This document shows positions 1-64,000 of a DNA stretch of 64,000 nt, piece by piece. A model generated the notes under the pieces. That model saw nothing but the letters and a program-made list of their open reading frames with translations, had not been told where the DNA came from and made no database searches. Numbering within the stretch: position 1 is the stretch's first letter; the number at the start of each line of letters is the position of its first letter. The stretch comes from Thermaerobacter sp. FW80 (lineage in GTDB: Bacteria; Bacillota; Sulfobacillia; Thermaerobacterales; Thermaerobacteraceae), in contig NZ_CP037895.1 in assembly GCF_004634385.1 (NCBI RefSeq), positions 248,001-312,000 of the forward strand, in the 5' to 3' direction. The translations under genes and the position numbers were made by a program.

Positions 1-203
1 ATGGAGGTCCGACGCGTCCGGCGTCAGAGGGCAACTTCTTCGACGCGCGCTCGCCCACTGGGCCGAACGCTGGGCATCCAGACGGTAGTCGCCCGGGGGA
101 GACTCCGCCCACGCCCCCCTCGGTAGGCCGATGGTGTTGAAGACGCAGCCCACGCCGTCGGGCACGGCGCGCCAGAACGCCTCGGCCGGCCGCCACGAGA
201 AGA
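1..203 (-). other. Open reading frame fragment running off the left edge, unrecognised
   Basis: On the minus strand one frame is open for about 67 codons up to the window edge and has a protein-like composition (reads AEAFWRAVPDGVG and later GAWAESPPGDYRLDA). It lies directly downstream of the transposase remnant at 204-617 but in another frame, and it does not read like the expected continuation of an IS1634 transposase. I do not recognise it. It may be a fragment of an older host gene into which the element inserted, or decayed element sequence. Confidence 0.25.
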
Positions 204-617
204 CAGCCCTCGTTTGGAGCAGGGATCGGTGAGGCGGTTCAGCACCATGGTGAAGACAGCCTCGGCCACGTCGAAGGCCAGCTGGCGATCTTGCAGGAGG
301 GCTTCGAAGGCCTTGTCCAGTTCGGCTTCGCGCCACAGCCGTTCGAAGATCAGCGCGGACCCCACTGCTTGGACCAGCGGACGTTCAGACGTTTGGCCTG
401 TTCTTCGAGTCGACGCCAGGTACTCTGGGAGAAGCGGGCCAGGTTCTCGATGAGGGCATCGAGCCGGCCGTCCTGGAGGTCCTCCAGCCGCCCCAGAGTG
501 GCAACGACCCGCTGGCGGACGCGGCCGCCCTGACGCACGCTTTCGACGAGCTGGAGGTAGGTGCGGGTGGAGCCGTCTTTGTTCTTGAAGGTCTTCTGGC
601 GGATGAATATGGCACAA
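204..617 (-). pseudogene. IS1634-family transposase remnant (N-terminal part, frameshifted)
   Basis: Read on the minus strand from about 612, one frame gives the typical start of IS1634-type transposases (FIRQKTFKNKDGSTRTYLQL, then VRQRVVATLGRLEDLQDG). Near position 360 the reading must shift frame to continue as ALIFERLWREAELDKAF and VFTMVLNRLTDPCSKRGL, also characteristic of this family. After about 204 the similarity stops. No ATG is in frame at the head; the first codon seen is ATA. The catalytic DDE part is absent. The motif GTGGCACTACAT at 666-677 may belong to the original terminal inverted repeat. Seen: frameshift and truncation. Inferred: a dead, old insertion. Confidence 0.7.
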
Positions 618-693
618 CCATCATAGTATCACAACCAATCGTCTACAAGATCTTATCCGAAAAACGTGGCACTACATTTTTGACCCAAAAGAA

Positions 694-742
694 CCGCCGC
701 CCCATGGAAACCCCTTGATTCATCCGGGTTTCTGGGGCGGCG
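694..742. repeat. Imperfect inverted repeat (hairpin) near the IS1182-type element
   Basis: CCGCCGCCCCATGGAAACC (694-712) pairs with GGTTTCTGGGGCGGCG (727-742) apart from a 2-nt bulge, with a 14-nt loop. It lies about 180 bp before the transposase start. It could be a transcription stop protecting the element from outside read-through, or terminal structure of the element. Confidence 0.45.
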
Positions 743-754
743 TGGCACCGAGAA

Positions 755-2375
755 GGGCCGCTAACTGTCAAACCCGAGTCATGAGGTCTCTGAAAAACCC
801 CTTGGCTTTTTCGGCAAGGAGTGGAGCCTGTTTCGCGAACCCAGGTATTTCCGCAGGATTGCAGCCACGGGAGGTTAAGTGAAGGCATCGGTTGGAATTC
901 GCCATTGCCTGAGGTGTTCCTATGGCCTACAACTTCCGCCCGGTGAACCGTGACCAACTGTACCTGCTCCCACCGAGCCTTCGCGACTGGCTGCCTGAGG
1001 ATCACCTGGCTTGGTTTCTGATCGACGCCGTCGAGCAGATGAACCTGCGGGCTTTCTACGAGAAGTACCGCGTCGACGGCTGGGGTGGAGAGAGTTACGA
1101 CCCGACCATGATGGTGACGCTCCTGCTGTACGCCTACTGCGTCGGCGAACGGTCGAGCCGGCGGATCGAGCGGTTGTGCCTCGAGGACGTGGCCTTCCGG
1201 GTGATCACCGCCAACCAGAAGCCGGATCACGTGACCATCGCCCGCTTCCGCCAGCGCCATGAGCGGGAGCTGGCCGAGCTGTTCACCCAGGTGCTGCGGC
1301 TGTGCCGCGCGGCGGGGCTCGGGAAGGTGGGCGTGGTCGCCCTTGACGGGACGAAGATGAAGGCCAACGCCTCGCTGGCGGCCAACCGAACCTACGATGC
1401 GATTCGCCAGGAAGTTGAGAAGATGCTTCGGGAGGCGGAGGCCACGGACCGGGAAGAAGATGAGCGGTACGGCCCCGGGCGTCGTGGGGACGAGTTGCCG
1501 GAGGAGCTGCGCCACCGTGCGAGCCGGCTGGAGCGGCTGAAGGCGTGCAAACAGCGGCTGGAGGAAGAGGCGGCCCGGGAAGCGGCCCGGCAGCAGGCCC
1601 GCATCGAGGAGCGGAAGGCGCAGGAGCAGGCGACCGGCAAGAAGCGGCGGGGGCGCAAGCCGAAGGCGCCGGATCCCTCGGTGGATCCGGCGGCGAAGGC
1701 GAACGTCACGGACCCGGACAGCCGGATCATGAAGACCCGGCAGGGCTTTGTGCAAGGGTACAACGCCCAGGCGGTGGTGACCGAAGACCCGCTCATCGTG
1801 GCCGCGGCGGTGACGCAGGACGCCAACGACGTGGGCCAACTCCACCCGATGCTCCAGCAGGCGCAAGCCAACCTGCGGGCCGCGGGCGTGGACAAGCCCA
1901 TCCGGGCCGTCGTCGCCGACGCGGGGTACTGGAGCGAGGCGAACGTGAAGCAGGCACCGGCGGATGGGCCGGAACTGTTCCTGGCGACGAGTAAAGAGTG
2001 GAAGCAGCGCCAAGCCTGGAAGGATGCACCCCCTCCGCGGGGCCGGATCCCCAAAGGGCTGAGCCTGCGGGAGCGGATGGAACGCAAGCTGCGGACCCGG
2101 CGAGGACAGGCGATCTACGCCAAGCGCAGCCAGACCGTGGAGCCGGTGTTCGGGCAGATCAAGACCGTGCGAGGCGCCGACCGGTTCCTCCGTCGGGGTC
2201 TGGCGGCGTGTGACAGCGAGTGGAAGCTGCTCTGCCTGACCCATAACTTGCTGAAGCTCTGGCGGAAGGTAACGAAGGGGTCCGCATCCTCACCCTTTGG
2301 TTGGATGGCGGCCGCGTTGGCGTAGAAGGGTAACGACCGGGCCGCCGGCCTACCCCGTCCTGACCGTCAGCCCAC
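755..2375 (+). mobile_element. IS1182-family insertion sequence, ends only approximate
   Basis: The extent is set around the single complete transposase gene at 922-2325. The termini are not resolved: only a weak inverted similarity (CTAACTGTCA near 761 and TGACCGTCAG near 2361) was found and no target duplication was recognised. The element sits between an IS1634 remnant on the left and the first gene of the DUF58/BatA operon on the right, whose N-terminal coding sequence seems open right up to the element. Confidence 0.4.
922..2325 (+). CDS. IS1182-family transposase
   Basis: 467 residues, full length for IS1182-type transposases. The N-terminal part (about 1-110) is the DUF772-type domain, with the family-typical LPPSLRDWLPEDHLAWF and SYDPTMMVTLLLYAY. 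Catalytic residues can be placed in VVALDGTKMKANAS (first Asp), VVADAGYWSEAN (second Asp) and QTVEPVFGQIK (Glu). A charged coiled-coil-like insert (about 155-250) separates the first and second Asp, as usual in this family. Start ATG at 922; no frameshift is visible, so the enzyme is probably functional. It lies directly upstream of the DUF58 gene and may provide or block transcription into that operon. Confidence 0.9.
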   Translation: MAYNFRPVNRDQLYLLPPSLRDWLPEDHLAWFLIDAVEQMNLRAFYEKYRVDGWGGESYDPTMMVTLLLYAYCVGERSSRRIERLCLEDVAFRVITANQKPDHVTIARFRQRHERELAELFTQVLRLCRAAGLGKVGVVALDGTKMKANASLAANRTYDAIRQEVEKMLREAEATDREEDERYGPGRRGDELPEELRHRASRLERLKACKQRLEEEAAREAARQQARIEERKAQEQATGKKRRGRKPKAPDPSVDPAAKANVTDPDSRIMKTRQGFVQGYNAQAVVTEDPLIVAAAVTQDANDVGQLHPMLQQAQANLRAAGVDKPIRAVVADAGYWSEANVKQAPADGPELFLATSKEWKQRQAWKDAPPPRGRIPKGLSLRERMERKLRTRRGQAIYAKRSQTVEPVFGQIKTVRGADRFLRRGLAACDSEWKLLCLTHNLLKLWRKVTKGSASSPFGWMAAALA

Positions 2376-2463
2376 GGGACATGGCCGAATCGACCCGGTA
2401 CGTTCCCCCAGTTCTGATCTCGTCAGGATCAGTGAAACAGGCTCCTGGCTGGACCCGGCCACC

Positions 2464-3591
2464 GTGGCGCTGCTCAACCGCCTGCGCCTCCTGGGGCGAC
2501 GCCCCCTGGCCGGCCGGATGGCCGGACCCCACCGCTCGCGCCTCAAGGGCAGCTCCCTGGAGTTCGCCGACTACCGGGAGTACGTGCGCGGCGACGACCC
2601 GCGGCGCCTCGACTGGCGGGCCCTGGCCCGGCTGGACCGCCCCTATGTCCGGGAGTACGCCGACGAGCGGGACCGGACGGTCCATCTGCTCCTCGACGGG
2701 TCGGCCTCCCTGGGCTTCGGCGGCAAGGACCGCCGGCTGCGAGAGCTGGCCGCGGCCTTCGCCTACGTGGCGCTGCGCCACGGCGACCGGGTCGAGGTGA
2801 CCTTGCTCAGGGGCGCCACCGCCCGGCGGCTGGTCAGCGCCCGGGGGCCCGCCGGCCGGAGCCGGATCGGCCGGGCGCTGGCCGCCCTGGACACCTGGCA
2901 GGGCACCACCGCCCTCCTGCCGGCGCTGCTGGCCTGGTGGGGCGGCGCTTCGGGCACCCCTGCGGGCACGCCTGCCGGCACCCCTGGGAGCACCCCTCAC
3001 GGTACCCTGGCGGGCAGCTCCGCCCCGGGGACAGCGGGTGCGGATGCCCTCACCCCGGCTGCCGTGACCGGTGGCACCTCGGGGCACCAGGAAGCCGTAC
3101 CCGGGGCGGCTCCCGCCGGGGGTGGCGCATCGACAGCCCCCTGGGGCCCGCCAGCGCCAGGCGGCGGCCCGGCCGGCGGGGGGATCGCCATCCTGCTCAG
3201 CGACCTGCTGGACCCGGTGGCCGCGGATCCCGCCGGCGAGTACGCCCGGCAGGTCGCGGGGGTCCTGGCGGCGGCCGGCGACGCGGCCATCGTGCAGGTC
3301 CTGGCCCCGGACGAGCTGGACCCTGCGGCGTCCCTGAGCGGCAGCGGAAACGGGGGCGCGGGCGGGGCCGCGGCCGAGTGGACGCTGGTCGACGCCGAGA
3401 CCGGTTCGTCCCGGGAAGTCACCGTGGACGGTGCCGTCCTCGCCGCCTATCGCCGGACCCTGGCCGCCTGGGTGGGGGCATGGCGGGCAACCTGCCACGC
3501 CCGGGGCGTGGCCCATGCCCTGGTGTCCTCCGCCCGGCCGCTCCGGGCGGTGATTCTCGAAGCCCTCGCCCCGGCGGGGATCGTCGCCTGA
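2464..3591 (+). CDS. DUF58 domain protein of a BatA/von Willebrand-type operon
   Basis: 375 residues from the GTG at 2464. The DUF58 signature is clear (EFADYREYVRGDDPRRLDWR, then DRTVHLLLDGSASLGFGG). The family is usually encoded beside a MoxR ATPase and membrane-bound vWA proteins and is thought to help assemble or regulate periplasmic or membrane complexes. The frame is open upstream of the GTG and reads ETGSWLDPATVALLNRL, which resembles a natural DUF58 N-terminus, but no ATG, GTG or TTG start exists there. The original start may have been lost when the IS1182 element inserted. A Gly/Thr/Pro/Ala-rich insert (about 160-240) interrupts the domain. No MoxR gene lies upstream in this window. 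Confidence 0.8.
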   Translation: MALLNRLRLLGRRPLAGRMAGPHRSRLKGSSLEFADYREYVRGDDPRRLDWRALARLDRPYVREYADERDRTVHLLLDGSASLGFGGKDRRLRELAAAFAYVALRHGDRVEVTLLRGATARRLVSARGPAGRSRIGRALAALDTWQGTTALLPALLAWWGGASGTPAGTPAGTPGSTPHGTLAGSSAPGTAGADALTPAAVTGGTSGHQEAVPGAAPAGGGASTAPWGPPAPGGGPAGGGIAILLSDLLDPVAADPAGEYARQVAGVLAAAGDAAIVQVLAPDELDPAASLSGSGNGGAGGAAAEWTLVDAETGSSREVTVDGAVLAAYRRTLAAWVGAWRATCHARGVAHALVSSARPLRAVILEALAPAGIVA

Positions 3592-3711
3592 GATCCGCCG
3601 GCTGCGGGATCGATCACCTGGAGGGCCAGAGGCCTCAAGATCCGGGCGCGGGACCCGGAACCGCCGGTCCCGCAACCCGATGCGATTCCGTGCGTGGGGA
3701 GGAACCCTCCC

Positions 3712-6153
3712 GTGCCACCGATCTTCGGCGCCACCGGCTGGAGTGCACTGGGAGCGGCGCTGGCGCTGGCCGGCGCCGGGGTCATCGTGCTCCTGTACCT
3801 GCTCCGGCGCCAGCCCGAGCGGCGGGTGGTTTCCTCCACGCTGCTCTGGGAACGGGCGCTGCGCGAGGCGGTGGCGCGCACGCCGTGGCAGCGGCTCCGC
3901 AACCAGTTGCCCCTCTGGCTGGAGGTGCTGGCCGCCCTGGCCCTTGCCCTGGCCCTGGCCCGGCCCCTGTGGCCGGGCTCGGCCCCGCCCCTGCCTGGCG
4001 GGGTGTGGGTGGTCGACGCCAGCGCCAGCATGCACGCCGGCGACCGCTGGTCCCAGGCCCTGCAGGCCCTTGAAGCCGACCTCCGGCGGGCGGGCGGCGG
4101 CTTCCGTGGCGCCCTCATCTGGGCCGGCCCCGTGCCCGCAGTGCTGGCCGGTCCCGACGCGACGCCGGGCCAGTTGCGCAAGGCGGTGGCGGCCCTCCGC
4201 CAGCGCCGGCCGACCGGCGCGGTGGCCGACTGGCAGACGACCCTCGCCCTGGCCTACGGGGCGGCGGCCCGGCTGCCCGCGGGCAGCCCCATCCGCATCG
4301 TCACCGACGGCAGCGACCCCGGGCTCCGGGAACAGCTGGGCGGCGCGTTCCCCGGGGACCGGCCTGTGGAGCTGGTCCCCGTGGGTGAGCCCGTGGACAA
4401 CACGGGGATCCTGGCGGTGGCCGCGGAAGACTCCTCGGCCACCCCCGGAGGTGCTGCGCCCGGCGATCCCGCTCCCGTTGGTGCCGCACCCGGGGGTGCG
4501 GCCTCCGGCGGCCCGTCCGCGGGCGGTGGGACTTCCGGGCACGGCGCCGCGAGGGGGGCGGCAGCGGGCGGCCCGGCCGCGGCCGGGGAGGCCGGCGAGG
4601 GCACCGCGGGTGCGCCTGCGGGTGGGCCGGCCCCGGCCGGGGCAACCCCGGGCACCGCGGCTCCGGGCGGCGCCCCACCCGGTGATACCCCTCCGGGCGA
4701 TGTGGGCAAGACCGCCACGGCCCCGGCGGGGGTGACGGTCACGGCCACCCTGGCCCACTTCGGCCGCCGGCCTGTCGAGACCAACGTCCTGCTGGAAACG
4801 GACGGCCAACCCCGGGAAGCCCGGCCCGTCCGGCTCGAGCCCGGCGAGGTGGAGCAGGTGATCTGGACCCTGGACGAACCGGCTCGCCTCTACAGGGTCG
4901 CCCTGGCGCCGGGGGACGCGTATCCCCTGGATGACGTGGCCTGGACCCTCGCCCGGCAGCCGGAGCGCATCCGCATCGGCCTCCTGTCCGCGGGCCCGGC
5001 CGGGCTGATCGAACGCGCCTTTCGCCTGCACCCGGGCAGCCAGGTGGTCCGCCTCGACCAGGGCCAGGCCGGGAGTGGCGAGAGCAGCGAGAGCGAAAGC
5101 GGCGCCGGGCCCTCGAGCGGGAGCGGGAACGGCAACGGCGACGGCGCGGGAAGCCGGGATGGGAGCGGGACCCGCGAAGCGGGTGGCGGCGCCGCCCCGG
5201 AGGCCGTGGCGCCCGACCTGGAGGGGTTCGATCTCCTGGTGGTGGTGGGACGCCCCCTGCCGCCCGAGGTACCCGAGCGGTTGCCCGTGGTCTGGATCAA
5301 CCCGCCCGGCGGGGCGGGGCGGGAACTGGGGCCGGCCTTTGCTCCGCGGCGGCTGGCCGCCGGCGACCATCCCGAGACGGCGCGGGTCCTCAGCCATGTG
5401 CATCTGGGCAGTTTCCAGCTGATGGCGGCCCGTCCCCTCACCCTGGAACCGGGTGAGGTGCCCCTGATCCTGGGCGACGGGCGGCCCGTGGCCGTCCTCC
5501 GCCCGGCCGGCGCCGCCCGGGCGGGGCGGGCGGTGCTCGCCTTCGACCCGTACCAGGGCACCCTCTTGCTCCGCCCCGCCTGGCCCCTGCTGGTCCAGAA
5601 TCTCCTGGCGGTCCTGGCCCCCGGCGGGTTCGGCCTGCCTGCGGAGGCGACGGCCGGCGAGTCCCTGGTGATGGCCCCGTCCCCCCTGCTTGCCGATGTC
5701 ACCGTCACCGACCCCCACGGCGCGGCGGTGGCCCCGGGCTCGCCGCTGGAACAGCCCGGCCTCTACCGGGCCACCGCCCGCACGGCCGGCGGCGAACCCG
5801 TCGAAGCCTTCCTCTGGGTCCGGCCGCACCCCGGGGAGTCCCGGGCGGTGAGTACGGGGGCCGGGCAACTCGCCGCTTCGTCGGGTTCGTCCGGAGCCGG
5901 GGCCTCCGGCGACGGCGCGGTCGGCGGGCAGCCCGCGGGCACCACCGGACAGGGGCAGCCCGCCGGCTCTGAGGCGGCCGGTGCGGGCGCCGGGACAGCT
6001 GGCGGGGCGACCGGCGCGGACGACGGGACGGCGGGCGCGGCGACCGGGGCGGCCACCGGCGCGGCGGCCGCGTCCCCCTACTGGCGGATTCCGGCCTTCA
6101 TCGCCCTGCTGCTGCTCATCCTGGACGCGTGGGTGGTGCGCCATGGCCTTTGA
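3712..6153 (+). CDS. BatA-like membrane protein with von Willebrand A domain
   Basis: 813 residues from GTG 3712, chosen over GTG 3694 because GGGGAGGA lies about 8 nt before it. The N-terminus has the BatA (aerotolerance regulator N-terminal) pattern: a membrane segment (VIVLLYLLRR), a cytosolic loop with SSTLLWERALREA, and a second segment (LAALALALALARPLW). A vWA domain follows with a MIDAS-like start VVDASASM and IVTDGSD. Two long Gly/Ala/Pro-rich stretches interrupt the extracytoplasmic part, and a C-terminal membrane helix (FIALLLLILDAWVV) ends the protein. It overlaps the next gene by 11 bp, implying translational coupling. Exact function unknown; family members act with MoxR ATPases. 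Confidence 0.8.
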   Translation: MPPIFGATGWSALGAALALAGAGVIVLLYLLRRQPERRVVSSTLLWERALREAVARTPWQRLRNQLPLWLEVLAALALALALARPLWPGSAPPLPGGVWVVDASASMHAGDRWSQALQALEADLRRAGGGFRGALIWAGPVPAVLAGPDATPGQLRKAVAALRQRRPTGAVADWQTTLALAYGAAARLPAGSPIRIVTDGSDPGLREQLGGAFPGDRPVELVPVGEPVDNTGILAVAAEDSSATPGGAAPGDPAPVGAAPGGAASGGPSAGGGTSGHGAARGAAAGGPAAAGEAGEGTAGAPAGGPAPAGATPGTAAPGGAPPGDTPPGDVGKTATAPAGVTVTATLAHFGRRPVETNVLLETDGQPREARPVRLEPGEVEQVIWTLDEPARLYRVALAPGDAYPLDDVAWTLARQPERIRIGLLSAGPAGLIERAFRLHPGSQVVRLDQGQAGSGESSESESGAGPSSGSGNGNGDGAGSRDGSGTREAGGGAAPEAVAPDLEGFDLLVVVGRPLPPEVPERLPVVWINPPGGAGRELGPAFAPRRLAAGDHPETARVLSHVHLGSFQLMAARPLTLEPGEVPLILGDGRPVAVLRPAGAARAGRAVLAFDPYQGTLLLRPAWPLLVQNLLAVLAPGGFGLPAEATAGESLVMAPSPLLADVTVTDPHGAAVAPGSPLEQPGLYRATARTAGGEPVEAFLWVRPHPGESRAVSTGAGQLAASSGSSGAGASGDGAVGGQPAGTTGQGQPAGSEAAGAGAGTAGGATGADDGTAGAATGAATGAAAASPYWRIPAFIALLLLILDAWVVRHGL

Positions 6154-9100
6154 AGCGCCCCACCTCCTGATCCTGCTGGTGGTCCCGGTCGCCCTGCTCC
6201 TGGCGGCATGGTGGCCTCGGCGCCCGGGCGGGCTGGTGATGGGCCGGCCGTTCCCAGGCCGGCTGTCGTCGGGTCGGCTCGCCCGCTCCCGGTTCTTCCC
6301 CGCCGGGGTCGCCGGGTCGCGGTTCTCGCCACCCTCTCGCTCTGGGTCCCGGTTCCCGGGGATGCCGTGGCCGCGCCGCCCAGCCGACGAGCATGCCGCC
6401 AGCGGGGGTGACCCCGGTGCCGCGGGCGCCCGTGCCACCCCCGCCCTCTCCCCGGCCCGTACCTTGCGGGCCCTTGGACTGGCCTGCGTGGTCCTGGCCC
6501 TGGCCAACCCGACCCTGCCCCTGCCGGCAGACGAGGTGGCCGTGGCGGTGGTGGTCGACCACTCCGCCAGCGCGGAGCCGGCCCTCCCCGAGGCGATGGC
6601 CGCCCTCAACCGGCTCCTGGCCCGGGCGGACCGGGACGTACAGGTGGCGATCATCTCGGCCAGCGGCCGGGCCGAGCTGGAACGGGCCCCCGCCCCGCTG
6701 CCCCAGCTGCCCCTGGACCGGTGGTCGAGCCCGCGCCAGCGGGAGGCCACGGACCTGGCGGGGGCGTTGCGGCTGGCGGCGGCGGTCCTGCCGGGGGATG
6801 CCCGCCGCCGGGTGGTCCTGCTCTCGGACGGCCGGCCCACCCACGGCAACGCCCTGGCCGAGGCCCGGGCCCTGGCGGCCGCGGGCATCCGCCTCGACGC
6901 CATCCCGCTGGTCCCGGCGGCCGGCGCGGACCTGGCGGTGCGCGAGCTCCGGGCCCCGGCGGCGACCCGGCCGGGCCGGCCCGTGGCCGTGGAAGTGGTG
7001 GCCACGGCCGACCGGGAGACCGCGGCCCGCTTGCGCCTGTATGCCGCCGACGCCCTGGCCGGCAGCCGCCAGGTGCGGCTGCAGCCGGGCGAGAACCGGT
7101 TCGTCTTCCAGATCACGCCCGCGGCGCCGGGCCCGCTGCCGCTGCGGGCCGAAATCGAGCCCCTGGCGCCCGGCGACGACGCCGAGCCGGGCAACAACCG
7201 CTACCACGGCGTGGTGGAGGTGGCCGGTGCGCGGCCGGTGCTCCTCCTCACCCAGGAACCCGACGGCGCCCTGGCCAGGGCCTTACGGTCCCAGGGCCTG
7301 CAGGTCGACGCCCGCGGCCCGGCCCAGCGCCCCGCGGACCTGTCGGGCTGGGCCCGCTACGGCGCGGTCATCCTGGACAACGTGCCGGCCCACGTCCTCG
7401 GGGAGCGGGCGATGAACGAGCTGGAGCGGTTCGTCCACGATCTGGGCGGGGGGCTGGCGATGAGCGGCGGGCCCCACTCCTTCGGTCCGGGCGGGTACCT
7501 GGGCACGGCCGTGGAGCGGGCCCTGCCGGTCCACATGGACCTGCGGTCCAAGAAGAACCTGCCCACGGTGGCCGTGGTCCTGGTGGTCGACCGCTCCGGC
7601 AGCATGGGGGTCGGCCAGAAGCTGCAGATGGCGGTGGAGGCGGCGGCCCGGACGACCCGGCTGCTGACCCCCAAGGACCGCCTGGGGGTCGTGCTGTTCG
7701 ATCACCAGGCCTACGTGACCCGGGAGCCCACCCCCGTGACCTCGCCCGACGAGGTGAGGGCCGCCTTTCCCTCCGCCGCCGGTGGCGGCACCTCGGTGGG
7801 CGCGGGTCTCACGGCCGCCTGGGAGCTAATCCGCGGCGTGCAGGCGGACGTGCGGCACGTGATCGTGCTGACCGACGGGGTGTCGGAACCCTTCGACGTA
7901 CCGGGCATCACCCGCCAGTTCCGCGCGGCGGGGGTCACGCTCTCGGCGGTGGCCATCGGCCGCGATGCCGATTTCTCCCTGCTGCGCACCCTGGCCGAGG
8001 AAGGCGGCGGCGGCTTCTACGAGGCGGTGGACCCGAGCCAGATACCCAGCCTGATCACCCAGGACGCGGTGCTGGCGACCCGCTCCTTCCTGGTGGACCG
8101 TCCGTTCGTGCCCATTCCCACCACCAGCCCCGGCCGCGGCGGGGCGGCCGCCCTCTTGCGCGGCCTGGTGGGCGAGGGCTCGCCGGGGTCCGCGCTGCCG
8201 CCCCTGGGCGGGTACGTGGCCACCAGCCCCAAGGAGCAGGCCGACGTGCTCCTGGTGAGCGACGAGGACGACCCGGTGCTGGCGGCCTGGCGCTACGGCG
8301 CCGGGCGCGCCATCGCCTGGACGTCGGACGCCGGCGGGCGCTGGGCGGCGCGCTGGATCGGCCAGGAGGATGGCGCCTTCCCCCGGCTCTGGGCCAACGC
8401 GGCCGACTGGCTGCTGGGCCGCCCGGCACGGCCGGGCCGGGGAGGCCCTGCCCAGGCCGGTGACCCGGGCGCCCCCGGCGCCCACGGGGTGGAGGCGGAG
8501 GTGGTCCCTGCCACCGGAGGTTACGAGATCCGCGTGCGGGTGACGGGGTCCCCTCCCCCCACAGGCCTCGTGCGCCTGGTCCCGGAGCCCGGGAGCGGTG
8601 GCGAGGCAGGCGGGGATGGCGGCGGTGCGGCGGGCGGGGCGGAGGGTACCGGCGCCGGGACCGGGCCCGGAACCGGCGCCGGTGCGAGATCCCCCGCCGC
8701 GGCCGGTGCTGACGGCCGGGGCGGGCCGGCGGCCGGCGCCGGAGCTCCGGCCCCCTTGGAGGCCACCCTGTTGCCCGTGGCTCCCGACCGCGCCGAGGCC
8801 CGCCTGCCGGTGACCCAGCCCGGCGTCTACGGCGTGGCCGTGGACCTGAGCGGGGGAACGGCGGCAGCGGGAGGCACCGGGATCGTCCTGAACACCGCCG
8901 TGGCGGTTCTCTACCCTGCCGAGTTCCGGAACCCGGGGCCCGACCCGGCCTACCTGGAGAGCCTGGCCGCGGTGACGGGCGGGAGGCTGCTGGAGCTGGA
9001 CCAGCTGGCGTCGGGAGGCATCCTCAGTGGCGCCGGGCTGCCGGCGCCCCCGGGCCGTCGGCCCCTGTGGCCGTACCTGCTGGGCGTCGCCGCCCTGCTC

Positions 9101-9574
9101 CTGCCCCTGGACGTGGCCGCCCGCCGCCTGGGCCTGGGCTGGCGCGGGCCGGTGCGACGGCGAGCCTGGCGCCCCGTCCCGGCCGGGGTGACCGGAACCG
9201 CGGGCACCCAAGGCGCGGCCCCGCCAGAGGGGGCGGTCTTCCCGGCGCCCGCCCATCGGGCGCCGGCCGCTGCGGGCGCCGGTTCTTCCCCGTATGCCGC
9301 GACCTGGGGGGCGGCCGGTCCTTCCGTGGCCGGTCCTGCCGCTGCCACGGGTGCCGCCGCCCCCGCGGAAGCCGGCGGGGACCCGCGCGGTGCCGCGGCC
9401 GTCGGCACGCCGGGCGCCGCCGGCGCAAGGACTTCGGGGGCCACGGACGGCGGCAGCGAGGTCACCGACCGCCTGCGGGCCGCTCGCGACCGATCCCGCG
9501 CCCGGGCCGCGGACCGGGTTCGCCGGCATGTGGGCACCACGCCACCCGGCCCGCCACCGGGCCCCGCAGCCTGA
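6143..9574 (+). CDS. Large membrane protein with two von Willebrand A domains and a GATase-like region
   Basis: 1,143 residues from ATG 6143, inside the end of the BatA-like gene. An N-terminal membrane helix (LILLVVPVALLLAAWW) and a second helix (LGLACVVLALANP) precede a first vWA domain (VVVDHSASAEP, LLSDGRPTHG). Next comes a glutamine amidotransferase-like segment (VILDNVPAHVLGERAMN, GGGLAMSGGPHSFGPGG), then a second vWA domain with a proper MIDAS (VLVVDRSGSMG, IVLTDGVSEPF). A C-terminal helix (LWPYLLGVAALLLPLDVAA) and an Ala/Gly-rich tail follow. This is the arrangement of the large protein closing many MoxR/DUF58/vWA operons. Localisation is membrane, with domains outside. Function is inferred only from family context. 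Confidence 0.8.
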   Translation: MAFEAPHLLILLVVPVALLLAAWWPRRPGGLVMGRPFPGRLSSGRLARSRFFPAGVAGSRFSPPSRSGSRFPGMPWPRRPADEHAASGGDPGAAGARATPALSPARTLRALGLACVVLALANPTLPLPADEVAVAVVVDHSASAEPALPEAMAALNRLLARADRDVQVAIISASGRAELERAPAPLPQLPLDRWSSPRQREATDLAGALRLAAAVLPGDARRRVVLLSDGRPTHGNALAEARALAAAGIRLDAIPLVPAAGADLAVRELRAPAATRPGRPVAVEVVATADRETAARLRLYAADALAGSRQVRLQPGENRFVFQITPAAPGPLPLRAEIEPLAPGDDAEPGNNRYHGVVEVAGARPVLLLTQEPDGALARALRSQGLQVDARGPAQRPADLSGWARYGAVILDNVPAHVLGERAMNELERFVHDLGGGLAMSGGPHSFGPGGYLGTAVERALPVHMDLRSKKNLPTVAVVLVVDRSGSMGVGQKLQMAVEAAARTTRLLTPKDRLGVVLFDHQAYVTREPTPVTSPDEVRAAFPSAAGGGTSVGAGLTAAWELIRGVQADVRHVIVLTDGVSEPFDVPGITRQFRAAGVTLSAVAIGRDADFSLLRTLAEEGGGGFYEAVDPSQIPSLITQDAVLATRSFLVDRPFVPIPTTSPGRGGAAALLRGLVGEGSPGSALPPLGGYVATSPKEQADVLLVSDEDDPVLAAWRYGAGRAIAWTSDAGGRWAARWIGQEDGAFPRLWANAADWLLGRPARPGRGGPAQAGDPGAPGAHGVEAEVVPATGGYEIRVRVTGSPPPTGLVRLVPEPGSGGEAGGDGGGAAGGAEGTGAGTGPGTGAGARSPAAAGADGRGGPAAGAGAPAPLEATLLPVAPDRAEARLPVTQPGVYGVAVDLSGGTAAAGGTGIVLNTAVAVLYPAEFRNPGPDPAYLESLAAVTGGRLLELDQLASGGILSGAGLPAPPGRRPLWPYLLGVAALLLPLDVAARRLGLGWRGPVRRRAWRPVPAGVTGTAGTQGAAPPEGAVFPAPAHRAPAAAGAGSSPYAATWGAAGPSVAGPAAATGAAAPAEAGGDPRGAAAVGTPGAAGARTSGATDGGSEVTDRLRAARDRSRARAADRVRRHVGTTPPGPPPGPAA

Positions 9575-9835
9575 CCCGTCAGGGCGTGCCGGGAGCGCCG
9601 TGACCCCACCGGGCGGCGCGGCTCCCTTCCGCCAGGGGTTGCGCCGGTCCGCGGCGATGGAACCCGCCTGCCGGCCGCCCGCGGCGCAGGCGCCCGTCCT
9701 GGAAGGATTATCCACCACCCGGCTCGAAGGGGACCACGGCAAGGTCGGAGGGCGATCGAAGGGCGACGCCATTGATCGAGCTCCATAAACTGCGGAAGAG
9801 TCTCCCAGGTCTTCCCGACTTCACCCCGGCGGCAG

Positions 9836-10261
9836 GTGGCGGCCAAGCTGCTGTTCGCCTGCCTGGTCGCCTGGGCCGGGGGGCTCCCCTTTGGCGCCGC
9901 CGCGGGCATCCTGCTCGGGTGGACAGGGGGTGCCTGGGCCTACTGGCTGGTCACCGGCCTGCTGGCGGTGGTGGCCGTCAACGCGCTGGAACTGGCGGTG
10001 GACTTGTGGCGCCCCAAGCTGGACTGGGTCGACCCGCAGGGAGCCATGAAGCAGAACTACAACGTGCTGCTGGGCGTGCTGGCCGGGATGGTCAGCCTGG
10101 GCGGCGCCGCCCTCGTCGCCCGCTACACCTCGCCCCTGGGACCCGCCGTGCTGCTGGCCAGCGTCTCCGGTTACCTGCTCCTGGTGGCCACCGGCGGGAT
10201 CCTGCTCGTGCTCGGGCTGGCGGGGCGGGTCTACCGGCGGGTGTCGTCGCCATCTTCCTAG
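9836..10261 (+). pseudogene. C-terminal remnant of an ABC-2 type permease
   Basis: 141 codons from GTG 9836. Three or four membrane segments are visible, and the stretch WRPKLDWVDPQGAMKQNYNV is typical of the last third of large ABC exporter permeases. The intact permease at 21589-23337 has the matching arrangement (PTAQVAAKLV, later ARPELDSPLEDVVPRRFGW), whereas here TSPRRQVAAKLLF stands at the very N-terminus. An in-frame stop lies at 9785-9787, so about two thirds of the usual protein is missing and no ATPase gene adjoins it. Probably a truncated leftover of a rearrangement; a short expressed membrane protein cannot be excluded. Confidence 0.6.
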
Positions 10262-10298
10262 GTCGATGAACGAGGCCGGCCCCGTTTCGCCGACGTCC

Positions 10299-10502
10299 AT
10301 CGGGACACGATCGCAGTCGCGTCATCAGCCAGCGCCGGGCGCGCTCCTGGCCCGGCGAGCCCACGGCACGGCCGCCGAATGTCGGGCGGGAGAGGACCTC
10401 CACCCCTGCCCGCAAGACCGGGGCAGCGATCCTCTCCACCGCCTGTTCCGTTGCCCTCTCCGCCGGCCCGCCGCGCACCCCGGTCGCCCCCGCCTCCCGC
10501 AC
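10299..10502 (-). pseudogene. N-terminal remnant of an M28-type aminopeptidase
   Basis: Starting with GTG 10502, 12 nt after the arsR-type stop, the frame reads through LSRPTFGGRAVGSPGQERA and RRWLMTRLRS, the usual opening of secreted or cytoplasmic M28 metallopeptidases. After about 68 codons the similarity ends and the frame runs into the antisense of the permease remnant. The metal-binding domain is absent. The break lies near 10,262-10,300, where two truncated genes meet head-on. The assignment rests on a short motif only. Confidence 0.45.
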
Positions 10503-10514
10503 CGTCCGCAGCGC

Positions 10515-11135
10515 TCAGCTACCCTCGCAGCACGCCGGCTCCGCCGGTGACGCCTCGCAACAGACGCAGCAGGCGCTGGCCTGCTCGGCGCTGCTGGCGT
10601 CACCGCAGCACCCCGTCTCGCCGCAGCAACCCGCGTCCGCCGCCGACTTCGTGAAACCGCCCTCCGGCTGCTCCGCCGGGTCCCCGCGCCCGAAGGCCAT
10701 GTCCGCCACCCCCTTCCCCCCTGTTGCCTGGGCCGGCCTGGCCGGGACGCTTCCCGCCTGGCTGACTGGGTCCCCTCCTGCCAGGGCGGCCAGCGCCGCT
10801 GCCCCGGACGCAACGGCGGCGCGGTCGAGGCTGTAGAACGACCAGCGGCCGCGGCGCTCCTCGCGCACCAGGCCGGCCTCGCGCAGCAGCCGCAGGTGGT
10901 AGGAGACCAGGGACTGGCGCATCCCCAGGACCGCCTGCAGCTCGCAGACGCAAATCGCGTCGGCGCCGGGGGCGTCGTCGGCCGCACGGGCCACTCCCGC
11001 GCAGCACGACCGCCCCTTGGCCAGCAGGGCCAGCATCCGCACCCGGGCCGGGTCGGACAGGGCCCGCCCGAGGGCCGCCAGCGTCGCCTCGAGCTCCGGC
11101 GCGCTTGCCCCGCCCGTGCGCACCGCCGCGACCAT
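10515..11135 (-). CDS. ArsR/SmtB-family metalloregulator with cysteine-rich tail
   Basis: 206 residues from ATG 11135, which has GGGAGGTG 5 nt upstream. Residues about 15-110 form the ArsR winged helix (LGRALSDPARVRMLALL, MRQSLVSYHLRLLREAGLV, RWSFYSLD). The motif ICVCEL in the recognition region matches the ELCVCDL arsenite-binding motif of classical ArsR proteins, so As(III)/Sb(III) sensing is likely. Unusually, about 100 residues follow the domain and end in a Cys-rich tail with repeated CC pairs (GCCGETGCCGD, ACCVCCE, ACCEG), which may add a metal site. A matching palindrome lies just upstream. No arsenic pump or reductase gene is in the window, so its target may be itself or a lost neighbour. 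Confidence 0.85.
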   Translation of the reverse strand: MVAAVRTGGASAPELEATLAALGRALSDPARVRMLALLAKGRSCCAGVARAADDAPGADAICVCELQAVLGMRQSLVSYHLRLLREAGLVREERRGRWSFYSLDRAAVASGAAALAALAGGDPVSQAGSVPARPAQATGGKGVADMAFGRGDPAEQPEGGFTKSAADAGCCGETGCCGDASSAEQASACCVCCEASPAEPACCEGS

Positions 11136-11183
11136 GGCCACACCTCCCATCAAAGGATGTTGATACATGCGAGGTCAGCTTAT

Positions 11184-11199
11184 ATCAATGATTGTTGAT
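11184..11199. promoter_or_regulatory. ArsR-type operator palindrome
   Basis: ATCAA (11184-11188) and TTGAT (11195-11199) form a perfect 5-bp dyad with a 6-bp centre, embedded in an A+T-rich patch that stands out from the G+C-rich surroundings, about 50 bp upstream of the regulator start. This is the ATCAA-N6-TTGAT form known for ArsR family operators and suggests autoregulation. Confidence 0.7.
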
Positions 11200-11204
11200 C
11201 TGTC

Positions 11205-11904
11205 AAGGGCCCCGGGGGCCGGCGGCGCCGGGCGGGGTCTGCGCGGCGGGCGCAGGGCGGGCCCTCCCCTCCCCGCGATGCCAAACCGAGCGGACACGCC
11301 CCGTCGGAACACAGGAGCGAGGAGCGAACAGTAGCCAGTAGCCTGCACTCCTCGTTGCGCAGCGACCGGCCCAGCAAAGCGCATCCCTGAAGAGGTCGCC
11401 GACACCGAGGGGCAGCTTGATCACGCCTGCCCCCGCCAAGCCCATGGATCCAAACGACGAACCTCCCGAGGATGACCATCGGGATGCAGCCCATGCCTCC
11501 TCGAAGAACAGATCGACGCCGACTGTCGCCAGGCCCGTCTTTCGAGGTCCGTCGACTTCCGGGGAACCGAGGTATTCTGCCGCTGGGGTCGACCACCGCG
11601 GTTTCCGGATGCCCCGCTCCCTCGCCCTGTCTCCCTGTGTCCCCTGTGTCTTGGCCATTCCCTCCCCTTCCCCGCCGTCCCGCCCGGCCGACGTCGCCCC
11701 GCATCGGGGAAAGTCGACACAAATATGACGATTTTCGCCAAAGGATCGGCCAGACATTGGACGAACCCTCCTAATCTGGAAGGGAGGTGATGGACAACCC
11801 CTTTGCGGAGCAACGGGGCGGCCAGGTGCCGCGGAGGTTGCGAAGGTCCGTGATGCGTGCACCGCGTTGCGTCACGGGGTCCAAGCGAGAGGGGTGCCCT
11901 TGCG
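11205..11904. other. About 700 bp without a recognised gene
   Basis: Between the regulator and the subtilase gene only unrelated open frames are found on both strands, none with family similarity that I can see. GGGAGGTGATGG near 11781 is a strong ribosome-binding-like motif, but it overlaps the only nearby ATG and leads into a frame antiphase to the subtilase. The segment probably holds the subtilase promoter and decayed sequence. Confidence 0.4.
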
Positions 11905-14900
11905 ATGTGCGACCGCCCGACGAGCCGGTTTCGTCATTGGCAGCGCTCCGGGTTGGCGGCGTTTCCCGCCGCGTTGGCGGCGTTCCTCGCCGCGACGTTG
12001 ATCGTCGCCACGGGGATGCAAGCCGTCGCCCTGGCGGCCGGGGCCGGGCCGGGCGGCCCGGCCGTCTCCTTGCGGGAGTCCCTCACACCAGCGCCTGTGG
12101 CGAAGGCCCTGCAGGACAAGCTGGACAAGGGCGATCCCGTCCGCTTCCTGGTGAAGCTGTCCACCCAGGCGGACGTCCAGGCCGCCGCCCGACGCGGCCG
12201 CGATCTCGCCCGGGACCGGGGATACCGCTCCCCCGACCTGATCCGCCTCACCGTGCGGCAGGAAGTGATCCGGACCCTCCGGGAGACCGCCAAGACGAGC
12301 CAGGCCCGCATCGCGAAGGCGTTGGAAGACCTGAAGCGGCAAGGCCACGTGCAGGATTACCACCCGTTCTGGATCGTCAACGGGTTCGCCGTCACCGGCG
12401 CGCGGGAGGCGGTGGAAGCGCTGGCACGACTGCCAGGGGTCGGCCGGATCGACCTGGACGAACAGGTGCACATCTTGGGTCACCCGGCCGAGGGGCGGAC
12501 CGCTGGCGGGAAGGAAGCGAATGCCTCCCAGGCGTCCAGCGCCGGCGACGTCGAATGGAACGTCGAACGCGTGGGTGCCCCGGGCGCCTGGGCCCTCGGT
12601 GTCGACGGGACGGGGACCGTGGTCGCCTCCATCGATACCGGGGTGGACGGAAGTCACCCGGCCCTTCGCACCCGGTACCGTGGCTACGATCCGGACGCGC
12701 CGGGGAGCCCGCGTCACGAGGGGAACTGGTTCGACGCCGTGAACGGACGGGCGACGCCGTATGACGACAACGGGCACGGAACCCACGTCACGGGCACCAT
12801 GGTCGGTGACGACGGCGCCGGCCACCGGATTGGCGTGGCCCCGGGCGCCCGCTGGATCGCCGCCAAGGCCTTCACGGCCGGGGGCACGGGCGCGTCATCG
12901 GACATCCTGGAGGCCGCCCAGTGGCTGTTGGCCCCGACGGATGCCAACGGGGTCCCCCATCCGGAGTGGGCGCCCGACGTCATCAACAACTCCTGGGGCG
13001 GCGGCCCGGGGATGGACGAGTGGTTCCGCCCGATGGTGCAGGCCTGGCGGGCCGCCGGCATCGTCCCCGTCTTCGCCGCAGGCAACGACGGGCCGGGAGC
13101 GTCGACGGTGGCCCCGCCCGGGAACTACCCGGAAGCCCTGGCCGTCGGAGCCACCGACGCCAACGATGCCCTCGCCTCGTTCTCCTCCCGCGGTCCGTCA
13201 CCCTATGGGGAGATCAAACCCGAGGTCGCTGCCCCCGGGGTGGGGGTGCGGTCCTCGGTGCCCGGCGGGGGATACGCGGTCTACAACGGCACCTCCATGG
13301 CGGCACCGCACGTCAGCGGCACGGCGGCGCTGCTGCGCAGCGCGAACGCGGCGCTGTCCGTGGAGGAGATCGAGGCGCTGTTGACGCGGACCGCGGTGCC
13401 GCGCACCGACGCCCAGTACCCCGACCATCCCAACAACGGGTACGGCTGGGGTCGAATCGACGCGTTCGCCGCCGTCGGCGAGCTCACCAGGGGCCGTGGC
13501 GTCCTCACGGGGCGTGTGGTCCGAGAAGGGGACGACCTGGAGCCGCCCGCCATCGAACACACCCCGGTGACCCGCGCGTTTCAGGGCCTCCCGGTGACCA
13601 TCACCGCCACGGTGGCGGACAACGTCGGCGTGGCCAGGGTGGACCTGTTCGTCCGACGATCCGGCGAGGCGCTCTACACCCGGATCCCCATGGCCCAATC
13701 GGAAGGCGATCACCTCCGGGGGACTTGGACGGCGACCGTCCCCGGCTCGCTGGTCATGGCGCCGGCCGCCGAGTACTACCTGGAAGCTGCGGATGGAAGT
13801 GGCAACCAGAAGACCCATGGCACCGCCGACGAACCCCACACCATCGCCGTCAGCCGCGGCGTGCCACCCGGATACTTCGAGGACTTCGAGTCGGAGCCGG
13901 TGGGATGGACCCACGGCGGCACCAACGACCCATGGGAATGGGGCCGCCCCACCAGCGGCCCGGGGGCGGCCCACTCGGGCGAGAACCTCTTCGCCACCGA
14001 CCTCGATGGCGACTATCCCAACGATGCCAACGCCTGGCTGCTGATGCCGCCCATCGACTTGACCGCGTCGGCGGAGGGTGCTGTCCTCCGCTTCATGCAT
14101 TGGTATGATGTGGAGACCAACTACGACTTCGCCGAGGTCTACGTCTCGGTGGACGGGGAGAATTGGACCCGCGCCGCGCGGTTCACCGGTTCGTCCAACG
14201 GATGGGTCCAGGGGGAGGTCGATCTGCGGCCGTACGCCGGTCGGGTGGCCTACCTCGTCTTCAACCTCTTCACCGATGGATCCGTCACCCGGGCCGGCTG
14301 GTACATCGACGACGTGACGGTGGTCGCACCGGACGACACGCCGCCCGCCGCGCCCTCGAACCTCACCGCCGTTCCCAACGCGGTGGCCGGCATCGATCTG
14401 CGCTGGGTCGCCCCCACCGACGCCGACCTGGATCGCTTCCACGTGTATCACAGCACGGCCCCGGGCGGTCCCTACACCCTCGTCGCGGATCTTCCCCGGA
14501 CCGCCACCACCTACAACCACTTCACGGCGCCTGGGGGCGTGCCGTCGTATTATGTGGTCACCGCCGTGGACCTCTGGGGCAACGAGAGCGCCTACTCCAA
14601 CGAGGCATCGGCGACGGCGCCGACCAACCGCGTCGTGTTCTGGGACGACATGGAGGGTCAGGATCCCGGCTGGAGCACAGGCGGCACACCCGAAGGCCTC
14701 TGGGAACGGGGAACGCCCACCTCCGGGCCAGGGGCCGCCTATTCGGGAGCCAACGTCTGGGCGACGAACCTCGAGGGCAACTATCCCAACAACGCCAATG
14801 CCTGGTTGATGACGCCCGCCATCGATCTCACCGACCACGAACACGCCCTCCTGAAGTTCGCGCACTGGTACAGCCTCGAGCGCAACTGGGACTTCGGCCG

Positions 14901-17079
14901 CGTGGAGGTCTCGACGGACGGGGGCCAGACCTGGACCGAGCTCGCACGGTACACCTCCCCCGGGACGGGTGGAAGCCCCGTGGGCTGGGAACAGCCCACC
15001 ATCAGCCTGGACGCCTACGCCGGGCGGGTGATCCGGCTGCGCTTCCGGCTCACCAGCGATGGCTCCGTCCAGTACCCCGGCTGGTACATCGACGACGTGC
15101 TCGTGATCGCGGCCTCGGCCCCAGCCGACGCGCTGGAGCCCCCCAGCCAGGAGGAACAGCCGTCGCCGAACAAGCCGCGCGTCGAACCACCCGGACCGGA
15201 TCTGAACCTCGGCGAACGGCGTGATCAGGCCGGCCAGGGCGTGGCGGGAAGCATCGCGGCGCTGCCCGTGGCGGCGACGGTGACCATCGTGGAGACCGGG
15301 GTGTCCGTGCGCACCGACCCCGCTACAGGAAGCTACACCCTGCGTCACCCGGCCGGGACGTGGACAGCCGTGGCCGAGGCCTACGGGTTCTATCCCGCCG
15401 AGGCGACGGTGACCATCACCCGGGATGGGACCACCACCCAGAACTTCGTCCTGGAGCCGATCCCTCGCGGCCGCATCGTGGGGACCGTCGTCGACCAGCG
15501 CACGCAACGACCGGTCCAGGGGGCTCGGGTCTGGGTGGTGGAAGATCCGGCGGTCGCACCCGCAACGACGGATGCGGACGGCCGATTCCAACTGGACGTG
15601 CTGGAGGGTTCCTATACCCTCACCGTCCGCCATCCCGACTACCATGGGGCTGACGTGCGGGTGGACGTGTCCGGGGACGCGACCCAGGAGGTCACCGTGG
15701 AGCTCAAGCCGTTCATCGGCATCGGCACGGAGCTCGCCTACGACGACGGGACCGCCGAGAACGCCTGGGCGTACCGCGACAGCGGCAACGGTTGGGCGGT
15801 CCAGTTCAGCGTCCCCGAGGGCAAGGCGGCCAAGTTGCTGGGCGCCCGTTTCATGTTCTGGGACGCCAGCTGGCCAAGCCCCGGCGGGACCAGCTTCCGG
15901 GTGGAGGTATACGCCGCCGACGGTCCTGGGGGCGGCCCGGGCACCAGGTTGGCGGGACCCATCCCGGCCACCGCCCGGCGCGACGGGCAGTGGACCGACG
16001 TCGACCTGAGCGAGCTGGGCATCGACCTGGAGGGTGACTTCTTCATCGCCTACATCCAGGATGGCGCCTATCCCAACGTGCCGGGGCTGGCCACCGACGA
16101 GAACGGCCCCTTCCACGACCGGTCCTGGCAACTGGTGGGCGGCCAGTGGGCGAAGGCTCCTCGGGACGAAGGGAATCGCATGATCCGGGCCGTCCTCGCC
16201 CTCGAGGTCCCCCCGCCCGTCATCACCGAACCGGCGGACGGGACGTACACCAACCGTCCCGACGTGACGGTCACCGGACGGGCCACCACGGGTACCACGG
16301 TGACCCTCTACAACAACGGGACCGAAGTGGGGACGGTGGCGGTCGCTGACGGCACGTTCCGCATCCCCGTCACCCTCCAGGACGGCGAGAACGTCCTCAC
16401 CGCCCGGGCCAGCACCCCAGACGGGACCACCGATCCGTCGGAGCCCGTGCGGGTGTACCTGGACCGGGCTGCTCCCGAGCTGACGCTGGAGACGCCGACC
16501 GATGGCGAGAAGCGGAACCGGCCCGACCTGACCGTCCGGGGCAGGGCGGCGGACAACCTGGCCCTGGCGACGGTGACCGTCAACGGTCAGCCCGCTACGG
16601 TGGCCGGCGACGGGACCTTCAGCGCCAGGGTCTTGCTGGACGAGGGCATCAATGAGGTGGTGGTCACCGCCACCGATCGGGCGGGCAACGCCACGACGGT
16701 GGTGCGGACCGTCAGCGTGGACACCGTCCCCCCGGTCATCCGCGACGTGGAGCCGGCCACGGACGTCACCCTCCGGCCGAACCAGAGCCTGACGATTCGC
16801 TTCACCTCGGAGCCGAACCTGGCCAAGGCCGGTTTCGTCATCGTGGTCGACGGCTCCGGTTCGCAGGTGACGGGGGATCCGCTGGTCGGGACGCCCATGA
16901 CCGAGACGGCACCGGGCGTCTACGAAGGCACCTATACCCCGCCCAGGGGCACCCGGTTCAGCGGAGGTCGGATCATCGTGTACGCCGTCGACGATCATGG
17001 CAACGGGGCCCAGGCCGAGGCCCCGGGCCGGGTGAGCGTAGGCCCCGGAGGCGGGAAGGGCGGGAAGGGGAAGAAGTGA
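11905..17079 (+). CDS. Secreted multidomain subtilase, bacillopeptidase F-like
   Basis: 1,724 residues from ATG 11905 (GAGAGGGG 11 nt upstream; ATG 11857 lacks one). A signal peptide covers about 1-45. A propeptide-like region is followed by an S8 domain with Asp244 (VVASIDTGVDGSHP), His291 (DDNGHGTHVTG), Asn394 (AAGND) and Ser464 (NGTSMAAPHVSG). Then come two copies of an immune inhibitor A-type jelly-roll module (FEDFESEPVGW and WDDMEGQDPGW starts) around a fibronectin III domain. Two carboxypeptidase-regulatory-like domains and two bacterial Ig-like repeats (NRPDVTVTGRA, NRPDLTVRGRA) follow, then a Gly/Lys tail. The order resembles bacillopeptidase F (Bpr), an extracellular protein-degrading enzyme. 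No sortase or S-layer anchor is visible, so it is probably released. Confidence 0.9.
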   Translation: MCDRPTSRFRHWQRSGLAAFPAALAAFLAATLIVATGMQAVALAAGAGPGGPAVSLRESLTPAPVAKALQDKLDKGDPVRFLVKLSTQADVQAAARRGRDLARDRGYRSPDLIRLTVRQEVIRTLRETAKTSQARIAKALEDLKRQGHVQDYHPFWIVNGFAVTGAREAVEALARLPGVGRIDLDEQVHILGHPAEGRTAGGKEANASQASSAGDVEWNVERVGAPGAWALGVDGTGTVVASIDTGVDGSHPALRTRYRGYDPDAPGSPRHEGNWFDAVNGRATPYDDNGHGTHVTGTMVGDDGAGHRIGVAPGARWIAAKAFTAGGTGASSDILEAAQWLLAPTDANGVPHPEWAPDVINNSWGGGPGMDEWFRPMVQAWRAAGIVPVFAAGNDGPGASTVAPPGNYPEALAVGATDANDALASFSSRGPSPYGEIKPEVAAPGVGVRSSVPGGGYAVYNGTSMAAPHVSGTAALLRSANAALSVEEIEALLTRTAVPRTDAQYPDHPNNGYGWGRIDAFAAVGELTRGRGVLTGRVVREGDDLEPPAIEHTPVTRAFQGLPVTITATVADNVGVARVDLFVRRSGEALYTRIPMAQSEGDHLRGTWTATVPGSLVMAPAAEYYLEAADGSGNQKTHGTADEPHTIAVSRGVPPGYFEDFESEPVGWTHGGTNDPWEWGRPTSGPGAAHSGENLFATDLDGDYPNDANAWLLMPPIDLTASAEGAVLRFMHWYDVETNYDFAEVYVSVDGENWTRAARFTGSSNGWVQGEVDLRPYAGRVAYLVFNLFTDGSVTRAGWYIDDVTVVAPDDTPPAAPSNLTAVPNAVAGIDLRWVAPTDADLDRFHVYHSTAPGGPYTLVADLPRTATTYNHFTAPGGVPSYYVVTAVDLWGNESAYSNEASATAPTNRVVFWDDMEGQDPGWSTGGTPEGLWERGTPTSGPGAAYSGANVWATNLEGNYPNNANAWLMTPAIDLTDHEHALLKFAHWYSLERNWDFGRVEVSTDGGQTWTELARYTSPGTGGSPVGWEQPTISLDAYAGRVIRLRFRLTSDGSVQYPGWYIDDVLVIAASAPADALEPPSQEEQPSPNKPRVEPPGPDLNLGERRDQAGQGVAGSIAALPVAATVTIVETGVSVRTDPATGSYTLRHPAGTWTAVAEAYGFYPAEATVTITRDGTTTQNFVLEPIPRGRIVGTVVDQRTQRPVQGARVWVVEDPAVAPATTDADGRFQLDVLEGSYTLTVRHPDYHGADVRVDVSGDATQEVTVELKPFIGIGTELAYDDGTAENAWAYRDSGNGWAVQFSVPEGKAAKLLGARFMFWDASWPSPGGTSFRVEVYAADGPGGGPGTRLAGPIPATARRDGQWTDVDLSELGIDLEGDFFIAYIQDGAYPNVPGLATDENGPFHDRSWQLVGGQWAKAPRDEGNRMIRAVLALEVPPPVITEPADGTYTNRPDVTVTGRATTGTTVTLYNNGTEVGTVAVADGTFRIPVTLQDGENVLTARASTPDGTTDPSEPVRVYLDRAAPELTLETPTDGEKRNRPDLTVRGRAADNLALATVTVNGQPATVAGDGTFSARVLLDEGINEVVVTATDRAGNATTVVRTVSVDTVPPVIRDVEPATDVTLRPNQSLTIRFTSEPNLAKAGFVIVVDGSGSQVTGDPLVGTPMTETAPGVYEGTYTPPRGTRFSGGRIIVYAVDDHGNGAQAEAPGRVSVGPGGGKGGKGKK

Positions 17080-17129
17080 GCCCGCTCCGTCGGTAGGGTG
17101 CCGGTGCGCCCGGCTGGCGGTCCGAGACG

Positions 17130-17153
17130 AGGGGGGGCCGGCAAGGCCCCCCT
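17130..17153 (+). terminator. Hairpin after the subtilase gene
   Basis: AGGGGGGGCC (17130-17139) pairs with GGCCCCCCT (17145-17153) over a 5-nt loop, about 50 bp after the subtilase stop, followed by a pyrimidine-rich stretch without a good T-run. Probably an intrinsic terminator of high-G+C type. Confidence 0.5.
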
Positions 17154-17254
17154 CTCCCGTTCTCCCCGGTGGCGAAAGCGAGGAGCACCTCGAGCCCCGT
17201 CACGAGCAAGGCCATCGCGAGCAAGGCGAGGAAGCCTTCGCCCCATCCCGGCCC

Positions 17255-17283
17255 TTGACCCCCGTCCCGGCCTGGGATAGAAT
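17255..17283 (+). promoter_or_regulatory. Sigma-A-type promoter of the MFS gene
   Basis: TTGACC (17255-17260) and TAGAAT (17278-17283) are separated by exactly 17 bp, about 55 bp upstream of the MFS start. Each box matches the consensus in five of six positions. Confidence 0.65.
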
Positions 17284-17336
17284 GGCGAACGTCTGTTTGC
17301 GCCGTCGCGATGCCCGGCCGGGAGGGGGCTACCTCG

Positions 17337-18752
17337 TTGCCGATGACCACCCCCGCGTCCGCTGCGCGCGCTGCACGGGACCCGTCCCGCATGGCCGCCG
17401 GGCGCCACGCCTCCATGGCGCCGCGCCTGCCGGTTCCCGCGTTCCTCCTCGCCGCCGTCGCCGAGGGGACGGCCGGCGTGGTGGTCTACGCCTACGGGCC
17501 GGTCTACATGCGACAGGGGTTGGGCGAGCCGCGACTGGCCGTGGTCACCCTGGTCATCGCGCTCGCCTCCCTGGCCACCTTCCTCCTGGCGGGCCGATGG
17601 GGGCGATGGGGGGACCGCACGGGACGACCCGGGCGCCTGGTCGCCATGGGGCTCGGGGGCGCCGCCTTGGCGCTGGCGACCGCTTCGGCTGCGCCGTCGT
17701 CGGCTGTCTTCGGGGCGCTGGTCGTCGCCGTCACGGCCTGCCTCGCCGGGGTGATCCCCCTCTCGGTGGCGTGGCTCACCCTCCACCAGCCGGATCGACC
17801 GGCGGAGGCGGCGGCGCGGCTCTACCGGGCCCGCTCCCTGGGATGGGCGGCGGGCAGCTTCGGCAGTGGCTGGCTGGCGGACGCCCTTGGCCTCGAGGGG
17901 GTGCGCCTGTCGTTCTACCTCTCCGCTGCCGTCGCCCTGGTGGCGGCCGTCGTCGTGGCGCGGGTGGCGGGTCCCGCGTCGGCGATGACCCGACGGGCCT
18001 CGGTGACCATCGGGCGGGCGGCGACCGATCCGACGGCGGCCCCGCAGAGCGAGATCGCACCGGCGGCAACGGGGAGCCCACGGCAGACCACCCGGGAGAC
18101 GGCGGCCGCACCGGCGACGACCCGGCGCACCGCCGCCGCCACGCCCGTCCCCCTCCCCGCCCCGGCCGGCCCGGGGGCCACCGCAGGCCTCCCCATCTGG
18201 CGCTTCCCGGAGGTGGTCGCCATCGCGGCCGCCGTGCTCCTCACCGCGTCGGGCAACGAGGCGTTCTTCGCCGTGTTCAGCGCCTACCTGACGGAGTTCC
18301 TCGGCGGCAGCAACGGCCAAGTGGGATGGGCGCTGGGCCTGGCCAGCACCTTGGGCATCCTCATCATGGCACCCGTGGGGCGCCTTGCCGACCGGTGGGG
18401 GCCGCGGCGGGTCTTCACCCTGGGCATCGCCGGCTACGTCGGGATGTACGCCCTGATCTGCGCCTTCCGGACGCCCGCTGCCACCGTGGCCGCGTTCGCC
18501 CTGCCCCTCTACCCCCTGACCGCCACCGGCGCCACCGGGGTGATCAGCCGCACCCTCCCCGCGGCTCGCCGGGGCGAGGCGATCGGGGTCTACGAGGGCA
18601 GCGCGGCGCTGGCCGCCTCCCTGGGCAGCGTGGCCGGCGGGCTGGTGGCGGACGCCGCCGGCCTGGCCCACGTCCCGCTGGTGTCCCTAGGCTTGGCGGT
18701 CGCCGGCGCCCTGGTCGCCTGGCGCTGGGTGGCCGGCCGGCGCGACGGCTGA
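17337..18752 (+). CDS. Major facilitator superfamily transporter
   Basis: 471 residues if the TTG at 17337 is used (GGAGGGGG about 8 nt upstream); ATG 17343 is the alternative. Twelve hydrophobic segments are visible in two halves, with the MFS loop motif between helices 2 and 3 (AGRWGRWGDRTGRPGRL) and its repeat in the second half (GRLADRWGPRRVF). A long polar Ala/Thr-rich loop (about 215-285) joins the halves. The substrate cannot be told from sequence; drug or metabolite export is typical. The 3' end overlaps the oppositely directed rRNA methyltransferase gene by 66 bp. Confidence 0.8.
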   Translation: MPMTTPASAARAARDPSRMAAGRHASMAPRLPVPAFLLAAVAEGTAGVVVYAYGPVYMRQGLGEPRLAVVTLVIALASLATFLLAGRWGRWGDRTGRPGRLVAMGLGGAALALATASAAPSSAVFGALVVAVTACLAGVIPLSVAWLTLHQPDRPAEAAARLYRARSLGWAAGSFGSGWLADALGLEGVRLSFYLSAAVALVAAVVVARVAGPASAMTRRASVTIGRAATDPTAAPQSEIAPAATGSPRQTTRETAAAPATTRRTAAATPVPLPAPAGPGATAGLPIWRFPEVVAIAAAVLLTASGNEAFFAVFSAYLTEFLGGSNGQVGWALGLASTLGILIMAPVGRLADRWGPRRVFTLGIAGYVGMYALICAFRTPAATVAAFALPLYPLTATGATGVISRTLPAARRGEAIGVYEGSAALAASLGSVAGGLVADAAGLAHVPLVSLGLAVAGALVAWRWVAGRRDG

Positions 18753-20279
18753 CGACGTCGACGACTCGCGGCGCAGGATGCTAGACAATTCCCCCGCGCG
18801 CTCATGCGGCAGGGCGGAGCGGAGCCGCGTCCCGTCCCAGAAGCCGCACCCCACGGCCTGACCGCGATAGCGCAGGACGACCCAGCCGCGCCGCAGGAGG
18901 CGTGCACCGGGTGGTGCCGCGATCTGCCGGCCCTGGAGCAGCCCTTCGAGGGAAGGCCGATCCAGGTCGACCACGTTGCGGCTGGCCCCGCTCGCCCAGT
19001 GCATGAGCCCGAAGCTGGTGGGTTTCCAGGTGGCGCCGTGGGCCCGCGCCAGCCGGATGCCCGCCGATCGGACGGCCGTCCAGCCCGGGACCCGGGGGAG
19101 CCGGGCCAACCAGATGCCCTGGCCTTGGCCGCCGTACGCGTGGAGGCCGTCGATCTCGGACCCCGTCAGCCCGAACTCCCGCCGCAGCCATTCGACCACC
19201 TGCTCCCGCAGGCCGGGGTCGGGTTCGGTCCACGCCGGGGCCGGTTCGTCCGCGCCCGCCGGCTCCGGGCCGCGTTCCTCCCACGGGACGGGGCCTCGCT
19301 TGCGGAGACGGGCGACGAACATCCCGCCCGAGTCCAGGTGATGGGGGTAGATCCGCCGGCATGCCTCCACGTCGGGCAGGAACCGCCGCCCCTCCCAGGC
19401 CGTGACCCCACCGGCGCCCGGCAGCCCGTGGGGCAGGGGCTCCACCACGACGCTGCCCTCGGCCTCCCGCAGGACCTGGTCCACCACCGCCTCGTTCTCC
19501 TCGGGTGCGAACGTACAGGTCGCGTAGACCACCACCCCGCCGGGTCGCGCCAGGGCGAGGCCGCGACGCAACAGGGCCGCCTGCACCGCGGGCAGGCGCC
19601 GCCGCTGGTGCCGGCTCGCCCCCTGGCGGGCGCGGCGACTGCGCCGGGCATTGCCCTCGGCGGAGCACGGGGCATCGACCAGGACCCGGTCGAAGGCGAG
19701 GCCGCCGGGGAACCGCCGCCCGTCGGCGCGGGTGATGACGGCCGAGGTCACACCGAGGCGCTGCAGGTTGTGGGACAGTGCCGCCAGTCGGTGGACGTCG
19801 GGATCGTTGGCCACCACCATCCCCCGGTCCCCCATGCGCTCGGCCATCTGGGTCGACTTGCCCCCCGGCGCCGCGCTCAGGTCCAGCACCGTCTCGCCGG
19901 GCTGCGGGTCGAGGGCGAGCACGGGCAGGGCCGCCGCCGCCTCCTGGAGGTAGAACCAGCCCAGCCAGTGCTCCAGGGTCAGCGCGGGGGAGAAGGGCTC
20001 CTCCGCCACGCGCCAGAGGTCGGGGTACCAGTCGTAGGGTTCCAGGCGGAAGCCGCGTTCTTCCAGACGGGCGCGCAGCGCGCCGGGATCCGCCTTGAGG
20101 CGGTTGACCCTGAGCGTGGCCGGCTGCGGCCGGGCGAGGCTGGCCTGGAAGGCGTCCCAGTCGTCGACGATGGTGCGGTAGCGCTCGAACAAGGTCCGGT
20201 CGCCCCTTTCGGGGGGTCGGGCAGCCCGCGGTGTCGCTGCGGTCAGCAGCGTCCGCGATGGTGCTCTGGTCCGCGGCAT
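18687..20279 (-). CDS. RsmF-like rRNA (cytosine-C5) methyltransferase, NOL1/NOP2/Sun family
   Basis: About 530 residues from ATG 20279; GTG 20327 in the same frame is possible and neither has a strong SD. SAM-binding motif I is VLDLSAAPGGKSTQMA. The two catalytic cysteines lie in VLVDAPCSAEGN (motif IV) and VVYATCTFAPEENEAV (motif VI). An N-terminal RNA-binding segment precedes this (ATLRVNRLK). The C-terminal third (about 370-500) matches the extra domain of RsmF/YebU-type enzymes (MHWASGASRNVVDL, VLRYRGQAVGCGFW), which separates it from RsmB. It should methylate 16S rRNA using S-adenosylmethionine. The last 66 bp overlap the MFS gene tail-to-tail. Confidence 0.85.
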   Translation of the reverse strand: MPRTRAPSRTLLTAATPRAARPPERGDRTLFERYRTIVDDWDAFQASLARPQPATLRVNRLKADPGALRARLEERGFRLEPYDWYPDLWRVAEEPFSPALTLEHWLGWFYLQEAAAALPVLALDPQPGETVLDLSAAPGGKSTQMAERMGDRGMVVANDPDVHRLAALSHNLQRLGVTSAVITRADGRRFPGGLAFDRVLVDAPCSAEGNARRSRRARQGASRHQRRRLPAVQAALLRRGLALARPGGVVVYATCTFAPEENEAVVDQVLREAEGSVVVEPLPHGLPGAGGVTAWEGRRFLPDVEACRRIYPHHLDSGGMFVARLRKRGPVPWEERGPEPAGADEPAPAWTEPDPGLREQVVEWLRREFGLTGSEIDGLHAYGGQGQGIWLARLPRVPGWTAVRSAGIRLARAHGATWKPTSFGLMHWASGASRNVVDLDRPSLEGLLQGRQIAAPPGARLLRRGWVVLRYRGQAVGCGFWDGTRLRSALPHERAGELSSILRRESSTSSAVAPAGHPAPGDQGAGDRQA

Positions 20280-20548
20280 CGCGCTGCCGCTTGGCGTCCG
20301 GCGTCGAGGCCACGGGGACGCCGGCACCGGGTGCCGTCTTCACCTTACACGATCCCCTGGAATGGATCGCACCTGAAACGGATCGGCCCGCGGATTCGAG
20401 CCTCGGGCTGGATCGGTTGGGCCGCCCCCGGGAGCAGGAACATCAGCCTGGAAGGACGAACCAGACCCCGCAGGACGTCGCGCCCAACCTGCGCGGAGCG
20501 ATCCCTGCGACCCCGCCGGTGACGGGCCGAGGAGGACGAAGCACCGTC

Positions 20549-21589
20549 ATGGTCACCCTCCCTGGAACGCCGGCCGTCGCCCGCGGCATCGAACTCGACG
20601 GCGTGGGCAAGAGCTTCGACGGCGGCACCACCTGGGCCGTGCGCGAGCTCACCTGGCGGGTCGAACCCGGCCGGATCACCGGCCTGCTGGGCCCCAACGG
20701 CGCCGGCAAGACCACCACCCTGCGGGTGATCGCCGGGATCCTGCCTCCCGACGCCGGGACCGTCCGCGTCGACGGCATCGACCTCGCCCAGCGGCCCCTG
20801 GATGCCAAGCGGCGCATCGGGCTGGTGCCCGACGGCGCCGCCCTGTACGACCGGATGAAGGGGGTCGAGTTCCTGCGCTTCCTCGCGGACGTGTACGGGG
20901 TCCCGGACAACGAGCGGACCCGGCGCATGGAGGAGCTGGGCCGCCGCCTGGGGATCGGGACCTGGGTCCGCGACCCCATCGCCAGCTATTCCACGGGCAT
21001 GCGGCAGCGGCTGCTCCTCGTGGGGTCCCTGCTGCACGACCCGGCGGTGTGGATCCTCGACGAGCCGATGACCGGTCTCGACCCGGACGCGCAGCGAGGG
21101 CTCAAGGACCTGATGGCCGAACGCCGCGCCCGCGGGGGGACCGTCTTGCTCACCACCCACCTGCTGGACGTGGCCGAGCGGCTCTGCGACCGGGTGGCCA
21201 TCCTGCACCGGGGGCGGCTCCTGGCCGAGGGCTCGCCGGCCGCGCTGCGCCGCCGGTTCCTGGGGGAACCGGGGGACGAACCGGCTCGCGACGACGGCGC
21301 CACTCGCCGGGACGCCACCGCCGGCCCCGGCGCCACCACCCCGGCCCGCGCCGGCGCCACGGAGGGGATGACCGCGGTGCCCCGGGAGACCGGGGAGCTG
21401 GAAACGGCCGATCTCGAGGCGGTGTTCCTCCTTCTAACCCGGGAGTCGGAGGTGAGCGCCGCCGACGGGACGGAGGAACCGGGATTCGGCCCCCGACCTG
21501 AGGACGCGCCCGAGTCCGGCCCCGGACTGGAGGACGGGAACCGGTCCGGGCGCGCCGGGGACCGGCCCCCCGGCAGGAGGCAACCCTGA
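20549..21589 (+). CDS. ABC transporter ATP-binding protein
   Basis: 346 residues from ATG 20549 with GGAGGACG about 10 nt upstream. Walker A is GPNGAGKTT (48-56), the signature motif is degenerate (YSTGMRQRL, about 147), Walker B is VWILDEP (167-173), and the switch His is in TTHLLDVAERL. It belongs to the DrrA/CcmA-like class that powers ABC-2 exporters. After about residue 240 a long low-complexity tail rich in Asp, Gly, Pro and Ala extends to the end, which is unusual. TGATG joins its stop to the permease start, so the two are translationally coupled and very likely form one exporter of unknown substrate. Confidence 0.9.
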   Translation: MVTLPGTPAVARGIELDGVGKSFDGGTTWAVRELTWRVEPGRITGLLGPNGAGKTTTLRVIAGILPPDAGTVRVDGIDLAQRPLDAKRRIGLVPDGAALYDRMKGVEFLRFLADVYGVPDNERTRRMEELGRRLGIGTWVRDPIASYSTGMRQRLLLVGSLLHDPAVWILDEPMTGLDPDAQRGLKDLMAERRARGGTVLLTTHLLDVAERLCDRVAILHRGRLLAEGSPAALRRRFLGEPGDEPARDDGATRRDATAGPGATTPARAGATEGMTAVPRETGELETADLEAVFLLLTRESEVSAADGTEEPGFGPRPEDAPESGPGLEDGNRSGRAGDRPPGRRQP

Positions 21590-23337
21590 TGGGAACGGCC
21601 GGCTGGTGGCGGCAGGCGGTGTGGGCGCCCGGGTCGGGGCGGACGCTCCGGGCGCTGGTTCGGGTCCAGCTGCGGCAGCTCTTTACCCCACCTCCCAACC
21701 TGTCCGATCGTTGGCTGCTCAACGCGGCGCTGGGCATCCTCGGCCTGATGACGACCAGCTGGTTGGTGGGCGACTACCTGTACGACCGCCTCGCGGCCAC
21801 GGGCCACGCCCGCCTCTGGCTGCCGCTGGGGCTCGCCCTCCTTTCGATGGCGGCGCTGGCTGCAGGCCTGTCGGGGCTGGGAAGCCTGTTCTTCCAGCTT
21901 CGCGATCTCCCCCTGGTGGCCGCTCTCCCGGTGGCACCGGGCGTGTTAGGGGCGTCCAAGCTGCTGGTCGCCCTGATCGGGCAGTGGCTGCTCACGGTAT
22001 CCCTGGCGTTCGCCCTGGTCCCCGGTGCGCTGGGACAGGGGTTCGGCGCCGATTTCTGGGCGCGCACCGTCCCGGTCCTGCTGCTCGTGCCCCTCCCGCC
22101 GCTGTCCGTGGCCGCTCTGGTCCTGCTGGCCATCGCCCGGCTGGTGCCCGCCCACCGGCAGCGGGACGCGCTGGCCGTGGTCTCGGGACTGGCCGGGCTG
22201 GTGATCATCGTGCCCGTCCTGCAAGTTGGGCTGCTCTCGCCCGATCCATACCGGGCCCGAGGCCCCTTCGGGTTCGATCCGGCAGCCCAGGCGAAATGGG
22301 ATGCCTTCGCCGCCCGCTGGGAGGCGGTGGTCGCCCACGGGCTGCCGCACGTGGAGTGGGCGGCCCAGGCCCTCACGTCGGGCAGCGCGGCGACCGCGGC
22401 CTCTGGTTTCGCTGGTCTCGTGGCCACCGCCCTGGCCACGGGGCTGGTGGCCGTCCTTATGGCGGCGGTCGCCCTGCCCCGTGCCCTCGCCGCCTCCCTG
22501 ACCGCACCCCGGGCCGGGGGCGCCCCAGGGCAAAGGCCGGGGCGGATCGGCAGCCGGTTCGTCCCCGAGATCGGCCGGCGGCGCAGCGCCTTCCGCGCCC
22601 TGGTGGCCCGGGAGCTAGCAACGTGGCGGAGGCCCCAGGAGATGCTGGCCCTCGTCGTGAACGCCCTCCTGTTCCCCTTGGTCATCAGCCGGGGGAGCCT
22701 GGCCGGTGACGGACCGTCGCTAAGGCAGCTGGCGGGAACGGCGGGAGCGTTGGGACCGTCGGGCGAGCTCACCCCCGCCGTCGCATGGCAGGTGCTGGCG
22801 GCCGTGGCCATGGCCACCGTCGTGCCCCAAGCCTTGGTGGTGGCGCGCGCCACCGTCAGCGCCGAGGGCCGCCGGCTCTGGCTGTCCCTCGCCATCCCCG
22901 TGGCTCCTACGGCCCAGGTGGCCGCCAAGCTGGTCGTGCAGACGGCGATGGGACTCGTCGTCGCCCTGCCCGTGGCGGTGGTGTGGGGTCTGCGTTCCGG
23001 GATGCATCCGCTGGCGTGGGCCTGCGTGCTCGTCATGGTGCCGGGCACCCTCGCCATGATGAACGCGGCCTCGCTCCTGATGGACGCCGCCCGACCCGAG
23101 CTGGATTCCCCGCTCGAGGACGTCGTGCCACGCCGGTTCGGTTGGACGATCTTCCTGCTCTGGAGCGGGTGGATGCTCGCCCTGGCCCTGGCGACCCTGG
23201 TGCTGCAATCCACCGGAAGCGGCCCGTTGGTCCTGGCGGGGCTGGCCGCGTGCGTGCTCATCGGCGTCGGGGTTGCGCTCCGGATGCTGCATCGTTACAC
23301 GCCGGTGGCCTACCGGCGCATCGTCCCCCCGGCGTAG
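21589..23337 (+). CDS. ABC-2 type exporter permease
   Basis: 582 residues, start ATG 21589 overlapping the ATPase stop by one base. About 12 hydrophobic segments are visible, with a cytoplasmic region near the middle (FVPEIGRRRSAFRALVAREL) and the PELDSPLEDVVPRR loop near the C-terminus. It belongs to the large 500-600-residue ABC exporter permeases and partners the ATPase just upstream. The remnant at 9836-10261 corresponds to its last quarter. Substrate unknown. Confidence 0.8.
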   Translation: MGTAGWWRQAVWAPGSGRTLRALVRVQLRQLFTPPPNLSDRWLLNAALGILGLMTTSWLVGDYLYDRLAATGHARLWLPLGLALLSMAALAAGLSGLGSLFFQLRDLPLVAALPVAPGVLGASKLLVALIGQWLLTVSLAFALVPGALGQGFGADFWARTVPVLLLVPLPPLSVAALVLLAIARLVPAHRQRDALAVVSGLAGLVIIVPVLQVGLLSPDPYRARGPFGFDPAAQAKWDAFAARWEAVVAHGLPHVEWAAQALTSGSAATAASGFAGLVATALATGLVAVLMAAVALPRALAASLTAPRAGGAPGQRPGRIGSRFVPEIGRRRSAFRALVARELATWRRPQEMLALVVNALLFPLVISRGSLAGDGPSLRQLAGTAGALGPSGELTPAVAWQVLAAVAMATVVPQALVVARATVSAEGRRLWLSLAIPVAPTAQVAAKLVVQTAMGLVVALPVAVVWGLRSGMHPLAWACVLVMVPGTLAMMNAASLLMDAARPELDSPLEDVVPRRFGWTIFLLWSGWMLALALATLVLQSTGSGPLVLAGLAACVLIGVGVALRMLHRYTPVAYRRIVPPA

Positions 23338-23891
23338 CGGGCATCGTCCGCCGGGAAGGGCGACGGGTCACCGCCGGGTGGTCGTTGCCGCCGACCGCCA
23401 AATGTGCTGAAATGGAACCTGCAAGCCGGCCGCGGCGACGCAGGCGATCTTGCTGCCTGGCCCCGGTCCATCACCGGCCGGTCGTGGGAGGCGATGGGTG
23501 ACGGGCCGCCGGGCAGGGGGCCATCGTGCCCCGAGGAAGCGCAAGCGGACGGCCGCGGGGACCGGCATGCGGCCTGGGGATCGGCATAAGGCCTTCGGCA
23601 GGCGGCGTACCTCAGCCGTAGGGGACCGGGCAGCTCACGGGCAGGAGGCCGACGCGGGGCGTCGCCCAGCCCAAGGGATGAGTGCTCGGCGAGGGAGCGG
23701 TGGCGCCTGGGAGTCGGCTCCATCGTCGCCCCTCGGACGCTGGGCCGGCAGCGCGACAGCAGCCCGCCCCGTGCCTCCACGGCCCGGTCCCACTGAGCAC
23801 GCCAGGCCGCAACGGCCGCCGAGGCCGACGCCGCGGGCGCAAGCCCGCAGGGGCCACCACGGCCCCGCCGCACGGGGGGTCCAGTCCCGCC
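23338..23891. other. About 550 bp leader region before pckA without a recognised gene
   Basis: Very G+C-rich, with open frames only as shadows. The first A+T-rich spot (CAAATGTGCTGAAATGG near 23398) might mark a promoter region, but no convincing -35/-10 pair or riboswitch fold could be recognised. The length would permit a structured leader of pckA. Confidence 0.35.
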
Positions 23892-25487
<1,596 letters not shown>

Positions 25488-25516
25488 TCCCGCGCCTCCC
25501 AGAGTCACTGATGGCC

Positions 25517-25552
25517 CACGGGGCCCGGCCGGTCGACCGGCCGGGCTCCGTG
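25517..25552. terminator. Long palindromic hairpin between pckA and the toxin gene
   Basis: The centre GGCCGGTCGACCGGCC is perfectly palindromic and the pairing extends outwards to CACGG (25517) and CCGTG (25552). It lies about 30 bp after the pckA stop and is followed by CTTTCTTC on the plus strand. It probably ends transcription of pckA and of the convergent toxin operon. Confidence 0.6.
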
Positions 25553-25646
25553 CCAGTGTGCCTTTCTTCACCTACCACGCCTAAGGAACCGCCAGTGAGG
25601 CGACCATTCAGCGCCCGTCGACGTGCTGCAGCGTGACGTGAGCCGT

Positions 25647-26030
25647 TCAATGTGATTGTCGTCGCGGGTTGCTCGAACTCTCAATGCGTTTTAGAATCCA
25701 CGCATCAATGGCTTCGCGACGCTGGGCCGCCGTTCGGTACACCACCAGTCCATCGCGCTCTGCGACTGCCGCAATGACCGCAATCTGCACGACGCCGGTC
25801 TCGGCAACCTTCCACACGATACGAATCCTCTTACGGTCCACGTACACACTCCGAAAACCTGCCAGATTGAGGCCAGCAAGATGCCCCAGCGGCTTCCCCA
25901 CCTGATCCGGTGCCCGCGCGATCTTCACAACGGCCCGGAGGACGAGGACTCGCTGCGACCGGTCTAAGCGGCCCAAGTCGGCCCTGGCGTCGGGGAAAAA
26001 CCACACGTTTGGTGGTAAGACTTCACTCAT
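25647..26030 (-). CDS. RelE/ParE-family toxin of a type II toxin-antitoxin pair
   Basis: 127 residues from ATG 26030, which overlaps the end of the upstream antitoxin gene by 8 bp. The core (FFPDARADLGRLDRSQRVLVLRAVVKIA, GLNLAGFRSVYVDRKRIRIVWKV, VAERDGLVVYRTAAQR) has the RelE/ParE fold pattern of beta strands with basic residues, and resembles mRNA interferases more than gyrase poisons. An active-site Arg/His set cannot be assigned with certainty. The usual antitoxin-first order and coupling support the call. A C-terminal extension rich in Ser, Asn and Arg follows. Expected role: growth arrest when free of its antitoxin. Confidence 0.7.
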   Translation of the reverse strand: MSEVLPPNVWFFPDARADLGRLDRSQRVLVLRAVVKIARAPDQVGKPLGHLAGLNLAGFRSVYVDRKRIRIVWKVAETGVVQIAVIAAVAERDGLVVYRTAAQRREAIDAWILKRIESSSNPRRQSH

Positions 26031-26385
26031 CGTCCATGTCCACGTCCCCGACCAGCTCGTCCGGGGTGATCCCAAACTCCTTCATCACGTCCGCCAACGG
26101 GATCATCTGCTCCCCGGAGACTGCCGCGTGGAGCACCCGTGCCAGAACTTCCAGCTCCAGCTCGAGTTCGGCGGCCTTTTCGGCCTTCTGCCACAACACC
26201 TCGAACTGGTCATAGGGCAGGATCGTGGTCCGGGGATCGGATCCGGAAAATACGAGGACATAGGGAAACTCGCGAAGCTTGGGTTCCACGCGAGAACGCC
26301 AGTGGCGCGCCACATCGGTGGCCGAAACGATCTGGTCCCGTGTAAACGGCGGCTTGGAAGCCATGGCGGCCGTACCCCCTGCCAT
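26023..26385 (-). CDS. Phd/YefM-like antitoxin
   Basis: 120 residues from ATG 26385, preceded by the near-perfect SD AAAGGAGG; an internal ATG at 26364 is less favoured. The N-terminal part VSATDVARHW followed by VLVFSGSDPRTTILPYDQFEVLW follows the Phd/YefM pattern (DNA-binding dimerisation domain), and the Glu/Leu-rich helix and acidic tail (DELVGDVDMDDE) would neutralise a basic toxin. It is the first gene of the pair and overlaps the toxin gene by 8 bp. Likely autorepressor of the operon through the repeats just upstream. Confidence 0.65.
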   Translation of the reverse strand: MAGGTAAMASKPPFTRDQIVSATDVARHWRSRVEPKLREFPYVLVFSGSDPRTTILPYDQFEVLWQKAEKAAELELELEVLARVLHAAVSGEQMIPLADVMKEFGITPDELVGDVDMDDE

Positions 26386-26404
26386 GTTCGACCTCCTTTC
26401 ATCG

Positions 26405-26430
26405 TATGCGCTTTTTCAACATTTTATGCG
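26405..26430. promoter_or_regulatory. A+T-rich control region of the toxin-antitoxin pair with direct repeats
   Basis: TATGCG occurs at 26405-26410 and 26425-26430, 20 bp (two helical turns) apart, in a distinctly A+T-rich stretch immediately upstream of the antitoxin SD. On the minus strand ATAAAAT lies between them as a possible -10. This is a candidate autoregulatory operator. Confidence 0.4.
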
Positions 26431-26595
26431 TATTTATTTTCGCGCTTTGACTCGACTCGCGCAATGCCTCCGCTTGCCGACGGGCCAGCCGCGGCCTCGC
26501 GACGGCCACTGCACGGCCCAAGGCTCGGCCGGCTTACGGCGGTCGGGAGCAAGATGATGGACCTGGCGGCCAGGCCTGCGGCCAAGGAGGCGTCA

Positions 26596-27231
26596 CTACG
26601 GTCCGGGCTGTCGGAGCCGCCTGCGCTCCCCCGTCGACGATCTCCACCCCGGCAGGAACCATCCGCGCTTCCCCAGCACGGTCATGGTGACGTTGACCAG
26701 GAAGTGCGCCCACACCGCGGTCCAGATGCTGCCAGTGAACCAATATCCCCAACCCAGGAGGAGCCCGATCCCCCACGCCCCCGCCAGCAGCACGGGCCGC
26801 GTCACATACCGCACGTGGGCCACGGCGAAGACGGCCGCTGCCACCGCTAGGCCTACGGCCACGGAGGGGATCCAGCGAAGGAGCAGGGATTGGATCGCTG
26901 CCCGGAAGAAGAGCTCCTCGCCGAGGGCCGTCAAGGCCATCAGCAGGACGATGTGGGCGTAGCTGAGCCGGGTGAAGAAGGCGTTGGTTCCGTCGTCGGC
27001 CCACAACCCTTCGGGGAGGAACACGGCGATGCCGATTTGCATCGCCACGGCGAGGAGGCCCAGGATCGTTCCCAGGCCCAACACCTGCCGCGCATCCCCC
27101 AGCGCGAGCAGCCGGGACCACGAGGGCGTCTTGGCATCGCCGAGCAGGAGGATGAGGAAACCAAACACCCCGACGTACACGGCGCTCAGGTAGAGCATCC
27201 ACAGGGAGGGCGTCCCGTTCCGCTGTTCCAC
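26596..27231 (-). CDS. CPBP-family intramembrane glutamic protease (CAAX protease/Abi)
   Basis: About 211 residues from GTG 27231, chosen because AAGGAG lies 9 nt before it; ATG 27270 in the same frame has no SD. Six or more membrane helices are visible. The three family motifs are present: GEELFFRAAIQSLLL (catalytic Glu-Glu and Arg), FAVAHVRYV (His), and WAHFLVNVTMT (His and Asn). Bacterial CPBP proteins act in peptide processing, bacteriocin self-immunity or protein sorting; the substrate here is unknown. It stands alone, downstream of the dehydrogenase pseudogene. Confidence 0.8.
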   Translation of the reverse strand: MEQRNGTPSLWMLYLSAVYVGVFGFLILLLGDAKTPSWSRLLALGDARQVLGLGTILGLLAVAMQIGIAVFLPEGLWADDGTNAFFTRLSYAHIVLLMALTALGEELFFRAAIQSLLLRWIPSVAVGLAVAAAVFAVAHVRYVTRPVLLAGAWGIGLLLGWGYWFTGSIWTAVWAHFLVNVTMTVLGKRGWFLPGWRSSTGERRRLRQPGP

Positions 27232-27337
27232 GCTGTGGGGCTCCTTCTCGTCGTCTCGTGTGACACCCATCACCGGAAACCGTGGCACCCGTCACCCGCG
27301 GTAGGGGCGTCCCAAGCGCCCACGGGCACGGAGACCG

Positions 27338-27851
27338 TCAAGCGGCCCCCAGCCCGCTCCCCGGATTCGGCTCCAGAGCCGCCCACCGCTCGATCGCGCG
27401 CAGGATGGCGCTGAAGTCGAGATGCCCCAGCCCCCCGGCCGTGGCGGCGGCGTAGGTCTGGGCCACCTGGGCGGTGGCAGGCATGGGCACCCGCGCCTCG
27501 TGAGCGGCCGCCAAGGCCAGGCCGAGGTCCTTGTGCATCAAGGCCAGCTGGAACTCTCATGTCGACCCAGACGAACCGGCGCCCAGCCCCCGCGGCGGTC
27601 AAAAGGCCCTGCTCGCCCCGCGCCACCGCGGCCACCGCTGCCGGATCGGCGACCATGGTCACCACCACGTCAGACCCGGCCGCCACCTCGACCGGTGAGG
27701 CCTTCACCACGGCCCCGGCCCGGCCGAGTTCCTCTGCCCGGGTTGGCGTCCGGTTCCACACGGCCACCTCGAAACCCGCCTTGATCAGGTTGCGCGCCAT
27801 GCGACTCCCCATGGCGCCAAGGCCGATCCATCCCACGCGCCGCAAAGGCAT
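27338..27851 (-). pseudogene. 3-hydroxyisobutyrate dehydrogenase-family gene with large internal deletion
   Basis: From ATG 27851 the N-terminal Rossmann half is intact (VGWIGLGAMGSRMARNLIKAGF with the NAD(P) fingerprint, AVWNRTPTRAEEL). After RRFVWVDM, near 27557, the frame breaks. In the +1 frame FQLALMHKDLGLALAAAHE follows, which is the C-terminal helical domain with its conserved Lys-Asp, and it runs to the stop at 27338. About 115-120 codons between the two, including the substrate-binding loop, are missing compared with the usual 290 residues. Seen: the two in-order pieces in different frames. Inferred: one deletion event, no active enzyme. Confidence 0.75.
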
Positions 27852-27985
27852 GAGTCCGCCCTCCTTCGCCGACGTCTCGCTGATGCGAAGACCGGGCGTC
27901 CTGCCCGCGGGAATTCGGTTGCATCGGGCTTGGCCGCCGGTTCCACCCTACCCGACGGCGCGCCGCCCTTACGGCCCGGCCGGGC

Positions 27986-28387
27986 TCACCCTACCCGAGA
28001 GGCCCCCGGCCTTACGGCCCAGCGGTACGCCAGCAGGGCCAGGGCGAACTCGAGCACCAGCTCCTGCACGCCCGCCATGGCCGGGACCACCGTGACCAAC
28101 CCCAGGGAGACGGCCACCCACATGGCCGCCAGGACAGCCAGCAGCCGGCTGCCGGCCGCTCGCCCGGCCTCCCGGGCGGCCATGGCCGCCACCGCCGCCA
28201 GGGTGAGGAGCATGACATAGCGTCCGATCGAGAAGATGCTGATCAGGGCGAAGGCGAACAGTGCCCCCACCGCCGCCCAGCCCCACCGGCGGGCGGTCGC
28301 CGGCGCCATACGGTGGCTCAGGGCGAGCACGCTGACGGCAAAGACCATCGTCCCGGCTCCGAACCAAGCGCCCCACACAGCGGTCAC
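27986..28387 (-). CDS. Small integral membrane protein, unknown function
   Basis: 133 residues from GTG 28387. Four hydrophobic helices (about 2-22, 33-53, 57-70 and 83-110) are separated by short Arg-rich loops. No family recognised. It lies between the dehydrogenase pseudogene and the divergently oriented MNT-HEPN gene. Coding status is supported by the regular hydrophobic pattern and the absence of a better frame. Confidence 0.5.
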   Translation of the reverse strand: MTAVWGAWFGAGTMVFAVSVLALSHRMAPATARRWGWAAVGALFAFALISIFSIGRYVMLLTLAAVAAMAAREAGRAAGSRLLAVLAAMWVAVSLGLVTVVPAMAGVQELVLEFALALLAYRWAVRPGASRVG

Positions 28388-28576
28388 CGACCCTCACCAC
28401 GGGCTCCGCACGGCACCGTGCCGGTTCGGCCGGGCGCGGGCCGCCGCCGGAGGGTTTCGCGCGGCGTGACGGCAACACCTACCGCCACCCCACCTCGTTT
28501 TCGAATTCCCCTTGTCCTTCCTTCCCGGGCGGGCTTCCTTCCCAGGCGGGCCAGTCCAACTGCAGTTGGGCCTCCT

Positions 28577-28592
28577 CCGGTGGTACCATCGG
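28577..28592. promoter_or_regulatory. Palindrome in front of the MNT-HEPN gene
   Basis: CCGGTGGTACCATCGG matches its own reverse complement at 14 of 16 positions and lies only 7 bp before the ribosome-binding site. CCTCC at 28571-28575 could also pair with the SD GGAGG (28599-28603), which would place the palindrome in the loop. A repressor site or translational hairpin is possible. Confidence 0.45.
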
Positions 28593-28612
28593 TGATACGG
28601 AGGTTCGGACCC

Positions 28613-29722
28613 GTGGTCCGTAAGCTGCGGGTGACCGGCGAGTTCGTCCGCGTCGACGAGCAGCTTGGCCGCCTTCCGGGCGTCTTCGCCCGGTTCGACG
28701 GCCTGGTAGCCGCGTTCCTCCACGGCAGTTACGGCACCCCGCACCAGACGCCCCTGAGCGACGTGGACCTCTCCGTGGTCTACCGGCCGGAGCGGCTTCC
28801 GGACCTTCGGGAACTCGTGAACCTCCAGGGTGCCGTGGAAGACGCCCTGGGCCTCGAAGACGTGTCCGTCACGATCCTCAACGGGACACCGTTGCCCTTT
28901 CAGTTCCGCGTGCTGGCCAGCGGCCGGCTGCTCTACGTCGCCGATCCCGTAGCCTTGGCGGACTTCCGGGAACGCGTCTGCAAGCTCTACGGGGATTTCG
29001 AGCCCGACTACCGGTGCCTGGCGTTGGACTACAACCGGGCGCTGCAGGAAGCCCATGCCCCGCTGAAGGAGGCGTACGCCCCGCTCCAGGAGGCCTGCGC
29101 TCCGATGGACGAGGTGCCGCCTTCCCATTCTTCTGGCGGGTCCCAGGATCCGGGCAGGGCCAAGGGAGAAGGTCCGGATCCCGGCGGCCCCACCCCCACG
29201 GACGAACCCGGCCGGCCGACGGCAGGCCCGCGCCGGGACGGCCCCGAGGGCGTGCCGGAAACGCGGCCGGCAATGAACGGCGAGCCCCCGACCACGACGT
29301 TGGGCGTCATCGACCGGGAGAAGGTACGGGACAAGCTCGACTTCATTCGCAGGAACCTGGTGCACCTCGCGGCCCTCGCCGGGCGCGGGCCCGGGGCCTT
29401 GCGCGATGACAAGATCGCCGAGGCCGCGACCGTCCACATGCTACAGACCTCCATCGAGGCGATGATCGACGTGGCCAACCACGTGGTGGGCCGGCTGGGG
29501 CTGGGGGTTCCCAAGGCGTACCGCGAAGCCTTCGACCTGCTGGTGGAAGCCGGGATCCTCCCCGCGGAGCACCGGGCCACCTTCCACCGGATGGTCTGCT
29601 TCCGCAATCGCGCCGTGCATCTTTACGACACCATCTCGCCCGAAGAGGTTCATGGGATCCTGGCCCATCACCTGGGGGACTTCGACCTGTTCATCGGGGC
29701 TGTCGTGCGCCAGTTCTTCTAA
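28613..29722 (+). CDS. Single-chain MNT nucleotidyltransferase-HEPN protein (MntA-HepT fusion)
   Basis: 369 residues from GTG 28613 (GGAGGT 8 nt upstream). Residues about 25-140 are a minimal nucleotidyltransferase (MNT) domain with the metal motif HGSYGTPHQTPLSDVDLSVV (Gly-Ser, then Asp-x-Asp). A linker of roughly 90 residues follows, starting with three 7-residue repeats (EAHAPLK, EAYAPLQ, EACAPMD) and continuing Pro/Gly/Asp-rich. Residues about 235-369 are a HEPN domain of HepT type, with the RNase motif Arg-x4-His-x-Tyr in FRNRAVHLYD. In the known HepT/MntA toxin-antitoxin system these are two proteins, and MntA adds AMP to the Tyr of the HepT motif. Here both are fused and both motifs are intact, suggesting inhibition in cis. 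Confidence 0.8.
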   Translation: MVRKLRVTGEFVRVDEQLGRLPGVFARFDGLVAAFLHGSYGTPHQTPLSDVDLSVVYRPERLPDLRELVNLQGAVEDALGLEDVSVTILNGTPLPFQFRVLASGRLLYVADPVALADFRERVCKLYGDFEPDYRCLALDYNRALQEAHAPLKEAYAPLQEACAPMDEVPPSHSSGGSQDPGRAKGEGPDPGGPTPTDEPGRPTAGPRRDGPEGVPETRPAMNGEPPTTTLGVIDREKVRDKLDFIRRNLVHLAALAGRGPGALRDDKIAEAATVHMLQTSIEAMIDVANHVVGRLGLGVPKAYREAFDLLVEAGILPAEHRATFHRMVCFRNRAVHLYDTISPEEVHGILAHHLGDFDLFIGAVVRQFF

Positions 29723-29793
29723 CAGCGTAACAGCGCTTCTGCTATCTCCCGGTCTTCTCGTCCCGTTGTTCCAATCCGGTCCCACCGGTGCCG

Positions 29794-30465
29794 TCACCCG
29801 TTCATCTCGAGGGCAAAGTTCACCTCCACCTCGGCGCCGATCTCCCGTTGGCCGGGGCTGATGGGAGCGGAGGGTTCCTCTCCGGGTCCTGCCGAGTACA
29901 CCACGAAAGAATCGCGGTATCCGTAGCGGCCACCGCGGCCGCTAAGGCGCAGATTCATCCGGAGGGGCGGGCCGAGCCGGACCCCCGCCGCCCGGACGGC
30001 CGCCTCCGCCCGCTCCCGCGCGTGCAGGACGGCCTGTTCGACGGCCCGCAGTTCCAGTTCCCGCACGTCGGAGACCTCAAACCCCCACAAGCTTGCCTCG
30101 CTGGCCCCCACCGCCAGGGCACGGCCGAGGAGCCTGCCTGCCAGCTCGAAGTCCCGCACCCGGACTTCGAGGACATACCGGACCTCGTGTTCGATCAGGT
30201 GCCGGCGCCCCTGGCGGTCGGTGCGGTAGCGTGTATCGGTTTCGATGTCCACGGTCCGCAGGGAATCGTCGTCGAGCCCCTCATCCTTAAGGGCGGCGAC
30301 GACCTGCTGCGCGGCGTCCACAGCCGCCCGATACGCGGCCATGTGGTTCGTGGGGTGCGTCCTGTAGACGTAGAACCGAAGCACCGCCACGTCGGGCGTG
30401 ACCGAGACCGTTCCGTAGCCGGTGGCGAAGAGGGTAGGTTGGCACGGTTCGGCATCGGGCGACAC
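29794..30465 (-). CDS. SIMPL domain (DUF541) protein
   Basis: 223 residues from GTG 30465 (GAGGAG 5 nt upstream); ATG 30483 is an alternative. The opening FATGYGTVSVTPDVAVLRFYV and later LRTVDIETDTRYRTD are typical of SIMPL/DUF541 proteins, sometimes named oxidative stress defence proteins. No signal peptide is seen, whereas many relatives are exported, so it may be cytosolic. An Ala/Arg-rich helix (AVEQAVLHARERAEAAVRAAG) and a C-terminal beta strand (EVEVNFALEM) complete the fold. Biochemical function is unknown. Downstream of a peroxiredoxin gene on the same strand, but 320 bp apart. Confidence 0.75.
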   Translation of the reverse strand: MSPDAEPCQPTLFATGYGTVSVTPDVAVLRFYVYRTHPTNHMAAYRAAVDAAQQVVAALKDEGLDDDSLRTVDIETDTRYRTDRQGRRHLIEHEVRYVLEVRVRDFELAGRLLGRALAVGASEASLWGFEVSDVRELELRAVEQAVLHARERAEAAVRAAGVRLGPPLRMNLRLSGRGGRYGYRDSFVVYSAGPGEEPSAPISPGQREIGAEVEVNFALEMNG

Positions 30466-30785
30466 GATGGCTCCTCCTCGCATCTTGTGGTATGAACTTC
30501 CACGCAAGAGCCGGTTCGCCACGGGAACAGGACCGCCTGCAGCGAGCGGCTCCAAGCGACCGGCTCTACCGGAAGAGATCGGCAGGCCGGCGGGCGGCGT
30601 CCAGAGGCGGGTTCGCGATTCGATGGGAAAGCGGCCGATGGGCTTTGAGCCCTGCAATCACGAGATGGGACGGGAGGGAGCTTGGCACCCAACCCCGGAC
30701 GAAACCGACATCGAATCGACGTCGCACCGGCCGCAACGGGTTCAAGCGCGCACCTTCGCGAGGCCGAGCGTGGGGGGTCCGAGCC
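30466..30785. other. 320 bp gap between the SIMPL and peroxiredoxin genes
   Basis: No gene, strong promoter or RNA structure recognised. The segment should contain the promoter of the SIMPL gene and the end of the bcp transcript. Confidence 0.35.
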
Positions 30786-31271
30786 TCATCCCCGTTGCGG
30801 CGGGACCTCCAGCTCCCCTCTTAGCAGCTCCAGCGCCTTCTCCGCATGACGGTTGGGCGGAATGCCCCGCAGTACCCCAAGGATCCGCCCGTCGGGCCCG
30901 ATCACGAAGGTCACCCGGTCCACCAGGGGGACGAACCGGCCGATGACGGGCAAATCCCGCCGGACACCGTACGCGGCGACCACCCGGCGGTCGGGATCCG
31001 CGATGAGGCGGAACGGCAGGTGGTGCCGCTGCCGGAAGCGCCGGTGGGTCTGGGGCGGGTCCGGGCTGACGCCCAGCACCACGGCCCCCAGCGCTTCCAG
31101 TTCGGCGTGGCGGTCCCGGAAGTGGCAGGCTTCCGCCGTGCAACCGGGGGTGTGGTCCTTGGGATAGAAGTACAAGACGACCGGCCTTCCGCCGAAGTCC
31201 GAGAGGCGAACCGGGCGGCCCTCATCGTCGACGGCGGTGAAGTCGGGGGCAGGGTCACCGGGACCGAGCAT
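30786..31271 (-). CDS. bcp: Thioredoxin-dependent peroxiredoxin, Bcp/PrxQ type
   Basis: 161 residues, full length for Bcp. Start ATG 31271 has CAGGAG about 10 nt upstream. The peroxidatic Cys44 lies in DHTPGCTAEACHFRD with the resolving Cys49 five residues later, the pattern of atypical two-Cys PrxQ enzymes. The conserved Arg is in VDRVTFVIGPDG. It reduces hydrogen peroxide and organic hydroperoxides with electrons from thioredoxin, in the cytosol. Probably a single-gene unit. Confidence 0.92.
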   Translation of the reverse strand: MLGPGDPAPDFTAVDDEGRPVRLSDFGGRPVVLYFYPKDHTPGCTAEACHFRDRHAELEALGAVVLGVSPDPPQTHRRFRQRHHLPFRLIADPDRRVVAAYGVRRDLPVIGRFVPLVDRVTFVIGPDGRILGVLRGIPPNRHAEKALELLRGELEVPPQRG

Positions 31272-31523
31272 GGGGGCTCATCTCCTGGGATCCATCAGCG
31301 CTGAAGGACGGCTGTCACGCCGGGGCACACCATGGCCAGGCGCAAGGACGGGCTCAGGCCCCGCCCGTCCGCGACCGTGCCCCGTCCGGGCTCAGGACGT
31401 CCCCGTCGATCCCGCGGCCCACGAGCCGGCGGCCACCGGCTCACCCGGCCAAGGGACAGGCCTCGTTCGACCTCGGCTCGCTCGTGGTCCGACGCGCCAA
31501 TACACTACCTGGACCTCATCGCG

Positions 31524-31751
31524 TCACGACAACGTCAGCATCGCGATGACGGCGTTCACCAGGACGAGGATGACGGCCGCGGCGACAAGTGCCAGGGGCG
31601 TCGCCACCACCCACCACAAGACACCACGGGCGCCGCGGTTTCCGCCCGCTGACAGCCGGGCGGCTGAAACCAGCCCGAGGGCGGCCACCGCGAGCCAAAG
31701 GGTCAGCCACAGTAGCGGTCCGCCCGGCGCGGCATAGGATACGGACATCAT
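31524..31751 (-). CDS. Small membrane protein with two helices
   Basis: 75 residues from ATG 31751, preceded by the strong SD AAGGAGG. Two hydrophobic helices (LLWLTLWLAVAALGLVSAA and VVATPLALVAAAVILVLVNA) flank a short Gly/Arg loop. No family recognised. The SD and helical pattern support that it is real. Located between bcp and an MFS gene, all on the minus strand. Confidence 0.55.
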   Translation of the reverse strand: MMSVSYAAPGGPLLWLTLWLAVAALGLVSAARLSAGGNRGARGVLWWVVATPLALVAAAVILVLVNAVIAMLTLS

Positions 31752-31932
31752 CCCCCGCCTCCTTCGTCCGTGATCCCGCACAAAATGTCCCTTCTCTTCT
31801 ACGCCCCCTTTCTCCTTATCCGTTTCCTAGGGATTTCCTAGCGGTTGGTCGGTTCGATTCGATCCGATCACACCCTTTCCCTCGGGCGGTGCACACCAGC
31901 TCGGGCCCCGGCCATGCAGGGGCCACGAGCCC

Positions 31933-33234
31933 CTAGGCAGTGGACCTGCGCCGATCTGGTCCTAGACATGACGGTCCCGCCCATGGCCAGCGGCTGAAAC
32001 GCCCCCACCGATGAATCCACAGGGACGCGGCCGCCAGCATCAAGCCCCAACCCAGCAACGCCCACCGGACACCGACCTCCGCCGCGCTGCCGGCCAGGAC
32101 GCGCCCCAGGGCCCGCACCCCGTCGTCCGCGAGACCGGCTGCCACGGTGACACGCGCCATCCGGTCCGGCGGGGTGACCGCCGTCAACCGGCTGCTCTGC
32201 AGCACGAAGGCAGCGGACAGCGCACCGTCAAGGAGAAGGGCCCCCATCAAAACCGCCAGGACGCTCCGTGCGTCTGCGAGCACCAGGGTCCCCGCAGCGG
32301 CGAGGGCGACCGCCCCTGTGAAGAGCCGGGACCAGGCCACCCGATCCCCTATGGAGCCTAGCAGCAGTACCGCGACCACATTGGCCGCTCCCATGGCGGA
32401 GAAGATCCAACCCGCCCGTTCCGCATCCCAATGCAGTTCATCCCGTGCCAGCACGACGACCCAGAGACCGACGGCCACGCTGGTGGTCGAGAGGAGGCAT
32501 CCGGCCAGCGCCAAGCGGCAGGCAAGGGCTTCGCGCCAGAGGTACTGGAACCCGTCCCAAGCACTGAATCCCGCCCGTTTGGGGGCGTCCCGCAATGCCG
32601 CCGCTTCCGGCTGGCTGCATGGGCTTTCCTCGCGATGCTGCCGTCCGGATGCCGCGACCCGGGCCGCCAGCAGGCTGGCCACCGCAAGAAGATCCGTCAG
32701 CGCATCGGCAGCCAGCGCCCATCCCGCCCCGTACCGGCCGATGATCGCCCCTGCGAGCAGCGGCCCAAGCAGTGTGGCGACGGCATCGGCTCCTTCGTTG
32801 AGGTTGAACGCGGCCGCCAGCCGCTCCCGCCCCACGGTGTGGACGACCAGCGGGCGGAACGCGGCGGCGTGAAGCACGTCAGCCGCACCCAGCGACGCCA
32901 GAACCAGAGCGATCTCCCACGCCCGCACAGGACCCACCAGGGCCAAACCGGCCACGGCACTCGTGGCACCAAACCGTAGCGCTTCCGCCAGGAGAGCTGC
33001 CTTCCACTTGGAACCACGGTCCACCCAGGCCCCGACGGGAATGGACAGGACGAGCGCCGCCAGCCGGTCGCACGCCAGGGCCGCGCCGGTGACCCACACC
33101 GAACTTGTCGCCTGCAGCAGCAACCACGGCAGGGCCAGGTCCGCCAACCGCATTCCGAGAAGGGAGGCAGCGCGCCCGATCCACAGCCATCGAAAAGATG
33201 CCTCACGGAAAAGTCCAAACATCGGCAGCAGCAT
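31933..33234 (-). CDS. Major facilitator superfamily transporter
   Basis: 433 residues from the start at 33234; ATG 33222 is also possible. Twelve membrane segments are visible. It resembles the MefA/enterobactin-exporter-like MFS group: FREASFRWLWIGRAASLLG at the start, VGAWVDRGSKWKAALLAEALR as the loop 2-3 motif, and ADVLHAAAFRPLVVHTVGRERLAAAFNLNEG, typical of this group. A polar loop (about 195-225) separates the halves. Likely an exporter of small molecules or drugs; substrate unknown. Confidence 0.8.
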   Translation of the reverse strand: MLLPMFGLFREASFRWLWIGRAASLLGMRLADLALPWLLLQATSSVWVTGAALACDRLAALVLSIPVGAWVDRGSKWKAALLAEALRFGATSAVAGLALVGPVRAWEIALVLASLGAADVLHAAAFRPLVVHTVGRERLAAAFNLNEGADAVATLLGPLLAGAIIGRYGAGWALAADALTDLLAVASLLAARVAASGRQHREESPCSQPEAAALRDAPKRAGFSAWDGFQYLWREALACRLALAGCLLSTTSVAVGLWVVVLARDELHWDAERAGWIFSAMGAANVVAVLLLGSIGDRVAWSRLFTGAVALAAAGTLVLADARSVLAVLMGALLLDGALSAAFVLQSSRLTAVTPPDRMARVTVAAGLADDGVRALGRVLAGSAAEVGVRWALLGWGLMLAAASLWIHRWGRFSRWPWAGPSCLGPDRRRSTA

Positions 33235-33397
33235 CCCGTGACGGGAACGTTGGAGCCTGCACTCATGCGTAGGGGGCCTCGTGGGCTGGATGGCAGCATC
33301 GTAGCGCCCCCAGGACCACCGCCATCGGACCGCAGCCCGTCATCGCCTACGGGCTTGCTCCAGTGGGTTTGCCGACCTCCTTATGCGCCCTGTCCCT

Positions 33398-34027
33398 TTA
33401 TGCGCCCTGTCCCTCCCCCTCGAGGCGCCGCAGCAACCCCTCGAGGTCCGGCCATCCATACCCCCATTCCTCCAGCGCCACCCCCCCGATCTCGATGGTC
33501 CGGCTGCGGACGAGGACTCCGCCCAGGGACTCGTAGAAACGGCGGTAGGGGTTCTGCGCCAGCACCCACACGAGCATCGACGCGTGCCCGCGGCCCAGCA
33601 GCTCCCGGACCGCCGCCGCCACCAGCCGCCGGCCCACGCCCCGCCCCTGGTACTCCTTCAGCACGTAGATGGCACCCAGCTCACCCCGGAACTCCGGGTC
33701 GCCCGATCGCTCCGGCCCGGCGGCGGCAAAGCCTACGATGGCTCGGCCGCGTTCTTCGCCGGTAGCGGCCGACGACGGACCAGACACCGGACGATGGCCA
33801 GGCTCCGTGCCAGCCGTTACGGCGACCATGACGAAGGATGAGGCGCCATCGCCGCGGTCCCGGGCGATGACCTCCTCCCACATCTTGGCCCGTGGCTCTT
33901 CCTCCATGGCGTCGAGGTACGCATCCGGGATCAGGCCCCGGTAGGTGGTCCGCCAGGTGGCCACCTGCACCCGGGCGATGCCGGCCGCGTCGGCCAGCAT
34001 CGCCCGGCGAACCTGGATGGCGTCCAT
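33398..34027 (-). CDS. GNAT-family N-acetyltransferase
   Basis: 209 residues from ATG 34027 (MDAIQVRRAMLAD); ATG 34090 upstream would add 21 residues of doubtful sequence. The GNAT core is recognisable: VQVATWRTTYRGLIPDAYL at the start, LGAIYVLKEYQGRGVGRRLV with the acetyl-CoA pyrophosphate loop (Gln/Arg-x-x-Gly-x-Gly/Ala), and VWVLAQNPYRRFYESLGG, the C-terminal Asn and Tyr pattern. A Ser/Gly-rich insertion lies near residue 85. Substrate unknown. Confidence 0.8.
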   Translation of the reverse strand: MDAIQVRRAMLADAAGIARVQVATWRTTYRGLIPDAYLDAMEEEPRAKMWEEVIARDRGDGASSFVMVAVTAGTEPGHRPVSGPSSAATGEERGRAIVGFAAAGPERSGDPEFRGELGAIYVLKEYQGRGVGRRLVAAAVRELLGRGHASMLVWVLAQNPYRRFYESLGGVLVRSRTIEIGGVALEEWGYGWPDLEGLLRRLEGEGQGA

Positions 34028-34110
34028 GGATTCGATTCCCCCGTCGGTACCCGGGTCGCTTGGTGCCTCGGCGTTCAACGGATGGCGCATAGCGCCCGCG
34101 GGCAGGCCGC

Positions 34111-34488
34111 CTAGCTCTGCCCCGTGGCGATGGCCGAGACCAGTATCCACGCCAGGATGGCGACCAACGGCACCGTGGCCAGGACGGCGGCCACGCGAAG
34201 ATCGCCTCTCCGCCGGAGCACGACCAGGGCCGCCACGGCCAGCACGATGCCGACGGGGGCCACGTACTGAAACCGCGGCGTGGCGGAGAAGTACGACAAC
34301 GGCCCGATGGCGAAAACCGCAGCGGCGTAGACCCATCCAACCCGGCGGGTGAGGAGTCCCGCCATCCCGCAGCCGACGGTGAGGATCCACCCCGGAATCC
34401 CGACGAGGGCCCCCAGGAGCAGAGTGCTCAACTCGGCGAGCGCCACCGTCACCACCCCCTTGCCCAGGCCGTGCCGGGCCGCCGGCAC
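34111..34488 (-). CDS. Small integral membrane protein, unknown function
   Basis: 125 residues from GTG 34488; an internal GTG near 34455 may be the true start. Four hydrophobic helices are visible (about 13-45, 50-65, 74-90 and 98-120), with Arg-rich turns. No family recognised. It sits 83 bp upstream of the GNAT gene on the same strand and may share its transcript. Confidence 0.5.
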   Translation of the reverse strand: MPAARHGLGKGVVTVALAELSTLLLGALVGIPGWILTVGCGMAGLLTRRVGWVYAAAVFAIGPLSYFSATPRFQYVAPVGIVLAVAALVVLRRRGDLRVAAVLATVPLVAILAWILVSAIATGQS

Positions 34489-34594
34489 GGCTCATCCAGA
34501 GCATACCATGGCCCGACGGTGGACCTGCCCATCGACCGGGTACCTTCGGATGAGCCCGGGCCCTGCTCGGCTGTCACCCCAGCGATCCGCGTCC

Positions 34595-35953
34595 TCACGA
34601 TCCCCGCGGATCGTAACCCACCACCGTCCAGATCCCCGACTCGTCCGGGCGGACCAGCCGCTCCAGGTACACCCGCGCCACCGGACCCACCTCGACCTCG
34701 ACGATGGCCCGCCGGCCGTCGTTGTGCACGACGCGGATGTGCTCATCCACCAGGGCCGCGGGATCGCCCATCTGCTCGCCGAACTGGCCCAGCAGGAAGG
34801 CCCCCGCCACCTGCACGGGATCCAGCATCCACGGAAAATGGCCGCCGTCGACCTGTTGCTGGGAGTTGCGCTCGACCTCCATGTCGACGGAGACCTCGAC
34901 CTGTGGATCGAAGTTGCCACTGGCGGACCCACTGCCGGACGGCTGCCCGCCGGGATCGGGCAGCCGCAGGTCCGGCGCCAGGGCGCGGGCCAGTTCCACC
35001 CGCTGCGGCCCCTCGACGGTGATCTCGAGCCCCTGCTGGCGCCAGCGCAACCGCTCGCCGAACACCTCGAGCACGCCGTCCTGGCCGGCGGAGCCGAGGG
35101 CGGCGTTCGGCTGGGGCTCGAACGGGCCCTGGGCCGGTTCTTCCACGATCACCGTCTCACCGTAGTCCAGGACCACCCGGTCCCGAGCCGCCAGGATCCG
35201 ACGGGGCGCCTCGTCCGGCAGCAGCGGCGCAAAGCCGGCGATGACCGCGGCTTCAGCGGGCGTGTCCACGAACTGCCCCGGGTTCTCCTCCTCGACCCGG
35301 TAACCCGCCGGCACCTCGAAACGGAACCGGGACGGGTCGACGGGCGCGTTGGCCTCGAACCGGACGAAGGTGGTCTCGGTCTGGATCCCGTTCTGCATCG
35401 CCGTCCGCAGGCGCAGGGGCAGGTGGGTCTCGGCGTCGACCCAAAGGTCGTAGGGAAGCCCGCCCGGCGGCTCGATGCGCAGCCGGATCGCCTCGCGTCC
35501 CGCGACCTGCTCGCGGCCCACCACCCGGTGGGGGTAGCGCAGGGCGGCGCGGGCCTCGTCCTCCAGGTCGAAGGGCCGCACGTCGGGCAGCGGGGGCAGC
35601 ACCGCCACCACCCGATCGGCGGGACGAACCTGCCACTTGCGCCGGCCGTCGTGGACCGTGACCACGCCGGTGTCGTCGCGGGTCGCGTAGCGGTCGCCGT
35701 CGACCCACACCTCGATCCGCCGCACCAGCCACGTCTCCCCGTCGGCGTTGGTCGCGCGCTTCTCCAGGACCCCGTGGTAGCTTTGGAGCTGCGCGATGGC
35801 CCGCTCCATGGCATGGACCACGTCGGTCTCCGCCGCCGGTCCGAGCCCCAGCTGCGCCCGGAGCCACCCGCCGAGACCGGCGGTCCCGGGCCAGGGGGCC
35901 AGCACCGTCGCCAGCGCGATCCCGGCCACCAGGGCCGCCGCGGCGATCCCCAC
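34595..35953 (-). CDS. LolA/RseB-like lipoprotein-sorting domain protein, membrane anchored
   Basis: 452 residues from GTG 35953, the first start codon in a frame that is open without a start for about 190 bp further upstream. An N-terminal helix (VGIAAAALVAGIALATVLAP) anchors it in the membrane. The outer part has the LolA/MucB-RseB fold pattern: MERAIAQLQSYHGVLEKRA, RIEVWVDGDRYATRDD, and later PYDLWVDAETHLPLRLRTAM and FRFEVPAGY. Such proteins, encoded after an ECF sigma and anti-sigma gene, are thought to sense envelope lipids and adjust anti-sigma activity. It lies 22 bp after the anti-sigma gene. The start-less upstream frame (Pro/Ala/Gly linker, then Arg-rich) hints that the two may have been one protein. 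Confidence 0.7.
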   Translation of the reverse strand: MGIAAAALVAGIALATVLAPWPGTAGLGGWLRAQLGLGPAAETDVVHAMERAIAQLQSYHGVLEKRATNADGETWLVRRIEVWVDGDRYATRDDTGVVTVHDGRRKWQVRPADRVVAVLPPLPDVRPFDLEDEARAALRYPHRVVGREQVAGREAIRLRIEPPGGLPYDLWVDAETHLPLRLRTAMQNGIQTETTFVRFEANAPVDPSRFRFEVPAGYRVEEENPGQFVDTPAEAAVIAGFAPLLPDEAPRRILAARDRVVLDYGETVIVEEPAQGPFEPQPNAALGSAGQDGVLEVFGERLRWRQQGLEITVEGPQRVELARALAPDLRLPDPGGQPSGSGSASGNFDPQVEVSVDMEVERNSQQQVDGGHFPWMLDPVQVAGAFLLGQFGEQMGDPAALVDEHIRVVHNDGRRAIVEVEVGPVARVYLERLVRPDESGIWTVVGYDPRGS

Positions 35954-35975
35954 CCGCCGCCGGCGGCTGCGCGTC

Positions 35976-36317
35976 CTACCGGCCTCCCCCCCGTCGGGCG
36001 CGGGAGTGATCCCGTTGCCGGGCGCCCCCGGCGTGGCCGGCGCTGCCGGCCGCTTCCGGACGTCCCCCTGCGGACGAACCCGGCCACCCGGCGGCGACCC
36101 GCGGCTGCCACCCCTCCGCCGGCTCCGGCACGCCGCGTAGGCTCCTCAGCATGCGGGCGACGGCCAAGAGTTCGGCCTCGTCTCGGTCCACAGGCGCGGG
36201 GGGACGGCGTTCCTCGTTCAGGGCGTCGATCATCCGGTCGATCCGCTCCTCGCGGAGGGCCCGCAACCGACGCCGGTTCCAGTCGCGCCAGGAGGTCATC
36301 GGGCCCTTCCCTCCCAT
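35976..36317 (-). CDS. Probable anti-sigma factor (cytoplasmic domain only)
   Basis: 113 residues from ATG 36317, whose A is also the last base of the sigma gene stop (TGATG); GGAGGTGG lies about 8 nt before it. The core RIDRMIDALNEERRPPAPV and DEAELLAVARMLRSLRGVPEPAEGW has the pattern of small ECF anti-sigma domains. No zinc-binding His-x3-Cys-x2-Cys motif and no membrane helix are present, and the last 40 residues are Gly/Ala/Arg-rich and look like out-of-frame sequence. Identity is inferred from position and coupling to the sigma gene. A frameshift splitting it from the following membrane-anchored LolA-like gene is possible. Confidence 0.55.
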   Translation of the reverse strand: MGGKGPMTSWRDWNRRRLRALREERIDRMIDALNEERRPPAPVDRDEAELLAVARMLRSLRGVPEPAEGWQPRVAAGWPGSSAGGRPEAAGSAGHAGGARQRDHSRARRGGGR

Positions 36318-36973
36318 CAGCGGTCCACCTCCCGCAAAAGGTCCCGCAACGCCTTGAGAGCCCGGAACTGCAGACCGCGGACGGCGGCCTCGCTGCGCCG
36401 CATCTGGCGGGCGGTCTCGGCCCTCGACAGCCCCACGACGATGCGCCAGTGCAGCACCTCGCGATATGCGGGCGGCAGCCGCCGCAGCCGCTCCTCCAGC
36501 CAGAGGCGGTCGACCACGGCGGCCGTGTCCACGTCCGCGGTCGCGCCGCCGCGGCTTGGGACCCGGCCTTGCAGCAGGGCCTCCTCGAGGGGTACGGCCG
36601 CCCCGTCCCGCCGCTGCCGCCGCCAACGGTCGCGGATCAGATTGAGGGCGATGGTGCGGACCAGGGCGTCGGGCGGCGGGAACCCGCTCCGCGTCGCCTC
36701 CGCCGGCGTGGCTCCCTGAGCGCCGGAACCGGGCGCGGGGGCACCGAACGCGGTATCGGTATCACCGTGGGCACCGGAGCCGCCGGGGCCCGCGGCCCGG
36801 CCGCCCCGCAACACGCGCAGCACGGTCTCCTGGGTCACGTCCTCGGCCTCCTCGCGGTTCTGGACCCGGGCATAGACGAACCGGTAGAGCCAGGGCCACG
36901 TCGCGTCGTACCACCGCCGGACCGCGTCCTCGCCGGCGGGGGACGGCGACCCGGCGTTCGCTCCTTCGGCCAT
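36317..36973 (-). CDS. ECF-type RNA polymerase sigma factor
   Basis: 218 residues from ATG 36973; ATG 37018 in the same frame is possible and neither has a strong SD. Region 2 is YRFVYARVQNREEAEDVTQ followed by TVLRVLR. Region 4 is RLRRLPPAYREVLHWRIVVG and LSRAETARQMRRSEAAVRGL, the helix-turn-helix for -35 binding. Between the regions a Gly/Ala-rich insert of about 45 residues is unusual. It forms the first gene of a cassette with the anti-sigma and LolA-like genes, which suggests a cell-envelope or surface stress response. Confidence 0.85.
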   Translation of the reverse strand: MAEGANAGSPSPAGEDAVRRWYDATWPWLYRFVYARVQNREEAEDVTQETVLRVLRGGRAAGPGGSGAHGDTDTAFGAPAPGSGAQGATPAEATRSGFPPPDALVRTIALNLIRDRWRRQRRDGAAVPLEEALLQGRVPSRGGATADVDTAAVVDRLWLEERLRRLPPAYREVLHWRIVVGLSRAETARQMRRSEAAVRGLQFRALKALRDLLREVDR

Positions 36974-37139
36974 CGCGACACCCGCTTTCCCAACCGTGGC
37001 TCGGAGAGGCGCCTCCATCGGGGAAGAACGCAGCGGGGCGGGGGACGTCACGCGGCAGGGATGGGGGTCCATCGCGGAAAGCGGCGTATGCCCACGGTGC
37101 GCGTCGGGTCGCGATCGGGTCGCGCGCCGAGCGGCCGGT

Positions 37140-37901
37140 CTAGGGCTGGTAGAGACCGTCGCGGACCAGCTCGAGATAGCGTTCCCACTTCGCGACCCAT
37201 CGGTCCAGATCCGCGTAGCCGAGGTCGGGACGCTGGCGGATGGCGGCGAAGATGCGCGGCATGAGGCCGTCGCCGAGCAGCATGAGCAGCTCGACCGCCT
37301 CTTGCACCGTCACCCCCGGCCGCAGGCGTCCCGTGTCGACGTCGCGGTAGAGCAGGTCCTGACTACGGGCCGCCGCCTCGGCCAGCTGCTGGCGGAACTC
37401 GGCGGACACGGCGGGGTCGACCATCGATCTTACGATCAGCCGGTAGGCGTCCGGGCGGTCCCGGTACACCTGGAGCTTGATCGCGCCCAGCCGGCGGAGC
37501 CGCTCGAACAGATCCCGGGGAAGGTCGGGCGCCGCCTCCTCGAGGGCGGCTTCGATGGGCTGGAGTGCCCGGTCCACGGCCGCCCGGTAGAGGTCGTCCT
37601 TGCTGCCGAAGTAATAGAGTACCAGGCTCTTGGCCACGCCGGCGCGACGGGCGATGCGGCTGAGGGAGGCGCGCAGGTAGCCCCGGTCCGCGAACTCGGC
37701 CACCGCCGCGTCGAGGATGCGCTCGCGGGGGCTGGCATCGGCCGTCCTCCTCGGGCCAGCGCCCCTCGGGCTGGCGCCCCCCGCGCCCCCTTGGGCCGAT
37801 GGGGCCGCCGTACCCCGGCGGCCCCTGCTTCCGAAACCATCGGGCCCCGCGCGGTGGTCGCCCGCGGGGGTGCCGCTGCTGGGTGTCCCGTCGTCGGCCA
37901 T
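37140..37901 (-). CDS. TetR/AcrR-family repressor of the adjacent ABC exporter
   Basis: 253 residues from the start at 37901. After a Gly/Arg-rich N-terminal extension of about 55 residues, the TetR helix-turn-helix is clear (RERILDAAVAEFADRGY, LSRIARRAGVAKSLVLYYFGSK). The C-terminal ligand domain (about 115-253) is helical, with no recognisable ligand. It is the third gene of an operon with the ABC permease (23 bp apart) and ATPase. Two TGACC/GGTCA palindromes in the operon promoter are its probable operators, giving a feedback loop opened by an exporter substrate. Confidence 0.85.
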   Translation of the reverse strand: MADDGTPSSGTPAGDHRAGPDGFGSRGRRGTAAPSAQGGAGGASPRGAGPRRTADASPRERILDAAVAEFADRGYLRASLSRIARRAGVAKSLVLYYFGSKDDLYRAAVDRALQPIEAALEEAAPDLPRDLFERLRRLGAIKLQVYRDRPDAYRLIVRSMVDPAVSAEFRQQLAEAAARSQDLLYRDVDTGRLRPGVTVQEAVELLMLLGDGLMPRIFAAIRQRPDLGYADLDRWVAKWERYLELVRDGLYQP

Positions 37902-37923
37902 GGCTCGCCTCCATCCCCCTCGA

Positions 37924-38742
37924 TCACGCGAAGTCCTTCCGCTCGAGGATCATCGTACCGGCCAGCGTGCCCGCCAGGAAGACCGCCACCAGGACGAGCA
38001 GGCCCGCCGCGTCGGGGTCGCCCGCCGCCGCGCGGTCGAGGGCGGCGTAGCGCTGCAGGCTGAGGTACCCGATGGGGTGCAGCCGGTCCGCCACCTGGCT
38101 CAGGGCGTGGAGGACGAAGGAGGCCAGTCCGACGCCGACGCCGGCGGAGATGGCCGTCTGGGCCCGGGGGAAGAAGGGCGCCAGGAGGAATCCGACGCCG
38201 CCGCCGGCCAGCGTGGCGGCCAGTCCCGCCAGGTGCGTCCACCGCTGGCGTCCGAGGTCGTAGGCGTCGCCCGCCACCGCCCAGCCCACCAGCGTGCTGA
38301 CGGCAAAGATCGCCACCCACAGGATCACCGCGCCCACGACGAAGGCGGCGATCTTGGCGACCGCCACCTGGCGGCGGGTCACGGGACGCGTGTAGAGGAA
38401 CTCCACCGCCCCCAGGTCGGGTTCCCGGGCGACGCTGCCGCCCGCCTGCATCAGGCCGTAGATGGTGGCCAGCAGCACCAGGTAGCCCATGATGTACACG
38501 CCGTAGTAGCTGTTGACGTCGGCGATCATCGCCGGGGTGAAGCTGAACGCCTTCAGCAGGCTCTCGGGCATGGCCTTGAGCGCTTCCACCATCGCCGGGT
38601 CCTGGATGGACTCGAACAGACCCAGGTAGAGGGCGACCACGCCGACCAGCACGGCGGTCCAGATCAGCAGCGCGCGGCGCGCCAGCCGCAGCTCCATGCG
38701 CGTCATGTGGACGATCGGGCGGAGTCCATCGCGACCGTTCAT
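37924..38742 (-). CDS. ABC-2 type exporter permease
   Basis: 272 residues from ATG 38742 with GGGAGGGCAGG before it. Six membrane helices; LGAVEFLYTRPVTRRQVAVAKIAA is the typical coupling segment of ABC-2 permeases (subfamily with PVTRR motif). The C-terminus ends MILERKDFA, as often in this group. Encoded 52 bp after the ATPase and 23 bp before the TetR gene on the same strand. Forms an exporter of unknown substrate with the upstream ATPase. Confidence 0.85.
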   Translation of the reverse strand: MNGRDGLRPIVHMTRMELRLARRALLIWTAVLVGVVALYLGLFESIQDPAMVEALKAMPESLLKAFSFTPAMIADVNSYYGVYIMGYLVLLATIYGLMQAGGSVAREPDLGAVEFLYTRPVTRRQVAVAKIAAFVVGAVILWVAIFAVSTLVGWAVAGDAYDLGRQRWTHLAGLAATLAGGGVGFLLAPFFPRAQTAISAGVGVGLASFVLHALSQVADRLHPIGYLSLQRYAALDRAAAGDPDAAGLLVLVAVFLAGTLAGTMILERKDFA

Positions 38743-38794
38743 CGCCCTGCCCTCCCGCTTGGCAGCCGGTCCCCGTGCGTCGGCCTCCGCGCCG

Positions 38795-39715
<921 letters not shown>

Positions 39716-39821
39716 GGGAAGGGACCTCCCCGCACCGCATGGTTTGACCGGATCGTGGGGCCGGATCACTTGATGGGCCCGATCGCTGGGATCGTTGGGA
39801 TGGCGGGGCACCCACCGCGGT

Positions 39822-39881
39822 TTGACCGTCCGGTCAATTCGGTGCAAGATGATGCTAACGCGGGGCTGACCGGATGGTCAA
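39822..39881 (-). promoter_or_regulatory. Promoter with two TetR-type operators for the ABC exporter operon
   Basis: On the minus strand TTGACC (39881-39876) and TAGCAT (39857-39852) are 18 bp apart. The -35 box is part of a dyad TGACC-N4-GGTCA (39867-39880), and a second, better one, TTGACCG-N2-CGGTCAA (39822-39837), lies just downstream of the -10. Both are of the form bound by TetR/AcrR repressors, and the only such gene nearby ends the operon. Repressor binding would block polymerase. Confidence 0.7.
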
Positions 39882-39923
39882 GAGAAATCGTCCCATTTGG
39901 ACAAGCCGAGATACGAGCCGTAA

Positions 39924-40268
39924 TCAAGAAGGAATTATCGAGCGATGCCGACCAAGATGCAATGACGTCGGATCGTGCAAATAAGCTCGCAATAAAGCTC
40001 GAAACAGCGGCCCATGATTTGGCACCTTGAGATGGAGGAGCTCATGCACGATGACTTCTCGCCTGAACGCCGCACTTTCCTTAAGAAGATCTGAGTTGAA
40101 GGTCAGCCTGCCTTTGGAGGAACAACTAGCCCACTTCTTCTTCATAGGGCGCACGTGGATCTCTCGCGGCGCCACCCCGATCCGACGGGCCCAAGCAAGC
40201 ACCTCGGCCTTAAATACATCAATAGGCACCGCTTCTTCTAATCTGATCCACTGGCTGTTTTGATTCAC
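39924..40268 (-). CDS. YgjP-like (DUF45) zinc metallopeptidase linked to hsdR
   Basis: 114 residues from GTG 40268, which overlaps the hsdR stop (GTGA) and has GGAGGAAAG upstream; ATG 40283 is an alternative. The zinc motif VIVHELLHLKVPNHGPLF (His-Glu-x-x-His and a further His) and PMKKKWASCSSKGRLTFN are diagnostic of the YgjP/DUF45 SprT-like group. Such genes are often found directly after hsdR in type I restriction loci. Their role there is not established; processing of a restriction subunit or of DNA-protein crosslinks has to be considered. Shorter than the free-standing YgjP (about 170-240 residues). Confidence 0.8.
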   Translation of the reverse strand: MNQNSQWIRLEEAVPIDVFKAEVLAWARRIGVAPREIHVRPMKKKWASCSSKGRLTFNSDLLKESAAFRREVIVHELLHLKVPNHGPLFRALLRAYLHDPTSLHLGRHRSIIPS

Positions 40269-43156
40269 CCGTCTTTCCTCCATAACATCTTCAGAAGACG
40301 CTCTGCTACCTCGATGACCGTCTCGATCCCTGCGTCCATCAACACCTTGTAGAGGGCAATACGCAGTTCACGCCCCTGCTCCTCGCTCAGACGCCAGTGG
40401 GGATATCGCTCCAGGGCCTGACCGACGCGGCGTGCCACCTCTTCGGCCTCCGCAACCCCTTCCTTGCGGAGGAACCAGTACACGGCAAAGGCCTCAGGAG
40501 ACAGTTTGATTAGATTCTGGGCCTCCCGAGCCTCGCGATATTCCTGAACCAAGATCTGCAGCTGCTGCAAGGTTTCTTGGGTTGTCGCCTGCCGATCCTG
40601 ATAAGCCTGAGCGATCGCTTCCGCCCTGTCTCCGATGGAGATCAGGAAGGGCGAACGCGTGCCCTCTTCCTCAACGAGATCCCGAATGGCCTTGAGAAGG
40701 TTGAAAACTTTGACCGTGTCGGGTTGATCCGAGGCAGCAAGCCTCTCCAGGGCCTCGACGGTCAGCCTGGCCATGCCCTTGGGCGGGCCGACGAAATACG
40801 TCTCCGTGTGCTCACGAACAAGCTGCTCCGTCTTACGCAAGAAGCCCCGGTCGATCAGGATGGCCGGCTCGTACGCCGAGCGCAACAGACGGGACATGCG
40901 CGCCAATTCTTCATAGTCGGCCATGTATGGCCGCAGGAACGGATCAGGCGACAGGATCTCGTAGAGTTCTTGCAGTTCCCGGAAGAACTCGAAGAACCTG
41001 TGGCGCTCCTCCCTGTCCCGGAAATGCTCCAATACGGCCTCGCCCGCCTTGTCCTGCGGCTTCCCAGACACTAGGGGGAGCAGGTCACACCGGGCTTCGG
41101 CCATCATGGTCGCGAAGCGTTCCTTGAGGACGTCGATCCCCTGGACCACCGACTGCACGTCCTCCGAGTCGAAGGCCAGGGCCTTCTCCAGGTTGTCGAA
41201 GATGCCCACGAAGTCCAGCACGAACCCGGCCGGCTTCTTCCGCCCCTCCTCATCCTCGTAGGGACGGTTGACGCGGGCGATGGCCTGGAGCAGCACGTGG
41301 TCGCGCATGGGCTTGTCCAGGTACATGCAGTAGAGGATGGGCGCGTCGTACCCCGTAAGCAGTTTCTCCGTCACGATGAGGACCTTGGGCAGCGCATCCG
41401 GCCGACGGAAGGCCTTCCGGATCTCCTGCTCCTTCTCCGTCGTGAGGTGCCACCGTGCCAATTCCGGCGGGTCGTTGTGGCCGCGACTGATGACCACGGC
41501 CGAGTAATCCGGCGGCAGGTGGCGGTCCAACGCCTCCTTGTACAGAGCGCAGGCTTCCCGGTCAACAGCCACAAGGAACGCCTTGTAGCCCATCGGCTCG
41601 ACGGTCTCCCGGAAATGCTGGGCCACGAAGGCGGCCACCCGGTCCACCCGATCCGCGTTCTTGAGCATGTTCTTCAGGGTGACCGCCCGTTCCAGCACCC
41701 GGTTCAGTTCTTCGACGTCACTGACCCCTTCCAGCTCCGCGAGGTCCAAGAACTCGCGTTCCAGAATCTCCCGGTCCACCCGCAGGTCGTTGGGCGCTAG
41801 GGCGTAGTGGAGCGGTACGGTGGTCCCATCTTCGATGGACTCGCGGATGGAGTACTTGTCCAGGTAGCCCTTCGGCTGGTCGTCGACGCCGAAGACCTTG
41901 AAGGTTCCCTTGCCGTGGGCCGTCTTGTCGATGGGGGTGCCCGTGAACCCGAGGTAGGTGGCGTTGGGCAGCGCCCCCATGAGGTAGTTCCCCAGGTCGC
42001 CACCCGTGCTGCGGTGCGCCTCGTCCACCAGCACAAAGATGTTCCGGCGCGTGTTCACGTTGGCCGGCATGTCGTCGAACTTGTGGATCATGGACACGAT
42101 GAGCCCCCGCTGGTCCGAGCGGAGGAGCTCGTAAAGGTGCCGCTTGGACTGGGCGACTGTGACGTGCCCGAAGCCGACCGCCTCCAAGTTGGTGAACAGC
42201 TGCTGCTCCAGCTCGTTCCGGTCCACCAACATGAGCACCGTGGGATTCCCGAAGGCGGGGTCCTCCAGCAACCGCTTGGCCACGGTGATCATCGTGTAGG
42301 TCTTCCCGGACCCCTGGGTGTGCCAGATCAGGCCCCGCCGCTTCTCCGGGTCGCGGCACCGCTGCAGCACCCGCTCCACGGCTCGCATCTGGTGGGGCCG
42401 CAGCACGACCTTGCTGAGCTCGCCGTCCTTGCGGGCGAAGAGAATGTAGTCGGTGAGCATCCGCAGGACGCGCCTGGGGGCGAAGAAGTGCTTCACGAGG
42501 GTCTCGAAGTCGCCGGCCTGCTCGGCCCGCCAGTTGTACAGATCCTTCCGGGACAGGCTCCACGTGGCGCCGTAGTAAAACCGGACCAGGTGCGTGAGGG
42601 CGTGCACCTGGAGGACGGCCAGCAGCTCGGGACCCTCCCGGTGGTACCGGCGGATCTGATCGAAAGCCTCGGCGATGCCCTCGACGCGGTGCGCCGCCTT
42701 CGTCTCCACCACGATGACGGGAATGCCGTTGACGAAGAAGACCGCGTCCGGCCGGACGGTTTTCGTGCCGCTGATGAACCGCAGCTCGTCGGTGACGTGG
42801 AGCGTGTTGGCCTCCGGCGTGTCGGGATCGAGCAGCCGGACGTTGCGCTCCCGCCGCTCAGCCGCCACAAAGACTGTCTTGAGGCCCTTCAGCCACTCCC
42901 ACGCCTGCAGGTTGCCCTCGATGTTGGGCATGACGCGGGTCAGCCGCCCGATGACTTCCTCCGCCTTGACCACATCGTCCACCGCGCCGGGGTTCAGCCG
43001 CTGGAGCTGCCGGATCAGAACCTCGTGCAGCACGATGCCCGTCTCGCCCCGGCGCAGGCGCAGGGCCTCGTCCGGCGGCAGGTACGTCCAGCCGACCTCC
43101 ACGGCGTAGCGGATGAGAGGATTTTGCACCGCAGCACGCTCATTCCCGAGAGGCAC
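40265..43156 (-). CDS. hsdR: Type I restriction enzyme R subunit (HsdR)
   Basis: 963 residues. The N-terminal PD-(D/E)xK nuclease is visible with Asp137 in VRPDAVFFVNGIPVIV and Glu151-x-Lys153 in VVETKAA. The SF2 translocase follows with Walker A HTQGSGKT (279-286), DEAH at 378-381 (VLVDEAHRS) and LGFTGTPI. Helical C-terminal regions would contact the methylase. It cleaves DNA far from unmethylated sites after ATP-driven translocation, in complex with HsdM and HsdS. Its start overlaps hsdS by 17 bp. The gene is intact, but the hsdM of this operon is interrupted, so the complex should not assemble normally. Confidence 0.92.
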   Translation of the reverse strand: MPLGNERAAVQNPLIRYAVEVGWTYLPPDEALRLRRGETGIVLHEVLIRQLQRLNPGAVDDVVKAEEVIGRLTRVMPNIEGNLQAWEWLKGLKTVFVAAERRERNVRLLDPDTPEANTLHVTDELRFISGTKTVRPDAVFFVNGIPVIVVETKAAHRVEGIAEAFDQIRRYHREGPELLAVLQVHALTHLVRFYYGATWSLSRKDLYNWRAEQAGDFETLVKHFFAPRRVLRMLTDYILFARKDGELSKVVLRPHQMRAVERVLQRCRDPEKRRGLIWHTQGSGKTYTMITVAKRLLEDPAFGNPTVLMLVDRNELEQQLFTNLEAVGFGHVTVAQSKRHLYELLRSDQRGLIVSMIHKFDDMPANVNTRRNIFVLVDEAHRSTGGDLGNYLMGALPNATYLGFTGTPIDKTAHGKGTFKVFGVDDQPKGYLDKYSIRESIEDGTTVPLHYALAPNDLRVDREILEREFLDLAELEGVSDVEELNRVLERAVTLKNMLKNADRVDRVAAFVAQHFRETVEPMGYKAFLVAVDREACALYKEALDRHLPPDYSAVVISRGHNDPPELARWHLTTEKEQEIRKAFRRPDALPKVLIVTEKLLTGYDAPILYCMYLDKPMRDHVLLQAIARVNRPYEDEEGRKKPAGFVLDFVGIFDNLEKALAFDSEDVQSVVQGIDVLKERFATMMAEARCDLLPLVSGKPQDKAGEAVLEHFRDREERHRFFEFFRELQELYEILSPDPFLRPYMADYEELARMSRLLRSAYEPAILIDRGFLRKTEQLVREHTETYFVGPPKGMARLTVEALERLAASDQPDTVKVFNLLKAIRDLVEEEGTRSPFLISIGDRAEAIAQAYQDRQATTQETLQQLQILVQEYREAREAQNLIKLSPEAFAVYWFLRKEGVAEAEEVARRVGQALERYPHWRLSEEQGRELRIALYKVLMDAGIETVIEVAERLLKMLWRKDG

Positions 43157-44480
43157 CGGACGCCACTCCCTCCGTCTCGGGAAGGGACAGGTCCTTGACC
43201 CGAACTCGGCCAGTCATGAGGAGGTGGAGTAGTGTCTTAAACAGGGTGTCCAGGGCATGTATACGGGCTTCCTCCGCTTGAATCTTTAGATCTACTGCTG
43301 CGAGTAGATGGGCAATTTCCTCCTGTTCACGGAGTGATGGTAAGGGGATAAGAGAGGAACGTAAGGCCTCCAGTTGAAGATTGTATTTGCCATCTGCAGC
43401 CCGTTTACTGCAAGACGCAAAATTCACAACCTTACCACTGAGTAGAAGAAACAAGTATCTCTTATCTAACCTTTCTGTCGGCTGTACCTTAACTAAGAAC
43501 GAAGCGAAGTAAACTTCGGGAAAAGGCATCTCATTAACAATCGCCACACGCCCAATATTGTCAACGCTACCACTTGAGCCAACCAGCAAAATATCGCCAC
43601 TAAGTAAACGCTTAGAACTATTGGCCTTGCTCTTGATTCGATAAAGACCGTCAAATATTACTCGGCCATTTTTTATGTTAGGTATTGCAACAACCGGTAC
43701 ACCATTAGGATCTTCGTCTGATTTCCTCCACGAAATACCACGAATAAAGCTTGCCACATCACCAAACCTTACCACATCCCAATGCGTTGGTATCAACCCA
43801 ACTTCCGTCTCCTTCAACGGCACCCGCGCGCCTTCTTCCACCGGCACCGGGCCGTAGGTGAACAAGTACCGCATGAGGCTCTTCTTCAGCTCCCGTGCGG
43901 CGGCGAGGACATTTTGGGTTGCTTCTTTAGCGCTCTTAACACAGCGAAGGACATAGGCAATAGCGCGTTGTTCAGTAAGAGGTGGTAAAGGCACCATAAA
44001 ACGTTGGAGAACATCCTTTGTTATGCTGTTAAATATAGTTCCTGCTCCTTGACCTTCAAAAAATTTACCGGCGAATTTAAGATAGAAAAATAGGAAATCA
44101 TTGTTCAGTTTATCATTTCCGTAAATACACGCAAGACCACGACCAATGCAGTAGTCAGTATCAGCAAGATTGACGTCACCAACCGGGGCTCTAACAGATA
44201 TAAGCACCGACCCTTGACGCGCCACTTTTCGGGGAGCACAACACCACTTTACAGGTGTAGGAAATAGCTCGCCGAATTCTGCTTTGCCTTGGAGGAAAGG
44301 AAGACCCCTCCCGTCGGTGTTATACGTAGACGACGGCGGAGATTGCCCCATGGTAATACGGGCTGTTTCCCCTAAAGGTAATGCTTGCCAGTCACGTGGT
44401 AGTGGCCCCAGCTCCGTCATATTGAAATCCTCAGGAAGGTCTGCCGTTGCCTCGTCAGCCAGCTTCACCGTCTCAGCCAC
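43140..44480 (-). CDS. hsdS: Type I restriction-modification specificity subunit (HsdS)
   Basis: 446 residues from GTG 44480 (GGGAGGTG about 6 nt upstream), overlapping hsdM by 8 bp. Two target-recognition domains (about 20-190 and 230-400) are each followed by a conserved helix: PLPPLTEQRAIAYVLRCVKSA and PLPSLREQEEIAHLLAAVDLK. LGPLPRDWQALPLGETA and VGLIPTHWDVVRFGDVA are the repeat starts. Each domain reads one half of a bipartite DNA site. The central part (about 43,300-44,400) is strikingly A+T-rich compared with the rest of the window, a sign of horizontal acquisition or domain shuffling, as is common for HsdS. Confidence 0.9.
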   Translation of the reverse strand: MAETVKLADEATADLPEDFNMTELGPLPRDWQALPLGETARITMGQSPPSSTYNTDGRGLPFLQGKAEFGELFPTPVKWCCAPRKVARQGSVLISVRAPVGDVNLADTDYCIGRGLACIYGNDKLNNDFLFFYLKFAGKFFEGQGAGTIFNSITKDVLQRFMVPLPPLTEQRAIAYVLRCVKSAKEATQNVLAAARELKKSLMRYLFTYGPVPVEEGARVPLKETEVGLIPTHWDVVRFGDVASFIRGISWRKSDEDPNGVPVVAIPNIKNGRVIFDGLYRIKSKANSSKRLLSGDILLVGSSGSVDNIGRVAIVNEMPFPEVYFASFLVKVQPTERLDKRYLFLLLSGKVVNFASCSKRAADGKYNLQLEALRSSLIPLPSLREQEEIAHLLAAVDLKIQAEEARIHALDTLFKTLLHLLMTGRVRVKDLSLPETEGVASGASRE

Positions 44481-45773
44481 GGACAGCACCTCCCATCCCC
44501 AGGAATTGCAAGATCCTCTGCAGCTCCCGATCGGCCGCGGCTCTCTCTTCCTCTGCCTCCTGAAGCCGCAAGACCGCCTCATCCAGCGGAAGGACTTCCT
44601 CTCCGCCGTTTTGGACCACGTACCGGCCCGGCGAGAGGTTGTAGTCGTTGCGGGCGGCCTCTTCCAGGGTGATGATGGTGGAAAGCCCATCTTCCGCCGT
44701 CCACCCGTGATAGACCGAGGCTATGTGCTCAACATGCTCCTCGCTGAGATAGTTCTTCGGCCGCCCCTTCAGGAAAAGCTTTGAGGCGTTAATAAGTAGG
44801 ATCTCGCGCGGGTGCTTCTTGGCCTTGTTGATCACCAGGATGATCCCGGGCGCCGTCGTGTTATAGAAAAGGTTCTCCGGAAGCAGGATCACAGCTTCAA
44901 TCAGGTCCCGCTCGACGAAGGCCTTACGAATGTCTCGCTCCCGGCTCGACCCCTGGTTGCCGCTGCCCCGGCTCACCGCGCCGGTGTCCAGTACCACCGC
45001 CATGCGGCCGCCGTCCTTGAGGGCGGTGTACATGTGTTGGATCCATCCCCAGTCGGCGGTGGACGCCGGCGGTGTCCCGAACCGGAACCGGTCGAAGGGG
45101 TCATGCTCGTAAGTCTCCAGCGGGAACTTCTGGTTCCACATGGGATTGGCCGCCACCAGGTCGAACTGCTGTAGGCGCCCGTCTGGCGCCCGGAACGCCG
45201 GGCGGCGCATGGTGTCCCCGACCACGATGTCCGCCTCGATGTCATGGATGAAGGCGTTCATCCGGGCCATGGCAAAGGTCGTGGGTATCCATTCCTGACC
45301 GTAGACTTTCAAGGGAGCCACATGGGACGGCAGCTTCAGACGCCCGTTCTCCCGCACCCCGTAGCGTTCCAGAAGCCGCAGGTGGCACTTGATGAGCAAA
45401 CCGCCGGAACCGCAGCAGGGGTCGTAGACCGTCATGCCAGGCTCCGGCTCCAGGATCCGGGCCATGAGGATGGCTACCTCGCGCGGCGTGTAGAACTCGC
45501 CGGCGCTCTGTCCCTGCCCCTCGGCGAACTTGCGTAGCAGGTATTCGTACGCCCGGCCCAGGATGTCCGGCTCGACGTCGTTCAAGCCCAGCCGGTGCCT
45601 GCTCAGCACCTCGATAAGCCGGGCCAGCGGTCCGTCGTCGATGATCCGTTGCCCGGCGGCGGTGGCGTTGAAGTCCACGGCGTCGATGACGCCTTGCAGC
45701 TTCGGGTTCTCCCGCGCCACCGCCCGCACAACATCCGTCAGGTACTCGCCCAGGCCTGTGGTGCGCCGGCGGA
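44473..45773 (-). pseudogene. hsdM: hsdM, main part (cut by IS256-family element)
   Basis: C-terminal 430 or so codons of the type I methylase. It contains the methyltransferase domain: EFYTPREVAILMARIL, SAM-binding motif I VYDPCCGSGGLLIK and the catalytic motif LVAANPMWNQ (Asn-Pro-x-aromatic). It normally methylates adenine as M2S and is required for both protection and cleavage. Upstream it is separated from its first 86 codons by the 1,426-bp IS at 45774-47199. With the element and one 9-bp duplicate removed, the reading DAIRRRTTGLGEYL is continuous and in frame, so the gene was intact until a recent insertion. Confidence 0.9.
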
Positions 45774-47199
45774 GGTGACGTCCTAAACTGTCTGTAAACG
45801 CGAAGCGGTCTGGGCTACCATCGGTGGCGTCGGAAAACTCGCCCCAGCTGGGGCACACCGAGGAGGACCCAGACCTATGTCCAGGATACCACCCAGCCAG
45901 CAGTTGGCGGAGCTGGCCCGGCAGCTGGCCGCGCAGGCCCGGGAGGGTACTGAGGTCGAGGACCTGACCCATGCCCTCGTCCGCCTGGGCGCCCGCAAGC
46001 TCATCCAGGAGCTGCTGGAGGCAGAGGTCACGGAGCTTTTGGGGCGCGGACGCTACGAGCGGCGCGAGCCTGGCCAGGAAGGCGCCCGCAACGGCTACAA
46101 GCCGCGGACGCTGCGTTGCGCCGAGGGGCGGCTCGAGATCGACGTCCCCCAGGTGCGGGGCATGGAGGGACTGTGCCAGCCCACGCTGTGGAGGGCCCTC
46201 AAGCGGCGGACGGACGTGCTGGAGCGCCTGGTGGTGGAGATGTACGCCCGGGGCCTCTCTACCCGGGACATCGAGGATGCGCTGGCGGAGCTGGCGGGCA
46301 GCGAAGCGCCGCTTTTGAGCCGGTCCACCGTGAGCCGGATCACCGAGGCGCTCCACGAGGAGTTCGAGGCCTTTGCCCAGCGGGACCTGTCAGGCCTCGA
46401 CGTGGTGTACCTGTTCGCCGACGCCATCTACGAGTCGCTGCGCCGGCAGGCGGGCTGCCGTGAGGGCATCCTGGTCACCTGGGCCATCTTGAGCGACGGC
46501 AGCAAGGTGCTGGTGCACCTGAGCCTGGGCAACAAGGAGCGCTACGAGGACTGGCTGGAGCACTTCCGGGATCTGGTGCGCCGGGGGCTGAAGACGCCGC
46601 TGACGGTGACGACGGACGGGGCGCCGGGGCTGATCCAGGCGGTGGAAGCCATGTGGCCGGAGGCGGAGCGCATCCGCTGCTGGGTGCACAAGATGCGGAA
46701 CGTGCTGGACAAGGTGCCGGAGGAGGCGCGGCCCGTGCTCAAGCCCTACCTGGAGGCGATCCGGGACGCACCGGATATCGAGCAGGGCCGGCGGCTGGTG
46801 GCCGAGGTGGTGGAGCGGTTCGGGCGGGAGTATCCCTCGGCCATGCGGAGCCTGCAGGAGGACCTGGAAGCGAGCCTGGCGCACCTGCGGCTACCCGCCG
46901 CCCACCGCAAGCATGTCCGGACCACCAACCTGGTGGAGCGCAGCTTCGAGGAGGAGCGGCGGCGCGCCAAGGTGATCCCGCGGTTTCGGAGCGAGCGGGA
47001 GTGCCTGAAGCTAGTCTTCGCCGTGCTGTGGCGGGCGAGTGAGCGCTGGCGGCGGGTGCAGTTCAGCGAGCACGAACGAAAGCAGCTGGAGCGCTACATC
47101 GAGGAGCGGCAACGGCAAAGAGCGGCGCAGAAAGAGGTTTCACCCGCTGCCACCGTGGCATGACCCAGACCGCTTTTACAGACAGTTCGGGACTTGACC
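45774..47199 (+). mobile_element. IS256-family element, copy 1 (1,426 bp), in hsdM
   Basis: Left end GGTGACGTCCTAAACTGTCT and right end (read inwards) GGTCAAGTCCCGAACTGTCT form imperfect terminal inverted repeats of about 25 bp. The element is flanked by the 9-bp target duplication GCCGGCGGA (45765-45773 and 47200-47208). The same element with the same ends and length is at 60428-61853. Family assignment comes from the mutator-type transposase and the 8-9 bp duplication typical of IS256. Confidence 0.92.
45877..47163 (+). CDS. IS256-family (mutator-type) transposase, copy 1
   Basis: 428 residues from ATG 45877. Catalytic triad candidates are the Asp in [10 protein letters not shown], the Asp in [14 protein letters not shown] and the Glu in [25 protein letters not shown] is the conserved Cys-x2-His region of the family. 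The N-terminal [18 protein letters not shown] and RNGYKPRTL are standard IS256 features. The protein is identical to that of copy 2 (60531-61817), so at least one move is recent. It is encoded opposite to hsdM. Confidence 0.95.
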
Positions 47200-47458
47200 G
47201 CCGGCGGATGGCGTCCCAGCGGGCTTCAGGCGGAAGGTAGAACCGCACCAGCCTGTGGTCCTGCTCCACCAGCCGGGCCGCCGTCTTCACGTCCCCGAAC
47301 TCGTGGGCCAGGTGCGCCACCTCGTCCTCGAACACGTCCGAGAGCCGCTTAAGGAAGATCAATGGTAAGATGTAATCCTTGAACTTCGGCGCGTCCACCG
47401 CCCCGCGGATCGAGCAGGCCGCTTCCCAAAGCCAGTTCTCCAGAGTGGAGAGCTCCAT
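47200..47458 (-). pseudogene. hsdM: hsdM, 5' part (cut by IS256-family element)
   Basis: From ATG 47458 (GGAGGTGG 5 nt upstream) the first 86 codons of hsdM are present: [39 protein letters not shown], the typical HsdM N-terminal helical domain. After DAIRR the frame enters the IS and reads foreign sequence to a stop at about 47063. The fragment alone lacks any catalytic part. It marks the start of the R-M operon, which is transcribed away from the helicase gene. Confidence 0.9.
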
Positions 47459-47674
47459 GGTGCCACCTCCACACACCTCGGGACCGTAACGAACCACACG
47501 GGCGGCTCTCGACTTGGGTTCGTCCGCGGATCCCATACCCCAAGTATCGGGGTGCCTACCCGAGCCGGCAAGCCCAGTTGCCTCCCTACTGCAGGTCCCC
47601 GAACGTGATATCCCGCGGCTGATCGAGCCTGGTCCCGGATGCAGCACCTCGCGAAGACCAAGCAAGAATGTCGC

Positions 47675-47696
47675 GGGGCGTAAGACTTACGTCCCC
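47675..47696. promoter_or_regulatory. Near-perfect palindrome between hsdM and the helicase gene
   Basis: GGGGCGTAAG (47675-47684) and CTTACGTCCCC (47686-47696) pair almost completely around a single A. It lies in the 485-bp divergent region, 217 bp from hsdM and 248 bp from the helicase start. No T-run follows on either side, so an operator is as likely as a terminator. Confidence 0.4.
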
Positions 47697-47842
47697 CGAT
47701 CCCCCGGCCATCCCCCAGGAACCACCCACGTCACCGTTTTGCTGTTGGCCAGGCTCCGCCGCCCCGTGGTCCTCTCGTCGTCTCCCAGCACCATGTCGAG
47801 CAGAGAGCGGACATCCCCCCCGTCGCCGCCTCCAGTGAGTAC

Positions 47843-47881
47843 ATGACACGATTTGTCATCGTCCTGTCCGTACGATGTAGT
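47843..47881 (+). promoter_or_regulatory. Probable helicase promoter overlapping a perfect dyad
   Basis: ATGACA (47843-47848) and TGTCAT (47854-47859) form a perfect dyad with a 5-bp centre. The right arm contains the -35-like TTGTCA (47853-47858), followed after exactly 17 bp by TGTAGT (47876-47881) as a weak -10. The layout suggests a repressed promoter for the helicase gene starting 64 bp downstream. Confidence 0.4.
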
Positions 47882-47944
47882 CGGAGCCCGCCATCGCCTC
47901 GGTGGCTCCGAGTCGTGGCTTGGCGCCGGAACGGAGGGTTGGGG

Positions 47945-50695
47945 ATGGAACAAGGAGACAGCGCCCCGCTCCTGCACCTTTTGCAACAGCACGGCTTTCG
48001 TGTCGTCTACCGGACCCGCCGGCCTGGACGAACCCAGGAGGTCTTCCCCTTCGACCGGCTCGGCTTGACGGAAGCGACCTGCCGGTTTCTGGCCGCCCGG
48101 GCGCCCCAAGGTCTGTACCTGCACCAGGTCGAGGGCATCACCCGCAGCCGCAGGGGCGCGGACGTCGGCGTCACGGCCCGCACGGCTTCGGGGAAGACGC
48201 TGGTGTTCCAAGCGGTGGCTGTCGAACACCAGGCGCGCGATCCACGGGCTCGGATCCTGGCCGTCTACCCGCTCAAGGCGCTCGCCCGAGAGCAGGAGGC
48301 ACGCTGGCGACAGGCGTTTCAGGCAGCAGGATTGGACCCCGCGACCGTCGCCCGGATCGACGGCGACACCCACGCTGCGGAACGGTTGCAGCAGCTGCGC
48401 CGGGCCACGGTACTGCTCGCGACCCCGGACATCCTGCACGCGTGGCTCGTCCCCAACGTCGGCGACAACACCGTGTGGTCGTTTCTCACCACACTCCGTC
48501 TGGTCGTGGTTGACGAGGTCCATGTCTACACCGGGGTGTTCGGCTCCAACGCCGCCATGCTGTTCCGCCGTCTCGAGCACGTATGCGCGCTGGGAGAGCG
48601 GCGTTACCACTACCTGGCGGCGTCGGCGACGGTGCGCGACCCCCACCAGCACTTCAGGGCCCTCTTCGGCCGGCCCTTCGACGTCATCGACGACACCTTC
48701 GACACGTCGGGCCAACACGAACTCGATCTCATCCTCGTCGAGACCTCGGCGACGGAAGACCTGATGAGCCGCCTGTCTGCCTTTCTGGCGGGGATCGTCC
48801 GCTCCACGGACCACCGGTTCATCGCCTTCGTCGACAGCCGCAAGCAGACGGAACTCCTCGCAACCATCATCAAGCGGGAGCGTGCCGGGGCTCGGGGCGG
48901 AGATGGAAGTGGGGAGGCAAGCGTGGACGGCATCCTCGAGGATGGAGGGGATGGAACGGGCAGCCTCGGAGTGGTCGAACCCTCCGCGGACCGCCGCAAG
49001 GGGCGCCGCGGCCACGAGTGGACCGCTCTCGACGTGCTGCCTTACCGGGCCGGCCTCGAGGAGGAGGATCGCGCGCTGATCGAGCAGCGCCTGGCCACGG
49101 GCAACCTACGCGGTATCATCAGCACCAGCGCGCTGGAGCTCGGCATCGACGTCCCCCATCTGGACGTGGGGGTGCTGGTCGGGGTGCCCCACTCGGCGAC
49201 CAGTCTGCAACAGCGGATGGGACGCATTGGGCGACACGGTCCGGGCACGGTCATCATCGTCAACAACCGGGACTTCAACAGCGAGATGGTCTTTCGACAC
49301 CCGGAGACCATCTTGAACCTCCCCCCGGCGGAGAGTGCCCTCTACCTGGAAAACCAACGCATTCAGTACATCCACGCCATGTGCCTGGCGCGTCCGGGGG
49401 GCGAGCACGACCAGGCCGCCATCCGTGCCGGACGCACCGAGGACGGGGCAGACTTCTCATCACCCGTGGATTGGCCGGAAGGCTTCCTCGAACTGTGCCG
49501 CCGGGAACGCGTGGGTGCGACGCCACCCAATTTACAGCCCATGAAGGTGGAGGCCGGGGATACCCCCCATGCCGTGTTCCCCCTGCGGGACGTGGACGCC
49601 CAGTTTCACATCGAGCTCCACGTAGGCTGGGAACGAGAGGATCTGGGTTCGATCTCGCATGGGCAGTTGATGCGCGAGGCCTATCCCGGCGCGATCTACT
49701 ACTACTTGACCCAGCCCTACCGGGTCACCCAGGTCCACCGCACCCGGCGCGTGGTCAAGGTTCGCCGCGAACACCGTCACTACACGACCCGGCCTCTCGG
49801 CCCGATCTCCATCGTCCGGCCGTACCTGCAACCCGGCGAGGTCTACCGCGCGAAGCGCTGGGGCGAGCTGGTGCTGCTCGAGACGCAGGTGCAGATCCAG
49901 GAGAAGGTCGAAGGATACCGGGAACGCAGGGGCAGCACCGAGATCACGGAGCGGTATCCCCTGCCGTTGGAGAAGGGCTACTTCCGCCAGCCGGCCTTCA
50001 CCCGGTACTACTACACGACAGGCGTCGTCCTCTTTCACCCCGGCTTACAGGACGATGTGGAACTGACCCGGCTCGCTCAACGGATCTACGATGCCTTCCT
50101 GCTGATTCTGCCCTTCGAGCGCCAGGACATTGACTATGCTGCCGGCCAGTTGGGCGGCACGCCGCCCCGTCCCCTCTACCCCGGCGCCCGCTTCATCGCC
50201 ATCTATGACCAGACCTATGGCAGTCTGCGGCTCAGCGGGAGGCTGGCCGAACCCGAAGTGGTACGCCAGGTCCTGGCCAAGGCCGCCGAATCCGTCGATG
50301 TGTCCGGAGGTCTGAGCCGAACCAGCGCCGCCTGGCTCGAAGAGGCCCGGCGAATGGCGGAGACCCACGTGCCCGTCGATGTCCCGGAGCTGTTGACTCC
50401 CGAAGCCGCACTGACCCAGGAACCGTCGGACGACCACGTCGTCGAGGTCATCCTCCCAGGCAGCGTCGGGCTCGACGCGATGCGCAACCATGAGGAGTTC
50501 TTCGTCGAGGCGGTCGTGTTCAATGCCGTAGCGGGAACGCTCTGTTACCGAGGCCGCCACGCCTCGACACCCGCCGGCGACCCCACCCTCATCACCTTGG
50601 TACCTGTGACCAATCTGATCCCTATTCACGGAGAGAGCCGCCTGGGCCTGTACAACCTGATGGATGGCACCATCACGCCACGGTCTTCATCCTGA
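47945..50695 (+). CDS. Hrq1/YprA-like SF2 DNA helicase in a defence locus
   Basis: 916 residues from ATG 47945 (GGAGGG 6 nt upstream). Motif I is TARTASGKTL (77-86) after the Q-like LYLHQVEGI, motif II DEVH (190-193, in VVVDEVHVYTGVFGS), motif III AASATVRD, and motif VI QQRMGRIGRHG with SALELGIDVPHLDVG. These are hallmarks of the Hrq1/YprA (MrfA) group. The C-terminal 400 residues resemble the region that in MrfA carries the DUF1998/MZB zinc site (IYDQTYGSLRL), but no four-cysteine cluster is present. A Gly/Asp-rich insert (about 320-360) follows the first half of domain 2. Divergent from a type I R-M operon. DNA repair or anti-phage role is inferred, not shown. Confidence 0.8.
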   Translation: MEQGDSAPLLHLLQQHGFRVVYRTRRPGRTQEVFPFDRLGLTEATCRFLAARAPQGLYLHQVEGITRSRRGADVGVTARTASGKTLVFQAVAVEHQARDPRARILAVYPLKALAREQEARWRQAFQAAGLDPATVARIDGDTHAAERLQQLRRATVLLATPDILHAWLVPNVGDNTVWSFLTTLRLVVVDEVHVYTGVFGSNAAMLFRRLEHVCALGERRYHYLAASATVRDPHQHFRALFGRPFDVIDDTFDTSGQHELDLILVETSATEDLMSRLSAFLAGIVRSTDHRFIAFVDSRKQTELLATIIKRERAGARGGDGSGEASVDGILEDGGDGTGSLGVVEPSADRRKGRRGHEWTALDVLPYRAGLEEEDRALIEQRLATGNLRGIISTSALELGIDVPHLDVGVLVGVPHSATSLQQRMGRIGRHGPGTVIIVNNRDFNSEMVFRHPETILNLPPAESALYLENQRIQYIHAMCLARPGGEHDQAAIRAGRTEDGADFSSPVDWPEGFLELCRRERVGATPPNLQPMKVEAGDTPHAVFPLRDVDAQFHIELHVGWEREDLGSISHGQLMREAYPGAIYYYLTQPYRVTQVHRTRRVVKVRREHRHYTTRPLGPISIVRPYLQPGEVYRAKRWGELVLLETQVQIQEKVEGYRERRGSTEITERYPLPLEKGYFRQPAFTRYYYTTGVVLFHPGLQDDVELTRLAQRIYDAFLLILPFERQDIDYAAGQLGGTPPRPLYPGARFIAIYDQTYGSLRLSGRLAEPEVVRQVLAKAAESVDVSGGLSRTSAAWLEEARRMAETHVPVDVPELLTPEAALTQEPSDDHVVEVILPGSVGLDAMRNHEEFFVEAVVFNAVAGTLCYRGRHASTPAGDPTLITLVPVTNLIPIHGESRLGLYNLMDGTITPRSSS

Positions 50696-50939
50696 ATGCG
50701 GTACATGGCCCGGGCGTTGCCGGTCGTGGATCACGCGAACCGGCCTGCCGTCCCGTAGACACGCCCGCGTGGCTCCCCACGGGCTGCGGACGTTGGGGAT
50801 AAGCCGACCAGCGGCCGTGGGAAGTCGGGATCCCCGCGGCACGTTGGAACGCGTCACTTGGCACACGTGAAACCTGGAGGTTTCCCCAGCTCTCGCCCCG
50901 CCACAGGCCGGCGGGCCGCGCCTGGTGGCAACAGCCCAG

Positions 50940-50968
50940 TAGACCGGGCCTCACCGATGACATAGAAT
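50940..50968 (+). promoter_or_regulatory. Promoter of the desaturase gene
   Basis: TAGACC (50940-50945) and TAGAAT (50963-50968) are 17 bp apart, about 110 bp before the desaturase start. Between the helicase stop and this promoter, a small hairpin GAAACC-TGGA-GGTTTC (50869-50884) is the only other structure noticed in the 384-bp gap. Confidence 0.5.
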
Positions 50969-51079
50969 GAAGAGACTCGTCGCGTGGCCGCCGGCTCGGG
51001 GCGAGGAACACGCGGTGCGGGAAGCACGCCGGGAGTCGAGCCCGTCAGGCCTGCGCTGCCAACGAAAGGACCCCGAGAC

Positions 51080-52501
51080 ATGCCGACGACGCCGGAACCG
51101 CAGCGCCGCCCCCACGGATCTCCCGAATCCATCCCCGAATCTCGCGAGGATCATGCCGGTGCGGGAGGAGACGCGACACGGGAAGGGATGCCCAAGCTCC
51201 TCCCCGCGGCCACGCCCGCCGCAACGGTTACGGCCTCCATGGCCGCGGCCTCCCTTGAGGCAGCCCTCAAGCCCCTGGGCGAGTACACCCGCACCTTGAA
51301 GGGCGTCTTGCCCCGGCACATCTTCCAGCCCGAGCCGTGGCGGATCCTCTGGTTGCTTCCGCTGCTGGCCGTCGCCGTGGCGGCCATCGTCGCGGTCACC
51401 CGGTTCGACCTGCACTGGGGCATCGACCTGGCCCTGGCGGTGGTCATCGGCCAGGCCTTCGCCAGCCTGGGCCTGTTCGGCCACGAGGTGCTGCACGGCA
51501 GCGTGGTGCGCACGCCCTGGCTGCGCAACCTGGCCGGCCAGGTCTGCCTCTGGCCCTTCGCCATCGGGCCGCGCCTGTGGCGGCGCTGGCACAACGTCGA
51601 GCATCACGGCCATACCCAGGAGCACGGCGAGGACCCCGACGCCATGCACACCCTGGAGGAGTTCCACGCCCGCCCGGCCCTGCAGTACGTCTACCGCATC
51701 GCGCCGCCGGTGCGGGCGGTGCTGACGCTGCTCTCCCTCAGCGTGTGGTTCTCGCTGCACTCCGTCCAGATGCTGCGGCGCTTCCTGCCCGAGATGCCAC
51801 GCCGCGAGCGGCCGGTGGTGGTGGCCCAGTTCCTCCTGCCGGTGGCGAGCTGGGTGGCCCTCGGCGCCTGGATGGGGTTCGGTGACTGGGTGTTCGCCTA
51901 CCTGGTGCCGCTGCTGGTCGCCAACTTCACCGTCATGAGCTACATCGTGACCAATCACCTGCTGAGCCCGCTGACGCCGGTCAACGATCCCCTGGCCAAC
52001 AGCCTTTCGGTCACGGTCCCAAGGTGGGTCGACGTCCTGCACTTCAACTTCTCGCACCACACGGAGCACCACGTGTTCCCCGGCCTCAGCAGCAAGTACG
52101 CGCCGCTGGTCAAGCGGTGGTGCAAGACCCTGTGGCCGGAGCGGTATCACGAGATGCCCCACTGGCGCGCCCTGTGGCTGGTCTGCACGACGCCGCGGGT
52201 CTACGAGCGGCCGACGGCCCTGATCGACCCGGTGCGGCAGCAGGCATACCCGGTTCTCGGCCACGGGCTCGAGCGGTTGGCCGGGGCCGGAACAGGGAAC
52301 CGCGCGCACTCCGTGCCCGCCCCAGTGCCCGTGTCCGCCGGCTTGACGGATGGCACGCAGCTCTCTCCGCCCGCCGCCCCTGCGTCCGACACCGCTCCTC
52401 CGCAATCACCGGGGCCGTCCGCGGAACGGCCTGCGACGCGCACCGCAGATCGCCGCAACCGCCGTCGTGGCGGCGTGGCGCCCAGGACAACCACGCCGTG
52501 A
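51080..52501 (+). CDS. Membrane fatty acid desaturase
   Basis: 473 residues from ATG 51080 (AAAGGA 8 nt upstream). The three histidine boxes that bind the di-iron centre are visible: GHEVLHGS, HNVEHHGHT and HHTEHHVFPG. Four membrane helices lie around them (LLPLLAVAVAAIVAV, LALAVVIGQAFASLGLF, AVLTLLSLSVWFSL, VAQFLLPVASWVALG). About 60 residues before the first helix and about 95 after the last box are low-complexity Pro/Ala/Thr-rich. It should insert double bonds in membrane acyl chains with O2 and reduced ferredoxin; no electron-donor gene is adjacent. Confidence 0.88.
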   Translation: MPTTPEPQRRPHGSPESIPESREDHAGAGGDATREGMPKLLPAATPAATVTASMAAASLEAALKPLGEYTRTLKGVLPRHIFQPEPWRILWLLPLLAVAVAAIVAVTRFDLHWGIDLALAVVIGQAFASLGLFGHEVLHGSVVRTPWLRNLAGQVCLWPFAIGPRLWRRWHNVEHHGHTQEHGEDPDAMHTLEEFHARPALQYVYRIAPPVRAVLTLLSLSVWFSLHSVQMLRRFLPEMPRRERPVVVAQFLLPVASWVALGAWMGFGDWVFAYLVPLLVANFTVMSYIVTNHLLSPLTPVNDPLANSLSVTVPRWVDVLHFNFSHHTEHHVFPGLSSKYAPLVKRWCKTLWPERYHEMPHWRALWLVCTTPRVYERPTALIDPVRQQAYPVLGHGLERLAGAGTGNRAHSVPAPVPVSAGLTDGTQLSPPAAPASDTAPPQSPGPSAERPATRTADRRNRRRGGVAPRTTTP

Positions 52502-52668
52502 CCGTTACGGCCGCGGAGGGCGGGCGAAGGCTATGTGAAGATTTGGACGGCATTCCTCCATGCATGCCGGCGACCGGCATGGCAAGGCGAGGCGGGCCCG
52601 GGTTCCCGCGCGCTGGTCCGCCGGCCGTGCGCGAGGCGTCGGCCCAGCGACGCGGAACCCGCCCGGGG

Positions 52669-52935
52669 TCAATCGGGCAGCCGCAGGAGCCGCCGGGCTA
52701 GCTTCTGTGAATCCGTGAGCTCGTCCGGCAGGCGCAGGTAAAGGGCGACGTCCAGCACGACGAGAGCCAGCGCGAGGGCGAGGTAGCCCCATCCGACGCG
52801 GTCGCGGATCAGAAGGGGCTTGAGCAGGACGAAGGCAATGGCCAGCTGCACCCGCACGACGAGGCCCACCACCGCCCACTGGGCGAGGGCGAGCATCACT
52901 GCAAGCGGCATCAAGAGCCGTTGTCGCAGGGTCAT
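52669..52935 (-). CDS. Small membrane protein, unknown function
   Basis: 88 residues from ATG 52935, preceded by GGGGAGG. Two helices (LAVMLALAQWAVVGLVVRVQLAIAF as one or two spans, and YLALALALVVLDVALYL), then a charged tail DELTDSQKLARRLLRLPD. No family recognised. It is 269 bp downstream of the FabK-like gene on the same strand. Confidence 0.55.
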   Translation of the reverse strand: MTLRQRLLMPLAVMLALAQWAVVGLVVRVQLAIAFVLLKPLLIRDRVGWGYLALALALVVLDVALYLRLPDELTDSQKLARRLLRLPD

Positions 52936-53203
52936 GCCAGGTACCTCCCCGTCCCTCCGCCTTCGACCGGTTGCGCCCCGCTCCGGGTGGTTGCAGGGAA
53001 GGGCTCGGTGACCGCTCGGTGATCGTCCTGCGCACCGGGCTGGTCACCCACGCCCAGCGCACCGCACCCGGGCGTAGGAGGCCCTGCGTCGCCCATGGGC
53101 CACCGAAGGTGGGGGACAGTACGAAGTTCCCCCGCGCGGCTGCACGGCGTGGACGCCCTCAGGCAGGCGACCTTCCGCACCTTCGCCCCTGCGGACCCCA
53201 CCT

Positions 53204-54223
53204 TCACGCCCCTGGGGAACCCGCACCCGGTTCCTGGCGGGCGAGGCGCCTGGTGACTTCCCCTGCCGGCGCCTGCAGCCGCTCCGCGGCCTCCCGCAAG
53301 GCCAAAGCGGCCTCGTCCACCATGCGCCGCAGCAGCTCGGCCACGGGCGGGATGTCGCGGATCAGGCCCACCCCCTGGCCCGCCCAGACGAAGCCCTCGT
53401 CCAGCTTGCCCTCCAGGGCCGCCCGGGTGTTGGCCCGCCCCGAGATCAGGGGCAGGAGCTCTTCGAGCCCGGCGCCGCGGGCCTCGGCCTCGAGGATCCG
53501 TTCCGCCCAGGGGCCCCGCAACACCCGGCCCGGACGGCCCAGGCTGCGCTCGATGACCACCGTGTCCGTCTCCCGCGCCTCCACCAGCGCCTGCTTGTAG
53601 GCCGGGTGGGCCGGGCACTCCACCGTGGCGACGAACCGGGTCCCCATCTCGATGCCGTCCGCCCCCAGGGCCAGGGCCGCCGCCAGGCCCCGGCCGTCCA
53701 CGATGCCGCCGCTGGCCAGCACGGGGATCTTCACGCTCTCGACCACCCGTGGCACCAGGACCAGGGTGCCGATGTCGTCCCGCCCGATGTGGCCGCCCCC
53801 CTCGACGCCGACGGCGATGACCGCGTCGGCGCCCAGCGCCTCGGCCTTCTGCGCCTGGCGCACCCCGGCCACCAGCACCATCTTGAGCACGGGGTGCCCC
53901 GCGAAGGCCTTGAACAGCGGCTCGGGGTTGCCGCCCGTGACGCTGATGATCTCCACCCGTTCCTCGATGGTCACGCGGATGAACTCGGACAGGTCCCGGT
54001 GACCGATGGCGAAGTTGACGCCGAAGGGCCGGTCCGTCCGCGCCCGGACGCGCCGGATCTCCTCCCGCAGGACCTCGGGCGACTCCATGGTGGCCGCCGT
54101 CAGCTGGCCCAGGCCACCGGCGGCCGAGACGGCGGCGCACAGCTCGCTGCGGGCCAGGTAGGCCAGGCCCCCCTGGACGATGGGCAGTTCCACGCCGAAG
54201 CGCTCGGTGAAGCGGGTCCGCAC
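53204..54223 (-). CDS. FMN-dependent enoyl-ACP reductase (FabK)/nitronate monooxygenase family protein
   Basis: 339 residues from GTG 54223 (ACGGAGGGG about 9 nt upstream). TIM-barrel flavoprotein with LPIVQGGLAYLARSELCAAVSAAGGLGQL at the start, FGVNFAIGH, AVIAVGVEGGGHIGRDD (FMN phosphate and catalytic His region), VLASGGIVDGRGLAAALALGADGIEMGTRFVAT. These fit the NPD-like family including FabK and class II nitronate monooxygenase. The GGGHIGR motif is shared by both, so the reaction (NAD(P)H-dependent enoyl-ACP reduction or oxidation of nitroalkanes) stays open. Cytosolic. Divergent from the MidA-like gene. Confidence 0.8.
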   Translation of the reverse strand: MRTRFTERFGVELPIVQGGLAYLARSELCAAVSAAGGLGQLTAATMESPEVLREEIRRVRARTDRPFGVNFAIGHRDLSEFIRVTIEERVEIISVTGGNPEPLFKAFAGHPVLKMVLVAGVRQAQKAEALGADAVIAVGVEGGGHIGRDDIGTLVLVPRVVESVKIPVLASGGIVDGRGLAAALALGADGIEMGTRFVATVECPAHPAYKQALVEARETDTVVIERSLGRPGRVLRGPWAERILEAEARGAGLEELLPLISGRANTRAALEGKLDEGFVWAGQGVGLIRDIPPVAELLRRMVDEAALALREAAERLQAPAGEVTRRLARQEPGAGSPGA

Positions 54224-54766
54224 CGGGCAACACCCCTCCGTCGACGGTTGGACCAGCGGGCCCGGTCCTCCCGGACCAACGGGTCGCCGTACCGGGTCGC
54301 CGCACCGGGTCGCCGTGGCCCGCCCCAAGAGGTTCCGTGCCCGCACCGCCGATTCCTTGCCCGGCGGCGTTGCGCTACCCTGTTCCTGGCGGCGCGCCCC
54401 CGTCCCGTGCGGACGAACGCGGCCCCCGCGCCGCAGGTTGCGCAGGGCGGCCCGTTGGGCCACGCGTCCCGGGCCCTCACCTTGGGCCGCGTCAGGTTCC
54501 CCCGCGGGCGCACGCTACGCAGGGCGCCGTTGGGCCGGCGGAGACCTCCGTCCGGCCGGGGTGCTCCCCGGGCCGTCACGCCCCGTCGGTTCGGACGCCC
54601 CGGCGGGCCGGCTCCGGCGGGGAACCGGGGATCCTCGGGCCCACGGCTCCTGGGTCGGCCCCGCGCCGGTTCGTCCGGCCGAGGCGCCGCCCGGGTCCGA
54701 TCCGAGCCGGGTGCCACGGGTCCGCGTGGGGGATCGGCGGACGCGACCGGCCAGGGAGGGTGGACC
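54224..54766. other. About 540 bp divergent intergenic region with a short tandem repeat
   Basis: No gene recognised; open frames are G+C-driven. A 12-13 bp unit, (C)CGGGTCGCCG(T/C), occurs three times in tandem at about 54279-54316. The region must hold the two divergent promoters, but no convincing boxes were found. Confidence 0.4.
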
Positions 54767-56266
54767 GTGCCGGGGAACCCCGAACTCGTGCGGCTGATCC
54801 ACGAGGAGATCCGGCGCCACGGCGCCATCCCCTTCGCGCGCTACATGGACCTGGCCCTCCACCACCCCGAGCACGGCTACTACGCCCAGGAGCGGCCGCT
54901 CATCGGGCGGGAGGGGGACTTCCTCACCTCGCCCTCCTTCCACCCCGCCTTCGCGCGCACCGTGTGGCGGCAGGTGCGAGAGATGCTGGCGGTGCTCGGA
55001 TTCCGGCCGGGCGCGTCGGCTGCGGCCGTCGGGCGCCCCCACGCCACCGGCGCACCGCGGGACCGGCGGGGCCTCAAGGGGGTCGTCGGCACGCTGCGCG
55101 ATGGTGCCCGCCGGCGGCGCTCCCCGGCCCGCATCCTGGAGATCGGCGCCGGCGGGGGCCACCTGGCCCGCGACCTGCTGCTGGCGGCTCGGGCCGACGG
55201 CTACGGTCCCGGCGAGCTGGAGTACGTCATCGTCGACGAGAGCCGCCGGCTCCAGGAGCGCCAGCGGGCGTTGATCGCCGCCGCCTGGCCCGAGGCGCCC
55301 GTGCGCTGGGTGCCGCGGGTGGAACAGGCCGGCCCCGTGCACGTCGTCCTGATGAACGAGCTCATGAGCGCCTTCCCGGTGCACCGCCTGGTGTGCAGGC
55401 CGGCGGAGCAGGCTGGCTCGGCCAACCCCCCGCCTGCGGGCATCGGGGTCCCGGCCGGCGGCGGAGCCGTGCCGGCCGCGATGGGTGGCGGGAGCGGCGG
55501 CCGCAGCGGCAGCCCGCAGTTTGGGGCCGGCGTCGGCGGCGTCCCCGGTGCGGGTCGGCGGCCACCGGGACGAAGCGGTGATCACCAGCACCCGTGCGAG
55601 TGGCGGGAGCTGTACGTCACGGTGCAGGACGGCCGGTTCGTCCAGGTGGAGGGGCCGGTCAGCGAGCCGCGGGCCGTGGAGATCCTTCGCCAGGAGGGGG
55701 TCGAGCCGCAGCCGGGCCAGATCGTCGACGTCAACGTGGCGGCGGGGGACATGCTGCGCACCATCGCCGGCGCCCTGGCGCCACGGGCGTTCGTCATCAC
55801 CGTCGACTACGGCGGCCCGGCGGAGGTGGTCTACAGCCCCCAGCGGCCGCAGGGCACCCTCCGCGGCTACTACCGGCAGCAGGTCCTCGACGACCCCTTC
55901 GCCCGCCCGGGCGAGCAGGACATCACGGCCGACCTGGACTTCACCTACCTGCAGCGCGTCGGCCGCAGCCTCGGCCTGCGCGACCTGGGCCTGATCCCGC
56001 AGGGCGCCTTCCTGCTGAACCTGGGCATCGAGGAGGCCGAGGCCCTGCCGCTGGCCCGGAGGGCGTGGCAGGGGGACCTGGCGGCCGACCAGGAGATGCA
56101 GCGGGTGTACGCCCTGTACGCACCCGAGGGGTTGGGCGAGGCGTTCTGGGTGCTGATCCAGGCCCGGGGATTTCGCTGGCGCGCGCCGCGCCTCAAGGGC
56201 CTGCGATCCCCCTGGCCGACGCCGCCATCGCTGGGCGAGCTGATGGCCAAGGCCCGGCAAGCGTAG
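54767..56266 (+). CDS. MidA/NDUFAF7-like SAM-dependent methyltransferase
   Basis: 499 residues from GTG 54767 (AGGGAGGG about 6 nt upstream). The N-terminal LIHEEIRRHGAIPFARYMDLAL, HPEHGYYAQ and GREGDFLTSPSFHPAFA are diagnostic of the MidA (DUF185) family. SAM motif I is ARILEIGAGGGHLARDLL. DYGGPAEVVYSPQRPQGTLRGYY and ADLDFTYLQR are further family blocks. The mitochondrial relative methylates an arginine of a complex I subunit; bacterial targets are unknown. Two inserts interrupt the enzyme: an Arg-rich loop (about 85-125) and a Gly/Ala/Ser-rich loop (about 210-275). These make it longer than the usual 350-390 residues. Confidence 0.85.
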   Translation: MPGNPELVRLIHEEIRRHGAIPFARYMDLALHHPEHGYYAQERPLIGREGDFLTSPSFHPAFARTVWRQVREMLAVLGFRPGASAAAVGRPHATGAPRDRRGLKGVVGTLRDGARRRRSPARILEIGAGGGHLARDLLLAARADGYGPGELEYVIVDESRRLQERQRALIAAAWPEAPVRWVPRVEQAGPVHVVLMNELMSAFPVHRLVCRPAEQAGSANPPPAGIGVPAGGGAVPAAMGGGSGGRSGSPQFGAGVGGVPGAGRRPPGRSGDHQHPCEWRELYVTVQDGRFVQVEGPVSEPRAVEILRQEGVEPQPGQIVDVNVAAGDMLRTIAGALAPRAFVITVDYGGPAEVVYSPQRPQGTLRGYYRQQVLDDPFARPGEQDITADLDFTYLQRVGRSLGLRDLGLIPQGAFLLNLGIEEAEALPLARRAWQGDLAADQEMQRVYALYAPEGLGEAFWVLIQARGFRWRAPRLKGLRSPWPTPPSLGELMAKARQA

Positions 56267-56401
56267 GCGCCCCCTGCCCCGCCCTGCCCTCGGTGTTCAC
56301 CCGATGGACGCGGCCATCGCGCGTCCGCGCCTGCCACGGGCCGCCTTCGCCGGCCGAGACGCATCCCACCGCGAAGGACGACATCGCGGGCGCTGCCAAG
56401 G

Positions 56402-58768
56402 TCAGCCCACGCCCAGCGCCCGCCGCAGCCCCTCCCAGTCCGTCTGCGGCGGCGAGCAGGTGAAGTTGCGGCAGACGTACGCCACGGGCCGCCCGTCCAC
56501 CGGGTCGCGTCCCTCCCACACCGCCCGCCGCTCGGTACCGGCGCCGGGCGACCGCACCGTCAAGAGAAGCCCCGGCAGGTAGTACCCGGCCAGCCGCCGG
56601 CGCCATTCGGCGATCACCGGCGCCGCCGGGTCGCCCACCAGGGTGACCTCGGTGTACCCCTCCAGCTGATCGGCTTGGAGCAGCACCGTGCTGGCCATGG
56701 CCAGCGGCTGCTCCTCCGCCATGGCCGCCGTCCGGCGCAGGTACGCCTCGGCCGTGCGCCGGTAGGCCGGATCCCCCGTGATCACCGCCAGCCGCGCCAG
56801 GGCCGAGGCCGCCGCCGCGCCTCCCGCCGGAACGGCCTGGTCGAAGAGCTCCACCGGTCGCACCAGGGGCGTCCCCGCCTCCTCGGGCGCGTCGTAGAAG
56901 ACCCCGGCCGTCTCGTCCCAGAACCCGTCGATCATCGGCCGCGCCAGCCGATCGGCCTCGTCCAGCCACCGCGGGTCGCCGTCGGCGGCGTGGAGGGCCA
57001 GCAGCCCCTCCATCAGGAAGGCGTAGTCCTGCAAGAAGCCGGGCACGTCCAGGGGCCGGCCGCGGTAGGCGTGGAGCAGCCGCCCGTCCGGCCGTCGCAA
57101 GGTATCCAGGACGAACGCGGCCGCCCGGCGGGCCGCCGCGGCGTAGCCGGGTTCGTCCAGCACGGGGGCGGCCTGGGCCAAGGCGGCGATCATGAGGCCG
57201 TTCCAGCCCACCAGGATCTTGTCGTCGCGACCGGGCGGGGTGCGACGCCGCCGGGCCTCCAAGAGGCGCCGGCGGATGGACTCCAGGCGCCGGGTCAGCT
57301 CGGCGGGGTCGGTCCCGAGCTCCCGGGCCAACGCCGGCAGGTCCGCATCCGCCACCGCCCGGTAGAGCACCGTGGTCCCGTCCTCGAAGTTGCCCTCCTC
57401 GGTGACGCCGAACCAGCGGGCGGCCAGATCGGCGTCGTCAGGATCGCCCAGGGCCTCCCGCAGCTGGTCCGGCGTCCAGACGTAGTAGGCGCCCTCGCGC
57501 CCGTCGCTGTCCGCGTCCAGGGTGCTGATGAAGGCGCCCTCGGGCGCCGCCATCTCCCGGAGCACGAAGTCCAGGGTCCGCCGCGCCACCCCGGCGTAGA
57601 AGGGGTCGCCGGTGACCCGGTGGGCGTCGAGGTAGAGCGGCACCAGCTGCGCCTGGTCGTAGAGCATCTTCTCGAAGTGGGGGACGAGCCACGCCCGGTC
57701 GGTGGCGTAGCGGTGGAAGCCGCCTCCCAGGTGGTCGAACAGGCCCCCCATGGCCATGGCCTGCAGGGTGTGGAGGGCCATGTCCAGGTAGCGCTGGGCA
57801 CCGCCGGGATCGGTGGACGGGGAGCTCGGGTCGGCCGGGTTCCGGGGTCCCGGGGCGGGCCCCGGGCCGCCGGCGGAGGGGGTGAGGTGGGCCGCAGCCG
57901 GGTCGGTCGCTCCCCGACGGCTCGAGAGCGGCGCCCTGGGTCCGAGCGCCCCCGCCCGCAGCAGGACCGCCACCCCCGTGGCGTGCGGGAACTTGGGCGC
58001 CCGCCCGAAGCCCCCGTATTCGGGGTCGTAGCTGCGGGCGATGCGGGACGCCGCCCGCTCGAGCCACCGCCGGGCCGCCTCGCGGGAGGGTCCCGTTCCT
58101 ACGGGGATGGCGGCGACGGTCGCATCCGCCACCCGGCCCTCGCCCCGCGCCGCGCCTGGGTCTTCATCGCCCCCGGCCCGTCCACCGTCCCCGTCACCGG
58201 CCCCGGCCCGCACCGTTTCCGCCGGTTCGTCCGCGCCCGCCGGTCCCCCCGCCGAACGCCGCAGGATCTCCACGACGCGGTTGGCCACCCGCTCCACCTC
58301 GTCCCGCCGGTTCCGGTACGCGTCCAGCACCGCCTCGAGCACCTTGGGGAAACCCGGCAGGCCGTGGCGGTCTTCCGGCGGGAAGTAGGTCCCGGCGAAG
58401 AAGGGCTTCAGGTCGGGCGTCAGGAACACCGTGAGCGGCCAGCCGCCGCCGGAACCCAGGATCTGGGCCGCCGTCTGGTACACCTGGTCGAGATCGGGTC
58501 GCTCCTCGCGGTCGACCTTGACGTTGACGAACCCGCGATTCATCCGCTCGGCGATGGCCGGGTCCTCGAAGCACTCCCGCTCCATGACGTGGCACCAGTG
58601 GCAGGCCGCATAGCCGATGCTGAGCAGGATGGGCCGGTCCTCGGCCCGGGCGCGCTCCAACGCTTCAGGGCCCCACGGGTACCAGTCCACGGGATTGTAG
58701 GCGTGCTGCTGCAGGTAGGGCGAGGCCTCGTGGATCAGCCGGTTGGGCCGTCGGTGCGGCGCGGCCAT
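56402..58768 (-). CDS. YyaL-type DUF255 thioredoxin-like protein
   Basis: 788 residues from ATG 58768 (AAGGGAGG 7 nt upstream). Residues 1-160 are the thioredoxin-like DUF255 domain: LIHEASPYLQQHAYNPVDWY, SIGYAACHWCHVMERE with the Cys-x-x-Cys site, and GGGWPLTVFLTPDLKPF. The rest is an (alpha/alpha)6-barrel-like part (GGGFHRYATDRAWLVPHFEKM, STLDADSDGREGAYYVWTPDQL, KILVGWNGLMIAALA). It ends with NFTCSPPQTDWEGL. Gly/Ala-rich inserts lie near 170-220 and 265-300. The family is widespread (human spermatogenesis-associated protein 20), function unresolved. Confidence 0.9.
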   Translation of the reverse strand: MAAPHRRPNRLIHEASPYLQQHAYNPVDWYPWGPEALERARAEDRPILLSIGYAACHWCHVMERECFEDPAIAERMNRGFVNVKVDREERPDLDQVYQTAAQILGSGGGWPLTVFLTPDLKPFFAGTYFPPEDRHGLPGFPKVLEAVLDAYRNRRDEVERVANRVVEILRRSAGGPAGADEPAETVRAGAGDGDGGRAGGDEDPGAARGEGRVADATVAAIPVGTGPSREAARRWLERAASRIARSYDPEYGGFGRAPKFPHATGVAVLLRAGALGPRAPLSSRRGATDPAAAHLTPSAGGPGPAPGPRNPADPSSPSTDPGGAQRYLDMALHTLQAMAMGGLFDHLGGGFHRYATDRAWLVPHFEKMLYDQAQLVPLYLDAHRVTGDPFYAGVARRTLDFVLREMAAPEGAFISTLDADSDGREGAYYVWTPDQLREALGDPDDADLAARWFGVTEEGNFEDGTTVLYRAVADADLPALARELGTDPAELTRRLESIRRRLLEARRRRTPPGRDDKILVGWNGLMIAALAQAAPVLDEPGYAAAARRAAAFVLDTLRRPDGRLLHAYRGRPLDVPGFLQDYAFLMEGLLALHAADGDPRWLDEADRLARPMIDGFWDETAGVFYDAPEEAGTPLVRPVELFDQAVPAGGAAAASALARLAVITGDPAYRRTAEAYLRRTAAMAEEQPLAMASTVLLQADQLEGYTEVTLVGDPAAPVIAEWRRRLAGYYLPGLLLTVRSPGAGTERRAVWEGRDPVDGRPVAYVCRNFTCSPPQTDWEGLRRALGVG

Positions 58769-59150
58769 GGGACGGCCTCCCTTCTTCGCGGCTTCGGGTG
58801 GGCCGTTGGGGCCAGACGGGCCCGCGGTCCCCGGAGCGGCGGTGCGGCGGCGGCTCAAGCCGCCGGCACCGGCAGGGGCGGGTGACGCCGCTGCGCCGGG
58901 TGCAGCCGCCGCCGCTCTTCCCATCGTATCATGCTCGCCGCCGATGCTCGCCGCGGCGGCCCTCGCCGGCGTGCCCCGTGCCCTCGGGCTAGGCGCCGGC
59001 CGTCCCCCTCGCGGGCCCGGGCGAATCCGGCCCGCACCCGAGCAATGGCGGAGACGGCGGGCGATATACTGAGGGCGAACGAATCGGCACGGGCACAAGA
59101 GGTGCGCAACCAGGGGGACGGGCGGCACCCGTCCCCCGAGGGGGATCGGC
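58769..59150. other. About 380 bp divergent region between the YyaL and TlpA-type genes
   Basis: No gene recognised. TATACT at 59065-59070 is a good -10 for the plus-strand TlpA gene, though no matching -35 is present. On the minus strand TGATACGAT (58926-58934) has the form of an extended -10 for the YyaL gene. Confidence 0.35.
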
Positions 59151-59858
59151 ATGGGAGCGCGCCAGCGGATCGCGCTGACCGTGGGCCTGCTCTTGCTGCT
59201 GGCGGGGATCGCCCTCGCCACCGGCCTAGCGGGCCGCGTCGACCATGACCCCCGTGGGCCCGGGGCGGGCGAAGGCGCAGGGCCCGCGACGCCCGCGCCC
59301 GACACGCCGTCCCCGGGCGGACCGCCCGGGGACCCCGGGGAGGCGCCCGGCGATGCCCCGGCGCCCGCGCCGGATTCGTCCGTCCGCACCCCCGTTCCCC
59401 CGCCCCCGGGCACCCCGGTGGTGGCGCCCGGCACGCCCGCGCCGGACTTCGAGCTCCGGAACCTGGACGGGCGACCGGTTCGACTGTCGGACTTCCGGGG
59501 CAAGGTGGTCTTCCTCAACTTCTGGGCGAGCTGGTGCTACCCGTGCCGCCAGGAGATGCCCGAGATCCGGAAGTTGGTCGCGGAGGAACCCGACGACCTG
59601 GTGGTCCTGGGCGTCACCACCAGCGACAAGGCCAGCCCCCAGGAGATCAAAGACTTCGTGGAAGCAAATGGCTACGACTGGACGTTCGTCTACGATGAGG
59701 GGAGCCGCGTGGGACGGCTCTACCGCGTCACCTTCATCCCGACCAGCTACTTCATCGACCCGGGCGGCGTCGTGCGGGCGCGATACATCGGACCGATGAC
59801 CGTGGAGCAGATGCGCGAGTACGTCCAACGCGCCCGCACGGCCGGCGCGACGGAGTGA
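59151..59858 (+). CDS. TlpA/ResA-family thiol-disulfide oxidoreductase
   Basis: 235 residues from ATG 59151 (GAGGGGG about 7 nt upstream). The N-terminal helix (IALTVGLLLLLAGIALATGLAG) anchors the protein to the outer face of the membrane. A Pro/Gly/Ala-rich spacer of about 65 residues leads to the thioredoxin fold (about 92-230) with FRGKVVFLNFWASWCYPCRQEMP (active site Cys129-Tyr-Pro-Cys132) and VTFIPTSYFIDPGGVV with the cis-Pro. Family members reduce disulfides in apocytochrome c or other exported proteins. No cytochrome maturation gene is adjacent, so the partner is open. Confidence 0.88.
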   Translation: MGARQRIALTVGLLLLLAGIALATGLAGRVDHDPRGPGAGEGAGPATPAPDTPSPGGPPGDPGEAPGDAPAPAPDSSVRTPVPPPPGTPVVAPGTPAPDFELRNLDGRPVRLSDFRGKVVFLNFWASWCYPCRQEMPEIRKLVAEEPDDLVVLGVTTSDKASPQEIKDFVEANGYDWTFVYDEGSRVGRLYRVTFIPTSYFIDPGGVVRARYIGPMTVEQMREYVQRARTAGATE

Positions 59859-59871
59859 GGGCCCGGCCGAC

Positions 59872-60427
59872 TCAGGTCGACCGCGGCGCCGGCGATCCCT
59901 TCAGGGCCGCCTCGATCACCTCGACCAGCCGCTGGCGGATCACGCAGTGGGAGAAGGCGAAGGCTTCGGTCATCATCTCCCGGATCTCGTTCGCCGTCAG
60001 GTCCGCGAAGCAGTTCACGTACAGCGGCGCCAGCTGGTTCGCGAAGTAGCTGAAGATGCCCCGTTCCACCAGTCCGCGGACAATGCGCTGCCGATCCAGG
60101 CTGAAGTCGTCGACCATGGCCATGGCGTCCTCGACCAGGGCGCGAACCCGCCCGACCAACCATCCCTCCTCCCGCGCCAGCCAGGCATCGGTCCCCAGGC
60201 GTCGCTTCAAGGCGAGAATCGGCCGGATTCGGCGCATGTACTCGCAGTTGGGATCCGAGACCGCCAGACCCTGGACGCCGACGTCCTTGTAGGTCCAGAT
60301 CGTCCAGTGCTGGTCGTACGCGTTGAAGATGTCCAGCTGATCCGCCAGGGCTTTGAGCCGCGCCGCATCGCTGTTCGACCACTGGTTCACGGGGCCGTCG
60401 AAGAGGGCTCCGAACTCGCCGACCCAT
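59872..60427 (-). pseudogene. Glycoside hydrolase family 5 gene, C-terminal piece
   Basis: Minus-strand piece that starts at the IS junction with VGEFGALFDG, the block carrying the catalytic nucleophile Glu of GH5, and continues HWTIWTYKDVGVQGL to a stop at 59872. A helical C-terminal region of about 120 residues follows. In the intact gene this would follow the piece at 61854-62409. Removing IS256 copy 2 and one duplicate CCGACCCAT rejoins AWVGEFG in frame. An internal GTG (NQWSNSD) could start a short product without activity. Confidence 0.85.
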
Positions 60428-61853
60428 GGTGACGTCCTAAACTGTCTGTAAACGCGAAGCGGTCTGGGCTACCATCGGTGGCGTCGGAAAACTCGCCCCA
60501 GCTGGGGCACACCGAGGAGGACCCAGACCTATGTCCAGGATACCACCCAGCCAGCAGTTGGCGGAGCTGGCCCGGCAGCTGGCCGCGCAGGCCCGGGAGG
60601 GTACTGAGGTCGAGGACCTGACCCATGCCCTCGTCCGCCTGGGCGCCCGCAAGCTCATCCAGGAGCTGCTGGAGGCAGAGGTCACGGAGCTTTTGGGGCG
60701 CGGACGCTACGAGCGGCGCGAGCCTGGCCAGGAAGGCGCCCGCAACGGCTACAAGCCGCGGACGCTGCGTTGCGCCGAGGGGCGGCTCGAGATCGACGTC
60801 CCCCAGGTGCGGGGCATGGAGGGACTGTGCCAGCCCACGCTGTGGAGGGCCCTCAAGCGGCGGACGGACGTGCTGGAGCGCCTGGTGGTGGAGATGTACG
60901 CCCGGGGCCTCTCTACCCGGGACATCGAGGATGCGCTGGCGGAGCTGGCGGGCAGCGAAGCGCCGCTTTTGAGCCGGTCCACCGTGAGCCGGATCACCGA
61001 GGCGCTCCACGAGGAGTTCGAGGCCTTTGCCCAGCGGGACCTGTCAGGCCTCGACGTGGTGTACCTGTTCGCCGACGCCATCTACGAGTCGCTGCGCCGG
61101 CAGGCGGGCTGCCGTGAGGGCATCCTGGTCACCTGGGCCATCTTGAGCGACGGCAGCAAGGTGCTGGTGCACCTGAGCCTGGGCAACAAGGAGCGCTACG
61201 AGGACTGGCTGGAGCACTTCCGGGATCTGGTGCGCCGGGGGCTGAAGACGCCGCTGACGGTGACGACGGACGGGGCGCCGGGGCTGATCCAGGCGGTGGA
61301 AGCCATGTGGCCGGAGGCGGAGCGCATCCGCTGCTGGGTGCACAAGATGCGGAACGTGCTGGACAAGGTGCCGGAGGAGGCGCGGCCCGTGCTCAAGCCC
61401 TACCTGGAGGCGATCCGGGACGCACCGGATATCGAGCAGGGCCGGCGGCTGGTGGCCGAGGTGGTGGAGCGGTTCGGGCGGGAGTATCCCTCGGCCATGC
61501 GGAGCCTGCAGGAGGACCTGGAAGCGAGCCTGGCGCACCTGCGGCTACCCGCCGCCCACCGCAAGCATGTCCGGACCACCAACCTGGTGGAGCGCAGCTT
61601 CGAGGAGGAGCGGCGGCGCGCCAAGGTGATCCCGCGGTTTCGGAGCGAGCGGGAGTGCCTGAAGCTAGTCTTCGCCGTGCTGTGGCGGGCGAGTGAGCGC
61701 TGGCGGCGGGTGCAGTTCAGCGAGCACGAACGAAAGCAGCTGGAGCGCTACATCGAGGAGCGGCAACGGCAAAGAGCGGCGCAGAAAGAGGTTTCACCCG
61801 CTGCCACCGTGGCATGACCCAGACCGCTTTTACAGACAGTTCGGGACTTGACC
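60428..61853 (+). mobile_element. IS256-family element, copy 2 (1,426 bp), in the GH5 gene
   Basis: Same ends, length and transposase as the copy at 45774-47199. Flanked by its own 9-bp target duplication CCGACCCAT (60419-60427 and 61854-61862), so it inserted independently. Both copies have the same orientation and enclose 13.2 kb. Confidence 0.92.
60531..61817 (+). CDS. IS256-family (mutator-type) transposase, copy 2
   Basis: 428 residues, identical to the transposase at 45877-47163, with the same Asp ([10 protein letters not shown]), Asp (VTTDGAPGL) and Glu (NLVERSFEE) catalytic candidates. Intact and probably active. Inserted in opposite orientation to the GH5 gene. Confidence 0.95.
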   Translation: MSRIPPSQQLAELARQLAAQAREGTEVEDLTHALVRLGARKLIQELLEAEVTELLGRGRYERREPGQEGARNGYKPRTLRCAEGRLEIDVPQVRGMEGLCQPTLWRALKRRTDVLERLVVEMYARGLSTRDIEDALAELAGSEAPLLSRSTVSRITEALHEEFEAFAQRDLSGLDVVYLFADAIYESLRRQAGCREGILVTWAILSDGSKVLVHLSLGNKERYEDWLEHFRDLVRRGLKTPLTVTTDGAPGLIQAVEAMWPEAERIRCWVHKMRNVLDKVPEEARPVLKPYLEAIRDAPDIEQGRRLVAEVVERFGREYPSAMRSLQEDLEASLAHLRLPAAHRKHVRTTNLVERSFEEERRRAKVIPRFRSERECLKLVFAVLWRASERWRRVQFSEHERKQLERYIEERQRQRAAQKEVSPAATVA

Positions 61854-62409
61854 CCGACCCATGCCGGATGGTCTTGCTCGATCAGCCATCGGCTGACCTC
61901 GAGGAACGTCCTCTCCATGAAGGAGCGGTCGACGTAGAGGTCACCGATCCAGCCGGGATACATGCGCGCCCGATGGGTGACGATGGTGTAGTTGTGCGAA
62001 CTGAAGACGATGTTGTCCTTGAAGTCCACCTCGAGCCCCGCGAAGTCGCGGGAGAAGTTGTTCCCTTCGAGGAACACGATGTGATCGGGATCCACCTCGC
62101 GGATGGCGGCGATCCATTCGTTGTAGAGATCGTTGAGCATCTGGATGGAGGGCGCGTTGGGCTCGTTCAAGAGATTGTATCCCGCGACGGCGGGCTCCCC
62201 GCGATAGTGCCGCGCGATGTGTCGCCAGAGCTCACGCCCCCGGATCTGATAATTCCGGTCGTGCCACAACAACGAGACGCCGTGGGCGTTGTCCGAGTGC
62301 CAGTGTTCGTTCTGCCATCCCGGAGCCGCATGCAAGTCGAGGATCACGTAGATGCCAGCCTCGCGCGCAGCCGCGATGGCCCGGTCGAGGTGATGGAATC
62401 CCCGCGCTC
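61854..62409 (-). pseudogene. Glycoside hydrolase family 5 gene, middle piece
   Basis: Reads LDRAIAAAREAGIYVILDLH, AAPGWQNEHWHSDNAHG, then YNLLNEPNAP with the GH5 acid/base Asn-Glu-Pro, and FSSHNYTIVTHRARMYPGW, to AWV at the IS copy 2 junction. These are classical endoglucanase/mannanase-type GH5 blocks. Upstream it is broken by the second IS256-family element at 62410-63823. At that junction the frame GFHHLDR does not line up exactly with the N-terminal piece, so an additional small change has occurred. Confidence 0.88.
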
Positions 62410-63823
62410 GGTTAAAGTCCCGGGTAGTGGTGGACTTTCCGGCCAGGGTTTAGGCGTGGCTGGTGGCCGTTGACAGCAGCGGTCACCGGCGGCTTCCCTT
62501 CGGGTTGGACAAACCCGAGCACGAAGGGAGGTCGGACCACCGGTGACCGCTGACTTCAGGATGGCACTTCTCGAACTGCTGCGCCAGTACCAGGGCGAGC
62601 CCGAGGTCGACGCCCTGCGGGAGGGCCTGCGCTGGCTCGCCCAGCAGCTGATGGAGGTCGAGGTCAGCGAACTCATCGGCGCCCAGCGCTACGAGCGCAC
62701 CCCGTCGCGCACTACCTACCGAAACGGGTACCGCCCCCGGCGCTGGGACACGCGCGTGGGCACCATCGAGCTGCAGATCCCGAAGTTACGCCGCGGCAGC
62801 TACTTCCCCAGCCTCTTGAAGCCGCGGCGGCGCGCGGAGCGGGCCTTGCTGGCCGTGGTGCAGGAGGCCTACGTGCACGGGGTGAGCACGCGCAAGGTGG
62901 ACGAGCTGGTCCAGGCGCTGGGCGTCGGGGGCTTGAGCAAGAGCGAGGTCTCCCGCATCTGCGCCGAGCTGGACGAGCACATGGAGCGCTTTCGGAACCG
63001 GCCGCTGGAAGGCGAGTACCCCTACGTGTGGCTGGACGCCAAGGCGGTGAAGGTGCGGCAAGACGGACGGGTGGTGAACATGGCGGCCGTGATCGCCGTG
63101 GGTGTGCGGGAGACAGGGGAACGGGAGGTCCTGGGGTTCGACGTGGGCGCGGCCGAGACGTACGAGTTCTGGCTGGACTTCCTACGTCGCCTGGTGGCCC
63201 GGGGGCTGAAGGGCGTGCGGCTGGTGATCTCGGACGCCCACGAGGGCCTCAAGCGAGCCATCGGTGAGGTGCTGGCAGGCGCCACGTGGCAGCGGTGCCG
63301 GGTGCACTTCATGCGGAACCTGCTGGCGCGGGTGCCCAAGCACGCCCAGTCCATGGTGGCAGCGCTGGTACGGACCATCTTCGCCCAGCCGGACCGTGCC
63401 TCGGCTCGGCAGCAGCTGGAGCAGGTGGCGGCAAACTTGGAGCGGCGGTTCCCCCAGGTGGCGAGCCTGCTGCGGGAGGCCGCGGAGGAGGTTTTGGCCT
63501 ACATGGACTTCCCGCCGGAGCACTGGCGGGGGATCCACTCGACGAACGTCCTGGAGCGGCTGAACCGCGAGCTGGCGCGGCGGTGCGACGTGGTGGGCAT
63601 CTTCCCGAACGTGGCGGCGGTGCTGCGCCTGCTGGGTGCGCTGCTGGAGGAGCAGCAGGACGAGTGGCTGGTGCAGCGGCGGTACTTTAGCCAGGCGTCG
63701 ATGGCGAAGCTCAAGGGCGGTGACGCGTTGGGGAGTGACTCGGTGAGCGCCTTGGCTGTTGCAGCGAGGTAAGCCCATGGAACCCGAGGGGGAGCCGCTT
63801 TTCCACCACTTGCCGGGACACGG
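62410..63823 (+). mobile_element. Second, different IS256-family element in the GH5 gene
   Basis: The left end carries GTCCCGGGTAGTGGTGGA and the right end, read inwards, GTCCCGGCAAGTGGTGGA, as imperfect terminal repeats. A 9-bp flank CCCGCGCTC (62401-62409) and CCCCCGCTC (63824-63832) would be a target duplication with one mismatch. The exact limits are uncertain by a few bases. It is unrelated at protein level in detail to copies 1 and 2, though of the same family. Confidence 0.75.
62543..63772 (+). CDS. IS256-family transposase (second type)
   Basis: 409 residues from the start at 62543. Catalytic candidates: Asp in YVWLDAKAVKVR, Asp in LVISDAHEGLKRA, Glu in IHSTNVLERLNRE; RCRVHFMRNLLARV is the conserved Cys-x2-His region. 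YRNGYRPRRWDTRVG and LQIPKLRRGSYFP are strongly family-typical. No frameshift, so it is probably active. Encoded opposite to the GH5 gene. Confidence 0.94.
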   Translation: MTADFRMALLELLRQYQGEPEVDALREGLRWLAQQLMEVEVSELIGAQRYERTPSRTTYRNGYRPRRWDTRVGTIELQIPKLRRGSYFPSLLKPRRRAERALLAVVQEAYVHGVSTRKVDELVQALGVGGLSKSEVSRICAELDEHMERFRNRPLEGEYPYVWLDAKAVKVRQDGRVVNMAAVIAVGVRETGEREVLGFDVGAAETYEFWLDFLRRLVARGLKGVRLVISDAHEGLKRAIGEVLAGATWQRCRVHFMRNLLARVPKHAQSMVAALVRTIFAQPDRASARQQLEQVAANLERRFPQVASLLREAAEEVLAYMDFPPEHWRGIHSTNVLERLNRELARRCDVVGIFPNVAAVLRLLGALLEEQQDEWLVQRRYFSQASMAKLKGGDALGSDSVSALAVAAR

Positions 63824-64000
63824 CCCCCGCTCGTCGTACGTCCCTGGATTCATGTCGCTCTCGAACATGCGGTAGTTGAAGGGGATCCGCACGGCGGTCA
63901 CCCCGATGCGCCGGAGGAACACCCTGGCCTGCCCACGCCCCGCGCCCATATCCTCGCGAGGGCATCCGTCATCTCCCCTCGTTGGGTGGTCCGATCGGCG
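63824..64000 (-). pseudogene. Glycoside hydrolase family 5 gene, N-terminal piece, continuing past the window
   Basis: Minus-strand frame, open to the right edge, containing FLRRIGVTAVRIPFNYRMFE and SDMNPGTYDERG, the start of a GH5 barrel (strand 2 block with the conserved Arg-x-Pro). It ends at the IS256-family element. The true start of the gene is outside the window, so a signal peptide cannot be assessed. Confidence 0.8.

Follow-up and report, generated by a model that had tools for sequence, protein, structure and literature searches.

A candidate type VII HepT/MntA module encoded in a single frame in Thermaerobacter

Described HepT/MntA modules and nucleotidyltransferase-HEPN fusions

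In HepT/MntA modules, the AMPylation of the tyrosine of the toxin's RX4HXY motif by the GSX10DXD nucleotidyltransferase MntA is established (PMC7641770; PMC11586414). In S. oneidensis the complex forms a hetero-octamer, its asymmetric unit containing HepT and MntA at 3:1, and D71 of MntA binds the second Mg (PMC7641770). Single-chain arrangements have also been recorded, since a 2013 survey of HEPN domains noted HEPN-M/DUF86 as 'occasionally fused to MNT', the HEPNs so fused being typically devoid of RNase residues (PMC3710099).

The locus described here lies at positions 28613-29722 (+) of the window, i.e., the whole 64,000-nt stretch of the Thermaerobacter sp. FW80 genome that was analysed, and encodes an MNT domain and a HEPN domain in one frame. 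It shares with S. oneidensis HepT/MntA (SO_3166/SO_3165) both domains, the gene order, the GSX10DXD and RX4HXY motifs, and the HEPN fold, whereas the S. oneidensis system consists of two separate proteins and the window has one frame with a linker and a serine in place of D71. Type VII modules comprise two separate genes, antitoxin first; the order is the same here, but the genes are not separate, and because the single frame lacks an mntA stop codon the locus was filed as a variant of HepT/MntA type VII. The fusions of the 2013 survey (DUF86-MNT, aminoglycoside nucleotidyltransferases) likewise combine an N-terminal nucleotidyltransferase with a C-terminal HEPN, but their HEPNs are typically without RX4H (PMC3710099), the mark of domesticated nucleotidyltransferases, whereas the RX4H of the window is intact, with R331 and H336 present. 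CapRel, too, carries a toxin and a neutralising domain in one polypeptide, although its domains are unrelated; phage sensing has been shown for CapRel (PMC9712102), whereas no evidence of it was found for the window, nor did anything point to the phage or nucleotide-change trigger that the original prediction had proposed.

The fused protein had no match in phage records, and no paper on a fused HepT/MntA was found in the literature searched. With MNT-HEPN fusions on record since 2013, the locus is best read as a type VII HepT/MntA module in a rare single-frame form and not as a new system; the designation 'undescribed system', given in the original prediction, was too strong in view of the DUF86-MNT fusion in that survey (PMC3710099). 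Its argument that fusion removes an antitoxin-degradation switch is also weak, because HepT/MntA neutralises by covalent AMPylation (PMC7641770) and not through sequestration by a labile antitoxin.

The fused gene and its orthologues in the genus

Translation from the GTG at 28613 yields a single uninterrupted frame of 369 aa with no stop, preceded at 28599-28603 (+) by the Shine-Dalgarno sequence GGAGG, 9 nt before the GTG, with an anti-SD pairing of -10.7 kcal/mol. The MNT domain (aa 1-149; 28613-29059, +) ends where split MntA proteins end in the alignment; it is identified by Pfam PF18765/PF01909 (Polbeta, PF18765: aa 25-111, E=1.5e-13) and by the NCBIfam MntA family NF047752 (64.8 bits, curated cut-off 60). 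The HepT-type HEPN domain (aa 241-360; 29333-29692, +) matches Pfam HepT-like (PF01934: aa 257-362, E=6.2e-23) and the NCBIfam HepT family NF047751 (107.1 bits, E=5e-31, curated cut-off 60), and its best Foldseek matches are the S. oneidensis HepT chains. Both catalytic motifs are intact, namely GSX10DXD (G38-S39-x10-D50-x-D52; aa 38-52; 28724-28768, +) and RX4HXY (R331-x4-H336-x-Y338; aa 331-338; 29603-29626, +), so that the two domains joined in one open frame and the complete motifs are as originally predicted. In the alignment of MNT homologues, G38, D50, and D52 are present in 27/27 sequences and S39 in 26/27. The domains are separated by a disordered linker of about 80 residues, with a Pro/Gly-rich core (aa 167-220; 29111-29272, +) of AlphaFold2 pLDDT mostly below 50; the two domains are modelled with pLDDT above 90, but at a pTM of 0.49 the model gives no relative placement of MNT and HEPN. 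A scan of the genome found no second such locus, and a promoter and terminator scan around this one found nothing.

The MNT metal site differs from that of S. oneidensis, as S85 (28865-28867, +) aligns with D71 in the profile alignment to 5YEP chain A. The corresponding column of the 27 MNT sequences holds N in 15, D in 8, and S in 4; since this mix includes split relatives, Ser85 can be ascribed to the subfamily rather than to the fusion, and the missing third Asp, shared by split sisters, was rejected as a mark of fusion. The third ligand, being N, S, or D in split relatives, is thus not an absolute feature of the family. With Ser at this position, the activity of the MNT domain is not assured.

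The window's own genome (G000) was compared with three other species of the genus (G001, G002, and G003). Full-length fused orthologues of 355 and 379 aa, without stops, occupy the same locus in G001 and G003, the Shine-Dalgarno sequence of the GTG start being kept in both, and linker lengths among the fused orthologues differ by multiples of 3. A sequencing or assembly error was rejected as the cause of the fusion because the independent assemblies of these two species carry the full-length fused ORF; a stop or frameshift in the linker, proposed earlier as the refuting observation, was not seen in the window, and the frames of G001 and G003 are open too. Nei-Gojobori estimates of omega among the fused orthologues, which number three congeneric copies only, are 0.23-0.39 for MNT, 0.45-0.77 for the linker, and 0.38-0.58 for HEPN. 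Judged from these ratios, the MNT and HEPN domains are constrained and the linker is loosely so, with purifying selection on HEPN modest.

The linker of G003 (L003), compared with L001 and L002, is far more diverged in its first half than the flanking domains and nearly identical to that of G000 in its second half, a pattern that suggests mosaic evolution or recombination.

In G002, only the first ~70 codons of the fused gene are left and the last four-fifths are lost. The lost part is replaced by ~2.3 kb of foreign DNA (L006:1711-2895; L026 8794-11107), where a 464-aa ORF places an RsgA-like GTPase, as read from the translation, in frame behind the remaining MNT codons; fragments of another nucleotidyltransferase-like gene lie 3' of it. 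A further candidate in this genome (L064) was rejected as a fusion, being a divergent stand-alone HEPN.

Several features were observed in the neighbouring DNA. A gene resembling 6-phosphogluconate/3-hydroxyisobutyrate dehydrogenases (27270-27851, -) appears truncated in the window, where ~270 bp of its G003 counterpart, between 27555 and 27719, are absent. Two small overlapping ORFs at 25647-26385 (-), toxin-antitoxin-like by eye, had no Pfam or NCBIfam matches. Over the block 25674-27255, identity to G001 reaches 96.9%, against 85-93% for neighbouring blocks, and most of the block is missing from the locus of G003, which suggests that it was recently transferred.

Origin of the fusion, internal hepT start, and acceptor tyrosine

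Outside the genus, the closest homologues (L004, L021, and L005) are split, overlapping mntA-hepT pairs; a scan of genome contigs gave three relatives, and a close reading of one of them, L021, showed an ordinary pair with overlapping genes. Their domains are ~48-67% identical to those of the fusion, with the same motifs and the same variant third metal site ('DVSVT' or 'DVSIT'), but their mntA stop overlaps the hepT start and they have no linker. In split relatives generally, hepT starts at an ATG or GTG just before the mntA stop, and, where the junction of split pairs was read, most have a GGAGG within the last mntA codons, which would serve as the hepT Shine-Dalgarno. As in L004 (GGAGG-CCTACCGGG-ATG, 9 nt) and L021 (GGAGG-CGTATGGCG-ATG, 9 nt), this internal GGAGG is found in the fused gene, for instance at the G001 junction (GGAGG-CCTACGCGCCG-ATG). 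In the window, the retained hepT Shine-Dalgarno AGGAGG (29088-29093, +) is translated as Q/K-E-A where the MNT domain ends, and the candidate hepT start ATG (Met165; 29105-29107, +) follows after 11 nt in the MNT frame. This AGGAGG-11 nt-ATG arrangement is found in all three congeneric species with the full-length fusion, compared with ~9 nt in the closest split relatives; owing to the two extra bases, the hepT ATG is in the mntA frame and the mntA stop is gone. It therefore appears that a frameshifting indel of ~2 nt, within the ancestral overlap of the two genes, produced the fusion. A derivation of the linker from another gene was rejected, as only short, weak matches were found elsewhere in the genomes.

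The same junction holds a 21-nt unit encoding 7 aa (29042-29104, +), present in three copies in the window (LQEAHAP LKEAYAP LQEACAP) and in one in G001 and G003. The first copy has GGAAG, not GGAGG, and the SD-like sequence is therefore left only in the copies nearer the ATG.

That the locus makes a single chain only, as had been assumed, is not supported, given the retained hepT start. Anti-SD pairing at ATG 29105 is -10.3/-11.0/-10.9 kcal/mol in the three species, close to the -10.7 to -11.5 kcal/mol of the GTG start, while internal in-frame ATGs of the window's long open frames have a median of -3.8 kcal/mol, 5.8% reaching -10. Because the hepT ribosome-binding site and ATG are kept in three species at the start position of split relatives, the locus probably still yields a free HepT of ~205 aa, in which a 65-aa tail precedes the HEPN domain, although the 11-nt spacing, which exceeds the ~9 nt seen in the closest relatives, counts against this. 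Given three HepT per MntA in S. oneidensis, we infer that more HepT than MNT would not be unusual for such a module. Free MntA, to judge from the reading frame, cannot be made, and the fused product is unavoidable because the mntA stop codon is missing. The in-frame linker indels are no proof of that product, since they lie downstream of ATG 29105 and are equally explained by hepT translation from it. An internal start previously placed at ATG 29274, and in fact at 29273, was rejected, as it has no Shine-Dalgarno (-3.5 kcal/mol) and is ATA in G001; TTG 29300 (ATG in G001) would give a plausible HepT N-terminus, but is an unlikely start because it has no Shine-Dalgarno (-2.2 to -3.7 kcal/mol).

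Fusions were also sought among relatives, the class, and the phylum (~900 genomes counted, some in more than one scan), giving two more single-frame fusions with essentially no linker, G105 (L031) and G340 (L065), both from draft assemblies. The same domain order thus recurs in G001, G003, G105, and G340, whereas the closest relatives outside the genus are split. No MNT-HEPN fusions were found in phage and plasmid records; in H26 and H32, the HEPN gene is annotated as a separate CDS. In the HEPN tree, split sequences separate three fusion lineages, which implies at least three separate origins of the fusion. G105 keeps a TTG with GGGAGG where hepT would be expected to start, and the G340 junction shows no evident start codon in frame.

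The acceptor tyrosine was compared between the five fused proteins and a non-redundant set of 49 split HepTs, 47 of which share their locus with an MNT frame. It is present in 49/49 split HepTs and lost in 3/5 fused proteins (Fisher 0.0004, relatedness ignored), being Cys in G003 and G340, deleted in G105, and kept in the window and G001. Conversely, R and H of RX4H are kept in 5/5 fused proteins, against the loss of R or H in 3/49 split ones. In these three (L022, L077, and L101), the acceptor Tyr is retained, and so is a neighbouring MNT. A further loss in G105 is that of the Gly in the GS motif. Loss of Tyr with R and H kept does not look like random decay, in a sample of only five sequences, two of them draft.

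Possible modes of neutralisation and their meaning

Our favoured reading, held with moderate confidence, is that the locus is a type VII HepT/MntA module in which the two overlapping genes have merged into one frame with a tethered antitoxin. Ribosomes starting at GTG 28613 would produce the MNT-linker-HEPN fusion, and those starting at ATG 29105 a free HepT with a long N-terminal tail. The tethered MNT domain would neutralise the HEPN RNase of its own chain or of an associated free HepT, in the window's species most likely by AMPylation of Tyr338 on its own or a partner chain, and fused chains would keep in check the free HepT that arises from the internal start. The locus would accordingly act as a constantly guarded RNase toxin and not as a signal-gated enzyme.

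Alternatively, the tethered MNT domain might physically occlude or hold HEPN in cis, the acceptor Tyr becoming dispensable while the RNase residues are kept, and a signal might release the toxin. Three independent fusion lineages, the Tyr lost in 3/5 fused proteins against 0/49 split ones with R and H retained throughout, the additional loss of the GS-motif Gly in G105, and the precedent of CapRel as a signal-released fused toxin-antitoxin protein (PMC9712102) are consistent with this; however, the Tyr is kept in the window's protein and G001, numbers are small with G105 and G340 in draft form, the disordered linker and pTM of 0.49 predict no fixed domain interface, and no trigger or defence neighbourhood was found, so that this mechanism appears unlikely. 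It is equally doubtful, if conceivable, that neutralisation shifted in the independent fusions from covalent modification to cis-inhibition, leaving the RNase motif intact in a single-chain latent RNase.

Fusion could instead be an early step in the loss of a decaying or domesticated module, with HEPN toxicity weakened or gone. Substitutions that look damaging occur in the HEPN of G001 (the helix prolines L309P/L310P, and I315R), in G003 (Y338C), and in the window's own copy, G000 (R329C); HEPN omega reaches 0.58, G002 has lost everything after codon ~70, and fused MNT-HEPN proteins are said to be typically without RNase residues (PMC3710099). Yet none of the five fused proteins has lost RX4H, the frame is open in three species with omega below 1, and the genus' fused HEPNs, with 8-11 residues never seen elsewhere where split HepTs have a median of 8, are not outliers; decay is, on this evidence, improbable. 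A pair that is ordinary in function, with the internally started HepT as toxin and the fusion as an antitoxin with a harmless tail, would account for the retained hepT Shine-Dalgarno and ATG, and hepT translation alone would explain the in-frame linker indels downstream of ATG 29105. However, with no MntA stop codon every antitoxin molecule bears a HEPN with intact RX4H, and G340 is a fusion without an evident in-frame hepT start, which makes such a pair very unlikely.

According to the surveys, nucleotidyltransferase-fused HEPNs usually lost their RNase residues and became mere substrate-binding modules. Here, the fusion is recent, has a visible molecular cause, and leaves both active-site motifs intact, while sister species show different fates, with the Tyr kept, the Tyr lost, or the gene truncated. 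Two questions thereby become testable: whether an AMPylating antitoxin may be functional though unable to leave its toxin, and whether tethering would remove the need for an AMP-accepting tyrosine.

Follow-up and report, generated by a model that had tools for sequence, protein, structure and literature searches.

A YprA/MrfA-type helicase branch without the zinc cluster, carried beside a type I restriction-modification operon in Thermaerobacter, as a candidate accessory anti-invader helicase

The 64,000-nucleotide stretch of the Thermaerobacter sp. FW80 genome analysed here (the window) encodes a 916-residue helicase, P0001, and the reading that we favour, with moderate confidence, is that this protein belongs to a separate YprA/MrfA branch in which the zinc cluster has been lost, ends in a small SH3/Tudor-like barrel and serves as an accessory anti-invader helicase. 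The gene is probably mobile and part of bacterial immunity, and we infer an anti-phage activity for its product. Two points give it wider relevance. First, it is a candidate defence gene missed by current models, its best PADLOC match being a BrxH-type helicase model that covers the helicase core only. Secondly, a second compact and widespread YprA branch without the cysteine cluster is a natural test of the role of that cluster.

The features of the region are listed in Table 1. The P0001 frame is intact in translation from its ATG at 47945 to its end at 50695; an alternative longer frame begins at 47843, and the copy in a second genome of the genus (G021), which is 95% identical, is read from the ATG matching 47945. 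Pfam identifies DEAD (2e-23) and Helicase_C (5e-14) domains in P0001 and no MZB match, and the closest solved structure is that of YprA/MrfA (6znp, 2e-49), so that the original prediction of a helicase core of the YprA/MrfA/Hrq1 group is borne out. Both an SF2 core with a DEVH box and QxxGRxGR and an OB-CON canopy after RecA2 (from the structural overlay and hhalign) are present as expected of the family, and the four-cysteine zinc cluster (MZB/DUF1998) is absent; because of this absence we regard P0001 as a variant branch rather than an ordinary YprA/MrfA member. Membership of TIGR03817 was considered and rejected (234 bits, cut-off 874). In an alignment of 11 family members (A1) the mean column identity is 52%, the helicase motifs are invariant, and a YDQTYGSLRL segment is kept across phyla. 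The insertion within RecA2 (residues 318–357) contains no cysteine. No nuclease domain was recognised in P0001 by any search run, and a search for promoters and terminators near the gene yielded no usable result.

Table 1. Features of the helicase gene and its accessory block (window coordinates; G000 is the genome of the window, G021, G068 and G107 are other genomes).
Feature	Position	Strand	Basis
Accessory block, approximate limits	39750..50885	.	present in G000 and G021; absent from G068 and G107
hsdR, intact, 954 aa	40265..43129	-	profile matches
hsdS open frame, 516 aa, true start not fixed	43140..44690	-	profile matches
hsdM 3' part (N6_Mtase domain), cut by the IS	44473..45773	-	profile match, DNA comparison
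IS of 1,426 bp with Mutator-type transposase and terminal inverted repeats, inside hsdM	45774..47199	+	DNA comparison
hsdM 5' part, parted from the remainder by the IS	47200..47458	-	DNA comparison
P0001, MZB-less YprA/MrfA-type SF2 helicase, 916 aa	47945..50695	+	ORF, Pfam, structure model, alignment A1
RecA1 core, residues 48-262; DEVH box (invariant D190, E191, H193), SAT 227-229	48086..48730	+	A1 invariant columns; Pfam DEAD
RecA2 core, residues 284-446; motif VI Q423-R424-G426-R427-G429-R430	48794..49282	+	A1 invariant columns; Pfam Helicase_C
Low-confidence, probably disordered insertion in RecA2, residues 318-357	48896..49015	+	pLDDT <50; mostly gap in other A1 rows
Beta-rich canopy, equivalent of MrfA OB/CON, residues ~553-735	49601..50149	+	model secondary structure; MrfA overlay to 806
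MZB-fold remnant DQTYGSLRLSGRLA, residues 755-768, aligned with MrfA DAYPGGVGLAEKAY; the CxCxxGCPxC that comes next in MrfA is missing	50207..50248	+	hhalign; Cys scan
Small C-terminal beta-barrel, residues 832-912, SH3/Tudor/KOW-like at most (Z 7.5)	50438..50680	+	separate fold, VIA-align

An AlphaFold2 model of P0001 (built from 11 sequences, mean pLDDT 80.5) has MrfA as its best match in Foldseek (1.3e-41), and MrfA is also at the top in VIA-align, with a Z of 31.4, an rmsd of 4.1, 701 aligned residues and 21% identity over model residues 2–806; the next unrelated row scores 22.6. The hhalign comparison with four canonical MrfA proteins spans 646 columns and ends at DQTYGSLRLSGRL opposite MrfA DAYPGGVGLAEK, just before the MrfA CxCxxGCPxC. 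An overlay that continues to residue 806, together with profile homology that stops before the MrfA cysteines, indicates that P0001 has retained the canopy (whose OB and CON domain names we take from PMC12458937) and lost the zinc hairpin. Only three cysteines occur in the 470 residues of P0001 that follow RecA2; a pattern scan of this region finds the four-cysteine motif in all four canonical MrfA rows, in none of the clade members with a full readable tail, and in two outgroup relatives, the second copy in L046 and L047. The claimed absence of the four-cysteine MZB/DUF1998 site is thus confirmed by both Pfam and the pattern scan. In PMC12458937 this cluster is said to characterise the YprA family and to be lost in Dpd. 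The C-terminal region had also been described as extended, and some 110 residues do remain past the end of the MrfA alignment, but the region is not unrelated, being still an MrfA-type canopy minus the zinc hairpin. Modelled alone, residues 832–912 give a confident small barrel of about 80 residues, with no Foldseek match at E≤0.001; its SH3/Tudor label is tentative, as the best VIA-align Z is in the range of a mere common small barrel. A split canopy, with a DrmB-like partner near the helicase, was considered and rejected, the sole PF09369 (MZB) match in the genome of the window being an MrfA-like gene (G000:C1:2154220) some 1.86 Mb distant by contig coordinates.

A scan of 84,980 species genomes returned 14 loci, of which 13 span most of the query, with relatives in the Bacillota, Chloroflexota, Myxococcota and Pseudomonadota; this number of near-full-length relatives from one scan, and the identity seen in A1, set the family above chance. 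Its distribution is patchy, with strong profile matches (E≤1e-100) in 10 of the 398 genomes of the phylum. A phage origin of the helicase was rejected, as two phage records have short core matches only and no full-length relative, and the viral contig collection contains no relative. Plasmid relatives were similarly set aside: 792 records match, only one of them over 80% or more of the query in one place, and most look, from their partial coverage, like other helicases.

In a tree of 49 RecA1/RecA2 rows (including four from MrfA, eight from DISARM, two from Dpd and seven of ARMADA/Druantia size), 23 rows including that of the window form one clade with support of 97/99, apart from the MrfA, DISARM, Dpd and ARMADA/Druantia-size rows, one of the last (L106) being placed elsewhere in the tree. 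The branch uniting this clade with MrfA is weak (88/42) and the tree does not fix the exact sister group; two outgroup copies lie outside the clade, and some rows are long-branched. The tree group labelled FAM also took in L046 and L047, which are outside the 23-row clade yet are both among the 23 loci used for the neighbourhood comparison below. The helicase frames of L015 and L016 are broken; L015, L039, L048, L049, L091 and L097 are not in the tree, L016 is represented by its N-terminal frame only, and it was kept despite this defect, as were L010, whose contig is cut short, and L006, which has a damaged N-terminus. A RecA1 profile of the family gives 157–168 bits with MrfA, 36–90 with the ARMADA/Druantia-size rows and up to 35 with Dpd; only two of ten DISARM rows score, at up to 23 bits. 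The clade is not described in the literature searched, which includes part of PMC12458937; the nearly 52,000 sequences of that study may include it.

Within this genus the helicase travels on one mobile block with a type I restriction-modification operon, to which it is not obligatorily tied. The helicase and hsdRSM are present together on about 11 kb in two genomes of the genus and jointly missing from two others, G107 and G068, in which the sequences flanking the block (window ~39,750 and ~50,885) are separated by about 350 bp in G107 and 110 bp in G068; it is from these near-adjacent flanks that the joint absence of all four genes is read. The simplest reading is that the block was gained or lost as one unit, with two insertions at one site as a possible alternative; G068 has a further insertion of about 1.3 kb beside the block site. 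We note several palindromes of the TTGACCGnnCGGTCAA type beside the left edge of the block (window 39,690–39,880), also seen by eye in G068 and G107, which are perhaps an operator. Between the window and G021, hsdS (window ~43352–44386, compared with L038) is barely alignable as DNA, whereas hsdR is 92% identical, a pattern that an exchange of target recognition domains would produce.

The operon is divergent from the helicase and of type I, as originally predicted, but it is not intact, the 1,426-bp IS splitting hsdM after about 86 codons between 9-bp target duplications (45765–45773 and 47200–47208). hsdM is whole in G021. Because the G000 genome has no N6_Mtase match other than the split gene, restriction-modification is probably inactive in the window strain; judged from sequence, the system is probably dead, with the helicase frame intact. 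The IS has 27 full-length copies among 33 matches in this genome, a number that points to a very active or recent expansion, and is therefore active or recently so. Two identical copies lie at window 45774–47199 and 60428–61853.

These observations bear on the proposal that the helicase and the neighbouring type I genes are functional partners, the helicase acting with them as one system on HsdR-made ends or single-stranded DNA, which we consider rather unlikely. It is favoured by the shared presence and shared absence of the block, and by a YprA-like pair that begins 67 bp behind the type III mod-res genes of L046; it is opposed by the divergent transcription and ~490-bp spacing, by the lack of a type I operon at the other family loci examined, and by an intact helicase frame next to a cut hsdM with no second N6_Mtase-family gene, although the IS may have inserted too recently for decay to be visible. 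With hsdM broken, such a partnership is not needed now in the window strain. The predicted link to restriction-modification therefore stands as co-inheritance in one genus but not as a general rule, other members lying by CRISPR, type III restriction-modification, SIR2-HerA, Shedu or Hma genes.

At 23 family loci (A4, 135 proteins) and, as controls, at 11 canonical MrfA loci in family-carrying genomes (A3, 82 proteins, with L113 and L114 near copies), as many as four called genes per side were compared. The family set leaves out L015 for its broken frame, L017 for matching over a short core stretch, L038 and L044 because they nearly duplicate the window and L043, and L039, L048 and L049 because they share contigs with L011, L006 and L012, respectively. 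Genes were called by a codon-score picker, which missed hsdS and hsdM of the window; several family contigs are short and hide neighbours. At 1e-20 PADLOC matched 132 families in A4 and seven in A3, figures inflated by redundant models and the larger A4. The pooled tally, which includes eight neighbours from the window, names no members, and chosen proteins were therefore scanned singly, as were the window hsd genes with profiles and the HmaC-like gene of L052, which lies beyond its eight-gene list.

Specific defence matches occur at 12 of the 23 family loci and one of the 11 controls (p = 0.017, one-sided), the category of specific matches being a judgement made after the matches were seen. 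They are REase_I at the window; SIR2, HerA and a GajB-like protein (L004); two Csm3 (L005); an MkoC-like protein (L007); the Shedu protein SduA (L009); Cas4, Cas1 and Cas2 (L010); a PglX/type II methylase (L012); HmaC and HmaB (L016); Cas10d, Cas3 and Cas6 (L041); PDC-M26A (L043); type III mod and res (L046); and an HmaC fragment (L052). The control is L112, with a DUF499/HmaC gene and a methylase; in two other controls AAA ATPases that we regard as generic give matches to IetA models, and there are two untraced mad3 matches besides. At E≤1e-60 the counts are 9/23 and 1/11 (p 0.08), and with all four remaining weak control matches counted they become 12/23 and 5/11 (p = 0.5). The predicted defence role thus gains support from the specific matches, but this contrast vanishes if the weak control matches are counted. 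No obligate partner, sensor or nuclease is conserved across the clade, which, like the absence of full-length relatives from the phage and viral collections, weighs against the favoured reading.

Several arrangements deserve mention in their own right. In L046 (8551–13737) two tandem YprA-like helicases lie right behind type III mod-res, one with and one without the four-cysteine motif. L004 (2902–12604) lines up SIR2, HerA, a GajB-like UvrD, a 408-residue gene of unknown function and the helicase, which may together be one larger system. L009 (5036–15831) combines Shedu SduA, transposase-like genes, the helicase, a STAS/GHKL gene and a phage-type integrase, and is likely a mobile defence island. 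In L043 (5223–8929) a gene pair, one member encoding a PDC-M26A-like AAA protein, is convergent to the helicase, which it also adjoins in L044.

The original prediction found no partner gene, and this applies to the window, but a four-member subclade (L007, L009, L013 and L016) has its own: a gene of 339–345 codons immediately downstream of the helicase, co-directional and overlapping it or within 2 bp. The copies are 51–59% identical to that of L009; three of the four have weak HATPase matches below the Pfam cut-off, and the N-terminal half is, by eye, presumably STAS-like. These four loci provide a ready two-gene candidate system.

The remaining 11 of the 23 family loci have no specific defence match, and some lie, by eye, amid housekeeping genes (carAB, purEK, glycolysis); at L007, which does have a specific match, the helicase adjoins xseAB-like genes. 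Such settings, and a fold and core nearest to MrfA, are what would be expected of a second DNA-repair helicase, an MrfA paralogue that deals with mitomycin-type damage or with recombination and happens to ride on mobile islands. We think this unlikely: the host keeps its separate MZB-bearing MrfA-like gene, so that the housekeeping role is already filled, and the patchy distribution and many defence components as neighbours also argue against it. A prevalence of homologues in repair operons was named in advance as evidence against a defence role; no repair-operon context dominates, though L007 lies by xseAB-like genes and several loci are set among housekeeping genes. That the helicase is degenerate or a passenger with no present function is very improbable, for although the zinc cluster is lost and two frames in the family are broken, relatives in different phyla share the helicase motifs and the YDQTYGSLRL segment, and dN/dS is 0.22 (G000 and G021, mostly recording the time before the IS insertion) and 0.11 in a second pair.

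As an accessory anti-invader helicase, P0001 may be expected to work much as MrfA does, which is a 3'-5' helicase with a canopy that clamps single-stranded DNA and moves with ATP cycles (PMC12458937, citing others). Since the core and canopy are retained, P0001 should translocate likewise. It would bind single-stranded or broken invading DNA, move 3' to 5' with ATP using the OB-CON canopy as a clamp, and unwind or clear the DNA so that nucleases of a neighbouring defence system or of the host could destroy it; with none recognised in P0001 itself, the nuclease would have to come from one of these sources. A broader and more speculative reading, offered tentatively, is that the zinc-free YprA branch is an interchangeable module recruited by type I and III restriction-modification, CRISPR-Cas, SIR2-HerA, Shedu and Hma systems, one subclade being a two-gene system with a STAS/GHKL ATPase, and that the Tudor-like barrel replacing the zinc cluster is a recognition or docking part.

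By the features examined, P0001 is neither DISARM, Dpd, Druantia nor ARMADA. With DISARM (DrmA/DrmB) it shares a YprA-type helicase alongside restriction-modification genes, but the canopy is a separate gene there (PMC12458937) and is fused in P0001; the DrmA rows barely score with the RecA1 profile and branch apart, and the DrmA NCBIfam models give P0001 34–36 bits, below their cut-offs of 950–999. No separate DrmB (DUF1998) gene lies near the helicase, in agreement with the prediction that a DISARM-type partner is lacking at the window. DpdJ of Dpd also belongs to the YprA family, and canonical Dpd is likewise reported to be without the four-cysteine cluster (PMC12458937), but DpdJ is about 1,510 residues long, both DpdJ rows fall outside the P0001 clade, and P0001 reaches 53 bits with NF041067, below its cut-off of 800. 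ARMADA and Druantia have YprA helicases of defence islands, and at L004 a GajB-like UvrD gene likewise lies upstream; these helicases are separate in the tree, where rows were named provisionally by size and profile, and in those rows are 1,650–2,140 residues long with extra modules, including zinc-binding RecA2 modules that the 916-residue P0001, with its low-confidence, cysteine-free insertion, does not have. One relative, L012, has a PglX-like gene near the helicase. The closest likeness is to MrfA/YprA of B. subtilis (6znp), with which P0001 shares RecA1, RecA2 and the canopy over the overlaid residues 2–806, and from which it differs in lacking the four-cysteine MZB and in its extra C-terminal barrel, separate clade and accessory distribution.
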